In this document: positions 1 to 64,000 of the stretch, one piece after another
How the letters are laid out: every line of letters starts with the position of its first letter
Position numbering within the stretch: position 1 is the first letter of the stretch
Source of the DNA: Cavenderia fasciculata
Lineage: Eukaryota; Evosea; Eumycetozoa; Acytosteliales; Cavenderiaceae
Assembly (NCBI RefSeq): GCF_000203815.1
Contig: NW_004457695.1
Span: 2,418,001-2,482,000 of the forward strand
DNA: 64,000 bases
Direction of reading: 5' to 3'
Notes under the pieces: generated by a model
What the model was told of the DNA's origin: nothing
What the model saw: the letters and a program-made list of their open reading frames with translations, nothing else
Databases searched by the model: none
Position numbers and translations under genes: made by a program

Positions 1-215
1 AGTATCTCAATACCCTTCACCACCCAAACGTTTGTTCCTTGGTAGTGATGCATACCAAAGAGCACAAAATAAGATTAAATCATTGACTGCAGAATTGGAA
101 GCTTGGAAAGAGGTAAATATAAATATAAAACAATATAACATTTATTGGGTACCAGAGATGGTGTGCTAACTCTGTTTCATTTTTTAAACAGATTACCCTT
201 AGCACAGACTATTGA
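1..215 (+). CDS. Short-chain dehydrogenase/reductase, 3' end only
   Basis: This is the C-terminal tail of an SDR-family oxidoreductase whose start lies left of the window. Reading from base 2 gives a stretch containing PPKRLFLGSDAYQRAQNKI and then LTAELEAWKE, the usual C-terminal tail of classical SDR enzymes of the NAD(P)-dependent type. An intron runs from 113 (GTAAAT) to 191 (AACAG). The last exon adds the short tail ITLSTDY and stops at 213-215, matching the common 'AWKE(V/I)TLSTD' ending of this family. Catalytic Tyr-Lys and the Rossmann glycine motif are outside the window, so the substrate cannot be predicted. Family assignment is fairly sure because both the motif and the splice join agree. 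Confidence 0.72.
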
Positions 216-318
216 CCAATAAAGTAAAGTAAAGTAAAGTAGAAAGAACTGGGTTGTGTCCTTGTCTCAACTGGTGCTCAAAACGAGTCGTTGCAACAGA
301 CTAGTCTAGACGCGGGAC

Positions 319-361
319 GGGTTTTTAGCCCCACCAGATTTAACATCGCGGCTAAAAACGA
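319..361. other. Stem-loop in the intergenic region upstream of the phosphatase gene
   Basis: A perfect 10-bp inverted repeat GTTTTTAGCC (321-330) / GGCTAAAAAC (350-359) encloses a 19-nt loop. It sits in a locally GC-richer patch of an otherwise AT-rich 600-bp gap (216-820) that also has a short AAGTA tract near 222-241 and an ATTT tract near 737-762. No gene is visible in this gap. The stem could be an RNA hairpin or chance. Confidence 0.35.
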
Positions 362-820
362 AAATAAGATCTGACCTTTTTAAAAAACAAAATAAAATTA
401 AATAAAATATAACGTAGTGTTTTTAGCGAATCCGCAACGTGGCGTCACCTTTCCCGTTATTTGAACAGTTTTGGGTAAAAAATCTGGTACCCTTTTGGGC
501 GCAAGTAGCCTCCCTTTGTTTGGGGGTGACGAAATCGTCCCCACCCGTAGTAGCCAAAGTTGTTCTTCGCTTATCAAAAAGATGAGATAAGTGTCTCTTG
601 CTTGTTCCTATTTTTTTTTTAATTATTATTATTGTTTGCATCACCAGCTCTTGCTCTTTCTCCTCTGTCTCGACTATTAATATTTTAGTCGTCATCATAT
701 CTTCATATTCCATATCACTCACTCACTCACTCTACTATTTATTTATTTATTTATTTATTTATTTTAAAAAGAGATAAAAAGAATCAAGAATTAATTTAGA
801 ATTTGTCAAAATCAAATTAA

Positions 821-2345
821 ATGATGTTGAGACAATCTATTTTATTATTATTAATAGTTGTGACACTATTTTTATCAGTATCAAATGCAAGACATTCAGA
901 CAATATAAATGACGCATTGGGTAAACACCATAAAAACAAAAAAGATAAATACGACGACCATGATGACAGAGATGATGTCATCCAGATAGATGGAGATGGA
1001 CTCGAACCACTTTATGTAAAGTTGTCATTGACTGAAAACCCAGGAGAAATGATGGTTGGTTGGTTCACATACAATATCATGACTGCACCACAAGTTCAAT
1101 ACAAGGGTGACACCAAAATGGCCACTGTCAACGCTCACAAGATCCAACAATACAAAGAAAAGAAATGGACTGGTTGGTCATACTCGACCCTCTTGACTGG
1201 TCTCGAGCCAAACACTCAATACATTTACCAGGTGGGTGACGCTTCCAGCAATGGAAAGTGGAGCAATACATTTAATTTCACCACTCACGGTGCTCCAGGT
1301 ACCAAAGTCACCCCATTCTCTTTTATTGCTTATGGAGACATGGGTGCTGGAGGAGCCGATTTAATTACCATTGGATATGTTATGGAATACATTGACCAAA
1401 TTTCATTTGTACTTCATGTTGGTGATATTGCTTATGCTGATCTTCATAGTACTGATAATTTCTTGTAAGTCAAAAGAAATAGAAAATCAAATTGAAAAAC
1501 AAATTATATTTATTAATTATTTCATTAATTTTTTTAATAGATTTGGAAACCAAACCGTTTGGAATGAATTTATGGGTCAAATTGAACCAATTACTTCATC
1601 AGTTCCATATATGACCACCCCAGGTAACCATGATGTATTCATTGACACGTCAATCTATAGAAAGACATTCCATATGCCAACCACCACCTACTCTAAGAGT
1701 ACTTGGTATGGATTCGACTACAATGGTGTACACTTTGTATCCATCTCATCTGAGCAACTCTATATTCCATTCAGTGACCAACACGATTGGTTGGCCAACC
1801 ATCTTGCACAATTCCGTCAATCCAATCCAAATGGTTGGCTCATTGTCTATGCTCATCGTCCAGTTTACTGTTCAGCCGATTACACTTGGTGTAAAGATGA
1901 TCCAATCAGATGTATGCTAATCAAAATAATTATTTTAAAAATTTATTTATTTATTTATTTATTTATTAATTAATCCATTCTTTTATTAGATTTATTCACA
2001 GAAAGTATTGAAAAATTATTATATCAATACAATGTTGATGTTTATATTTCTGGTCATAGTCATGTTTATGAAAGATCGTTACCAGTTTTTGACAAGACTA
2101 TCAAGGGTACCTATGAGGATCCAAAGGCAACAGTTCACATTGTAGTCGGTACAGGAGGGGCACAAGAAGCAATCCTCAGCAACTGGTTACCACAACCACA
2201 CTGGTCGTCTGGTGTAAGAATTTCGTCGGCTGGTTACGGCATGCTCTCGGTCTTGGACAACAACCAACTCAATTTCGAATTCTATGGTGATTACAATAAT
2301 ACTGCCATGGATTCATTTTTCATGAATAAGGGTACTTTTAATTAA
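821..2345 (+). CDS. Purple acid phosphatase (secreted metallophosphoesterase)
   Basis: A binuclear-metal acid phosphatase hydrolysing phosphomonoesters, probably in lysosomes or outside the cell. Three exons, 821-1464, 1541-1911 and 1990-2345, give 456 residues; both introns start with GTAAGT or GTATGC and end in AG. Residues 1-23 are a signal peptide with a leucine-rich core ending in SNA, followed by a charged Lys/Asp/His stretch. An N-terminal fibronectin-like domain comes next. All five metal-ligand blocks of the family are present in order: GDMG, GDIAY, GNHD, the AHRP block and GHSHVYER. Length is usual for plant-type PAPs. The 1912-1989 intron removes frame breaks exactly at conserved sequence, so the gene appears intact. 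It is transcribed convergently with the ankyrin gene to its right. Confidence 0.93.
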
Positions 2346-2645
2346 ACCCCAATAGACATTGATATTGGAAGGGGGGCAGGTATCCTCATTATTAATATAT
2401 TCAATCAAACCAATCAATCATTTTTAAAAAAAAAGTTTAAAATTAATTAAATAAATATATTTAAACAAAAGGCATAAAATATTATACAAAATACAATATA
2501 ACAACAAACCCTTTTTAACGACTTCACGAAAAAAAACTTCTTCTTCAACAAAGAGATAGTTTGAATCGTATATTTGGTGATTTCTAACTATCTATGTAAA
2601 TTTATTATAAATTAATAAAAAAGTATGATACTTTATTTTGGATTA

Positions 2646-5600
2646 TTATTGTTCTTTGGGACTTCCTCTTGATCCAATTTCAATTTTACAAGTTCTTTTA
2701 AATACAGTGTTTGCCAACCTATTGGTTGCTGGTGATTGTGAATTTGGTGAAGTATTTCCATTATTATTATGATGATGATTATTATTATTAAGATTCCTAC
2801 TACTATTATTATTGCTTGAAAAACTATTATTATTATTATTATTATTGGTGGTATTATTTAAATTATGATTGTTGTTAGTATTATTATTGTTATTATTATT
2901 TTCTTGTAAAATATGATTACTACTTGGTTGTTGTTGTAAATTTAGTAATAATTGAGTTCTATTATTCTTTCTCCAAGAGAAATTGTCAATCTCTGGACCG
3001 TTTTCAAGTATTGATACAATGTGAGAAAGTTTAGCATGACGAGCGAGATCCAATGGAGTACCACGTTTCGAACAAATGTTAAACAAAGCGCCATGAATGA
3101 GCAAAGTGTTGACTACATTGGCACGACCGGTTGTAACGGCATAGTGGAGAGGTGTCTCACCACCCTGTGTCAACGAATTGGGGTTGGCGCCATTCTGGAG
3201 TAGCAGAGCGACCACATCATTGAGACCCTTAAAGGCGGCCGAATGTAGTGGTGTTTCACCGTGTCTAGTGCCATTGTTAATGTCGAGACCCTTTTCGAGC
3301 ATCATCAAGACGGCTTCCTTTCGCTTTTCAGTGTATGGATGTCTGACAAAGTAATGGAGGACAGAGGCACCGTCACGGTTCTTGATGTTCACGTCAATGG
3401 TCGGCACTTGAAGCAGCAATTTACAAATATCGGCGTTGCCAGAGTAGGCGGCCGAGTGCAGGGGTGTCCAGCCGTTACTGTCAATGTTGTTGATCGTGTC
3501 CCACTCAATCTCGAGTATCTTTTCAACCTTTTCAATCTGGTCGGCTGCAACGGCCACATGCAACATGCTCTTGGACTCGTTGAGAGAGGGTGTAGCCTTT
3601 TTCTGGGTGACCTTGAGTGTGAGCACCTCGGTAGTGGTGCCTTGGTCCGAATAACAGTCCTCGCTTGATCCCTCGGTTGACTCGTCCCACAACTCGACCA
3701 CAGTGTTGAGCTCGTTTTCAAGACGTGCAAACGTGTTCATGACGAGACCACCAATCGGTACGATATTGAGCACCTTTTCATTCTTGGCATCCTCGAGACG
3801 TTGCATCTCTTGGAGGTAGACGAGATCCGACAACATGTCTTCAATCCAAATAATAGTCTGTTGGTCGTGGAGATGAGCGGGTTGCTTCTTTTGCTCGTCC
3901 AACAACTTGGTGCAAAGTGTATTGTGAAATTCTGATGGCTGGATATCAAAGTGTTCGCAAATTACAATTCTTGCCTTTTTAATAAACTCTCCAATCACTG
4001 GATAGATCTCTTCCTTTAGTTCTCTGACAAGTTGTAGAGGTGAGTTTAAAAACTTGTTGGATTGTGTAAGAATGGGTCGGTCATTAAAACTACCAACTTC
4101 ACTACTTGCACTTGTATTTGCTCCAGTTGCTAAATCTGTCGTCGTCACAACAACTGCAGTGGTGGTTGTTGTTGTTGTTGCTATTTGTTGTTGTTGTTGT
4201 TTGTTGTATGAAGATGCGTCAACTGGGATACTACCACCACTTGTTCTGATGTTACCAATTGTTGCTTGATCATTGCCACTATCACTCGTGCGAATATAAG
4301 CACCAATCTTGGGAGTTGGAGGTGATGGTTTGACATCATCAAATTCATTTGTTGTGGCTGTACTACTATTACCACTACTATTATTGTTGTTTGTTATACA
4401 TATGCTACTTGATCGACTCAATGTATTCTTTCTACTTCCACCACTAGTATTACTAATTGTATCAGCTGTTGCCAAGTCTACACCACCATTACTATCTGAT
4501 GTATGGTCATCTTGTCCATCACCCAACTTTGATTCAACATCATCTTGAATTTGAATAATTTCAATGACATGTTCACGAGGATCAAGAATCTTTTGGATGA
4601 GGATAAGATTAGAGATGACATCTTTCATGTTGGTTGGTGGTTGTTCAATGTAGTTTTCGGGTACAGCTACAAAGTTGTACCCTCTCTCTGAGAGAAAGTC
4701 ACTGACACGGCTGTCGATACGCTTTAACCACCATTCAGTCATTTCCTCCTTCATGGTACCGTTCATAAGGTTACGCTTTTGGATCTTGAGTTGATCGAGT
4801 ACCAACTCGCAGTCACCGAGGAATTGCTTGACCTTGCTACGTGCCAACGCGATATGCTGGCATCCACGCAAGTCGGCAATAGTCGTTTCGTAACGAGGCA
4901 TAAAGAGGAAGCGTTGGTCAACCGTCGCAACGTGTGCGTCGATGCGCTCTGTCATCTCCTTTTCAAGTTCCTTGTAAAAGGGGTGGTCGGGTGTATTGTA
5001 CAAAGTGGCCAACGTGCTGTGTGTAATCTTGAGTCTCTCCAAGTCAAACAGTGTAAACGACGATGTATTGAGCAAGAGGTTAATGTCGACACCAAGTGAC
5101 AAGAGGTAGTTGATAGTCTGTTGCTTGCTCTCTTCCAAAACTTGTGAAAAGAATGTTTCGGTTGGCTGATAGATCAATTTCTCAATCATACGAAGATCGC
5201 GTAATGCTTCAAGTGTCTGTTTGTTGAGTGGCAAGATATCCTCAATGCCAACCACCACTGTCTCACTCTCCTCTGCACTAAACCACAGGTTGAGACTATA
5301 ATCTCCACGTTCACCAGTGTATCTGGCAAATTGTGCCTTTGGTTTGAATGACTTTTTCTCCAAATACTCTGGTACTGAGAAGCTTGTCTTTTGTGTCTTT
5401 ACTTGTTGTATCCATTGATGTGTTGTATTATTATTAGTATTGGTAGTAGGTGGATGTGTAGGAGTGATAGGAGTGGTTGTAGTACCTACTACTACTCCCT
5501 GTTGTTGATGTGGTTGTGGTTGAATAATATGTTGTTGATTATGATGGAATAGGGTAGATGATGCGTTACTAGAGTAAGAGGATGGAGCAAATGAGCTGAC

Positions 5601-6776
5601 ACCTGAACTGTACAATCCCTGTGTCGACGCGACGCTGTTGGCAATAGATGACAAGTTGTCGGCTGATGTGTTTGTGTTGCCGTTGACATTGCCGGCACTG
5701 GTGGGACCACCACTAGCGCTACCGGCCTGACTTGTGCTCCCAGTAGAGCTGTTCATCGAGCTCTTGAATCCGATGATAGTCTTTTTCATTGACTTGCTCA
5801 TATTGTGGTAGTCGTGGAAACGGACGACTACAAGGTCTCCCTTTTTAAGCTTGTCTACACCACGCAAGATAGACGCGTATCGACGCACTGCCTTGGCAAT
5901 TTGCGCAGTATCAGACAACGCACTCCAATTGATAATATTGATGAGCAACTGCTCACGTGTTGTAGAGATGGTAGTTGCCTGGAATGTGGCGCTGTCTTCG
6001 ATGGCTGTCTCGCCACCATGTACATTGTCCTTGCCACTGCCCTTTTCCTTGTCCGTCAACTTTAATATTTCATAGTCACGTGCCAACTTGTTCAACAAGT
6101 CGTCGTTGGGGATAAGCCCAACAACGCAGCTGTCCACATCGGTTGTATAATTTGTCAAATAGGCGACCATCTGATGCGACGTATCAACGAGCACCTTTTG
6201 CTTTTCAATCATCAGTCCCTCGACCATACGCAAGTAGTACTGTATCAGCGACAGATAGTGCTGTGCCTTTGCCTCTGTCAGCAGTGTCTTTGTCTTTACC
6301 ATACGCTCTCTAAATATATCTGCCAATGACATTGCCCTCATTGTTCTACAATGATTGATTGCATTTAAACATGGTGATAATTGATCCTACGAGTAATAAA
6401 CAACAACAAACATATTAGTTACATTCATACTACAACTTTAATAGTAATAATAATAACAAAGTTGGTGACTGATACATACTTGAAATAAATAGAATACACT
6501 TGCAGCCACCATATTTTTATCTTTTGTATTCTTGAATGATTTTGACTCAACCTTTACAAAACTACTTGACTTGTTGCTGCTGCCGCTGTTATTGTTGCCT
6601 TTGAGTGTACCACCCTTTTCTAGTTTGTAGTCAAAGTCACCTAGTACCGAGGAGCCAGTACTGAGTACTCTGTGGCCACTTGGCAACGTCAGATTGTCCA
6701 GATACTTGAACAATTCACCGACATTGCTTATGAATTGTTTCTCTAGATTGGCTGCCTTTATATTAACTGATGCCAT
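2646..6776 (-). CDS. Large ankyrin-repeat protein with Asn/Gln-rich linkers
   Basis: Two exons, 6480-6776 and 2646-6386, join in frame through a 93-nt intron (GTATGT...GTAG) to give about 1345 residues. The start at 6776 begins MASVNIKAANLEKQF. The N-terminal half is largely helical and contains no domain I can name with confidence. Low-complexity Ser/Asn/Thr and poly-Gln linkers lie around residues 300-420 and 740-880. About residues 1030-1225 form a run of roughly five ankyrin repeats with clear TPLHSAAYSGN, TPLHSAAFKGL and TPLHYAVTTGR cores. The tail is an Asn-rich low-complexity stretch. Ankyrin repeats imply protein binding; the overall layout could suit a cytoskeletal or membrane-trafficking scaffold, but that is a guess. 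The long uninterrupted frame argues for a working gene. Confidence 0.85.
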
Positions 6777-8137
6777 CTGTTATTATTGTTGTAGTAGAGA
6801 GAGAGAGTAGTCAACTACTACTCTACTACTCTATCTTTTTCTTTTCTTTTCTTTTCTTTTTTCAAGTCCGATGACTATTCAGATCGATCTACTTTTCTGT
6901 TGATTTAAAGTTTTATCTGTATGTCTTCTGTATGTCTGTGTCTGTATATCTCTTATCTGTTTGTTGTAATTGAATTGTGTTGCTCTAAGATATTAAACAA
7001 AAAACAATGTGTGTTGAGAGAGAGAGTGATAATTGGTGGTGAGATAGGGAAGAAGGCTGTTTGTTGTTTAAACTGTTAGGGGGGGCAGAAGGGAAAAAAA
7101 AATAAAAAATGGTGGGCGGCTTGATTTCCACGGTTTTTTTGGCTGTTGATTTTTTTGGGGGATGGATTTAATCGATTTGAAATCAGAGTTCTTTTTCTGT
7201 TTTTAGAACTCAAAAGAGGGAGGAGGTGATGCGAAAAACAACGAATCTAAAATGAATCTCCTCAGTTAATTAATAAAATAAATAAATAAATAAATAAATA
7301 TAAATATATTTTGTTGTAATATATATAGGTGTAATGTTAGTGGATTATTAGTAGTATGAAGACTATGTATGATCTAGTCGAGCGAGTTGAGTTGTTATTA
7401 AATGAATAAATTAATATAAGAAAAAAAGAATAATGTGATGTCAGATGATGATTGAAATCAAAGGGGCTGCAAATATACGATGTTGGAAATTAAATTTAAA
7501 AACAGAACAATTGTTCAAGCGACTATTCTTGAGGAAAATGTTATCAAGAAGCTCATGGAAGCCCAATCTTGGTTTTTTTTGGAAAATAAAAACAAAAAAT
7601 CAGATCACCTCGATTGTGATGATGTCAAGAGCTCCCCCTTCCACATCATCGTCGTCGGTGTTTGCTTGATGACGATTGTAACAACAGGGAAAAAGATTAA
7701 TAAAATTATCCTTAAAAACTTGAGAATTTTCGAAACCAATTGCCTATTCAAGCGAGATACTATTCCAATGAACTTGTCTTGGTGATTAAAGTACAATCAT
7801 CAATATAACCACCAACACCTTGGTTTCTCTCTGGTTAAACTAAAAGTATTTCTCATGCTTTTCCTTGCTTTTGATTCATTATGACTGGACATATATTACA
7901 ATACAATAGGTGCCACATCATGAGGAAAGAGAAATATATATAAAAATAAATAACATCAACGATTCATATTTTTAACTACTTGATTGATTGATTGATTGAT
8001 TGATTGATTTGTGTTTTTAAAACTGACAAGGGTAGTATATTTTTATAGTTTTGTTTTTTGTTTTTTTTTTTGACTAATTATTAATTATTATTATTATTAT
8101 TATTATTATTTGGAGTTGTTCTTTATATTCTTTTGAT
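6777..8137. other. Intergenic region, no supported gene
   Basis: This 1.36-kb gap holds T-rich and G-rich simple tracts: TTTTC repeats near 6837-6861, a G7 run near 7080, AAAT repeats near 7276-7300 and GATT repeats near 7979-8007. An open frame at 7480-7785 would encode 101 residues, but I see no motif, no splice support and no family resemblance, so it is not called. The left part probably carries the promoter of the ankyrin gene and the right part the vatC 3' end. Confidence 0.5.
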
Positions 8138-9871
8138 TTAAATATCCCAATCAATTGGAACGTAAACATATGGGAAAAACTTTTCAGAGGCATCTTCTTC
8201 ACCCTTGCCAGAGATGTGTTGTGAACCTAAATATTTGAATTGGTCGAGGAGGACATCACGGAGCTTACGATCTTCCTTCTTGTGTGGCTTCATGAGGATG
8301 GCTTGGAAGTTCATTGGGATACCAAATCTCAATACGGATTCGACAAATACACGCAATGCCTTCAAGTGAATCCAAGCAACAAAGGATTCTGGGAATTGGA
8401 TACGGCACCATCTGATGAACGATGTCTTGTAGTTCTTTTGATCTTCGGACAATTTCGATCTTTCTTGTGGCTTATTTTCAGTCTCTGTCTTGAAATCTCT
8501 TACTACCCACCTAAACAAAAAGAATATTATTATGGTTAGTCATCACATTTCTCATTCTCATTCACTCAATGTTCAATATTTATATTTCTATATACTACAT
8601 ACTTTCTTTCTTGACATTTGATTCTAAAGTTGTCATAGAACTTTCTAAATACACATACACCATAGAGAACATAGTCATTGTCTTGTTCAATCTTCTTTGC
8701 CGATCTCATGAGAACAAACTTGGAGAGTTCGTCAGAGAGGTTTTCGTATGTAGCCAAAAATTCCTTTTCCATCGATTGTGGAATAACAATAAATGCAGTT
8801 GTAAGATATTCAGATTGAGTATTATTTTCAGTGGTAATCAATTCATTTAAACTTCTAACTTGGAGATTACCTCTATAATAAATAATAATAATAAATTGGG
8901 TTAATATATAAAGATAACTGGACAAGTAGGTTTGTTGGTTTTTGTTGTTTCATACAATAATTTTCTTTCTTCAGCAACAACAGAAGAGGTAAGTGAATTA
9001 TAATCTGTCAACTTGGCTCTCAAATCTTCATCTAATTTAGCAACAGTCTACGATATGATGTATCAATATTAGTATATATGTTGTTATTGTTTGTTTTTTA
9101 AAATGTCATTCTTACGCTTTGAATCTTATCTACAATCTCTTGAAGAGATGACTTTGGATTGAATTTAGCATCATCCCATTGGAACTTTGAAAGGTACTGT
9201 TGGATGTTTTGTCCGTTGATTGACAAACCTTTTTCCTTTCCTGGCTTTGAACCAACAAGATCGGTCAATTGCTTGCTAATCTTCTTTGAGGTCAATTCTA
9301 CAAAGTTATCAACCTTTGCCAAATCGTCATTTAAAGCAATTAAAGAGTTTAATGTTCCAACTCTGAGTGCTGGTATCTAGTGTAAGTAGAGTTTTGATAA
9401 TATTAGATTAAAGAAAAGTGTTAATAGTTTATATATATATATAAAGTTGGTTAAGTGATCGATCGAGATATAGATAGATAGTAAGATAGATATAGAGATA
9501 TATTGATTCTTCAACCATTCATTCATCCTATCCTCTTTTGGATCTTTTTGTTCTTCTTCTTTCGTCTTTTTTTTTTGTAGTATGTCGATTATAATATAAT
9601 ACTCGAATGACGAATATATCTTTTGTTCTAATTATAAACCAAATATGTTTTTAAACCAATTCATCAATTCATTCTCTATATCTATATTCTATATATCTAT
9701 ATCGTCGATCCTCTATATATATATATATATATATATCTTGATGCCTACATTAAATTTAACATTCTCTGAAAGTGAATTCTCTTTGGCAGTCTTTGTGTTG
9801 ACAATGTCAAAGATATCGGCACCAGGTCTGTTTGGTGCAGAGATTAACCAGAATACTTGACTTTCTGACAT
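8138..9871 (-). CDS. vatC: V-type proton ATPase subunit C
   Basis: Subunit C is the peripheral-stalk foot that links the V1 head to the V0 membrane sector of the vacuolar proton pump and controls its reversible assembly. Five exons, 9749-9871, 9116-9376, 8956-9047, 8603-8872 and 8138-8510, join in frame to 372 residues, close to the family's usual size. Recognisable blocks: MSESQVFWLISAP at the start, KFNIPALRVGTLNSLIAL across the first splice, QWDDAKFNPK, YGVCVFRKFYDNFR, and near the end FPESFVAWIHLKALRVFVES and a PYVYVPIDWDI tail. Introns are 372, 68, 83 and 92 nt. The first is unusually long for this genome and holds AT and GATA simple repeats. Each junction restores sequence known in other subunit C proteins, so the model is secure. 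Confidence 0.95.
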
Positions 9872-10514
9872 CTTGTCTATATGTATATTATTGTTATATG
9901 TTGTATTATCGTATCAAATCGGAGAGAGTTGTTGGGAGGGAGGGAGGGAGGAGGTTGATGTGAAGAAACAGTTGGTGTTGGTTATAGAGAGTTAACTACG
10001 ACTGACGACTGACTGTTTGCTAATAATACAATGTACTCTGTGAATAATACTAACTAATAAACTAGAGCTAGCTTGTGTTGTTTGTTGTTTATTGAGGTCT
10101 AGGACTGTTGATGATATTATTATGTTTATTAGTAATAATGGTGGTGGCGTGGTGTGAGAGAATAGGCGTTTTCAAAAAGATAAAAAAATCTTTGGAAAAA
10201 AAAAAATTCAATAACCTCTGTTGCCTCTCACCCAGGGCTCCTCTCTCATTCCTTTTTCTCTTTCGCTTTTTCATTCAGACCAAAACAACACGACCCTCTA
10301 CCAGTATCATTCACGCGATTTTTTTAAACACAACAACAATCAAGATAAGGTGATACCTATCTATTCTAATTATATCTATCTCTATATTTATGCTGTACAA
10401 TTTTATTTAATATTTAATATATGAAAATATATTTATATATTTTTTTTTTGATTGATCGATTGATCGTTCAATCTATCGATTGGTGGAACATGCATGTACC
10501 ATGATTTGTCATTA
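9872..10514. other. Intergenic region upstream of vatC
   Basis: No gene is supported here. The part next to vatC has a G-rich patch (GGGAGGGAGGGAGGAGG near 9936-9952) and the far part has T runs and an imperfect ATCGATTGATCG stretch near 10451-10468. Small open frames at 10108-10353 are built from simple sequence and carry no motifs. The vatC promoter should lie in the left part. Confidence 0.45.
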
Positions 10515-11690
10515 TTATTGGCTAATAACGATATTTGTATAATTACCACCACTTTGGTGAAGTTGTTGTTGGTGTCCTCCTTTTAATGGTAATTCTTTGG
10601 TACCTGAAACATGCATCTTGTTGGCACCATCCACTCCATCTTCTTCATCATCTTTGTCTCCTAATTTTTTAACACATTCCTTGTGAATACGATTGGTTAC
10701 TTGGATTTTAAGTTCTTGAAGTCTCTTTAATTGTAATTTCAATTGTTCTTGTTCCAACAATTTCTGTTCTTGTCTAATTTGTTGTTGGAGCTTTGCAACC
10801 TCTTCGTCATCTGGCTTGTCTTCGTCTTCTTTTTTGTTATGGTCAAGGTCAAAGTAAGCAGTCACACGTGATGTACCAAAGAAGGACTGTTTGACAGGCT
10901 TTTTTTTGGCCTTGTCTTTTTCAGACTGTGATTTGGAAGTGTCAACCTTCATCTCGTCGATACAGTCCTCTACAGCATCGTAACTGCCTCTATACACCTC
11001 TGACGTGTATCCAGCCTTGTCAATACGTTTGTAGATACTTCTAATGATAGTTGACATCCATCTACCTCGCTTCATCGTATCCATGAGAATCTGGGTGACA
11101 AAGCTCAATACTCTTTCAAACTCGTCAAAGTTGGCATCTTCCAATTGACTGAAATACTTGGCTTGTGTTTTACCAAGAACCTTTTCAATCTCGCCAACCT
11201 CGAGGTTGATGTCTAGCCATCCTGCAGCTGGACCAGTTCCAGAGGTTGTGAATTGTTTGAGATCATCGTCGGGACTATTGGCAGTGGCAGCTGGAGTAGG
11301 AGTTGCATTGTTGATGGTTGTTGTCTTGGAGACAACTTGGACTGGTGGTATTTGTATCTGAGTGGGGTCGGCCAGTGCAGCGATAATGGCATTTTGGTAA
11401 GAGTCTACTGACAGAATGGGATCTTTGAGTGTAAAGGTTTTAGAGACTATCACATCAAATGTACCAAACTGACTTGCAAAGATGAGGAACTTTCTCATCA
11501 ATACAAATCTAAACTTTAAACAAAACTTTACTTTTCTATCATCGATCTTGATAAAGTGTGGTTTCTGAAATACATTGACCGATATTCCATCTTCTGCAAA
11601 CTGTTTTGCTATTGTTAAACTTTGATTAAATAAATCAAATAAATCTTTTACTCCTTGTGGAATTGTAAATGGTAATTTTGGTGTTTCCAT
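10515..11690 (-). CDS. Unrecognised protein with C-terminal coiled coil
   Basis: A single-exon frame of 391 residues. I place the start at METPKLPF (11690) rather than eight codons upstream, because the upstream codons MKKVIIII come from an ATT run. Residues about 1-115 form a compact hydrophobic region including FCLKFRFVLMRKFLIFASQF, then a Thr/Ala/Pro linker and a second folded region around residues 160-245 with WLDINLEVGEIEKVLG. Residues about 285-345 form a strong Glu/Gln/Lys coiled coil (LQQQIRQEQKLLEQEQLKLQ). I do not recognise the family. It is intracellular by appearance, with no signal peptide or membrane segment. Coding status is supported by length and by GC-richer codon use than the flanks. 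Confidence 0.75.
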   Translation of the reverse strand: METPKLPFTIPQGVKDLFDLFNQSLTIAKQFAEDGISVNVFQKPHFIKIDDRKVKFCLKFRFVLMRKFLIFASQFGTFDVIVSKTFTLKDPILSVDSYQNAIIAALADPTQIQIPPVQVVSKTTTINNATPTPAATANSPDDDLKQFTTSGTGPAAGWLDINLEVGEIEKVLGKTQAKYFSQLEDANFDEFERVLSFVTQILMDTMKRGRWMSTIIRSIYKRIDKAGYTSEVYRGSYDAVEDCIDEMKVDTSKSQSEKDKAKKKPVKQSFFGTSRVTAYFDLDHNKKEDEDKPDDEEVAKLQQQIRQEQKLLEQEQLKLQLKRLQELKIQVTNRIHKECVKKLGDKDDEEDGVDGANKMHVSGTKELPLKGGHQQQLHQSGGNYTNIVISQ

Positions 11691-12590
11691 TATTATTATT
11701 ATTACTTTTTTCAAAAAAATATATTATTATTACTATTATAGGTTAAATTTGAATTAAAAAAAAGAGAGACAATGAATGTGGAGGTATAATATCGCAATCT
11801 GTCCAAGAAGAGAGCAAGAATTAAATTTAAAAGAATTAAAAAAAAAAGAAATATCTGTGTCAAAAAGCATACCTTGTCACGTGATCATCCGGATGACCGT
11901 TTGGTTGGCTACCGACTTCAACGCATTAAGATTCTTTGAAGAGAATGGTTAACCAATCAATCAATCTCCAATGAAACCACTTTTTAAAAAGACATTCATT
12001 TCTGATCTAGATTTGATTTAAGATAACACGTTAGCAAGATACAAGAAAGGATGAATAATATCTTTATACAAACACTAAGAGCAAGAGAGAGAGAGAGAAA
12101 GAAAGGATGACTTATCTTATGTTTTCGATCGTGCAGTATTGTCTAGACCAAACCATCATAACCATGATCGATCATAAAACATTTTCCAACAAATAGGGAT
12201 GTTCATATATAGTTTATACTTGAAAATAGAGTATATAATATAAATATATAATATAATAGATGGATCATCACTCTATGATATCTTTACTATGATCAAAATC
12301 ATCTATAAATGAATGAATGAATGAATGAATGAATCTAGTGGTACACAAAAATATTTTAACAATCGACCTAAGATTTAGTTATATCTTTTTTATTCAATAA
12401 AAAAACAAAATAAATAAATATTAATTATCTGATGTTTAAAATGGTAGAAGTAGTTTTAAAAGATAAAATCATTGGGTTGGTTGATCCAATAATGGTTTAG
12501 TTTAAAAGGGTGTCCTCCAAAATGTATTATGGATCACTATTCACTTTTCTTACAATACTAAATAAATAATTAAATAATTTAATTATCATC
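11691..12590. other. Intergenic region
   Basis: About 900 bp between two genes pointing away from each other, so it should hold both promoters. Visible features are A-rich runs, a CACGTGATCATCCGGATGA stretch near 11879 with overlapping palindromes (CACGTG, TGATCA, TCCGGA), and a GAAT microsatellite near 12309-12333. No coding frame is convincing. Confidence 0.4.
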
Positions 12591-13242
12591 ATGTCTAATG
12601 TGTACTTCCAACCACCTCCTCCACACCCTAGTAAGATTGATCAATTATAACAATATAGTTACCATATAAATATACCTGCCTATTTACTTTTGATTGGACA
12701 CTAATCTTTTTTTCTTTTTCTTTTTCTTTTTCTATACTAAAAAAGTGAATCATCATCGTAAAAGACAATTACCATTATTATACCCAATAGTTGAACAAAT
12801 CAACCTATTCTTTAAAGTAAGAGGATTTGGATTGGAACATTTACCAATTGTTGCATCTTATAGTGATATTTTATTGGGTGTTGCATTGCAATTGGTGAAA
12901 ATTAAATCTTATATTGATAGTTTTTTTGGTATCATTGCTCGGTATGACTCAAATGTTGTCATTGGCCAAATCAATCTATTTATAAAGGATTTAATCGAGA
13001 TTAATAACAGTCAAACCCAAGTACACCAGAAATTGTCTGATATCATTTCGAACATTCCCAACAACAAAGATGTAGACATTCTAAACAACATTGTACCTTT
13101 TCTACAATTTGAAATCGATCTAATATCATTATTGAAATCAATGAGTGAATCCATGTTGAAAAAGAATTATGATTCTATATCCAAATCTATCCAAAATATA
13201 ATCATCCTATTTGATCAAAATAATTCTTTTTTTAAAATCTAA
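12591..13242 (+). CDS. Small unrecognised helical protein, two exons
   Basis: Exon 1 (12591-12630) encodes [13 protein letters not shown] and ends at a GTAAGA donor. The intron (12631-12745) ends with a long T/C tract and AAAAG. Exon 2 runs 12746-13242, and the join makes the next codon ATG, giving [21 protein letters not shown] and so on, 178 residues in all. The body is predicted mostly helical, with hydrophobic stretches ([33 protein letters not shown]) but no clear transmembrane helix. No family is recognised. The 3' end abuts the GGAT satellite about 65 bp away. The splice join is well formed, but the gene lacks conserved motifs to anchor it. Confidence 0.6.
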
Positions 13243-13306
13243 TTAGATTTAATAAAGGTCAAAATGTCTGATATTAATTTATTGTTTAAAACATAGAGAT
13301 TGGATA

Positions 13307-13830
13307 GAGCATGATGGTGGATGGATGGTGGATAGAGCATGGATGGTGGATGGATGGATGGTTGGTGGATGGATAGATGGTGGATAGAGCATAGATGGTG
13401 GATGGTGGATGGATGGATGGATAGATGGTGGATAGAGCATGGATGGTGGATGGATGGATGGTTGGTGGATGGATAGATGGTGGATAGAGCATAGATGGTG
13501 GATGGTGGATGGATGGATGGATGGATAGAGCATGGATGGATGGATGGTGGATAGAGCATGGATGGTGGATGGATGGTGGATAGAGGACAGACGGATGGAT
13601 AGTGATAGTGGATGGTTGAGGATGGATGGATGGTAGATGGATAGATAGATAGATAGATAGATGGATGGATAGTTGATGAGGATGGATGGATATGGATGGA
13701 TGGATGGATGGATGGATGGATGGATGGATGGATGGATGGATGGATGGATGGATGGTGAATAGAGGATGGATAGATGATGGATGGTTGATAGAGGATGAAT
13801 GGTGGTGGATGTGGATGGAATGTTATAGAA
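13307..13830. repeat. GGAT-type satellite with 100-bp higher-order unit
   Basis: About 500 bp built from GGAT/GGTGGAT words with punctuating TAGAGCAT blocks. The block 13331-13430 is repeated almost exactly at 13431-13530: GATAGAGCAT falls at 13331 and again at 13431, and the intervening 40 bases match. The right end (about 13688-13755) collapses to a pure GGAT run. Frames through it on the minus strand encode HPSI repeats that are artefacts of the satellite. Confidence 0.9.
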
Positions 13831-14096
13831 ATATAAGTCTTTGATTTAATTATAATTAAAAAGATATTTAATTTTATTGGTTTCTTTGTATTAAGCAATC
13901 ATTATAATATAAAACCCAACTATAATCCTTTGCTGATGTCAATAAAATAATATTACGATATTCAAAGCTGGGTTTTTGATTCTATTTTAATGAATTGAAC
14001 CATGATGCATTCTCGATTTTCCACTTTATGTCGGACAATGGGCGATGGTCGATTATGCAATGGTAGCAGAGATTGATAAAGACAGATGATGGTTGA

Positions 14097-14212
14097 CTAT
14101 AGTCTACCAAGGATAATGGATGGATAGACAATAGATGGATGATCAAGAGATGGTAGATGGTGGATGGATGGCAGACAGAGGAGGACCACTATCTACCATC
14201 CATCATCGATTT
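14097..14212. repeat. Degenerate outlier of the GGAT satellite
   Basis: Words such as ATGGATGGATAGACAATAGATGGATGA and GGTGGATGGATGGCAGACAG recur here about 270 bp to the right of the main array, separated by ordinary AT-rich DNA. It looks like a decayed or split-off piece of the same satellite. The rest of 13831-14836 holds no visible gene. Confidence 0.55.
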
Positions 14213-14845
14213 TCTATCATGTATCAACTATATAGTACATTGCTGATATCCCCTAAAATATATAATTAAAATACTATATTAATATAAATTTATTATATTA
14301 ATATTATTATTACCTTTGAGTTTGTCTTTATGGAATCTATCTTGATCAATCTATTCCAATACTAACATATCATATTGCATCAACTAGTATATCTATCTCT
14401 ATTTATATATATATATATATGTATGAATATAAATTGATATGTGAGTAACAAGTTTAATTATAATTATAAATCCAAGAAAAATAAAATAATAAATGGTCTG
14501 ATCAAAAAGTCAGAGTTGGTGAAGTGGTGTGGGCTTTTTTATTTTATTTTTATTTTAAAAGTTTTAATTTGAATAAATTTAATTTACAAACCCATAAAGC
14601 ATCTTTGGATGAACACCTTTATAAAGACACATATTGCTACAGTTGTAGTGTCACAAATATTTGTTACAAATAATTATTACAATTCTGATGATGAATTAAT
14701 TAATTTTAAATTCGTCAGAAAAACAATATTGATTTGGAGGGTAAAAGAATTAATTAATAAATAAATAAAAAATAATAAATAAAAAAGAGAGGGAAAAAAT
14801 AGAAAAAAAGAAAGATAGAAATAAATAGAAAAATATTGTTTTGGT

Positions 14846-14872
14846 TGTTCCCATGTTTAGACCATGGGAACA
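14846..14872. other. Perfect hairpin followed by an A-run
   Basis: GTTCCCATG (14847-14855) pairs with CATGGGAAC (14863-14871) around a 7-nt loop, extended by a T-A pair. It is followed by AGTCC, a run of about 16 A and a C-rich patch. The order hairpin, A-run, then unusually GC-rich DNA is unlike its surroundings and resembles the edge of an inserted sequence. Confidence 0.5.
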
Positions 14873-14936
14873 GTCCAAAAAAAAAAAAAAAAGCCCCCCA
14901 ATGCGAAGAAAATCGACTTACACGGGGGCGAACCTG

Positions 14937-15164
14937 GGAAACCCTCTGGGTAAAAGTAATTTAATATCTTTTTGTAAAGGAAACCACTTGGGTAAAAGTA
15001 ATTGAATATCTTTTTTGGGGTATAAAAGCCTAAGGACGTGGAACATGGATGGACGATGATGGACTGGACAACGGACATGGACGATGGCAAAGGAAAATGT
15101 ATAAAAAGAAAAGAGTAGGAAGAGAGGGAAACCACTTGGGTAAAAGTAATTGAATATCTTTTTT
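14937..15164. repeat. Three copies of a 38-nt dispersed repeat
   Basis: The unit starts GGAAACCACTTGGGTAAAAG and continues AATTGAATATCTTTTTT. Copies start at 14937 (diverged, ACCCTCTGGG in place of ACCACTTGGG), 14979 and 15127. The last two are near-identical over 38 nt. Spacings are 42 and 148 bp; the longer gap holds a GGACGATGATGGACTGGAC patch. There is no coding frame that makes sense of it. Confidence 0.8.
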
Positions 15165-15400
15165 TTAGAAAAGAAGAGGATTGTAATTGGTTGTTGTTGT
15201 AATTATTATTATTAGTTATTGTGGTTGGTTATTATTAGTTTTTGTAGTTGCCAAATTACTATTATTATTCGTTATTGTTTTATTAAGATGTTGTTATTAC
15301 CAAAAGAGTTGAAGAGAATAATGATTAGTGTACCTATAAAATAAAAAGAAAAAGAGACAGTAAATTTATAACTAATTATCAACATTTGATACAGAGTTAA

Positions 15401-18400
15401 TTATGTTGGTCTACGAATGGTGGTGATTGTTGCTTGGAAATTGGTACTCTTGATCACTGGATTTGGGACGGGCGACTGACTAGAGGATTGGTGATGAATG
15501 AATGATTGATTGGTGAATGAGGGGTGTGGATTGGAGTGATTGGTAAAGATTGTAATGTTATTATGATTATTCTTTGTTGTAATTGGAATGTTATTATTTG
15601 TTGGTGAACAATGAGGGTGTTGTCTGTCTATGTAAGAGGAATGGTTGTTGTTGTTATTATTATTTGTTGGTCTTGTGTTGTTATTTGTTTTTGTATTTTT
15701 GTTATTATTGTTGTTATGATTATGATTAATATTTTTTGTTTGATTGTTGGTTGAGATGAATGTTTCAACATGGTTGAAGCATGAAAATGATGATGATGAT
15801 GAGTTGGTGTTGAGATTAATATTTTTGCATTTTATGTAGTTATTGTTATTATTGTTGTTATTATTTGCATTATTTAATGACTGTGGATTGAAGTGGTTGG
15901 CAAAGATTGTAATATTATTACTATTATTATTGGTTGGTGAACAATGAATGGTTTGTCTGTCTGTGGAAGAGGAATAATTGTTGTTGTTATTATTATTGTT
16001 ATTATTATTATTATTAATATTTTTTGTTTGATTTCTAGTTGAAATGAATGATTCAACATGGTTGAAACATGAAAATGATGATGATGATGATGAGTTGAAA
16101 TGTTTAGGTGAAATGGATGATGAATGAATTAATGAATAATTATTATTATTATTTGATTGATTACTATTAAAAAGAATTGATTGGTTTTTAACATGGTCTA
16201 AACATGTTAATGAATTAAATTTTGTGCTTCTACTGTTCGATTGAACAGACTCCTCCTGATCTAAATTAATATTGTTGGTGGTTGTTGAATGATTTGGTGA
16301 TTGACAATGAAACAAAACATCACTAGAGTTTAATGGTAATTGAGAATGAGATTGAGACAAAACATTTAAATTAAAAGGAATTGACATTGTGGATGAATTA
16401 AAAGATAAATTATTGTTATTATTTGAGGATGGTGGAGTGATTTGTGAATGTGGATTGTGAATTGAATTGTGAGTGTGGATTGTGGTGAGGATTGTATGAT
16501 TGATTGGTGATGATGGTTGTTGTTGTATTGTTGAATGATTTGAATGATTGGTTCCGAAACAGTCGAGAGAATCAAAATAATTGTTGGTATCTCTAAAAAT
16601 AATAAAAGAGGAATCAGTAAAATGCTTTAAATTGTCAGAGATTGTTACCGCGTTGTTTTGTAATCTTGAAACGTTGGAGTGTCTTGAAAATGGTCTTGTC
16701 TTTGATATTGGACACATTGAGATTATTGTTGTTGGATTGTTTAATGTGTCTAAGTAAGAGGAATAATTGTTGTTATTATTATTTGTTGGTCTTGTGTTGT
16801 TATTTGTTTTTGTATTTTTGTTATTGTTGTTGTTATTATTATTATTAATATTTTTTGATTGATTGTTGGTTGAGATGATTGTTTCAACATGGTTGAAGCA
16901 TGAGAATGATGATGATGAGTTGTTGTTATTATTGTTTATATTATTTGCATTATTTAATGGCTGTGGATTGAAGTGGTTGGCAAAGATTGTAATATTATTA
17001 CGATTATTATTGGTTGGTGAACAATGAATGGTTTGTCTGTCTGTGGAAGAGGAATAATTGTTTTATTATTATTATTATTATTATTTGTTGTTGTGACGTT
17101 ATTATTATTATTATTTGTATTTTTGTTATTGTTATTATTATTATTATTATTAGAAGATTGTCCAATGGTTTGAGGATTGTGGATCGATTGGAAATGAATG
17201 TGGAGGGTGGATGGATTGGTGAGGATTGTGAGATTGTTTGATTGGCAATGAGTTAAAATATTACTTGAATTAAAACATGGAATCGATGATTGATGGCCAT
17301 AGAAGAATGAATTATTATTATTATTATTATTATTGATGGAAATGATTGGTTGATGATCGAAACATGGGATTGAATTTGTTGTTTTGTTGTTGTTTGATTG
17401 AACATCTATAAGAATGTGGTTGTTGGTTGTTGAGTGATTTAATGGTAATTGAAAATTAAAAGGAATTGACATGGATGATGTATTAAAAAATAAATAATTA
17501 TTATTGTAGTTAGGAACGAATGAATGATTTGATTGACATTGAGTATCACTTGAATTATAAAATAAAATGGTTGATTGATGGAAAGAAATACTATTATTAT
17601 TATGAATTGATTGATGTTCAACATGGTTGAACAATGAGATTGTAATTGTGTTGTTGTTGTTGTTGTTTTTGTTGTTGTTCAATTGAAATGACACCTCATT
17701 CTGCTCCTCCTCTTCTGCTAAAAGAAAATGGTTGGTTGTTGAATGATTAAAGAGTATTGGTGATGATTGACAATTGGTTGAAACATCACTTGAATTAAAT
17801 GGAGTGTACATGTATAATGAGTGAATAAGTGAGGCTGATTCATTGGTATTATTTTTGTTGTTATTATTATTATTTGAGGATGGTGGAGTGATTTGTGAAT
17901 ATTGATTGTGAGTTGATTTGTGAATGTGGATTGTGGTGAGGATTGTGTCATGATTGAGTGGTGATGATGATGGTTGTTGTTGTTGTATTGTTGTATGATT
18001 TGAATGATTGGTTCCGAAACAGTTGAGAGAATCAAAATAATTGTTGGCAACTTTGGTATCTATAAAAATAAAAGAAGAGGAATCAGTAGAATGCTTTAAA
18101 TTGTCAGAGCTTGTTACCGCGTTGTTGTTGTTTTCTATTCTTGAGATGTTGCTGGAGTATCTTGAAAATGGTCTGGTCTTTGATCTTGTTGAATTAATTG
18201 TATTTGGTAATAAATATAATGTTGATGATGATGATGATGATGTGGAAGTGTTTGAAGAGTTAAAATAATCACATGAAAATGGAATAGGCGAAATCAATGA
18301 TGATGAATGAATTAATGAAAAATAGTTATTATTATTATTATTATTATTCGATTGATTATTAATTGGAATTGATTGATGTTTAACATTGTCTAAACATGTT

Positions 18401-19401
18401 AATGAATTTGTGATGTTTATGATGCTTTTGTTCAATTGAACAAACTCTAAAAGAATGAGGTTGTTGGTTGTTGAATGAGTTAAAAAATCACTAGATTTAA
18501 AACATGGAATCGATGATTGATGGTCATTGAAGAATGAAATATTATTATTATTATTATCTAAGGGAATTTTTTGGTTGAAATATGAAAATGGGATTGCACT
18601 GTTGTTGTTCAATTGAACAGATTCCTCCTCCTCTAAGATGAGATTTGATTGATGGTTAGCATTGAAACACGAGATTGAAATTTGACTGCTGTGGAAGTCC
18701 TCCTCCTCCTCCTCCTCCTCTAAAATAATATGGTTTTTGGTTGAATGATTTGAGATACACAAAACATGGCTTGAGTTAAAGAGAATATTGTCTGAAAACG
18801 ATGGAAAACTACGAATTGGTAATGGATAGCTAAAGGAAATTAATTGATGTTCAACAAGGTTGAAACATGAGATTGTGGTGTTGCTGGTGTTACTGTTGTT
18901 GGTTGAGTGATTTAATGGTAACTGGAAATGGGATTGGGACAAAACATTAAAAGGAATTGAAATTGATGAATTAAAAGATAAATTATTATTATTATTATTT
19001 TTGTTATATACAAGAATAAAAGTATGGTTTGATGGTAAATGACATTGAGAAACAATATGATTTGAATCAAATTGGGTTTGTGAAATAGATGAATCGATAT
19101 CGTTATTATTATTGTTGTTGATGTTTTTGTTGTTTTTGTTATTTTTGTTTTTGTTAAGAATGATTGGATGTTCAAAATGATTAAAAGATGACAATGAAAC
19201 GGATGATGGCTGCATCATCATAGACAAAGAAATATTTTTATTTTGGATGATAGTCGATTGTTGTTCAACTTGGTTGAACAATGAAAAAGATGACAATGAA
19301 TTGGTGTCGTTGACAAAGACATATTGGTTGTTGCAAGACATATTGGCAAAAACAGATGATACAACGATACACAAAATAAAGATGATAATTAATGGGTTCA
19401 T
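15401..19401 (-). CDS. Secreted Asn/Ser-rich repeat protein with one apparent frameshift
   Basis: The start at 19401 encodes a signal peptide (MNPLIIIFILCIVVSSVFA) and then NMSCNNQYVF. The rest is low-complexity Asn, Ser, His and Thr sequence with recurring words: FNHVEH, SCFNHVE, LPLNHSTTN, QSHFQLPLN, IPFN. The frame from 19401 runs to 16954 and the frame ending at 15401 begins upstream of 17000 in a different phase. They swap at a T4 tract (17061-17064) where the internal duplicate near 15979 has one more base. Adding one base makes 4002 nt, or 1333 residues. So this is probably one gene with either a real single-base deletion or a sequencing slip. Many NxS/T sites suggest heavy N-glycosylation if secreted. 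Function unknown; cell-surface or spore/slime matrix are guesses. Confidence 0.7.
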
Positions 19402-20240
19402 GATTGGATAATTAATGTAAATAAATGATTTTTGGTTGTTGATAGGTAGTAGTAATGATTGTGTTGCTGTAAGACTATAGATAGATGGTAAGTAGAAAAA
19501 AAAAAAAACAAGAGAAAGAGAAATGGTTAATTAAAGTTTAAGAGTTTGAGTTGGATATAGTATAGAGAAGGTAAAAGAGAGGGAGAGAAAGAAAGAGAGA
19601 GAGATAATAGTAGAACACTATTATTATCTGTATATCATACGATTTTTGAAACAAGTTTCATAAAAGAAATAAAGTGGATGATCAGTGGATAATATAGAGT
19701 ATGAGAGAGAGACTGAGAGAAGGTTGGTTAGGGTACCAAGAAATACTAGGTAATATTATTTAAATATTTTTAATATTAGTTTGTGTGTGGGTAGTGGGGG
19801 GTTTATATATATCTGATGCGAATAATTAATTTTCATTGCTGGATGATGGTGATGATTTTGTGGGTGGTGGGGGTTTCTTGTCTCACAGTCTGTCTGTCGT
19901 CTTAAACGAGTTTGACTAAAAAGGGAATGCAATCAACACACCCAATTAAATTTGATGTTCATTGGCTGTCTGCCGCACACTGACACGCACGCACAAACTC
20001 TAACAAACGAGTGCTGCACTAAGCAGCAGCAGCAGAGCGCGCATTGCAAGTTCAGTAAACCATGTGGTGCTGTCATGATTGATTGATTGATTGATTTCCT
20101 GTCGATGCAATAGTAATTACAATCTTGGAGAAAGACAAATATATAATCATAAAAGAGTCATTCATTTTGGTCAATCATATTAATAAATAAATAAATAAAT
20201 AAATTAAAATTGTCAATTGAGTTCCAAAAAAAAAGAAAAG
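19402..20240. other. Intergenic region between repeat-protein start and stlA end
   Basis: The left end should carry the promoter and 5' UTR of the repeat-protein gene. It holds GA-rich tracts (about 19568-19605), a GC-richer patch with CAGCAGCAGCAGAGCGCGC near 20023-20043, and GATT/AAAT microsatellites. No gene is supported. Confidence 0.4.
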
Positions 20241-20395
20241 TGTAACCTGTACTATATTAAATGCTTTTGTAATTAACCAATATACTATACACTATGATAG
20301 TACATACTACTGTAACATACAGTAGTATGTACTATCATAGTGTATATCTCATAAATGAGATATTCACTAGGTATTGTGTAACCTTACTTAAACGA
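20240..20395. repeat. Foldback element: 29-bp hairpin overlapping a second hairpin, MITE-like
   Basis: A perfect inverted repeat has arms 20286-20314 and 20318-20346 (29 bp) and a 3-nt loop ACA. Its right arm also takes part in a second hairpin, centred at 20353-20354, with arms ATATCTCAT/ATGAGATAT extended by AGTG/CACT. The short word GTGTAACCT lies on both sides, at about 20241 and 20378, and could be a target-site duplication or element end. It lies 85-240 bp beyond the stlA stop codon, so it could instead shape the 3' end of that transcript. Confidence 0.75.
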
Positions 20396-20478
20396 CAACA
20401 AGTATCGTACGACATAAGTATGTTTTATTTTAGATGATCAATTTTGTAGTATATTTATTTATTTAATTTTTTATAGTT

Positions 20479-23400
20479 TTAGACCATATTCTTTAAGACA
20501 CAACCTTCAAAAGCAAGACCAGGACCAAAGGCAAGAGAGATAGAGTATTGAGGTAGTGACTTTGAATGACGAGCATGTTCGAGTACAAAGATGACCGATG
20601 CACTAGACATGTTGCCGTAGTTTCGGTAGATGTCCCACGAGTGTTGGTTCTGCTTGGATGTGATGCCAAGACTCTGCTCGATCGACATGAGGATAGCCTT
20701 TCCACCAGTGTGTATGAGGAATTCGCATTCCTTGGGTGTGAGGTCTTGTGTTTGACTCTTGTTCTTGGCCAAGAGATCATTGACAAACGACTCGATACCA
20801 CCTCCGATGTGGTGCGGGATGGACTGGTCGAGACCGAGGTCCCATCCATCGGTACTAATATCCCATGTCATTGTGTGTGCAGTGTCTGGTACCGATCTAG
20901 TCATAGAACCAATCACCTCAAAGAGTGGGTGTTCGTAGATGGTTGGGTTACAACCGAGAATGTAGGCGGCTGAACCGTCGGCAAAGATGGTCGACGCTAC
21001 GATTTGGTCAACACCTTCCTTGGTCGAGAAATGGGTGCTACATATCTCTGTGCAGACTACCAGAACACGGTTCTTGGGATGTTTGCTTGCAAGTGGTACA
21101 GCGGCACGCATCGACGAGAGACCGGCTAGACAACCCATAAAATTGACAGATAGACGTTCAATATCCTTGTTGAGACCGAGACGTTGGATCAGCACAAAGT
21201 TGATGTCAGGCACGACGACACCAGTTGATGACACAGACACAATGTGAGTAATATCTTGGATACTACCACCCCACTCTTTAATGGCCTTTTCACAGGCACG
21301 TTGTGAGAGATCGGGTGCACACTTTTGGAACTGACGATTAACATCATTGATATTTTCATTCTTGCGATGACGTAGAGCAGTCTCTTCGCGCAATGGATTA
21401 CGGTATAGGTATCTAGTGTTGATTTGCGATTGCTCAAAGATCTTGGACACCTTGTCGACGACCAACGGGTCGCTCGAAAAGTCCTTGGACATGACGGCCG
21501 ACAACTCTGACTGCTTGAGTGGCTCGTTGGGCACAGCCGTTCCAATACCCAAAATGTATGGGTTGTTGTTGCTTGTTGGTGCAGTCTGCATCAAACTTGG
21601 TGACATGATTGATGATAGACGACGGTTGACAATGGCAGCTGGATGTTTCATTGGCGATGACGACGAGTTGGTAGAAGCAGCGGCGGCAGCAGCAGCAGAG
21701 GCAGCAGACAATGGTGGAAGTGGAGATGCGACAGACGATGGAAGACTGTGGTTGCGACTGACATTGGCAGAGATCTTGGGAGACCCAATCAAATGGTGTT
21801 GCTTTGGTTGTTGCATAGGTTTTTGTACCATTGGAGATGACTTTACCTTTACTGGCTCTTCTGCAACCGGTGTGGTTGATCCGACCACCATGTTGGGGTT
21901 GGGCAGAGATGCAGGGGTTGTAGTCTTGGCAAGAACTGGTTTCTTGGTGACTGCTGCTGCTTTAGCAGATACTCCAGTCGATGGGATACCCTTGGCTTGT
22001 ACAACCTTTTCAACAAGATCATTGATACTCGAAGAGGAGAGTTGAATATGCGAGAATAGATTCTTGTTTTCAAACTCCTTGTCAATCCATCCCTTGAATT
22101 GGACGGTCAACAACGAGTCTAGACCATAGTCCTTTAACTTGGTGTCTAGGTTGAGCTTGGACTTGTTGATCGAGAGTAGGTCGGATACCTTGTTGGTCAG
22201 CTTTTCAAGGACACTTTCACTCGTGAAACTTTCCTTTTGCGATGCTCCACCTATTCCTCCATTCGACGATGATGAAGATCTTGCATTGCGTTCAGAGCCA
22301 GCATAGATGAGATGCTCCATCTTGGGACGCATGTGTTCGTAAGAGTCGAAAAAGAGTGATGTGACCATTGGCGTGATGACGAGTTGGTAGAGATTCAATG
22401 CGCCGCTAGTGTTGAGCACGTTGGATTGGTTGAGTGCTGCTTCTAGAGCACCAAAGAACTTGCCGATCGAGAGGACGGGCAGTCCACGACTGGCAAACAA
22501 CGATTGGATAGCTTCATTCTCGGCGACCTTTCCACTGGCGTCGAGGGGACCCCAGTTGATAGCGAGTGCAGGGAGACCGGCTTGACGACGGAAGTTGGCG
22601 AGAGAGTCGAGTACGGCATTGGCAGAGTTGTAGGCTGCCTGGTCATAGTATCCAATCACACCAGTAATCGACGAGAACAAGATAAAGTGTGACAACTTCC
22701 AACAGTTGATGATTGACAGACGATGCAAGTTGATAGCACCCAACACCTTTGGATTGTGGACATTGGAGATGTTTTCAGCGGTCACCTTGGAGATGGGCAC
22801 ATCGTCATAGACAGCGGCCAAATGGAAGACGGCGCGGACGGGTGGTGCGTTGGCCAGTTTGTTCTTGACGGTCTGGGTGAGGTTCTCCATGACCGACACG
22901 TCGCAGCTTGCAAATACAATGTTGACCAAACGCTTGTGTGGCTCTTTCATCAGCTTTTCAAGCTTCCACTTTAACGAGGACTTTGAAATGACGATGATGT
23001 GAGACACCTTGGAGTGTTTGATGAACCAGGCAATGATTTGCAACGAGATACCAGTCTGGCCGGTAATGATGATCGTGTCCTTGAGGTCGACGAGATAGTT
23101 GGATTTGGCAACCTCAACCTTTTCATTCTTTTGCTCGTGATGCAAAATGTCAGAGCAGTCAATGATGATCTTTCCAATGTGACCACGCTCGCCAAGTGAT
23201 TCAATGGCTTCCTTGGAACGTTCAGCAGCGTATACTTGGATGGGTAGTTTGTTGAGCTTACCCTCTGCGACCCAACCGACGATGGTTTCTAGCATCTTTT
23301 GGAGTTGCTTTGGTTTCTCGTCGATAAGACGTTCCAAGTCAACACCACAATACTGAATGTCTCCCTTAAAGTTACCCATGTCTAATGGTTCGTTGGCATA

Positions 23401-26400
23401 GATGTGGGTGACGGACAGATCGGCGATACGACCAAACGACGACATTGATTCAAAGTTGGATTGGGTGTACTCGCCAGACAAAGTGTTGACAAGACAGTCG
23501 ATCTTTCCTCTAAGCTCGGCGGCATACTCTTTGTCACGAGTGCTGTAGATATGCTTGATCATAGAGCCATACTGTTGGACAAGATAGTTCTTCTTGTCCT
23601 TGGAACCGACTGTTGCGTAGATGCTACCGTCAGCAGCACCCTTCATCTTGAGCAGGTTGAGACAGGCGAGACCGACACCACCAGTGGCCGAGTGGATCAG
23701 GGCAGTCTCGTCCTCGTCCATGTGGTTGACCTTAAAGAGCGAGTGGTAGGCAGTACAGTAGACGACGGGCAGCGATGCAGCTTCAGAGTACGAGATGGAC
23801 TCTGGTTTCTGGACAACGAGGTGTTGCGAGGTGGTTACATGCGATGCAAGACTGTGACGGGCAAATCCGAGTACTTGGTCGCCAATCTTCCACTGGCTGA
23901 CAGCAGACCCAATGCGAGTTATGGTGCCAGAACATTCTAGACCAAATGGTGGGTTGTAGATATCACCCTTTCTAAATATCTCGGCTGGCAACAATCCCTT
24001 GTAAAAGAGGTTGTCTTTAAAGTTGACACCGACTGCTTGCACCTTGATTTCAATGTCATTGGGTGCGAGTACCTCGGGCAACGTGCAGAATTGGTAGTCG
24101 AGACTTTGCTTGGACTTGCAGTAGAGCTTGTCGACGTTGGTCTCGTAGGCGACCTGCGATTTCTTGGCGTCGACGGGCTCGATGAGTTGGCGATTCTGGA
24201 AGAGACGTGGTACCAAGACAGCACCGTCCTTTTTGACGATATACTCCTTGTCGGCCATCTCCATCGATACGAGCTTGATGATGAATGCCAAGTCGGCAGT
24301 ATCCTCTTCTTCAATGTCGATCGAGTAGATTTGGAGTGCAGTGTCTGCGTACTCGTTCATAGCAGTACGGGTCAACCCAATCAACGAGGCATTGAGATAG
24401 TTCTTGCTGGTACGTTGGGCACACTTGGTGAGCACGACAATCTTGGGGACATGCACACCTCTCTCGGCCATAGCTCCGGCCAGTTGGAAGAGCTTGGTGA
24501 GTTGGTAGGTCACGAGTTGGTAGTTTCCATTGAGTGTCTCGACACCAGTCATAAAGAATGCAATCGAGCTCTTGGACAAGCTTGCTTCAATAGTCTTTTC
24601 ATCTTGGAGTGATGGGTTGCGGAGTAACTCTGTTTCAATCACATCGACTTTCTCTTGACACAGTACGAGTGAGTCACGGAGATACTTGGAGATGAGAGAC
24701 TTGCGACCTTCGATAGTTGGACTGTTGACACCATTGTTGGTGAGACCGTTGGCGAGTGTGGCACTACCTGGTACAATCATAGAACAGTAGGCGACAGAGT
24801 CACGACTGACTCTAAACTCGGATATACTCTGCTTTTGGGCGTGTACGACAAACGAGTGGTCTTGTCCAATTTCCTTTTCTTCAAAGTTGATAAATGACAC
24901 TGGGTAACGGAACCCACCAATTTGGTTACACAACAATTCAGACCATTCGTTGGGACGGATGGCACAATGCTCGGTACGGAACTGGTCACTAAACTGCCAC
25001 CATTGATGGAAACATCCAAACACAATGTCAGAGAATGTCATCTTGGGTGAAGGTTCGATAAACATTAACCAACCATTTGGTGCGAGCATATCGTATAGTT
25101 GACGAATACCCTTTTCCAAATCAGCAACGGCATGCAATACATAGGACATTACAATACAATCATAATCGGATGGAAGGAATGATTGAGAGGCATAGTCGAG
25201 TTCAAGATTCAGTGTCTTGTAAACCATCTTGATACATCCATTACTCTTTTCAATCACCTTTTGGAACTTGGATTGAATGTCAGAGTTGATAAACGATGCT
25301 GAAATATCGGTAAAGGTGTAGACAACCTCGACACCGGACTTTTCATAAGTAGTACCTTCAAAGAGTGATGCCAACTTGGTCAAGAGCTTGGTGGTGAGTG
25401 AACCAGTACCACCTCCAACTTCGAGTATTTTGATCACCTTTTTACAGTCTTGGTCAGACTTTGTGACAATATTACCAATGGCCTTTTGGATTGTGCTACC
25501 AACTTGCTCCAAATAATAGTCAACGGCTGTTGAAGAGGTGTAAAAGGAGCTGAGAAGGTTATTCTCAAACAGCGAGTGACAGGCAGTGCTGTCACCTTGG
25601 AGCAGACGTGGAATGATAGAGGTTGCACGCTCGATCAATGTCAACTCGAGATTGGCATCGGGATACTTGGCAAGAACCTTTGACTTTAGATCGATGGGAG
25701 ACATGGATTGATAGTCTGCAGCCGATGGCACCAAAGAATGGATTTCAAACAGTCTTGTAAGGAAACGAGTAAAGCTAGTGTCGATACCAACTGACTTCAT
25801 GTATTGTTCCATGGTCTGTGCATTCTTCTTGGTCCAGTCCCATCCACTGATAGTCTCTAATGTCTCTTTTAACAAGAGACAACAGTAGTTGACAAAATCA
25901 GTGTCTACAAGTACTTGACTCTTATCGTGTAACTCGGTCATCGGATCGGCCATGATAGAGGTTGGGATGGGAAGAGATGACTCTTTGGATTGCCAGTTGA
26001 TAGTGTAGACTTGGTCAGATGGCTTCTTGATAGTGTTGACCTTGTACTTTTCCAACGATTTCAATGTGAAGCGACCAACCTCTACAATGACTTGACCGTC
26101 CTGTCCAATCAATTGACAGGTTGCATGCACCTGGGTAGAGTGATCGGTTGGGTTGAGTATACGAGTGTAGAGATAGAGTTGGTCAATTTCATCGGTTTGG
26201 TTAAAGAGGGTCTGCGGATAGACTTGCATCTTGTCGACTCGTTCAACTACAAAATGTTGGTTGCTGTCTTCTAGAATACCCAATACGCCATGGAAACAAT
26301 TATCCAATACCATTGCATTCAACACTCTCTTGTAGTTGTTTCGGTGGTTCTCAATGACCTCGTTGCCATCAAAGCTGAGCAGACACAGAGATTCAAAGTT

Positions 26401-29400
26401 TGGACCAACCCACAACTTGTCAATCACCTGGAAGTGTTTGCCATAGCCGAGACCAAGTCGAACGATTCTATGGTAGAGTTCGGAACGATCGATTGAACAA
26501 ACATCACAATCGGCCTTGAGTTGCAACAAATCAACCTTGGGTACAGATGTGAGACTTTGGAGGATAGTGTCGTTGAGGATCTGGCTCGATGACTGTGGGT
26601 TCAGTTGGATCTTGGCCTTGCACATTTTACTCCATTTCTTTTGGTTGATCGAATCCTTTTGGTAGAATTGGAATTGGTATACATTCTTGGAGATACGATC
26701 GATCGTAGTCTGGAGATGTTGTTGCTCACCCTCGACCAAAAAGAACGGGCTGAGAAACTCGATGGATTGGATGAGGATGGACGTGTGGGCAGCTGTCAGT
26801 TGGTCATTTGAATGCTTCTCCAAGTACTCGACTGCCTCTAGGATAATGTCGAGGTAGCCTGCACCAGGGAAGATGGGCTTACCACGCACCTTGTGGTCCT
26901 TCAAGTAGGCATAGCAGTTCTTTTTGACGTCAATGATGGTTTCAAAACTCTCCTGCCCGTTCAAGTGTTTCTTCCAACCGATTAAATCGATTGTTGGACC
27001 CTTGAGACGGAGGTCGTGACTGTACAACGACTCGTTCCAGTACTGGGTATCACTCTCCCATTGATAACGGGGTAGGATGTTGGTCACCTCCTTCCAGAGA
27101 TTGGTCGATAGGATAGACTCATCAAACTGTGTGCCAAAGTCAATATTGACACCTTGACAATACAACTGTGCCACCGACGAGTAGAATGTCAACAACTCAT
27201 CCTTGGAACGGTGGAGTGCCGACATTACGTTGGTACGCAAACCGGCATTACCACACTTGTTGATGAGATAGGCGAGTGTTGGGTGAGGAGTGATCTCGAG
27301 GTACACTAGACGCTTGTGTTGGTTGCTCTTGGTGTACTTTGATAGATTGGAAATAGCCTTTTCAAAGTGGACTGGTTCACGAAGGTTCTTGTAGATGTAT
27401 TGAGCATCGACTGGGGTGGTTTGGAGATCACCATAGACTGTCGAGAACAATGGCACCATTGGACGGAATGTGGATGGCAGATCGGCCAATGATTCAAGTA
27501 CCTCCTTTTTAATGGCCTTTTGGTAGGATGAATGGAACGAGCATGGAGACTTGAGGAAGGCATTAAAGATACCCTCCTTTGTAAGCTGGCTGGCTAGTTC
27601 TTTTAATCTATCCTCCTTTCCAGTGACGACGATTGATTCTGGAGCATTGTAACAGGCAATCTCCAAATCATGGAACTCATTTCCATACTTTTCGTCAAAT
27701 GATTGCGAACCAAGACTGATGGCCAACATCTTACCGCTTCCAATAGTCTTGTTTTGCAACATACTTCTATAATATACAATTTTAATGGCTGATTCTAATG
27801 AAATGGCACCTGAAAAGTATGCAGATGTTACTTCACCAAAACTATAAGAGAGAAAAAGAGTAAGTTAAAAGTTAAATAATTAAATATAATATTATATATT
27901 TATATATTTATATTTATATTTCTTTTTAATTAATTTATAGTTACCTATGGCCAATAACCATTGAAGGTTGAATACCAAACTTTCCATAAAGAGCAACCAA
28001 ACCCATTTGAATTAAAAATAAGGCAGGTTGAGCAATGATTGGAGTGTTGATGGTGATTTGATCGTCTTCGGCAATGGAACCGATCTTTTCCCAAACACTA
28101 TAGCCACAGTACTTTTTCAATAGGTCGTCACAAATGTCAATAGTGTCTTTGAATACTGGTTCAGCTTCATAAAGCTTTCTACCCATTCCATTCCATTGTG
28201 GACCTTGACCAACAAATACAAAGCAAACTGGGATATCCTCTCCAGGTACATTGTCACTGCTAGAAAGAACATTAGAGATGGCTGGATTGGTTCCTTCGAG
28301 GTACTCTTTCCAATCCTTGGCAATGACCACCTTACGGTGAAGTAAATTGGCCTTCATGGTGGATTGATGTAATGCAAACTCTTGGAAATTAATCATATGA
28401 TGATAGTTTGTATTATCCTTTACCTCTTGTTCATATTTATCCAATGACCATTCAGAATTTGAACTTGTAGGAACCATATAATATTTTTCTTTTTCAGCTC
28501 TAGAGGAAAAGAGAGTAATCAAAAAAAAAAAAATAACAAATTAATTAATATTAATTATTATTATTATTATTTTTTTTTATAATATTTATATTTATATTTA
28601 TAGATTTAACATACAAAGAATAATCAGGTTCTTGATTAATATATTCTTGAACAACTAAATGACAATTGGCACCACCAAATCCAAATGAATTGATACCAAT
28701 ATTTACAATTTGGTCCTCTGGGAACACTTCAATTTCATTTACGACTTGGATGTGGTATTGATCGAATGGAATCTTTGGATTGGGTTGGTTAAAGTGGATA
28801 CTTGGTACCAACATACGATTCTTTAACATCAGAGATGACTTGATGAGAGAGGCAATACCGGCAGCAGATTCCAAATGACCGATATTGGTTTTGAATGATC
28901 CAACTTTCAAGGGAAAGTCTTGTGAATGGTTACTAGTAAAAACGTTAGAGAGAGCTCCAACTTCGATTGGATCACCAACAGGAGTACCAGTTCCATGGCA
29001 CTCTACATAGTAAATATCATTTGCAGCAAGCTCACTCTTCTCAAGTGCACTTGCGATATTTTTGGATTGTGATTCACCCGATGGTGTTGTCAAAGATGAC
29101 TTGTCAAAAGATCCATCTTCATTCATATTTGAACCAAGGATGACTCCATAAATTCTATTTTTATCTTTTTCTGCTTGTTCTAATGATTTTAAAATCACCT
29201 AAACAAAACAAAACAAAAATAGATTAAAACAGTGGTTTGTTAGAATAATGAAAATATATAATTATTAATTATTTTTTTTTTTAGTTATATATTTTTCAAC
29301 TTACAATTCCAGCACCTTCACCACGAACATAACCATTGGCATCGGCATCAAAAGTTTTACATCTTCCATCTGGATTGAGAACTCCTAGACTGGAAAAAGC

Positions 29401-30033
29401 AACACTGGTCGATGGGTCCAACAAGGCATTGACACCTCCACAGATGGCAACTTTACAATCGCCGTTGGCGATGGATTGGAGACCCAAAGAAACAGAAGCA
29501 AGAGAGCTGGAACAAGCAGTATCGACGGTAAGCGATGGACCACGGAAATCGTAGCAGTAAGAGATACGGTTAGATATGATCGAGGCATTGCTACCGGTCA
29601 TGGCATAGGGGGATTGTTCGGAAACGTCCTTGTATTGCAACTTCATGTAGTCGTGGTTACTGACACCCATAAAGACACCAGTGTCGGTTCCTCGGAGAAT
29701 GGTTGGGGAAATTCCAGCATCTTCGAGTGCCTCCCACACAAGTGTGAGCAGGATTCTTTGCTGGGGATCGATCAATGGAGCCTCTTTGGGAGAGATGCCA
29801 AAGAATAGACTGTCAAAACATTTCCATTCGTTCATGTTGAGGAAACCCCCATATTTATTATTAATCATATCAGTGTCATTGTAGGTAGAGCTCCAACGGT
29901 CCTTGGTAACAACAGATACACCGTCGAAACCTTGAAGCAATTGACTCCACAACTCTGTTGGAGTTTTGGATCCACCTGGCAATCTAAAACCAAGTCCTAC
30001 AATGGCAACCTTGTTATTATTATTATTAGTCAT
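20479..30033 (-). CDS. stlA: Steely hybrid polyketide synthase (type I FAS-like plus type III PKS)
   Basis: Four exons, 29305-30033, 28615-29198, 27945-28499 and 20479-27841, join in frame to about 3076 residues; introns are 106, 115 and 103 nt. Visible domains: KS (DTACSSS Cys174, ECHGTG His311, NIGH His351); AT (GHSFGE, Ser623, codon split by intron 3); DH (HKVRGKPIFP, about 938); methyltransferase (EVGGGTGS, about 1432); ER (about 1900-2180, ATGGVG); KR (TGQTGIS about 2215, YNSAN about 2355); ACP (GLDSL, about 2545); Ser/Ala/Pro linker; then a type III synthase from about 2715 with its Cys (MGCLAG), His (LIHTGG) and Asn (YGNMSS). In Dictyostelium discoideum, StlA makes the alkylresorcinol differentiation factor MPBD. 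An intact C-methylation motif and the C-terminal sequence favour stlA over stlB. Every active site I can recognise is present. Confidence 0.94.
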
Positions 30034-32087
30034 TATTATTATTTATTATTATTATTATTATTTATGTTTGTTGTTTGTGTAAGTTATTAAACAATATGTG
30101 TGTGTGGTTGAGGGGGGGTATTTATTTAATAGATTTAAAAAATGAAAAAATCGGAAATAATAATGGAAAAAACTGGAAAATAAAAAAAAAAAGAAGTATT
30201 TTTAAAAAGTTCGAAAACTAAATAGTATGTGAAAAATTAAATGGAAAAATAGTATATTGGAGAGAAATGTGATGATTGAAGAGTACTATTTATTATTGTG
30301 TGAACAGATAACTGTGAAATAAAAATAGTATTTTTTTTTAAAAATTATATTTATAGAGAGAATAGAAGACAACGCATTTAATTTGTGCTTGAAAACGAAT
30401 AAGAATGTGATGACTCCAACCCTGTTCAAACCCTAATCTTGTATTTATGCAGCCACTGTCAATTGACCAAATATTTTAAAGAAATAAAAAAAAAAAAATT
30501 AAAAAAAAAATTAAAAAAAAAAAAACTATCGTGCTCCACTGAAAATCTGTGTTTGGCATCTGCTACCAGCCAATTCAGAATGAAAAAAAAGACGGTTATC
30601 AGTATTCACTTCCTTTTTTAGATTTAAGAATTCTTCTCAAATAATCTGATAGGCTACGTATATAAACAGTAATCCATATTTTTGGTTAAAATATTGTCTA
30701 TTGCAAACGATAAATAAAAGTTTTGAACCCCCCCTCTAGATTTTACCAACCCGTTTTAATCCCGATTCTCCAAATCCCTTTATCCATTAATGGTTCTACT
30801 AATTAATAAAGACGATGGCGCAATGACGGTATTGGAGTGTCTGCTGAGCGTGCTGAGAGGTTTATCATTTTGTGACCACTCATTAATTACGAACAGAACC
30901 ATCTCCAAAACAATCTGTTTTACACTTACTAGACCATGGTTGAGATCAACTACTTCATTGCCAAAGGGTACTTTGTTGTTGTTGCCAGTGTCAAAAGAGA
31001 GAACCCTCCATTTTTTTACCCTCGGTTCAGACCACCAATTAGGAACACTCATCTTTTAGCCAAGGGGTGATGATTATTCATTCCTCAACCAAAGAGAGGA
31101 GAGTGTAGGGTGAAAAGCAATGGAGAATAATTTGATACAACAACTAAAAAATCGTCCAATTTACTATACCAATTTAATTTAGATGTTGCTTTTTCTTGTT
31201 CTTTTCTTCTTCCTTTTAGTTCATCCCTACCAACACCACTGTTTCTCCCTACTAGTTTAGTTTGAGAGAGTATATATAAATATAAAAAGTGTGATCCATT
31301 TAGTATCAAATGTATTTAACCACTTTTCTCCTTTTAATTTAAAAGTGTCGATTGATTGGGCAACTGTCAACAACAACAACAACACCACCACTTCTCCTAC
31401 TAGCTACTAGCAGGGGCTGCTTCTTTTGTTTGTTGTCAGTTGAGTCAACGACCACAATAACTCTTCTCTTTTCCTTGACCCCGTCCATCCCAAAGAGGCA
31501 TATCTTGTAAACATTTAGTCACACATGTCTGTCGTGTTTGTTTGATTCAAAAAGTTATTGTTGCTGCTGCTGCTGATGTGTTTGATGTTGTTGCAAACTA
31601 CCCAATTTGTTGGTTCACGTGTGTTTGTTGTTATTTGGACACTCCCTCTTGACGACGTTCCTTGGTTTATTGGCAGTTTTGTCTGTTTTACTATTTTGGT
31701 TATTATTTCTTTTGTTGTTGCTGTTGTTGCTGTTGTTGTTGTTGTTGTTGTTGTTGGTATTTCAGTGATATATCTTCCCAATAATTATAATATGACTCTT
31801 TATTCTTCCAAAGGTAATATTTTAAATATCGATCCCATTTTTCCTAATTTAAAAAAGAATATATAAAGTTAGTAACAAAAACACTTTATAGCATTTCAGA
31901 GGGTAAGGAAGAAAGCAAAAGTTGTGTGTGTCTGTGTGGTTTGATCATGATCATGATAATAATAATGATCATGATGGATGATGATGATGTGTAGTGGTTG
32001 TAATGGATGGGGTTGGATATAGAAGTGATAAGTTTTCCGATGGATTTCATTTATCACTACCACCACAAGTTGGAATATTAAACTTTA
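30034..32087. other. Intergenic region upstream of stlA
   Basis: Two kilobases without a supported gene. The first 500 bp, next to the stlA start, contain TTATTATT runs, a GTGTGTGTGG/G-rich patch (about 30098-30118) and A-rich runs, so the stlA promoter should be here. The stretch 30780-31060 is GC-richer and open on both strands for about 90 codons but shows no motif. 31555-31760 holds GTT/GCT trinucleotide repeats that create a false hydrophobic frame. Confidence 0.5.
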
Positions 32088-32504
32088 TCAATCCAACACA
32101 TGGGTGTTGTGTTGGCCGATCAGATCAATTATTTTAATATTTAGATAAAACTAGATCCAATGGTGATGTATGGAATAGAATAGAATAAGATAGAATGGAA
32201 GATTGTGTGTGTGTGTGTAAGAGAGAAAGATACATACAGTATTTGTACTGATACAAGAATAGAATTTTTGATGTAATGTGAGACAGTTAAATGAAGCATA
32301 GGAACGATCGTTCTCACATTGTTTGAGTTCTACCAAATGCTCTGAACAGGAATCCACTACCTGTTTAGTCTTTTTGTCGGCAGTGACGATAGCATCAACC
32401 ATTTTACATCTCTCATTGAATTGATCGGGATTCAAGTGTAGATAGTCTTGATAGAAATCTTTAAATTCATCAAACTCTGGTTCAGGGAATCTATATCGAG
32501 TCAT
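32088..32504 (-). CDS. Twin-CX9C (CHCH) mitochondrial protein
   Basis: Exon 1 (32238-32504) encodes 89 residues beginning MTRYRFPEPEFDEF. Near its end are two cysteine pairs, each with nine residues between them: CSEHLVELKQC and CLTLHQKFYSC. That is the twin CX9C coiled-coil-helix fold, imported into the mitochondrial intermembrane space and oxidised by the Mia40 pathway. The exon ends at a GTATGT donor. A candidate second exon, 32088-32150, follows a TCTAG acceptor and adds 20 residues; this last exon is less certain. Known members are respiratory-complex subunits or assembly factors; which one cannot be told. The gene is divergent from the tRNA isopentenyltransferase gene across 484 bp. Confidence 0.75.
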
Positions 32505-32988
32505 TTCTTCCTTCTTTTTGATTTCTTCTTCTTTTGTTTATATAAATTACAAATATTAATACAATGAATGAATGAATAAATGAATGAATGAAAAGATAAT
32601 GAATGATAAACTTTTAAAGCTAATACTGTGAAAAAAAAAAAGATATAATGGAGCTCTTCAAAATTGAGTGGTTTCAGTATCTAAGTTGTTATCTATTCTT
32701 CTAGAGAGAGAGTGCGTGTACGTATGAGTGTGTATGGTTGTGAGGAGTTTGTTGGATGGTTGAAGAATAGAAAGGTTAAATTAAATATATTATCTATGCG
32801 TAATTAAACAGACAACATCGCTTTGCGTGCATGCTCTGACGGGAAAAACATAATGTATTGCTCTTTCGTTCGTTTTCAAAATCAACATATATCGTATTCA
32901 TTCAAATTATCTATCTCTATCTATCTGCTATATTAGTATTATTATAATTATATGAATACGTGTCGAACATAACTTATTGTGACACATC

Positions 32989-34253
32989 ATGTTATTCAAC
33001 AACATCACCAAATATATTAAATGCAATAATGGAGCAAACACACTCAATGCATGTTTTCTGAAATCAGTGACGACATCATCATCATCAACAACAAACAACT
33101 ATAGATACAACAACGTCAGCAATGGGTGTTATTCAAGTACGATAGTAACATCAAATAATAGAATATACAACAATAATAACAACAACAGATACTATACTTC
33201 GTCACGACCCAAAGTGATGGTGATTGCTGGACCAACGGGTATTGGTAAATCGAGGATTGGTATAGAGATTGCAAAGCAGATAGGTGGTGAGATTATCTCT
33301 GCCGACTCTATTCAAGTATACAAGAATGTTAATATTGGGAGCAACAAGCTACCCGAGGACAACATACAACATCATCTCATCGATATTCTCGACGTCGGTC
33401 AAGAATATGGTGTCATACAATTTTACAACATGGCAATGGATGCGATCAAGGATATATTGAGTAGAGGCAAGGTGCCCATTGTCGTCGGTGGCAATGGCTT
33501 TTACGTCAAGTCGCTGTTTGACGGCCTGTCAGGCGCCGACGACGGTGCACCCAGCCACGACAGACTAGTGTGCGACGGCATCGAGCAGCGTCTGCGTTCA
33601 GAGAACAACTGGTACAAGATGTTGTCTGTTTTACGAGAGATTGACCCTGAATCGGCCGACTCGCTTACACGAAACGATTATCGTCGAATGGCCAAGTCAT
33701 TCTACGTGTACTCGCAGACTGGCCAAAAGTACAGCAGCTTCAAGAAGCGTGACCCGGGGCCTGCCGAGACACTCTACGACTTTAGATCATTCTATGTGAC
33801 TACGCGTCGAGACTTTCTCATGTTTTTACTCAACTATCGGTGCGAATGGATGATCCAAGACGGACTCGTCAAAGAGGTAGTCGACCTACTTCTCAACGGT
33901 ATGTCACCCAGCGATGCTGCCGCACGTTCCATTGGATACCGTCAGTGTGTTGAAGCACTCCTCACGCCCATGGACACCCCCATCTCCAAAGACCACGCCA
34001 CCAACTTCCTCAACGACTTTATGTCTAGCACCCGAGCCTACTCTAAGCGCCAAGCCATCTGGTTCCGAAAGTGCGAGCGTACCCAATGGGTCAATCTCTC
34101 ACCACTCCCAGAAGAATCTCTCTCCATCTTTAACGGTGGTCAAGATCTAAGTAGTTGGAATCCAAAATCAAAAAACTCTGTTCCAACTGGATGGTCACCA
34201 ATCTCTCCTCCATCTCCAACACTTTCAACTGTCGAACAGTATGTATTATGATA

Positions 34254-34288
<35 letters not shown>

Positions 34289-34623
34289 TAGTAGTTTTTT
34301 TTTTGGTGACTTACAAAATATACTTACCCAATTATTTTAGTATTTTAGAACAATTTAATCAAACGCCAGAAGGATTTGAATCGGCAATTAATACAGAGGA
34401 ATCTGAAGCTTTAAAGACCAACTCTAAACAACTTTTAAAGGTTTGCAAGGAAACCAAACACGAATATCTATTATTTAACCAATCGACCATACTTCCACTT
34501 GCCAAATTGATTCGTAGTGGACGACAATACATCTATGAAGCAAGACCAGAATTATTTACTCCACAACTTAACCCACATTTAAATGGAACTGCAACCAAAA
34601 AAGGAGATAGAATGAACCAATAA
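32989..34623 (+). CDS. tRNA dimethylallyltransferase (tRNA isopentenyltransferase)
   Basis: Transfers a dimethylallyl group from DMAPP to N6 of adenosine 37 in tRNAs reading U-starting codons. Exons 32989-34238 and 34341-34623, intron 102 nt (GTATGT...TTTTAG), give 510 residues. After a Ser/Asn-rich leader of about 75 residues comes the P-loop AGPTGIGKS, then ISADSIQVYKN with the substrate-contacting Asp, HHLIDI, and VVGGNGFYVKSL. The leader could be a mitochondrial or dual-targeting presequence. The C-terminal part has no obvious zinc finger of the animal TRIT1 type. Dictyostelids have several relatives, including the cytokinin/discadenine enzyme IptA; the MiaA-like core here fits a tRNA enzyme better, but the paralogue cannot be fixed. 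A TAG trinucleotide run (34254-34287) lies in the intron. Confidence 0.92.
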
Positions 34624-34696
34624 ATCATCCAATATACATAAAACATATCATTCCTCTTTTCTTTTTCTTCTTTTATCTATTATTACACACTATTTA

Positions 34697-35159
34697 TTAT
34701 TTCGATCCATTGTTATTGCTATTGTTACCAGCAGCGGCGGCGGTATTATTATTTGCATTATTAGATTGTTGTTGTTGTGGTTGTAAATTAGCATTTTGCA
34801 TTAAATCACTGATTGACTTGTCTAAATCATCGATTCTACTTCCCATTTCATCAACTAATTTGAAAAAGATAATAAGTAAACTGAATGAATATTATATGAT
34901 GTTATCAATAACTTTTAATTCATACTTCTCTTTAAAATAGATTCTGACATTGTTTCAAATCTAGATTGCTAATATAAAAGTAAGGATGTTAGTATTTGTT
35001 TAAAACAAGCTTGTTTGTAACCCTTGAATAAGAGATTGCAGTCTCTGTATGTACCATTTGCTCTAAAAGTGTTTGAACGAAATGTGACATATCTTGAGAA
35101 CTAGTGTCAACATCTGATGGTTGTTGTTGTTGTTGATTGTTGGTTGGTTGATTACTCAT
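34697..35159 (-). CDS. hsbp1: Heat shock factor-binding protein 1 homologue
   Basis: A small coiled-coil protein that in animals binds the trimerisation domain of heat shock factor 1 and damps the heat-shock response. Three exons, 35055-35159, 34926-34968 and 34697-34854, join in frame to 101 residues. The family core is spread over all three: MSHFVQTLLEQM, then QSRFETMSESIL, then DEMGSRIDDLDKSISDLM, with leucines and isoleucines in heptad spacing. It starts with a Gln-rich leader and ends with an Asn/Ala-rich tail, normal additions in dictyostelid proteins. The middle exon is only 43 nt. The 3' end converges with the isopentenyltransferase gene, with only 73 bp between stops. Confidence 0.93.
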
Positions 35160-35603
35160 CTTATATCTGTCTATATATCTATCTGAACTCTTCAAATTGA
35201 TATTACAATGAAAAATAATCTTGCCATTCAGGTGTTTTTCATAGTATAGTTCAAAATCAAATCTTTTTTTTAAATTGTTTAACAAAAAAAAAAAATAAAG
35301 GATATTTAAATATAATAATATATAATAATAATCAACAAATAATAATAATAATTTTCAAAATTTCTAATCATAAATAATATAAATTATAAATTAATAATGA
35401 TTATTGTTTATTAAAAATAAATAAAGTATGAAAAAAAACCAAAGAGCTCAATTTTGACAAAAAAACGAACGAACGAGAGGGGACAAAGTTATATATTCTC
35501 TCATTGATTTAGTTTTTTATCGCTATCTTTCTATCTATTATTATTTTTCTATCTATCTTTGTACATATTTCAATAACAACACACAGAAGAAGAAGAAGAG
35601 AGA

Positions 35604-38568
35604 ATGAATAAAGAAGTAGCCAAGAAACAGATCTTTGTCAAGAATCTTCCATTTGCATTCTCAAAGGATGAATTAGATACATACTTTTCAGATGTCGGAC
35701 CTATCAAGCGTAGTTTTCTCATCAACAGACCCGGTCAGAACTCATCTACCACTGGAGAGGCTTTCTTGTGGTTTGCTCTCGACGGTCATGCTGAGAAGGC
35801 TGTCACTGAAAAGAACGGCACCATGCTCGGTGGTCGTAAGATTATCGTTCAAATTGCAAAACCAAAGATCGTAGAGAGACCAACCAAAGCAACAACAACA
35901 GCCACTGAAACTAAAAAGGATGGTGAAGAACAAACAACAACAACTGGAGCAGTCGTAGAAGTTAAAAAGGAAGACAAGAAAGCTGCAGCTGCAGCAGCTG
36001 CTAGCTACGTAGTAGAAGTTAAAAAGGAGACGGTTGTTGAAGAAGACCCAAAGGAAAAGAGAAAGAGATTGGCAGAAGAAGAAAAACAGAGAAAGGTAGA
36101 AGCTGAACAAAAGAAAAAGGTTGAGATGGATAACAAGAGAGCTGTCGAAATTGTCATTGTCGTCAAGGACTTTGTCTCGGACAAGAATGCTATTTGCGAC
36201 CTCGTCAAACTTCCAAAGAGTCTTATTGCCAAGACATTCACCATTCCATTCTCCAACGGAGCCGTTCGTATCATCTGTCGTGACGAGCGTGCCTGTTCAT
36301 CACTCCTCTCTGCCTTTGCAAAGACCAAATACAATAACAAAAAGATCATCTGTCAAAGAGAAACTCAATACTTGAAGCATTGTGAAATCATCCTTCGTAA
36401 TCTTTCTGAAAGTGTATGAAACAAACAAATTGTTAATAATAATAATATTATTATTTAATTCGACCAGTTTATTAATTAATTAATTATTTGTTTATTTATA
36501 TTATTTATTTTTAGGTTACAATGCAAAGATTAGAAGAATTATTTTCAGTACATGGTGAAATATTATTAATCAAGATGCCAACTAAATTATCAGCCACTGG
36601 AACACAAGTAAACAAAGGTTTTGCATTCATTTTATATTCGAGCAAGTCAAGTGCCGAAAAGGCATTAAAGGACGTAAACTCTACCGATATCCAAGGTAGA
36701 CCATGTGCCATCGATTGGGCTCTTCCACAATCTGAATACTTGCAAATAGTAAAGAAAAAAGAAGAGGAATTGGCCAAAAAAGATAAGATGCAAGACAGCG
36801 ATGATGAATCAGACGACGAATCAGACGACGACAAACCAAAGGGTACCGTCGATTTTGACAGTGACGAAGAAGATGAAAATAATCAAAAGTTTGGTGATAG
36901 TGATGATGAATCCTCATTCAAGGTTGGTGATTCTAAAATGAATGTCAAGGGATTAAAGAAAATGGATGTTGATAGTGAAGATGAAGAGGATGAAAATTCA
37001 GAAGATGATGATGACGAAGAACAAGATGATGACGAAGACTCTGACAACTCTGACGACTCTGATTCAGATTTGGATTCAGATGAAGAAGAGAAAAGAAAAA
37101 AAGATGAAGAAAAGAAAGAATTGGAAAAGAAAAAACAAAAGAATGGTAATTATTAAATATTTAATAATAATAATAATAATAATATCAAACTCTAATATTA
37201 ATCCCAATTTCTTTTTATTTTTATTTAGTTAAAGAAATTAATGAAGGAAAAACATTATTTATTCGTAATTTATCATTTGATACAAAGGAAGATAGATTGA
37301 GAGAAGAGTTTGAAAAGTTTGGAGCGATTGAATTTATCAAGTTGGTTATGGATCATGCAACCAACCGTTCGACTGGAAAGGCATTTATCAAGTTTACAAA
37401 GAAGGAATATGCATCTGCTGCATTGGATTTTGCTGCCATTCAAACCGTATACGATACAGCTAGCGACAAGAACCTCAAAAAGAAGGATCGTAGAAAGAAG
37501 GATTCACTCGACATGTCTGCACTCTTACAGAGTGGTATTGTCGTTGATGGAAGAAATTTGATTGTCGATGCTGCCGTCGACCACGAAAAGGCTGGCAGTC
37601 TCAAGGACCGTCGTGCTCCAAAGCTCGACAAGCGTAACAAGAATCTTTTGGATATTGGTCGTATCTTGCCCGAGTCGGAGCAAGGTCTCGAATTCACAGA
37701 CAAGGATTGGAAGATGCGTGATTTGGCCGACCAAGAAAACAACCACAAGTTCAAGGTCAATCCAAATTACTTTGTTTCGCCAACTCGTATCTGTATCCGT
37801 AACTTGCCATTAGAGGTTGGAGACAAGCAATTGAGTCGTGCCATCAAGCAGTTGTTGCCCGAGTCCAAAACCAAGGTTGTCTTGCACACCAAGATCGCCG
37901 TCAACAAGGAACGTATCACTGGCAGCGGAAAACCAAGATCGCTTGGATTTGGTTTCGCCGAGTTTACAGACCATCAATCTGCCCTCAAGGTTGTGCACGG
38001 TCTCAACGGCAAGATCGATGCCTTTGGCAAGCCAGACAAGGGACATCGTCTCTTTGCCCAATTCTCCATCGAAGACGCCAGAACCGTCAAAAAGAGAACC
38101 GAATTCCTCCAAAAGATCAAAAAGGTCAATTCGGACAACAAAAAGAAGACGAGAAAATTGATAAAGGAACAACGCGACCGTGATGCTGCCGAAGGCAAGG
38201 AAGTCGACAAGACATTGTCGCGTGGACAAAAGCAAAGAGAAAAGAGAAGAAAGCAACGTGAGAGTGGTGACTATGCCGCCGTCGAACAAGCTCAACTCGC
38301 CAAGGAACACAGAGAATTGCTCAGAAAGAAACGTGAATTAGAAAAAGAAAACAGAGAACCAGTCATTCCACAACACATCATCGAAAAGAAACGTGCCAAA
38401 GAAAATTCAATCAAAACAAATCCAAAGGGTGACACTACAAACTCTTCCTTTGACGACCTCGCTCAAAAATATGTTAAAAGAAATTATGATGACTTTAGTA
38501 AATCTGAACAATCTCAATCTTTACCATCAATTAAAAGAGATACAAAGAAAAAGAGATGGTATGAATAA
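35604..38568 (+). CDS. RBM28/Nop4-like nucleolar RNA-binding protein
   Basis: Exons 35604-36413, 36515-37145 and 37229-38568 join in frame to about 926 residues. Four RRM-type domains are visible. RRM1 begins KQIFVKNLPFAFSKDEL (about residues 8-85). RRM2 has IILRNLSESVTMQRLEELF, reading across the first splice. RRM3 has KTLFIRNLSFDTKEDRLREEF. RRM4 has TRICIRNLPLEVGDKQL. Between RRM1 and RRM2 lies a Lys/Glu/Ala-rich stretch, and between RRM2 and RRM3 a long acidic Asp/Glu/Ser region. The C-terminus is strongly basic. This order matches yeast Nop4 and animal RBM28, needed for large ribosomal subunit assembly in the nucleolus. Gene intact; start chosen at the first ATG after an AGAAG-rich leader. 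Confidence 0.9.
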
Positions 38569-38800
38569 ATTAAAATTAAAATTAAATAATAAATATTATA
38601 AATATATAAACAAACCAAACAATCAAACAATCAAATATACAAAAGAAGAATCACAAGACAAGAAAGATATTACAAATTAAACTATTAATTTTTTTTTTAT
38701 TCTACTGAGGATACTCATGATTCCATGCAAGTCAATGACTGATGAATTGGTTGGTGAGTATGATTGTTAATCAATCAATCAATTGTTAATCTACCACCAT

Positions 38801-39094
38801 CTATCCTCCATTATAACCACCACCGTTGCCCCTTCCATAATTGTAACCACTTCCACCACCAAAGTTGTTTCTTCCCTGGCCAAAGCCTCCACCACCACAA
38901 TATGCTGAATGGTTGATTGATAGTTCACTTGGTGATCCATTGGAACTTACTAGGTTGTCTTGGGAATTTGATTGGCTTTGGTTGATCCTGGAATAAGATT
39001 TGAAAGATTCTCTTCAAAGAAAAAAAGAAAAAAAAAAGAAAATAATTAATAAATGGAATATAAAAATAATATGTAAATACTTACTAAATAACAT
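38801..39094 (-). CDS. Small glycine-rich protein with a 10-nt first exon
   Basis: A 72-residue protein is obtained by joining 39085-39094 (ATG TTA TTT A, GTAAGT donor) to 38801-39009 after an intron with T-rich 3' end. It reads MLFKSFKSYSRINQSQSN, a Ser/Asn stretch, then a glycine-rich tail containing AYCGGGGFGQGRNNFGGG and YNYGRGNGGGYNGG and a stop. The layout recalls the many small glycine-rich developmental proteins of dictyostelids, or the tail of an RGG-type RNA-binding protein. It is too short for an ordinary frame search. The acceptor uses the second AG of GAAGAG, the only one that keeps frame, which lowers certainty. Confidence 0.5.
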
Positions 39095-39477
39095 TGTTAA
39101 AAATAAAAAGATAACTGTTAATGTTAGGTATGATAATTGAATAATTTTTAAAGATAATTGGATAATTGTTTAATGATTATAATACAACATAGTTTACAAA
39201 TATTTATAGTCACTTGTTGATTAAATATTTTAAAAAATCCTTCTAAAAATCCATAACCCCTTTTGATGTTTCTAGTTTTAGAAATGAATAGTTACTAATT
39301 TAAAATACCAAAAAGAATTAAAAAAGGTAGTGTTAGAAAATGATTGGAATGGATAGTGTTGAAATCGTAGTTTGTGTAGAATGGTTATTTTTTGTACATA
39401 AATAATAATCGATAGATTGCTTTGTGTTTATTAAGTTGGCCAAACATATTGGCCACGTTGCAAGGGTGATATCGTGT

Positions 39478-41145
39478 TTATTGAGGTAAAGCACCATTAA
39501 AGTTGGCTAAACAGATCAGCCATGTGGCCAATGTGGCTACACATTTATCCATTTCTACTGAATCCAGTTTGTCGACACCATCTCCTTCAGAGTGATGATA
39601 CCAAAAATATTGAGTCATGTTTGTAAGCAATGAACCACCTGGAACACCAGCAGCCACAAGTGGATAGTTGTCAGTACCAGCTTCACCAACTGAAACTTGA
39701 TCACTTCCAACACCCTTTAATACTTCGCCTAAATCAGACAATGCCTTGATTGTATTGTCTGATGCACCTTGCACACCGATTCCATAGGGTTGTGTAACAC
39801 CTCCATCAGTCTCGATTGAAAAAAATGTTTCATTTGCATGTAATAGTGCATAATTGGCACCTCCAGCTGCTCCATTCTCTTCATTGGTCCAGGCAACCAC
39901 TCTAATAGTACGACGTGGTACGATACCCAATGCTTTGATGAGTCTGACTGCTTCCCATGCCACCATGACACCTCCTCCATCGTCCATTGCTCCTTGACCA
40001 ACATCCCATGAATCAATGTGACCGCCAACCACGACAACCTCGTCTGGTAGATCGGATCCAATGACATCACCCATCACATTGTGTGAAACGGCCTTGTCTG
40101 GGAGTGTTTGTGCTTCCATATACAAATTAACGACAATTGTCTGATTAAGATTCTGTAGTCCTTGCATTAAATCGGCATCTTCCAATGTAACGGCGGCTGC
40201 TGGGATGGTAGTGGTTGCCGTTCCACCAGTATGTGGATTACCCAACGAATAAGGTGCAATCGAGCGCACCAAACAAGCAATAGCACCAGCCTTGGCGGCA
40301 GCAGTTGGTCCATTTACTCTATATTGTACCGTTGTTCCATAGTCTGTAAATACAACGTTAAATAGTACAATCTTTCCAACTGCCAACGCTGAATTATTTG
40401 TCAAATCATCAAAACTTGTTACAACTAATACTTCTCCTGTTATTCCCTAAAGTTAAAATAATATAATATGTTAGAACAATGTAGATGTACATGTGATCGA
40501 CTCTACTTACATCTTGACTAGTAGTATTGATTGAACCACCTAAACCAAGGATATTTAACTTTTTAAAGTATGGTGATTGAATGGAAGCATATTCATTGCC
40601 TCTGACCCAATGTGTCACATTGACAGGTTCTTTGTGTACATTGGCAAGTCCATCAGTGATCATCTCTTGTTCCACCCAATTGATTGCATTTTCGAGTGCA
40701 GTCGATCCAGACAATCTATTACCAAACAATGCACACATGGTAGCAATTCTAGAATACGCCAATGTACCCTTCATCGTTGCATCGATAATATCCTTTGAAT
40801 AACTCTCGCATTTGTATGAAAGATTATCTGTTTTGTTTCTATGTGACAATATAACTACTGGAATGACAATAGTAGCAACCAACAATAAAACTACTACAAT
40901 CAATAATGTGTAACATCTCCAATTTGATTTCCATTTCTTCTTTCTAAACAAAAAAAAAAGAGACAAACAGATTAGCACTTTGATATACTTAGATAGATAG
41001 GGTTATCTATTAATATATATTTATATACATACGCTCTCTCAAAAAGAGATTCAGAGTGTTTATTTGGATTAATATGTTGAGGTAAAAGAAGATTATGTTC
41101 GATTTCTTGTTCACCAAGAATAGAGTATTTAACTGAATCTATCAT
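39478..41145 (-). CDS. Membrane-anchored carboxypeptidase Q-like M28 peptidase
   Basis: A di-zinc metallopeptidase of the M28 family. Exons 41033-41145, 40511-40943 and 39478-40446 join in frame to 504 residues. A cytosolic N-terminus with basic KKKWKSNWR precedes one transmembrane helix (about residues 48-70), so it is a type II membrane protein, unlike the secreted mammalian enzyme. A PA-like region (EVLVVTSFDDL, TVQYRVNGPTAAAKAGA) follows. Zinc-site blocks are GGHIDSWDVGQGAMDDGGG (His, Asp), TNEENG (Glu pair), ETDGG (Asp) and YHHSEGD (His), all present. The closest family I recognise is carboxypeptidase Q (PGCP) rather than glutamate carboxypeptidase II, because of the PA sequence and length. 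Substrates are probably dipeptides. Confidence 0.92.
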
Positions 41146-41459
41146 AATTCTATTGTATATATGTATGTACTAGTACAATCTCTCCTTCTTCTTCTCCCTC
41201 TGATCTAATCTTTGAATTAAAGATAAATAACTTTGTTGTCTTTGTTGGGTCGGTTGAAAGAATAATAAATAATAAATTAAAAATAATAAGAAGAATTTTA
41301 AGATGTTTCTGTTTTGATCAACGGACAATCTTCAAACAGATTTTTTTGTTTAGATATCCCGAATGTTGTCGATTTTATATATATATACAATTAATTAAGA
41401 TTTATTCTATTCTAGAGATCTATGACTACGGGGACCACAAAAAAAGAGGGAAGTTTAGT

Positions 41460-42177
41460 TTAAGCACCTTCCTTTGAATCCTTTTCTTTGGATGGTGTAT
41501 CCTTTTCTTTTCCATCCTTTTCTTTTCCGTCCTTTTCCTTTCCATCCTTTTCCTTTTCAGATTTGTCCTTGTCTGCAGTCTCTTTTCCTCCTCCTCCTCC
41601 TCCTCCTCCTTTGCCTTTGGCAGCATCTTTACTAGTAGATGTTGATGGTGCTGGTGCAGCAACGGTTTGAGCTGATTGAGGAATAGTTTCTGCAAAGTAT
41701 TCTGGTTTTCTAATGTTGAATCCATAGTCTTTCAAACCTTGAGAGAGATCATCCATTGTCAGTACCAACGACTTTTCCTTCTTTACCTTTTCACGTGTAG
41801 GTGCTTGTTGTCTAATCTTACAGTACTGCAAACTATCATCTGCAACACTTGATATAAACTTTTGAGTTGCCAATGATATCAATCTCTTTCTACAAATCAA
41901 AAGTAAAGATATATATTAATCTCTTTTCTCTATCTCTATCTCTCTCTCTCTCTCTATATAATTCATTCCATACATTCTAATATCGTTACATTCAAAACCT
42001 GTTCTCTGTAAATAATAAGTTATCACTTCATCTGGTATCTACAACAATCAAGAGTATGAACAACAAACATATGATTAGTTTTTCTCTCTACTAATCAACA
42101 TTGAACAAACCTACAGTTGGTACATAATCTTCCAATGAATTGATGAATTCATCATAATCTACTTGATCTAAATCCAT
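41460..42177 (-). CDS. taf10: TFIID/SAGA subunit TAF10
   Basis: A histone-fold subunit shared by TFIID and SAGA, acting in RNA polymerase II transcription. Exons 42115-42177, 41974-42038 and 41460-41889 join in frame to 185 residues. Family blocks fall across the splices: DEFINSLEDYVPTIPDEVITYY, then RTGFECNDIRIKRLISL, then ATQKFISSVADDSLQYC, then LVLTMDDLSQGLKDYGFNI and KPEYF. These match the TAF10 histone fold from start to end. The C-terminal 60 residues are an added tail: a poly-Gly run of eight and repeats of EKDGK. In animal TAF10 the extra low-complexity part is at the N-terminus, so the tail is a lineage feature. Confidence 0.93.
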
Positions 42178-42399
42178 AATACTATATATCTAGACAAAGT
42201 AATGTATTTAATGTGAGACTTTAGTCACAACTATAGTGAATGAAGATTGAAACAAACAAGATTCGAACCCAAAAAAAATATATTAATAATTTTTTTTTTT
42301 TTATTTGGTGTCTCGTGGGATGATGATATAGAGAATGATATCTATTTAAATTGACTATACAGACTCTATACTTATACAAGAACAGAGATGCTCATTGTC

Positions 42400-42720
42400 A
42401 TGCATGTGATGGTCTATTCGGCGATGATGGTCCTAAGGGAGGCAATGGCAAAGATGGTTGGGGGAGATCGGATCACCCTGCTTCGTACCTCGTTTGATTT
42501 CAAACGGTTCAGACAGTACGTTGTTGACGATGGCGCGGACCATAGAGCCGCTCAAGAGGAAAAGGGATAGGTTGACCATGACTGAAGGTATGCCAATATG
42601 GATTAGCGTATCTCTAATTGCCTCATTGGATATCGAGTCAAAGGCCTTGTGGAAATCGTTTAGGGTAATAAACCCTGATTGTCTGGTGCGATTGTTATAG
42701 TCGATCACTTCTAGTCACAG
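42400..42720 (-). mobile_element. Decayed reverse-transcriptase fragment of a non-LTR retrotransposon
   Basis: On the minus strand from about 42720, a frame reads GFITLNDFHKAFDSISNEAI, IHIGIPSVMVNLSLF and then FEIKRGTKQGDPIS. These are conserved palm blocks of LINE-type reverse transcriptases (the catalytic Asp of motif A in NDFHKAFDSI, and the KRGTKQGDPIS block). After QGDPIS the sense frame shifts by one base at the G5 run near 42461-42465: the other frame continues PTIFAIASLRTIIA. No motif C (YADD), endonuclease domain or poly(A) tail is seen. It is a broken scrap of about 320 bp. Dictyostelid TRE elements are the natural candidates, but the family is not proven. Confidence 0.75.
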
Positions 42721-43189
42721 ATTTGTATGCATTGCTGTGCAACTTACCAACACATTCAAAGTTCAAGTATGTATAATGGTTAAAAAAGAGACTAAATACT
42801 GATCACTACCCAAAGAATTGGATGATGATCTCAATTCAAATCTTTCCAATGATTTAGAGTGACATCCTGGATAGCAATCGAGATCAACTATACAGGGATT
42901 GAAGAAAATCACCCCTGCTACTTATAACCTTTCAATTTAATTTTTATCGAGTTAACTCGTGAGTATCTCTTTTCTTCTAGCATTTGCCCTGAGAGAACAA
43001 GTTTCGTTCGTCTCTGTATGGTCGCAGATTAATCAAGTATGCAAATTGGCGCTCGTGTACTGTGGTTTGTAAATTTTGGGTCTCGGTCCAAGACCAACTT
43101 TTTTGGTACGCCATGCATGGTCTTGCCTGACAGGGTGCCATTTTCAAAGGTACCGAAAGAGCTCAGAAGAATACCTGGAACGAGACCAA

Positions 43190-43263
43190 TCAGACTTTAA
43201 TCAACCGCACCAAATGTTGTTGATGAATTAATCGAATCTTTTGTATGGTTGATTAAAGTCTGA
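43190..43263. repeat. 17-bp perfect inverted repeat
   Basis: TCAGACTTTAATCAACC (43190-43206) pairs exactly with GGTTGATTAAAGTCTGA (43247-43263) around a 40-nt loop. It lies in a gene-free, relatively GC-rich 1.1-kb gap (42300-43450) that also holds the reverse-transcriptase scrap and a CGAGTTAACTCG palindrome near 42949. It may be another piece of mobile DNA. Confidence 0.6.
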
Positions 43264-43452
43264 ATGAATCGGTCACTTGCCTTTGTTTATTAACTTTGAT
43301 TAACAAACCGTATGTATATTCAAATATAAATAATAATGATTTCCCCAACACATTAATTTTCCTTTCTTTTTTTTTAGTTTCCAAGCATCATGATTAATTT
43401 GTTGGAATTAAATATTTATTTGTTTAAATATTTATTTATTATATTTATTTAT

Positions 43453-44706
43453 TTATTGATCACTACGTTGATCAGCAATCTTTAGAGAGGAAATGTTTGA
43501 AACGGCGTCATCGATCTTGTCACTGTCTGGCTTTTCGAAAATCTCTTCAAATGTCTTTGGAATCTCTGCAATCATGTCCAATGTGATGGTGGATCTACGA
43601 TTCTTTTCAAAGGCATTGTATGCACAACGACGAACAAATGTACAACCGGCAAATGATGCCAATAAAGTACTTGAATAATTATTATTTACATTGTTGTTGG
43701 TGGTGGTGGTGATAGTATTGTTAATAGACGACGAGGAAGAGGAGGAATGAGAGTTATTTTTTTCATATAAACAAGCCCAAGCGTACATTGTACCAATAGC
43801 ACCTGCTAAAAGGTCACCTTGTCCACCACATCTTCTTGGCATTCCATCACTCGAGCATACAACTGTTTGTTTTCCATTGGTAATTATATCTTCTTTTCCT
43901 TTTTGAATAATTGTTACATTTCCTAAACTAAAAAAAGGAATAAAAAGATTAATTAATTTGTTATTGTTTGTTTGTTTGTTTGTTTGTTTGTTTGTTTGTT
44001 AGTTTGTTTGTTTGTTTGTTTGTTTGTTTGTTTGTTTGTTATTAACATACTATTCTGATAGTTTCTCTGCAGATAGAGTAGATGATGATTCAATATTCAA
44101 TTTTGATTTGACAGTATCTGACAAACCCTTAAATTCCATGACATTGGGTGTGAGAATAACCTTTTGATTATTTTTAATTATATCAAGATCATTGCAAATT
44201 AATCTAAGTGCGTCCTATTTGTTGTACAACAAATGGAAAATAATTGATTGATTAATAAAGGTAATATATAGTTGATTGAGTCGTATACATACACCATCTA
44301 AAACCATTGGTAAATCGATATCTCTGGCAGCTTTGATGACTTGAGTGGCACAACTCCAAGCACTAGCAGATCTACCCAATCCAGGACCAATGATCAATAC
44401 ATGTATACTGAGCAACCATGGGATAATATCTGATGGGTCGTATGATTCGAGTGGATGAACAATCAACTCTGGACATAATGTTTTGATGGCAGTGGCAGTA
44501 CCACCCTCTGTTGGAGCAAAGATGTGACATATATCAGATCCAATTCGAAGTGAACTGATACCAGAAAAGTATGGTGCTCCTGTATACTCCTTGCTGCCTC
44601 CCATGATGGCTATTCTACCAGCTTGTCCTTTATGCATCGATGTGCATAGTGTTGGTATATATTTGGTGAAACTTTCAATTAAATGTATTGCTGTTGAACT
44701 GTTCAT
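43453..44706 (-). CDS. ATP- or ADP-dependent NAD(P)H-hydrate dehydratase
   Basis: Repairs damaged NADH and NADPH hydrates to the normal cofactors. Exons 44293-44706, 44051-44214 and 43453-43927 join in frame to 350 residues. Family blocks: GQAGRIAIMGGSKEYTGAPY near the start, IIGPGLGRS, LVLDGDALRLI across the first splice, VILTPNVMEF, and CGGQGDLLAGAIGTMYAW holding the nucleotide-binding GGQGDLLAG motif. An Asn/Ser/Thr insertion of about 30 residues, typical of this genome, follows WACLYEKN without breaking the fold. No targeting peptide is obvious. The second intron holds a long TTTG microsatellite. Confidence 0.94.
43965..44040. repeat. TTTG microsatellite inside an intron
   Basis: About nineteen copies of TTTG, with one substitution (TTAG) near the middle, fill most of the second intron of the NAD(P)H-hydrate dehydratase gene. 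Confidence 0.9.
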
Positions 44707-45327
44707 TCTGGATATCTATCTATCTAATCTATCTACTATAACTCTTTTACTATTACTTGATCATTGCCTTGTTAACAACAATGAAGTTGGGCTGAATCGA
44801 TTTCTTTCAATTTTTAAAAAAAAGGAGGGAAATCAAACCAACTCTGCATCAATCTTGCCGTTACACCCCTTCATCTATTTTCACACACTGTCACTGATTT
44901 CCTAAGTCTCCTTTTACCCATTGTCCATTCCATTTAGTCAATTGGATATTTAATATTAAAATATCATATATATATCAATTTATAAATATATAATATTATT
45001 TTATTTTTATTGTCCTTTATCATAGTTGCATAGTTTATGTGATGATTATAATCATCATATAATATGGATGGGACGAATAAATATCGTGATATGATAATAG
45101 CTAATTAGATTTAGATTAGATTTGGTTCACAGTGACACGACATCCACACCCCCTTTAATTTAGGTTATTAAGTTTGTTTGGCCTGGGGGACACAAACAAC
45201 CGACTCGCATCATTTTTGATTCGACTTTTACAGAAGTTATTAACTATTATTTTCGAAAAGAGAATTATATTAATTTATAAATATCTATAATATATTTATA
45301 CAACCAAACCATAGTTATAATAGAAGA
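44707..45327. other. Shared upstream region of two divergent genes
   Basis: About 620 bp separates the start of the hydrate dehydratase gene (minus) from the Vma12-like gene (plus). It is AT-rich, with GATT and TATA-like runs near 44945-45000 and ATAATCATCATATAAT near 45046. No gene or RNA is recognisable; both promoters should lie here. Confidence 0.4.
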
Positions 45328-46179
45328 ATGGATATAGAATTCAAATTTACACCTGTATTAAAGAGTGCAGTTGATAGAGTCATCATTCATAGTCAAACAT
45401 TGGGTATTGACAAGGAGCAATTAGCGCTACTCGAAAGTTTCATAAAGCATTCAAAACCGGGCATACCATATGCTCTCATTAAACAAATATCAACATACTT
45501 GAAACAAATATACAATACAACAACTAATAATACTACCGAGAATGAAAAGAAACAAGACAACAACAACAATCCACCATGTTATTTACAAGATTTATTAAAA
45601 GGTTCAACTGTTTACATTCAACCTAAACCAATTGTTCAAGTATGTTATCGTAGCTTATTAATTGTATTCTTGAATGAGGAACTAATTAGATCTATTGTCT
45701 ATTTATTTATATAGGAATCAGCAGAGATAACAGCAAAGAGAATATACTTACAAAACAAATTAGAGAATCAAAGATATGATAAGATGACAAAGAATGTTGG
45801 TGTAAAGCAAGAAGAGGATCCAATGGAGTTGGGTGATTTCCGTTCGCAATTGTCGATCGGTGTCAATATATTGGTCACCTTTTTCACATTGTTGGCATGT
45901 GGTCTGTTTGTTGGTGGCAAGTATTGGGACAGTTATCTCATTGGTCTTGCTTTTGGACTTGGATGTGGCATTGCTGGTGTCGCTGTTGAAACATGGCTCT
46001 ACGTTATCAAATCCACTGAATCACAAATGAAAAAGACAAAGGATGACAAACTAGACGCTAGAAAGAAGTTTATCGAAATTAGAAAGATAACAAGAGAGAT
46101 TAAGAAATCAAATGAGAAACCTTTATTAACTGCTGCTGCCGATTCGCCGTTGGATGAGCACGCCATTGCATTCTCCTAA
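45328..46179 (+). CDS. V-ATPase assembly factor, Vma12/TMEM199-like
   Basis: An ER membrane protein needed to assemble the V0 sector of the vacuolar proton pump. Exons 45328-45639 and 45715-46179, joined through a 75-nt intron (GTATGT...TATAG), give 258 residues. The cytosolic N-terminal part includes an Asn/Thr insertion and CYLQDLLKGSTVYI, then ERIYLQ-like RIYLQNKLENQRYDKMT, typical of the family. Two close hydrophobic helices follow (LSIGVNILVTFFTLLACGLFV and YLIGLAFGLGCGIAGVAVETW) and a basic C-terminal tail. The tail ends with SPLDEHAIAFS; I see no dilysine ER-retrieval signal. With vatC at 8.1 kb this is the second V-ATPase-related gene in the window. Confidence 0.85.
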
Positions 46180-46486
46180 ACTAAACAAACAAACAAAAGT
46201 AAGGGAGGTTTAAATAATATTAAATATTAAATATTATTAATAATAAATAATTTATTCTCAAATAAGAATAATAATTTAGAATATATATGTCATTTATATA
46301 TACATAGTTCTAAATTATGCATTATTTATATTTATTATTTATTATTTATATTTATTTTATGGATTGAAGAAAACTCCAAAGTCTCAAAAGAAATGAAAAT
46401 AAGTTTTGATATTGTCCTATTCATTTTATTACTCTCGATCGAAGGTGATAAATAATATATACTACTACAAACATACATACAATATA
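46180..46486. other. Promoter-length gap before the DDX46 gene
   Basis: About 300 bp, almost entirely A/T with ATTTATTT and TTAAATATT words. It contains an imperfect inverted pair (AATTTAGAATATATATGTCATTTATATATACATAGTTCTAAATT, near 46273-46317): TTTAGAA pairs with TTCTAAA and TATATATG with CATAGT-type sequence only loosely. Nothing else is visible. Confidence 0.3.
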
Positions 46487-49400
46487 ATGGACCACTCTGA
46501 AGTTGGAAAGAGAAAGAGAGGAGGCGAAGAGGAACAAGGAGGAGGAGGTAGACAGATGGACAGAGACAACAGGGATTATGGTCGAGGAGGATCATATGAC
46601 AGAGGAGGTAGAGGTGGAGGTGGTGATCGTTACTATAATAATAATGATCGTAGAGGAGGAGGATACTATGACGATAGATCATATAATAATAATAGACGCT
46701 ATGAAGATAGACAACAACCATATCGTGGTGGCGGTGGAGGATACTATGATGACAGAGATAGAAGAGATTATAATAGAGGAGGAGGATACCATGACAACCG
46801 TGATAATAGAGATAGAAGAGATTATAACGATCATTACAACAACAGTAATAATAATAGATACAACAACAACAATGACAATAGACAACAATCATCTAGAGAT
46901 GGTAGAGACAATAATAATAACAACTCGAATCAACAATCACCACCATTACAACCAGCAGTAGTATTACCAGTAGTACCACCAAAAGATCCAGAACAATTGG
47001 AAAGAGAAAGGGAAGAGGAACGAAAACGTGAACAAGAAAAGTTGGAAGAAGAGATGAGAAAGCGTCGTGAAAAGGTGGAACAATGGAGAAAGGAGAAGTT
47101 GGCAGCTGAAGAAACAAAGCAAACATCTGCAGATGTCACATCTATGCCTCCTCCAACAGCCGTTGCAGCAGCTGGAGCAGCGGCACCACCAACAAGCAAA
47201 TGGAATTTGGAAGATGAAGATCAAGAAGATACAAATGCAGCAGCAGCAGCCGCAGCCGCAGCAGCAGCGGCAAAAGCAGCGGCAGCAGCATCATCAAAAA
47301 TGGAAGAAGACGATGAAGATCCTCTCGACGCATATATGAATCAACTTGCCAAAAAAGAATACCAACAAACACAACAAAAACAAGAACAAATCAAACAACA
47401 AAATGAACAATTACAAGAACAACTTAAACAACAACAAGAAAAGAATGAAAATGGTGATAATACAACAACTGTTGCAATGGATACAGCTGCTGCATCTCCA
47501 CCAATCAAAACAACAATTACTATTGGACCTATATCAATACCAAAGGGTGAAGTTTTAGGAAATGATGGTGAATTGGATGGTGAAGAGGAAGAAGACGATG
47601 ATGAAGGAATAGAAAATGGTGAAGAAAAGGAAGTTAAAAAAGGAAAGAAAGAGATCTTGTCAACTGATCATTCAAAAGAGGATTATATCGAATTCCAAAA
47701 AGACTTTTATGTCGAAGTGCCAACACTATCAAATATGACAGAAACTGAAGTCAAAGACTATCGTTATGAATTGGGTGTTAAAATAACTGGAAAGAATTGT
47801 CCAAAACCAATTCAAACTTGGGCTCAATGTGGTTTATCTGATAAAATGTATGTAAATATATAGATAAAAAAGAGATAGAGATAATAATAATAATACAAAG
47901 ATATATTAATATTTATTTTATTCTTTTTATTTATTTTTTTGTTTAGACATGCATTACTTAAAAAATATAATTATGAAAAACCAACAACTATTCAAGCACA
48001 AACGATTCCAGCAATTATGAGTGGACGTGATATGATTGGTATTGCAAGAACTGGGTCTGGTAAGACATTGGCTTTTCTATTGCCAATGTTTAGACATGTC
48101 ATGGCACAGGAGAAACCAAAGCAAGGCGAGGGTATGGTCGGACTGATCATGTCGCCAACTCGTGAATTGGCATTGCAAATCTACAGTGAATGCAAAAAGT
48201 TTAGCAAGATATTGGGATTGCGAGTGTGCTGTGTGTATGGTGGTGCCAACATTGGTGAACAGATTGCTGATCTAAAGAGAGGTGCTGATATTGTAGTGTG
48301 CACACCTGGACGTATGATTGATATTTTGTGCGCCAATAATAAGCGTATTACCAATCTCAAGCGTGTGTCATTCCTCGTGTTGGATGAAGCCGATCGTATG
48401 TTTGACCTTGGGTTTGGTCCACAGATCATGTGTGTCATTGATAATGTGCGACCGGATCGTCAGACGGTCATGTTTAGCGCTACTTTTCCCTTCAAGGTGG
48501 AGCAAGTGGCGAGAAAGATTCTGACACGTCCACTCGAGGTGATTGCCGGCGGCCGAAGCATTGTGTGCAGCGATGTCGAGCAGGTGGTCGAAGTGCGACC
48601 TGAAGAGACGCGTGTCAGACGTCTTCTAGAGCTGCTGTCGGCGTGGTACCACAAAGGCCAGATCCTCATCTTTACCAACAAACAAGACACGACCGACAAT
48701 TTGTACAAAAACCTAAGTATCGCCGGCTACCAGTGTCTGTCGCTACACGGCAGCAAGGACCAGACCGATCGTGACGAGACCATCTCGGACTTTAAGTCAA
48801 AGGCCAAGACCATCCTCATTGCCACACCGTTGGCGTCGCGTGGGCTCGACGTCAAGGACCTCAACCTGGTCGTCAACTTTGACTGTCCCGATCACTTGGA
48901 AGACTACGTGCACCGTGTCGGAAGAACGGGGCGTGCGGGCAACAAGGGCACCGCATACACCTTTATCACACCCGAAGAGGAGCGGTTCGCGCCGAGTATC
49001 GCCAAAGCGCTCGAGCAGTCGGGCTCCAAGGTGCCCGATGAGCTCACCAAGCTCTGCTCCGACTACCAAAAGAAACGGTCCGAGGGCAAGGAAGTGCTCG
49101 TTGCCGGCAGCGGTTTCCTCGGTCGTGGACACAAGTTTGATGCAGCTGAAGAGGCCAAAAAGAAGGAAGAGAGAAAGAAACAACGTCGTGCATATGGTAT
49201 CGATGAGGATGAGGATGAAGATGAGACTAAACCAACTCTTGAAGAGGTTGCTACTCCCCCTCCCACTGCATCTACAACCGACTCGCCAACCGGTGCTACA
49301 ACATCGACCACATCGCCAACTGGCACGACTGCTACCACCACTACGACAGCAGCAACCGATACAACAAGCACGGTTTTGGGAACCGACCCAACCATGTCTG

Positions 49401-49864
49401 CTGGTCAACAAGCACTGTCACAAATTTTCGGAGGCAATGCGCCACAGATGAAGGCAGAGGATGCCATCAAAGCACTCCAACTCGCAGCTGCTCAGAAAGC
49501 ACAGAAAATGCAACAAGTTGCTCAATTGGCAGCAGCACAGGCAGCAGCATTGGTCAATGCCAACTCACCCGCCTCCTTTAACGATGATCTTGAAATCAAC
49601 GACTACTCACAACAAGCACGTTGGAAGGTCACTCACAAAGACTCGTTACTTCACATTACAGAAATGACCCAAACTGCCATCACCACCAAAGGTACTTTCT
49701 TCCCACCCGGCAAAACAGTACCAGCCGGAGAAAAGAAATTGTATCTCTTTATCGAAGGTCCATCAGACGCCCAAGTTAGAACTGCAAAGACTGAAATCAA
49801 AAAGATTCTAGAAGAAGTTCATCTTATTTCTCATAATGAGAAAGGAAAATATTCTGTCTTTTAA
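46487..49864 (+). CDS. ddx46: DEAD-box RNA helicase DDX46/Prp5 homologue
   Basis: A spliceosomal ATPase acting when U2 snRNP binds the branch site. Exons 46487-47847 and 47947-49864, joined through a 99-nt intron, give 1092 residues. The start MDHSEVGKRKRGGEEEQ is preferred over an upstream in-frame ATG (46406) in low-complexity DNA. The N-terminal 450 residues are Arg/Gly/Asp/Tyr-rich, then Gln- and Ala-rich, with an RE/RK helix (EEERKREQEKLEEEMRKR). The helicase core has ARTGSGKT, PTRELALQI, TPGRM, VLDEADRMFD, SATFP, and HRVGRTGRAG. The motif run and YEKPTTIQAQTIPAIMSGRD match Prp5/DDX46 more than other DEAD proteins. A Thr/Ala-rich linker precedes a C-terminal domain ending YSVF. The 48540-49130 stretch is clearly more GC-rich than its surroundings. 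Confidence 0.94.
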
Positions 49865-49962
49865 AATCAAACAAAGAGACAAGAGAATCATTGGTATAAA
49901 TCAATTATATTATTTATAAATATCAAAAGATTTAAACAATAAATGTGATAAAGATGGTGTTA

Positions 49963-49984
49963 ACATTCCTGGTACCAGGAATGT
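49963..49984. other. 22-bp perfect palindrome after the DDX46 gene
   Basis: ACATTCCTGGTACCAGGAATGT is identical to its reverse complement with no spacer. It lies 99 bp downstream of the helicase stop codon and 291 bp upstream of the next gene's start. A perfect dyad of this length fits a dimeric protein-binding site or a terminator-like hairpin. Confidence 0.75.
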
Positions 49985-50274
49985 CCTGAAAACTTAAAAA
50001 CAAAATTGATGAAACGACACCTATACGGATGACACTTTTGATTGGTGAAAACAACACCATTGTTAGGTGAAAAAACACGAGAAAACAATCCTATCTCCTC
50101 TCGTGCTTTGCAACACCCACACATTCACACTTTATTCATTCGAAAAAAAATTAATATTATTATATTATTGTTGGTGTTTAAATTTGATAGCAATTCAATT
50201 GTTTTATTTTATTCCCAAATAAATATATTGCTTCATTCTTCTTGACAAACAAATAAAAAAGAGAATAATACTAT

Positions 50275-52478
50275 GTGAATACAATGATAGCTAGTCCAAC
50301 TACCAATTCACCTATCCAATCATCTCCACCATCTTATCTAATGGAGATGATTAAAGTCGTCAACATTTCACCTAGAAAGAATAACAACAGTAGTAGTAGT
50401 AATAATAGTAATAATAGTAGTACCAGTAATAGTTTCAACAATAATAATAATAGATTACCTCATATTTTAGAATACAAAATATTAGATCACTTTTGGAATG
50501 ATACAATTGTAACTGATAGTTCATTGTTTAGTGATAACAATAATCAAAATCAAAATCAACAAACAACTAGGAATAATAATAATAATAATAATAGACCTCT
50601 AACTGAAATAATAATTCATTCAAGTAAAAAAGATTTAATGGATAGTTCATTGGTTTGTTGGAGATGGTTTAATCATTTATATAAATTATATAGTACATCT
50701 CCTTCTTTTGTTTATGGTGATGAATTATTTTTAGATGAGTCAACCAATAATACAAATAATAATAATAATACAAATATAAATACAAATAACAATTTATTTA
50801 ATCAATCATGTAAATTTAAACATTATAGAATTGATCATTATTGTGATCAATTTACCGACGATTCACTTGTACATTTCAACGATGACCAAAGAAAACATTT
50901 GTTTTCTAATTTAACCAAACTCGATATATTCAACTACCTCTTCTTTGATGGGTTAAAGATGCCAAATGGAAGAAGGTCACTACCCGAGGGCTACGCTAAA
51001 AAGAAGGCGTCATCGAGTAAATTGATCAATGGTGCTGGAACTGACAGTATCATCCTATTCAAAGCTAATTTGGCAAAAGTGATTGGAGATATGGGCAAGC
51101 CATTACAATCGATTAGTTATATACACGACAAGGAGTATCTTGATCAAACATTGGCTCAAATGATCAACGAACCAAAATGCTACCAACAACTACAAAACTT
51201 ATTTGTATTTGCATTGTTGCCATCAGACATGGTGATTGAAAAGGTGGAATCGTTTATTCGATTGGCATCAAATACTCTTACTAAATTGGTTGTAGCACTT
51301 TGGATACCGATCGACAAGGTTGAAGCGATTCTTCAACTAAACTTTCCACATCTCTTGGAACTTGGGTTTGGCAAACATGACTTGTTCAGATTCCCCTTTA
51401 AATTGGTGAATCGACATGCAGCACTTCATACCTTTTCATTTCATTCTCAACAAGACTATAGAGGTAGTGTGTCGGGTGGATTAATAGACTTTTTCAATAC
51501 TACAACGATCGAGTTTCTCAAAACTCCCATGTTGCATGCTTCCGAATACGACTGTCTCGTCAACAACAAGGCAATCAAAAAGTGGGAAATGTCAACTCTA
51601 TTCTCCAACGGACAGACCTATGGATTCAAACCATCACATCTCCAATACCTATCACTCAAGATATACTATCCAACCGTGTCGATCAGCTTCAATATATCCA
51701 ACCCTAACAACTCACCAACACAACTCACCTGTTTAATGGTAGAAACAAGTCCAGATTCCATACCAAATCTCTTGTCATTCCTACCACTCTGTAAATCTCT
51801 AGAAACTCTTTCAATTAAAACATATATAGAAAATAGAAAGAAGAAATCTCTAAAATCAACTCCTTTTCAAAATATGGTAAATATTAAAACAAAACAAAAA
51901 AAACGAACAATAATAATATGATTATTAATTTGACAAACTCTTCTGTTTATTTATAGATTGGAGATAAAACATTTTTTGATTTGCTTTTAGATTATATTCC
52001 ATCGTTGAGGTTATTACATATGGATAGACATTCATTTGATCTACCATTATTTAATAACCTTGAATCATTTTTTGGCAATCATAAAGAAATCCAAGTTGTA
52101 ACATTTGATTTTATTTCCAACGATAGTATTCCATCGGAAATTCAATCGAAATTGTATCATCCATATTTTAGAATTATAGTACAAACAAAATTTAAATATA
52201 CTTTTAAAAAAGAACCTATTACTACTTTACCTAATCCATTCATTCAACAACCTCAACAACAACAACAACAACAACAACAAAATATAATTGAGGATAATAA
52301 TAATAATAATAATATTAATAATATAAATAATGTTTCATCTCCGTCATCATCACCACTACTTTTAGTTGATATTAATGGAAATGGTAATACTTCTCCTCCA
52401 CCCTCCCCTCCCCCTACTCCTCCTTCTACTCCTACACCTGCTTCACAAACACAAAGTTCAAAATGTATTATACAATAA
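50275..52478 (+). CDS. Dictyostelid F-box-type protein with C-terminal CaaX box
   Basis: Exons 50275-51876 and 51957-52478, with an 80-nt intron, give 707 residues. An ATG nine bases downstream (50284) is an alternative start. After Asn/Ser-rich leader sequence, residues about 60-150 read LPHILEYKILDHFW, DLMDSSLVCWRWFNHLYKLY, the arrangement of F-box-like regions found in large dictyostelid families. The remainder looks like irregular leucine-rich segments (LTKLDIFNYLF, LPLCKSLETLSIKTY, PSLRLLHMD). The tail after residue 620 is Gln, Asn and Pro/Ser/Thr-rich and ends SKCIIQ, a candidate CaaX prenylation site. A role in ubiquitin-ligase substrate choice is inferred from the F-box-like part only. 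The exact family is not certain. Confidence 0.65.
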
Positions 52479-53432
52479 AATTAAATTTTGTCCTTGTCTC
52501 TTTTTATTTATTTATTAAATGTACAAAAGTATGAATGTTTGTAAATCTTTAACCATTTTTAATTAAATAAATATGTTTATTAAACAATGTGACAGGTGGA
52601 CTCAAGCTGCCTGTCTGTACTACTATACATTAAATAGTTATGAATTGATCAACTCCTACCCACTTTTTCCTACCTCATTCTTAGTAATAATAATAATAAT
52701 AATATAAATAGTGATTCATCTTCTCCATCTCCCCTGTCTTCTCTTCGAATGGACTGACAATTTAAAGATGGTTGTATTACCTTTTTTAATCAAAAAAGAA
52801 AAAATTAAAAAAAATCGACCATTTTATGTATTCATACATTGACACTTTCAGTTGTTTGTTTCGATAATTCATCATCCATCACGTGTACATTAATCAATTC
52901 TTAACTATATTTTAACCATGGTGTATTACATAGTTAGAGAGAGTTAAGTTACTCTATGCAGATTCAATTATCTATTCAACCAGATTTCTTATTAATACAA
53001 ATATGAATGAATCTACAATAATACGTCACCAGACAGCAAATACTCTCTAGTTTTGAGATAGATTAAAAAAAAATGGAAAAGAATAAATATAAGTATAAGC
53101 TCTCTTTAGCTGGACTAGCACCAAGTTTATATGTGTACATTCATATACAGATATCTATGTATAGATCTATCGCAAGATCGACCTCTCAAGATAAAGAAAG
53201 AGTATGTATAACCCTACCCAATCATCTATATATACATGACCGCGATCAAAAATAATAGTAAGAACAATTATAACATCAATAATATCAAAAATATTATTAG
53301 TAACAATTAAAATTGTTACTACAACAATAATAATAATAATAAATTACAACAACAACAACAACCTTAAACAACATTCTAAAACATTTCTAAAACAATAATC
53401 TAAAACATTCTTTTATTCTCTCCAAATTTGCA
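52479..53432. other. Intergenic region before the second PKS
   Basis: About 950 bp with no supported gene. It is AT-rich with TAATAA runs near 52686-52702, several CAAC and ATA repeats from 53258 to 53365, and short runs of ATCTATAGATC-like words near 53160. The open frame at 53073-53255 lacks any motif. The promoter of the following synthase would be at the right end. Confidence 0.4.
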
Positions 53433-56400
53433 ATGAATCAGAAATTTAAACAACAAGATGATATCGCAATTGTCGGTATTGGGTGCAGATTACCTGGTGG
53501 CTCAAGAACACCACAACAATTCTACGATCAGTTACTCCAAGGTCTTGATGGTATCACAACGTCGACACCAGACAGATGGTCGAAATCATTCAGTGATCAG
53601 AATTTCATTAACACTGACAACCAATAATAATTATTTTTTTTTAAATCCGATCACACTACTTTTGATACTCTCACATATATACTTTCAAACCAAATTAAAT
53701 AAAACTTTATCGATATCATTTGTTTCCTACTCGACGATATGATGGATCCTCGGTGGTTTCTTGGACATGAAAGAATGGACTCATTTCGACCGTCACTTCT
53801 TTATGTCACTCACTGCCGAATCTCAAGTGCTGGAGCCTCAAATACGTCTCTTTTACACCATTGTTTGGGAGGCTTTGGAAGATGCTCGAATTGATCCAGC
53901 ATCAATGAGAGGCTCCAATACATCGGTATTCATCGGTCAGATGTTTGAATCTAATTCTCCAATGCAAACACACGACATCACAACGATGAAGCCGATTCTC
54001 AGGGCCGGCAGGTCAGACACTGCGCTCGGGGTAGCCTACCAATATGACTTTCGTGGTCCTGCCTACTCGATAGACACTGCTTGCTCGTCATCGCTGGTTG
54101 GAATTCTCCAAGGAATCGAAACCATTCAAAATGGTGAAAGTGACGTTTCGATCTGTGGAGGCATGAACTGTTTCATCGAGCCAACCGTCTCTATCCACTT
54201 TTCTCAGACCGGATTGGTTGGAAAGGGTGGCAAATGCGCTTCGTTTGACTCATCAGCCGATGGATATGTTCGTAGTGAAGGTGTTGGTGTAGTTGTTCTC
54301 AAGAAACTATCAAAGGCTATCGAGGATAATGACAATATATATTGCGTCATCAAAGGTGGTAATTGCAATGCCGATGGTAACTTTGAAAAGACATCCCCAA
54401 CTGCTCCATCACACGCTGCACAACAAGTCAACACTAAAACAGCACTTGCCAAGACAGGACTATCGCCATCTGACATTTACTATGTCGAATGTCATGGAAC
54501 GGGAACACCCATAGGTGATCCACTAGAAGTACAAGGTATAGCAGGTGTATTTGGTCAGTCACACACCAAAGAACAACCACTCCGAATTGGTTCGGTTAAA
54601 AGTAACATTGGTCATACTGAGAGTACGGCCGGTGTTGCTTCGATCATTAAATGTGCAATGATGCTAAAGAATAGAATGCTCATCAAGAATATCAACTTTA
54701 AAGAATTAAACCCAAAGATTGATCTGTTGGATGGTAAAATCAAGATTGTATTGGAGAATGAACCTTTACCAGATAGAATCATTCGAATGGGAATTAATTC
54801 ATTTGGATTGACCGGTTCAAATTCTCATATCATTATTGAAGAATTTAAATGTCAAAATAATTCAAATAATGATTCAAATGGTAACTATATTAGTATAATA
54901 TATTCTTAAATATTCTAGTTTTAATTAATTTAATTTAATTTAATTTAATTTAATTTAATTTAGATTCTTCTTCTTTAGTTTTAGATTATTTAATTCCATT
55001 TTCAGCAAATAGTCAGAAATCATTGGATTCATATGTTGATATGATCAAGAATAATGTTGATTCATATCGAAACAAAATGTCATTTGAAGATTTTGTTAGA
55101 CATCAATCACAATCGACCAATCATCCAGTTTGTAAAAAGTTGATTGTTGCCAAAGATTGGGATTCTTTTGAATCAGCAGCTACACTAGTCTATGAAAAAC
55201 AACAATCCTTTGTTTCAAGCATGTCTCAATTAAATAAGGCAGTAACCAAACCAATTGTAATGGTATTTTGTGGTCAAGGAGCACAATGGAGTGGTATGGG
55301 TGATCAACTATACCACCATTACAAAGTATTCCGTGACTCGGTTGACCATGTCGATCAATTACTCTATCAACACTATCAATATTCAATCATGGCTCAACTC
55401 AGACAAAGCAATGAAAAAGATATTCACCATCCAATTCTTGCTCAACCATCAACCTTTATCATTCAAGTAGCTTTGGTTAAATTATATCAATCTTTTGGAA
55501 TTGTTCCATCAATCGTTGTTGGTCATAGGTAGGAAGAAAATGAATAATATTAATTTAACAAATTAAATGATTGATATATTATTAACATCATATTATATTT
55601 TTATTTTTATAGTTTTGGAGATATAACGGCAGCATGGTGTTCAGGAATTATATCTTTGGAAGAAGCTTCAAGAATAGTTTATCTTAGAAGTGTAGCTCAA
55701 AATATGACTATTGGAAGTGGAAGAATGTTGGCAGTATCATTGACATTTGATACATTCAAAGAGAGATTCCAACAACAATTACATAAGCCATCACAATATG
55801 ACTCTATTGAATTGGCATGCTATAATTCGGTTGATTCAATTGTATTGGCAGGTGATGAGGAGCAACTCGAACCAATCAACCAACAACTCAAGAATGATAA
55901 TATATTTAGTGCATTCCTCGGAACACCATGTGCATTCCACTCAACAAAACAAGAATCAACAAAAGAGTTTATATTTAATCATTTGGATAATAATATTAAA
56001 TATGAATGTGATCGACCAACGATTCCATACTTTTCAACAACCACATCACAATTAATCAAATCATCATCTGAATTTAATGCACAATACATTTATGATAATC
56101 TTAGACAACCAGTATTATTCCAACAATCAATTAATAATATCATAGACTATACAAAGAACAATGGTCCTTTGCAGGAATATATTTATTTAGAGATTGCACC
56201 ACATTCAACTCTATCATTCTATTTGAAAGCATTATTATCATCATCACAACAAAAAGCAGCAACCATTTTATCACCATTGAATAGAAAAAAGGATCAGGTT
56301 GAATCAATTCAATCATGTCTATCGCAACTCTATTTTAATGACGCCAGCGTTGATTTTACAAATCAATTAATATCAACGGCAGGTGACAACGGATGGAAGG

Positions 56401-59400
56401 ATAGAACTAGATACTTGCCAAGATATCAATGGGATGCTGAATATTTATGGTGGGAACAACCAAAGTTTAAAAAGATTAGATTGGAAGGAACTTCAACAAC
56501 ATTGCTTGGTATCTGTGACGACCAACCAATCTTGGCCTTTGAATCAACGATTGATGTTGCTCGACCATCGTATCAATATTTAAAAGGTCACAAAGTCAAA
56601 GGAAAATATCTGTTCCCAGGAGCCGGTTACATTGAAAATATTATCAATGCATTCCCAAACAAAGATATTCATATTCACCACCTCGAATTTATTGCACCAT
56701 TCTTTCTCAAAGAAGGAGCACCATCGCGATTGAAATCATCATTTATTTCATCATCATCAACCGACTATCAGGTAGTATTCCAATACTATGATGACAAAGT
56801 ATCGAAATGGATCAAATCATCAGTTGGAAGATTGTCAATCACGACCCCTTTAATAACCAAGAATCTTGTCGACAAGTATGACAATGTCGATAAACTAAAA
56901 CAAGAAGCATACAACATTGCAACAATGACACAAACAGACGTTTATCAAAAATTGGCCAAAGTAGGATTGCTTTATGGTGAAACCTTCCGTCGAGTCAAAC
57001 AAATATCGTTCAGTCAAAGTGGTTCGATTTTATCTGAAATTGAATGCAAATCTAGAAACCATTTTGAAGAATCAAACACAGTTTTGAATGCATCTGTATT
57101 GGATTGTATTCTTCATTCCAATCTTGTTCAATTCAAAGGTGAAGGGAGTCAGTGTGAGTTGGTATTTGACAGAATCGAAGATTTCCAAATCTCGTCCAAC
57201 AATATACCTCGACACCCTTGTCAATCGTTATTCAACATTGCAAAGGCATCACTAAAGATGAAAGAAAAACAACAAAGAGGAAATGAATTTAAAGGATCGA
57301 TTGATATCATTGATCACGATGGAAACATTATTATCAAATGTAGAAAGATTGTTTGTACATCTTTGACCAAGGTTGTAAAAACTCACCAAGCCAAACACCC
57401 ATCAAAATTCATCAAACAATCCATTTATCAACCAAAGAATTCTCCATCTCCTCCTCCTCCTCCCCCAAGTTTGTCTTCATCGTCTCTCAATGTTTTTGAA
57501 TATTTGGAAGGACTCGTAAAGTCGTCACCTTCAACCCACAAAACCCTAAGAGTATTGGATTTTATTCACAATGAATTCATATCATTAGAGATCATAAGTT
57601 GTTTTAGTTACTTGGTTACCTTAAGAGGAGACATTATGATCGATTTTATCGCACCAACCAACAGTGTTATCTCGATGGACCTCAAAAGGGATAACCTGTC
57701 TGTTAAATTCTATCAAGATTACAACACATCGTTCACATTAAATGACCAGGGTTTCCTTTCAAATAGTTGTGATATCGTTTTGTCAACAATCGATCTTGTA
57801 CAAAACAATAATTACCTATTATCGGAACTATCACAACTGTTAAATCCAAATGGTCAACTCGTTTTCATCAACAATAATGATAATGATTCACCAGATGAAA
57901 ATGATAGAGAATCGTTCATCAACAACAATATCAAATCAGCTCAACTCAACATTATTCTTCAACAGCCAACAACGATCAACGGACCAAAAAGCAATCAAGT
58001 CTTGTTAATTTGTCAAAAATCATCAATTGAAGAAACTGATATCAATAGATATGATCATTTATTATTCATTACACCATCAAGTTCCTCTTCCTCCTCTTCC
58101 TCCTCAAGATTGTTAAAAAGATTAATTGAACAATCAAAGAAAATTCAGAATAATATTTGTTTATTTTCAGTTGATGATATTATGGATGAATCTAAATATC
58201 AGACGTTATTGGATTCCATTTCATACAAAGATGGTAGCAAAGTAGTAATTATATATTTAGAATCAGTGGAAGAAATGAAAATTGATAATTTAGAATTAAA
58301 ATCAATGCAACTCATTCGACTACACCAAATAATTAGAAAGGAACAACTACCAATCACATTAATATCATTAATATCAAGTCAGCTGAATCAATGTTTGATT
58401 CCAATATGCAGAGAATATGAACGTCCTTCTGGACTATTCTTATTTGACTCTGTTTCAATGATTATGGATGATCAATGCACCAACCAAATCTCGCTCTCTC
58501 AAATATTAAAATTTGCCAACCATCAACATATTGGAGAGAAACATGTCAAATTGGACTACATCAACAATTCCATTCAATTATCTACTGAAAGATTCATTGA
58601 AACACCAAATGCATTGGAATTGGATCAAAGTTTCATTATTACAAACAAACAAGAGGCCAAAGTCAAATTTGAAAAAGATAGCCACTATCATCTAAGACCA
58701 AAGGTTGAGATATTAAAAGACAATCAAGTTGAAATCCAAGTCAAAGCTGCTTCAATTAATTTTAAAGATTTAATGATTTTAGAAGGTAAATTTATAAACT
58801 GTCAATAATAGTGGTTATTTAAATATTAATTTTTAATTATTATTATTATTTTTATTTAGGTAGAGTAGATCAAAGTTTATTTACTTCTGGTGATTTGAAT
58901 GATCCACCTCTTGGGCAAGATTGTTCGGGCGTAATCACAAGAATTGGCTCAAAAGTAACTAAATTCAAAGTAGGAGATGAGGTTTGTGCCTATACATCAT
59001 CGTTTGCATCGTCAACACTGACAAGGGAAGATTGTATGGTTCACATTCCCAAAGGCATGTCATTCACTCAGGCAGCATCTTTACCAGTGGCAATGGGAAC
59101 AGCATACAGTATATTGTATAAAAGAGCACATATTGAAACATCGGAATCAATTCTTATTCATGGTGCAGCTGGTGGCGTTGGATTGGGAATGTTAAACCTT
59201 TTAAAACACGGTCAACATAGAGGAAAGATATTTGTGACGACTGGCTCACCCGATAAAAAAGAATACCTAAAACAACAATACGGAACCTTTATTACAGCTA
59301 TTCTATCGTATGACAACTTTACGCAACCCATTCTAGAAATGACACTTGGAAAAGGAGTCCACTATGTAGTCAATACGCTCGACTATTCAAAAATGCATGC

Positions 59401-60802
59401 CAATTTCAAGTGTCTCTATAAAAATGGAATTCTCTTTGATTTGTCAGTTGATCAATTCTTCCAGGTCGATGATATTGCTACGTTGCATTCCATTACAACT
59501 CGAAATTTATTCAATCTCACACCCATGTAAATGAATTGATCGCCAAGGGACTAGAGCTACCCCCCTATCAAGACTTTTCCATATCATCAAATCACCGATG
59601 CATTGGATTATGTGAGATCAAGAAAACATATTGGAAAGGTGGTGGTTGACTTTGAAAATGTGGAAACAGAACTGTTGGAACCAATGTTGTCGGAACCAAA
59701 CAAGAAACCAATTGAAAGATTGAATTACAGTCTCGATGGTATCCAAGACACTCTTTTAATCACTGGTCAAACTGGTGTAGCCATTGAATCACTTCAATAT
59801 ATCATCAAACATTCACCCAAACTACGTGATATTATCGTTGTCTCATACTCGGCACCAAAATATGAAATACAATTATTGGACAATGACATTAAAACAAAAT
59901 ATAAACACCTACAACTGCATTACTTGCAATGTGATATTGGAAATTACAATCAACTAGCTTTATCGATTCAACAACTTTACCAGAGACATTCAAACATAAA
60001 ACCAGTCAAATCAGTTATTCATTGTGCAAACAACTATGTCTTTTCATTGTCTGACGATTTGACGATGGATGTCCATCACCAAGCACTTTCGGCCAAAGCA
60101 ATTGGAGCTTGGAATCTTCACACTCTATTTGAACGGTTGGATTGGAAGCTGAACCATTTCCACACAATGTCATCGATTGCTCAATTTGCAGGACGAGAAA
60201 GCTTTAGTTACTCTGTTGCCAATGCATTCCTTGACAATTTGGCACAATATCGTCGTAATCTTGGATTGCAAGGCACTTCTATTATCTGGGGATCGATTGG
60301 ATCGACAGGAAGGGTTGCCATTGACAAGGGATCAAATGAAGGACTTTTGTCTGTTGGTTTCGATATTATGCCTCTTCATAGTGTCTATGGTATTCTTCGT
60401 GCATGCTTTATCAATGATCACACTCCATTTACGGTTTTACAATGTACATCATTGTCAATCAACAAATTTGTTTCAGCATCGCCAAACCTCTCTCATCTCT
60501 TTTGTCTTATGTCCAATGTCATTCCAAAGAACACCATCCACAATAACCTGTCTGCTTCTCTCCAAGATAATATAGAAAACAAGATTCTAGAATTCATTTC
60601 AGAGACCCTGTCAATTGAAAAGCACCTATTAAGCGGTGACACCAAACTCAAAGACTATGGTGTAGACTCGATGATTTCCATTCAAATTAGAACATGGATT
60701 GAAAACGAATTTAAGAAATCCAATTTTCTAAATCAAGCCCAAATATCAAATGGAACAATCAACTCTATCATTGAAACTATAAATCGTAATTTAAAGTCAT
60801 AA
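53433..60802 (+). pseudogene. Second type I polyketide synthase, frame-broken relative of stlA
   Basis: Reads KS-AT-DH-(degenerate MT region)-ER-KR-ACP over roughly 2330 codons. The 5' KS piece (53433-53624) resumes at GGFLDMKEW (53752) with a 125-bp gap lacking a plausible GT...AG pair. Good exons follow: to 54880, 54964-55528, 55613-58785 and 58860-60802. The KS has DTACSSS (Cys codon 54082) and ECHGTG; the AT has GHSFGD (Asp for the usual Glu, Ser codon split by an intron as in stlA); DH has HKVKGKYLFP; ER has HGAAGGVG; ACP has DYGVDSM. No EVGxGTG methyltransferase motif is visible, and no type III domain follows. In the last exon an extra AC at 59519-59522 and an extra T at 59575-59578 break the frame, with a TAA at 59528. 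KS and carrier residues remain, so decay is recent or the breaks are base-call errors. Confidence 0.82.
54918..54963. repeat. AATTT pentanucleotide tract in a PKS intron
   Basis: About nine copies of TAATT run up to the acceptor (TTTAG) of the intron between the KS and AT exons of the second synthase. They form the pyrimidine-poor end of that intron. Confidence 0.85.
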
Positions 60803-60831
60803 ATAATAAATTCTTTAGATTGTTTGTTTAT

Positions 60832-61130
60832 TTATAAAACTGGAAACTTTAATGGATTGTACTTGTGGTGAATTGTTACAGGTTTTCTTCGATATGCACT
60901 GCCAATAATATCATTTACCAATTTTAAGATGGTTGTATTTCCTTTTTCTCTTTCTTGTTGATCAAACACTAAAATGTTTGGTGATACATACACATCCGAT
61001 ATCCAAACCGTTGATGAAAACCTTTTGTAAAATAATGATTTGTTGAGTTGAATATAGACTAAAAATTCTTTACAGTTCTTTATCACTTCTTGGATATTAT
61101 ATAATGATCTATTCCAACAAATTATATCAC

Positions 61131-61170
<40 letters not shown>

Positions 61171-63330
61171 TGTATTGATACTATTATTTTGATGGAATAA
61201 TAGTCTGACACAAAAGTCAATGGTGTTTAAGAGTCGTTGAACGAGATTGGTAATGATAGCACCCATAGTGGATCTTTCAGAAGTATACTGTTTGGCAACT
61301 CTTTTAAAAATATCCACATTGATACTGACTTTGGCACCTAGTAACCAATATGGCGAGATGGTTTCAAAGATTTCACGGTCAGAGGTAGACAATGCAGTAA
61401 ACACTCGATCGATCAAATCCATAGATGAGCAAAGCATTAGTTGTCGGTGGAATCTGGTTTGTTGAACGGCTGGATACTGGTGCAAAGGTTTGGTTTGGTC
61501 TACCAGATCCACCAACTCGTACAGTGACTGATTAGAATGCTCAAACATTCTTTCGAGATTGAGTAATGTCAATTTCAACCGACCAACCGACCAAACATAC
61601 TTTAACATTGCAATATAGTTGTTTATAGTATTTTGACTTGCATCTCTTGTCAAAATATAGTCTAGTTGATATTGCTCTTTACGATCACAATCAACCTCGG
61701 CATGACACTCCAAAACATATTTAAGTATTTCCAATGATACATCATTTTTTAAACAACAATTAAATGCATGGTTATAATCAAACTCTACCATATTGTTATT
61801 GTATTTGTCAAGTACCAAACCTTTAAAATATTTTAAAGTATCAATATTATTTGATTGTACAATTGAACCAAATAACTTTGATTTGATTGGTATTAATATT
61901 GGTTGGTTTGATTCTTTGGTTGTTGTTGTTGGTGATCGTGATTGATTTGGTTGAATAGTAACCTTTTCAGAGTTGAAAAGGATATCTAATAATTTGTTTG
62001 ATTGTATCTTTGGATGAATTGAATCCACCAACCATTTCCCATCATTATCATTTGGTGACAGTTTATCCAATACCATTGAAATAGTTCCCAAAACCATTTC
62101 TTTTTGTATCTTTTCTTTCTCTTCGATTTGATTTAATATTTTTAAATTCAAACATGAATTTAATGTTTTACAATTAGTTACTTTGTTGTTGATTCTATTC
62201 AAAATGAGTTGAATACATTCTTGATTTCCATTCCAAATGGCAAAGTTTAAATGTGATCCTGTAACGATTGAATTATTACCACCATAATTTGTTAACAAAT
62301 ATTCCAGTAATACCAACTTTGAATATTTAATACATTTAAATATTAAATCATCCAAATTAAATCGATATAAATTAAATTCCTTTAACATTTGTAATGTTAA
62401 TATGATTAATTCATCCGTTGATGTAGACGAAGAAGATGAAGTGGATGAAGAAGAAGAGGATAAAATATTCATATCAAGTCTATACAATTTAATTATATGG
62501 TTGATTAGAGTATTACAAATGATTGGATGTCGGAACATTAATTTAGTGAGTTTTGAACTATAGTTGAATCCCAAGACATTTGGATACTTTTCGTGCAAGA
62601 TGAATGCCGTTTGGATGATGATTAGGAGTGACTGCATGTTTACTCGGTTGGCTGATTCTTCTTGATCGCTTAGTGGTCTTGGTTGTCTGCCAGATTTAAC
62701 GGTTGAAATAATCTTGTATCGGTAATGATAGTTTGATCTTAAAAAGTTCTTGCATAGTTTGGGATCAAAGGTGGCGTGGATGGCGAGATACCTCAGTACC
62801 AGAGGATTAGCCAATCTTGTTGCAGTGTTCCACAAACTACCATAGCTTTTGGTGTCGTTGAGATGTGATGGCATAAGCAGGTTGGTGTTTTTGAGAAACA
62901 AGTCACCTCGACCGTACCGTACAAAGAGGTCAAGTGAATAGGAGAACTGCAAGTCGTGTGTAGACATTGGGTTGATAAAGTACTGATAGACGAGTGTTCT
63001 TCTATTGTAAGCGTCGCTCACCTCGAAACAACAACCTTGTCTCGCGCCATCTTGGTGTCTCTTTCTCTGTTGATTGTTTCGACTGATTCGATAGTCCATC
63101 ATACACGCCACATTAATCCATCTAACCAATTCAAATATCCTTCTCTTAATCACTACATTGTTGGTAACTAATTTAAATAGTGTTTCTGTTGATGAACTAT
63201 TACTATTACTAATCCCACTACTACCGCTAGTCGATGACACTGTATCATAGTCACATGATGTTGATGTCATAATGATCATCATTCTCCTTCCTTCCTTCCT
63301 TCTCTCTCTCTTTCTATCTGAACAATACAA
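60832..63330 (-). CDS. Large unrecognised dictyostelid protein with ankyrin-like helical array
   Basis: A single open frame of 832 codons. The first in-frame ATG is at 63330, but MMIIMTSTSCDYDTV (63282 or 63270) is a more natural start because the upstream codons come from a TTCCTTCC tract. The sequence has many short helix-pair units (NPLVLRYLAIH, LVLLEYLLTNYGG, HLNFAIWNGNQECIQLILNR, SLEILKYVLECHAEVDC), like the degenerate ankyrin-type proteins abundant in dictyostelids, with Ser and Asn homopolymers. No catalytic motif is visible. Its 3' end lies 29 bp from the end of the second PKS on the other strand, so the two genes converge tightly. Confidence 0.72.
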
Positions 63331-64000
63331 TAAACTTAATATTAATAACTACATCTTTCCTCTCCTCCTCGCAGTCGAACAAAGTAACAATATTCAATAA
63401 TAATAATAATAATCTGAAACCATGGTCGTCGTCCATCTGATCTTTGTGGCGGTTTGATTTTTTTCTCCAAGGAGATAATATCCAAAGTCCGCCTCTCTCT
63501 CTCGTCTATATCAGACATATCTGTATCTACTATTCTCGATTCCTGCACTTGGGCATCATCTGATCATTCATGGGTGAGCATGATTCCATCTCTCTCTTCT
63601 CTCATTAACACATTATTAGTTGAACGACGAAGAGAGTTATGAATGAAATCATGTTGAATTCTCTTTAATGAAAATTCCCAATAATCGTTATTGCGTTGGT
63701 CAGGCAACAATGAATAGACACCATCATGATCATCCAACTGAATCAGCAGATGATGTGTTAAAACCCCTAACCGAAGGGTATAAATATCTATTCCAAAAAG
63801 CAGTTTTTTGTGAAACTAGAGTTAGCTAAAAGTTAGAAACAAAAAGGAAATCAATGCCAACAAATTCATTATGCTCTTTAAAAGCTCTTAACCCATCTCA
63901 TCTCTCTGTGTATTTAAATAGCCCCTTTTAATAGATATTTATAGAAAGAGAGTGATCATACACCCAAGCAAACTCTATAGATTGATCTAAATAGAAAAAA
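63331..64000. other. Right-hand edge of window, no complete gene
   Basis: A minus-strand frame at 63342-63515 reading MSDIDERERRTLDIISLEKK looks protein-like and could be an upstream exon of the preceding gene, since a fair acceptor (TTGTTCAG, near 63318) precedes that gene's start, but no convincing donor was found. The rest, to 64000, is AT-rich leader or promoter DNA. Confidence 0.3.

What the first reader, a model, noticed from the sequence alone, without database searches (positions are those of the whole stretch)
20479..30033. Complete steely hybrid synthase: multidomain type I PKS fused to a type III PKS
A single reading path of about 3076 codons joins a full FAS-like module, including a methyltransferase with an intact glycine motif, to a chalcone-synthase-like enzyme with its Cys-His-Asn residues. 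In this architecture the acyl chain can pass from carrier domain to type III enzyme without release, giving alkyl-resorcinol or phloroglucinol signals. This is known in Dictyostelium; the present gene is a divergent orthologue, and the methyltransferase points to a methylated product such as MPBD.
Basis: partly seen in the sequence, partly recalled or inferred. Interest (0 to 1): 0.85.

Follow-up and report, generated by a model that had tools for sequence, protein, structure and literature searches.

The report
Slime-mould SteelyA hybrid polyketide synthase
This is a complete slime-mould enzyme in which a fatty-acid-synthase-like assembly line is fused to a chalcone-synthase-like ring-making enzyme; it is the counterpart of a known signal-making enzyme, SteelyA, and the evidence suggests that the slime mould's two fused enzymes of this shape arose separately.

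Summary
On the minus strand, 30033-20479, four predicted GT-AG exons give one 3076-residue frame with KS-AT-DH-MT-ER-KR-ACP and a C-terminal type III PKS, catalytic motifs present. The type III domain is 62% identical to Dictyostelium discoideum Steely1/StlA (PDB 2H84; 501.8 bits, next PDB hit 160.3), groups with it at 100/100, and is 27% identical to the genome's second Steely (contig C17, StlB-like, no methyltransferase hit). New here: both halves of the two Steely proteins appear to differ in ancestry. StlA's KS joins the dictyostelid clade with Pks16; StlB's does not (AU p=0.003 against sisterhood). Among prokaryotes StlA's type III is nearest free type III PKSs of Chlamydiota; StlB's joins mycobacterial and brown-algal enzymes (one clade: AU p=0.013, 0.036, 0.065 in three row sets). 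So the fusion probably arose twice. Product (MPBD-like alkylresorcinol) and splicing are inferred. A free-standing type III gene, 72% identical to StlB's domain, is also present.

The parts
29305..30033 (-). Exon 1: start codon, most of the ketosynthase (active-site DTACSSSL at 29523-29500)
28615..29198 (-). Exon 2: rest of the ketosynthase (ECHGTGT at 29003-28983)
27945..28499 (-). Exon 3: KS-AT linker and first part of the acyltransferase; the AT catalytic Ser codon is split by intron 3 (GH|SFGE)
20479..27841 (-). Exon 4: rest of AT through type III PKS and stop codon
27148..28222 (-). Acyltransferase domain, aa 531-854 (spans intron 3)
   Evidence: mapped
26047..26946 (-). Dehydratase domain, aa 922-1221
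   Evidence: mapped
24964..25449 (-). C-methyltransferase domain, aa 1421-1582, with ILEVGGGTG at 25428-25402
   Evidence: mapped
23161..24063 (-). Enoylreductase domain, aa 1883-2183 (HSATGGVG)
   Evidence: mapped
22540..23073 (-). Ketoreductase domain, aa 2213-2390 (AAYNSAN present; glycine motif reads TGQTGIS)
   Evidence: mapped
21997..22236 (-). Acyl carrier protein, aa 2492-2571 (LKDYGLDSL)
   Evidence: mapped
21562..21996 (-). Low-complexity Ser/Ala/Pro-rich linker, aa 2572-2716, between ACP and type III PKS
   Evidence: sequence, mapped
20482..21561 (-). Type III PKS (chalcone-synthase-like) domain, aa 2717-3076, 62% identical to D. discoideum Steely1 type III (PDB 2H84)

Best explanation
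The gene is the SteelyA (StlA) orthologue of this dictyostelid, most likely Cavenderia fasciculata. Shown by sequence: one frame with a fully equipped iterative type I PKS, a C-methyltransferase with an intact glycine motif, an ACP, a low-complexity linker and a type III PKS of the StlA clade. Inferred mechanism: the type I half builds a short acyl chain on its ACP by fully reducing cycles, then makes one more malonyl condensation whose alpha-carbon the MT methylates and which is left unreduced; the ACP swings the alpha-methyl-beta-ketoacyl chain on the linker into the type III dimer, which adds two malonyl units and closes the ring by aldol condensation with loss of CO2, giving an alkylresorcinol such as MPBD (4-methyl-5-pentylbenzene-1,3-diol). 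The methyl next to the pentyl group in MPBD is what methylation before hand-over predicts. Inferred ancestry: a dictyostelid FAS/PKS of the Pks16 group joined to an alkylresorcinol-type type III PKS, separately from the fusion that made StlB.
For: Open frame, splice sites and motifs; domain order. Type III: 501.8 bits to Steely1 against 160.3 for the next PDB hit; 62.1% (223 of 359) identity to 2H84 against 27.1% (92 of 340) to the C17 domain; 100/100 with 2H84 in four trees. MT hit with glycine motif here and no MT hit in the C17 protein. Type I half: D. discoideum Pks16 (9NJU) is the best PDB hit of exon 1 (309.9 bits) and exon 4 (1069.4 bits). StlA makes MPBD in D. discoideum (PMC4164351, passages); StlA and StlB are stated to be conserved across slime-mould species (PMC9489281, passages).
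Against: No RNA, protein or metabolite data for this species were available. No full-length D. discoideum StlA or StlB was held, so orthology rests on the type III domain alone. The ketoreductase glycine motif (TGQTGIS) departs from the canonical form as I recall it; the neighbouring PKS has a similar one (TGQTGVA), so it is probably tolerated. The point of methylation and hand-over is deduced from the structure of MPBD. The match to C. fasciculata rests on genome size and A+T content only. One paper read (PMC12828403) assigns the DIF-1 chain to Pks1/StlA, against the other papers, which give DIF-1 to StlB and MPBD to StlA.
Confidence: 0.9

Rival explanations
1. It is the StlB (DIF-1/THPH) Steely of this species and the C17 gene is StlA.
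For: Both are Steely hybrids and both lie in this genome.
Against: Type III domain 62% identical to D. discoideum StlA against 27% to the C17 domain; trees 100/100; MT hit here, none on C17.
Confidence: 0.02
2. Two neighbouring genes, a type I PKS and a type III PKS, that only look fused.
For: No RNA evidence. In D. discoideum the StlB type III domain is released by cleavage late in development (PMC9489281, passages), so a working free domain is possible.
Against: ACP, linker and type III lie in one uninterrupted frame inside exon 4; the two D. discoideum Steely proteins are described with a chalcone synthase fused to the C terminus (PMC3188802, passages).
Confidence: 0.04
3. It is an StlA orthologue but makes a different product, for example an acylpyrone or a resorcinol with another chain length.
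For: Product length and cyclisation depend on cavity residues that cannot be read from sequence with confidence; 38% of type III positions differ from StlA. D. discoideum StlA itself is credited with a pyrone or an olivetol derivative (PMC3188802, passages).
Against: Domain set and MT fit StlA; the two StlA domains share most of the mapped positions 132-215 near the active site (rows after 215 there miss the catalytic residues and are not used, so this is weak).
Confidence: 0.3
4. StlA and StlB come from one fusion followed by duplication and very fast divergence; the trees are misled by long branches.
For: StlB rows have long branches (KS end branch 1.25, 2.21; type III stem 1.3-1.6). The row nearest to StlB's KS by path is StlA's KS in both KS trees, and, which had no outside PKS rows, the two are not separated. 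On the KS alone StlB scores nearly alike to bacterial CurL (343.3 bits), GfsA (332.4) and Pks16 (328.9). With one plant CHS row the AU test does not reject one type III clade (p=0.065).
Against: KS sisterhood rejected when outside PKS rows are present (p=0.0028); type III one-clade disfavoured in the other two sets (p=0.0129; p=0.0362). Pks37/StlB is the exception among the predicted KS-ACP architectures of the D. discoideum PKSs (PMC12828403, section 21 read).
Confidence: 0.3

Closest known systems
Steely1 / StlA (Pks1) of Dictyostelium discoideum, type III domain solved as PDB 2H84
   Same: 62% identical type III domain; same type I-type III fusion as described in print.
   Different: 38% of type III positions differ; species probably a group 1 dictyostelid; product and expression untested. 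The MT of D. discoideum StlA was not available for comparison.
Steely2 / StlB (Pks37), represented here by the C17 gene of the same genome
   Same: Type I PKS with C-terminal type III PKS.
   Different: C17 protein has no MT hit; type III 27% identical; both halves fall in other parts of the trees.
D. discoideum Pks16 (PDB 9NJU), the presumed fatty acid synthase
   Same: Best PDB match of the type I half; KS in the same clade (100/99).
   Different: A 2603-residue chain whose match ends with the ACP region; no type III domain.
Free type III PKS of Chlamydiota (17 of 151 genomes)
   Same: Closest prokaryotic relatives of the type III domain found here, 34-39% identity over nearly the whole domain.
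   Different: Stand-alone. Among the listed ORFs of the 3 neighbourhoods that I read (of 5 fetched) I saw no type I PKS; in one of them a methyltransferase-like and a FAD-oxidoreductase-like gene follow, by eye.
Azotobacter Ars system (type I FAS ArsA/ArsD feeding type III ArsB/ArsC) - from recall
   Same: A type I synthase hands acyl chains straight to a type III PKS to make alkylresorcinols.
   Different: Separate proteins in a bacterium, long chains, no C-methylation; not tested here.

Membership tests
Steely hybrid PKS | Reducing iterative type I PKS module ending in ACP | tested here: met
   KS, AT, DH, MT, ER, KR, ACP in order
Steely hybrid PKS | Type III PKS in the same polypeptide after the ACP | tested here: met
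   One frame, exon 4; transcript not tested
Steely hybrid PKS | Catalytic motifs of the domains present | tested here: met
   Motifs located; type III Cys, His, Asn present; the KR glycine motif is atypical
StlA | Type III domain closer to D. discoideum StlA than to StlB | tested here: met
   62% vs 27%; 100/100. D. discoideum StlB itself was not held; the C17 gene stands for it
StlA | Functional-looking C-methyltransferase | tested here: met
   PF08242 51.6 bits, cut-off 30; ILEVGGGTG
StlA | Type I half orthologous to that of D. discoideum StlA | not testable with these tools
   No full-length StlA sequence held
StlA | Makes MPBD; needed for aggregation signalling and spore maturation | not testable with these tools
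   Needs metabolite and mutant work
StlB | Type III domain in the StlB clade | tested here: not met
   Separate clade
Two Steely proteins from one fusion | Type I halves (KS) of StlA and StlB sister to each other | tested here: not met
   AU p=0.0028 with five outside rows; not separated in the tree without bacterial or Pks16 rows
Two Steely proteins from one fusion | Type III halves of StlA and StlB sister to each other | tested here: inconclusive
   AU p=0.0129, 0.0362, 0.0654: two of three sets reject at 0.05

The most novel reading that the evidence does not exclude
The Steely architecture, reported only from social amoebae, arose at least twice in them: StlA from a dictyostelid FAS/PKS of the Pks16 group plus an alkylresorcinol-type type III PKS exchanged with amoeba-living Chlamydiota, and StlB from a bacterial-like reducing PKS plus a type III PKS of the mycobacterial/brown-algal (pks18-like) group. 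Handing a chain from type I to type III in one protein would then be a convergent solution, and two developmental signals would trace to genes of bacterial type.
Probability: 0.45. Interest if true: 0.65.

Novelty: new member of a known kind. Interest (0 to 1): 0.42.

Why it matters
As a gene it shows an StlA-type enzyme, MT included, with intact motifs in what is probably a group 1 dictyostelid, so an MPBD-like signal may be ancestral. The wider point is evolutionary: if the two Steely enzymes are independent fusions, the type I to type III hand-over has been selected twice, which helps anyone designing such fusions, and the chlamydial link would tie an amoeba developmental signal to gene exchange with intracellular bacteria.

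Tried and rejected
StlB identity: rejected by the 2H84 comparison. Recent duplication of StlA within the window: rejected, the second PKS (53433-60802) has a KS 88% identical to the C21 PKS in L024 and 47-56% by pieces to StlA's. The C15 hit to PF02797 reads like an elongase-type ketoacyl-CoA synthase by eye (no library scan), so it is not counted. chlA beside the C17 Steely: not seen by eye among the ORFs of L018, the upstream side; L016, the far downstream side, was fetched but not read. A genome-wide search with PF04820 gave one hit on C1 (27.4 bits, cut-off 21). First genome-contig scan with the single domain found no relative; the alignment scan kept 80 of 363. Active-site mapping: its rows 303 and 336 miss the catalytic His and Asn, so rows after 215 are not used; I rely on motifs. 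With plant CHS rows the StlA-plus-chlamydial node falls to 61/37 and 62/48, so whether plants or chlamydiae are nearer is open, and so is the direction of any transfer. Rows dropped: of 126 loci with a type III match (some are the same place fetched twice) I used 56, 27, 39 and 34, besides 4 dictyostelid and 2 to 5 PDB rows; one search used 10 of the 15 PKS loci. Neighbourhoods of chlamydial relatives: 3 of 5 fetched were read, partly. No fungal alkylresorcinol synthase and no amoebozoan outside the dictyostelids was in the trees. No structure prediction was run.

Full report
What is there. The minus strand from 30033 to 20479 carries one gene. I joined four exons at GT-AG sites (30033-29305, 29198-28615, 28499-27945, 27841-20479); the 9231-base CDS translates to 3076 residues with only the terminal stop. 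Introns are 103-115 bases and 85-90% A+T; the last exon's real frame has one stop, the final one, in 2454 codons, against 129 and 77 in the other two same-strand frames. Pfam finds KS, AT, DH, MT, ER, KR, ACP, then both chalcone-synthase halves. Catalytic motifs are present (their roles are from general knowledge of the families): KS DTACSSSL and ECHGTGT, AT GHSFGE, DH HKVRGKPIFP, MT ILEVGGGTG, ER HSATGGVG, KR QAAYNSAN, ACP LKDYGLDSL, type III NFMGCLAG, LIHTGGK and YGNMSS. The KR glycine motif reads TGQTGIS, which differs from the usual form as I recall it; the other PKS in the window has TGQTGVA.

Where it comes from. The genome held is 30,995,898 bases in 21 contigs. Published Dictyostelium (Cavenderia) fasciculatum has 31.0 Mb in 33 contigs / 25 supercontigs and 66.2% A+T (PMC7259674, table seen in passages). 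I take it as that species by size and composition; this is inference.

StlA or StlB. Genome-wide searches with PF02797 (4 hits) and PF00195 (3 hits) point to three type III PKS loci: the window, C17 and C21; the fourth PF02797 hit, on C15, reads like an elongase-type synthase by eye. The window's type III domain scores 501.8 bits against PDB 2H84, Steely1 of D. discoideum, and 160.3 against the next entry; C17's scores 121.7 against 2H84 and 204.6 against 4B0N, which I recall as the Ectocarpus enzyme. Identities: window to 2H84 62.1% (223 of 359), window to C17 27.1% (92 of 340), C17 to 2H84 30.4% (103 of 339), C17 to C21 71.8% (257 of 358). In four maximum-likelihood trees the window and 2H84 are sisters at 100/100. 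The C17 gene is a second Steely (2784 residues, three predicted exons) without an MT hit at E <= 0.001; I treat it as StlB because it is the only other hybrid found and StlB is reported as well conserved throughout the dictyostelids (PMC7259674, passages). D. discoideum StlB itself was not available.

How it probably works. StlA makes MPBD in D. discoideum and acts in aggregation and spore maturation (PMC4164351, passages). One paper (PMC12828403, section 21) instead ties Pks1/StlA to the DIF-1 chain; the other papers read give DIF-1 to StlB. In MPBD the ring methyl sits beside the pentyl-bearing carbon. For a tetraketide resorcinol closed between C2 and C7, that is a position an MT would set on the last chain the type I half makes, before hand-over to the type III domain. 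So I infer two reducing cycles to a C6 chain, a third condensation that is methylated and left unreduced, transfer by the ACP on the 145-residue low-complexity linker, two type III condensations, aldol closure and loss of CO2. None of these steps is shown here. The MT in this gene, and the lack of an MT hit in the StlB-like gene, fit: StlB's product THPH (2,4,6-trihydroxyphenyl-1-hexan-1-one; PMC9489281) has no ring methyl.

Ancestry of the type I halves. The best PDB match of the exon 4 protein is D. discoideum Pks16 (1069.4 bits), while that of the C17 protein is mycobacterial mycocerosic acid synthase (446.6 bits; Pks16 380.1). On the KS alone C17 scores nearly alike to CurL (343.3), GfsA (332.4) and Pks16 (328.9), with 7ZMA above them through two domains (500.7; 254.9 for the better one). 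In a KS tree of 17 rows, five of them PDB rows (four bacterial domains and Pks16), StlA's KS joins the dictyostelid rows and Pks16 (100/99), StlB's stays outside, and sisterhood of the two is rejected (AU p=0.0028). Against this: StlB's KS is a long branch, its nearest row by path is StlA's KS, and the earlier 18-row tree of this genome's KSs alone does not separate the two. Published KS+AT trees already called the two Steely genes only distantly related (PMC3188802, passages), and the Pks16 paper sets Pks37/StlB apart from the other PKSs in predicted architecture.

Ancestry of the type III halves. C17 and C21 join the mycobacterial, Nocardia and Ectocarpus enzymes (95-98/92-95); StlA does not. 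Holding StlA and StlB type III together costs 32, 27 and 23 log-likelihood units (AU p=0.0129, 0.0362, 0.0654); the last does not reject. Taking both halves, I read this as two separate fusions, with long branches as the main caveat.

The chlamydial link. By BLAST the best chlamydial protein gives 268 bits, the best Bacteroidota row 205. Without plant CHS the StlA plus chlamydial node has 100/98; with plant rows it drops to 61/37 and 62/48 while StlA, chlamydiae and plants together keep 85/84 and 90/90 or 90/94 unresolved inside. So chlamydial enzymes are the closest prokaryotic relatives found, but plants are not excluded as nearer kin and no direction can be given. Of three neighbourhoods read, one has a methyltransferase-like and a FAD-oxidoreductase-like gene after the type III gene, by eye, an order that recalls the Streptomyces srs alkylresorcinol operon (recall); I saw no type I PKS among the ORFs listed. 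Type III PKS clusters in chlamydiae are in print (PMC9666466 and PMC13229535, passages).

Literature on novelty. Searches (24 of 26 papers listed; 2 of 2; 20 of 283; 3 of 3; 10 of 223; 8 of 8) listed no paper that, from title and abstract start, states an independent origin of the two Steely fusions or a chlamydial kinship of StlA. Only open-licence PMC papers are covered, the long lists were cut, and I saw passages of ten papers and one whole section of one of them (PMC12828403), no paper in full; the founding Steely paper (PMC2864586) is not held. Conservation of StlA and StlB across slime moulds is in print (PMC9489281; PMC12767764), so the gene itself is expected.

Verdict. The gene is a member of a known family; its interest lies in what the comparison says about how the family arose.

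Noticed in passing
L019:4653-6035 (minus), G000 contig C21 1968652-1970034: A free-standing 460-residue type III PKS, 72% identical to the type III domain of the C17 StlB-like Steely; no KS hit lies within 1 Mb of it. In D. discoideum the free StlB domain is made by cleavage in stalk cells (PMC9489281); here a separate gene could supply it.
   Followed up: partly
window 53433-60802 (+): A second reducing type I PKS (KS-AT-DH-ER-KR-ACP, no MT or type III hit). Its KS is 88% identical to the C21 PKS in L024, so it belongs to the lineage's expanded PKS set. The N-terminal KS part runs into TAA at 53625 with no obvious GT donor, so it may be broken or mis-assembled.
   Followed up: partly
   Followed up: partly
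L145:7699-10578: In one chlamydial genome the type III PKS is followed by a methyltransferase-like and a FAD-oxidoreductase-like gene (by eye), like an alkylresorcinol-modifying operon.
   Followed up: no
L018 (G000 C17:488000-497999): Upstream of the StlB-like gene lie repeated, very similar genes that look like EGF-repeat surface proteins (by eye), not the chlA halogenase that adjoins stlB in D. discoideum; genome-wide one PF04820 hit (C1:1010425-1010685).
   Followed up: partly
L034 (G000 C21:3288900-3293900): A PKS whose KS is 64% identical to D. discoideum Pks16, the likely fatty acid synthase of this species and the closest KS to StlA's in this genome (56%).
   Followed up: no
window 32983-34251 (+): tRNA isopentenyltransferase gene (PF01715, 190.7 bits).
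   Followed up: no
window 16954-19530 (minus): An 858-residue open frame rich in Asn, Ser and His repeats beside the Steely gene, within a stretch of strong GC skew (12-20 kb); probably low-complexity sequence.
   Followed up: no
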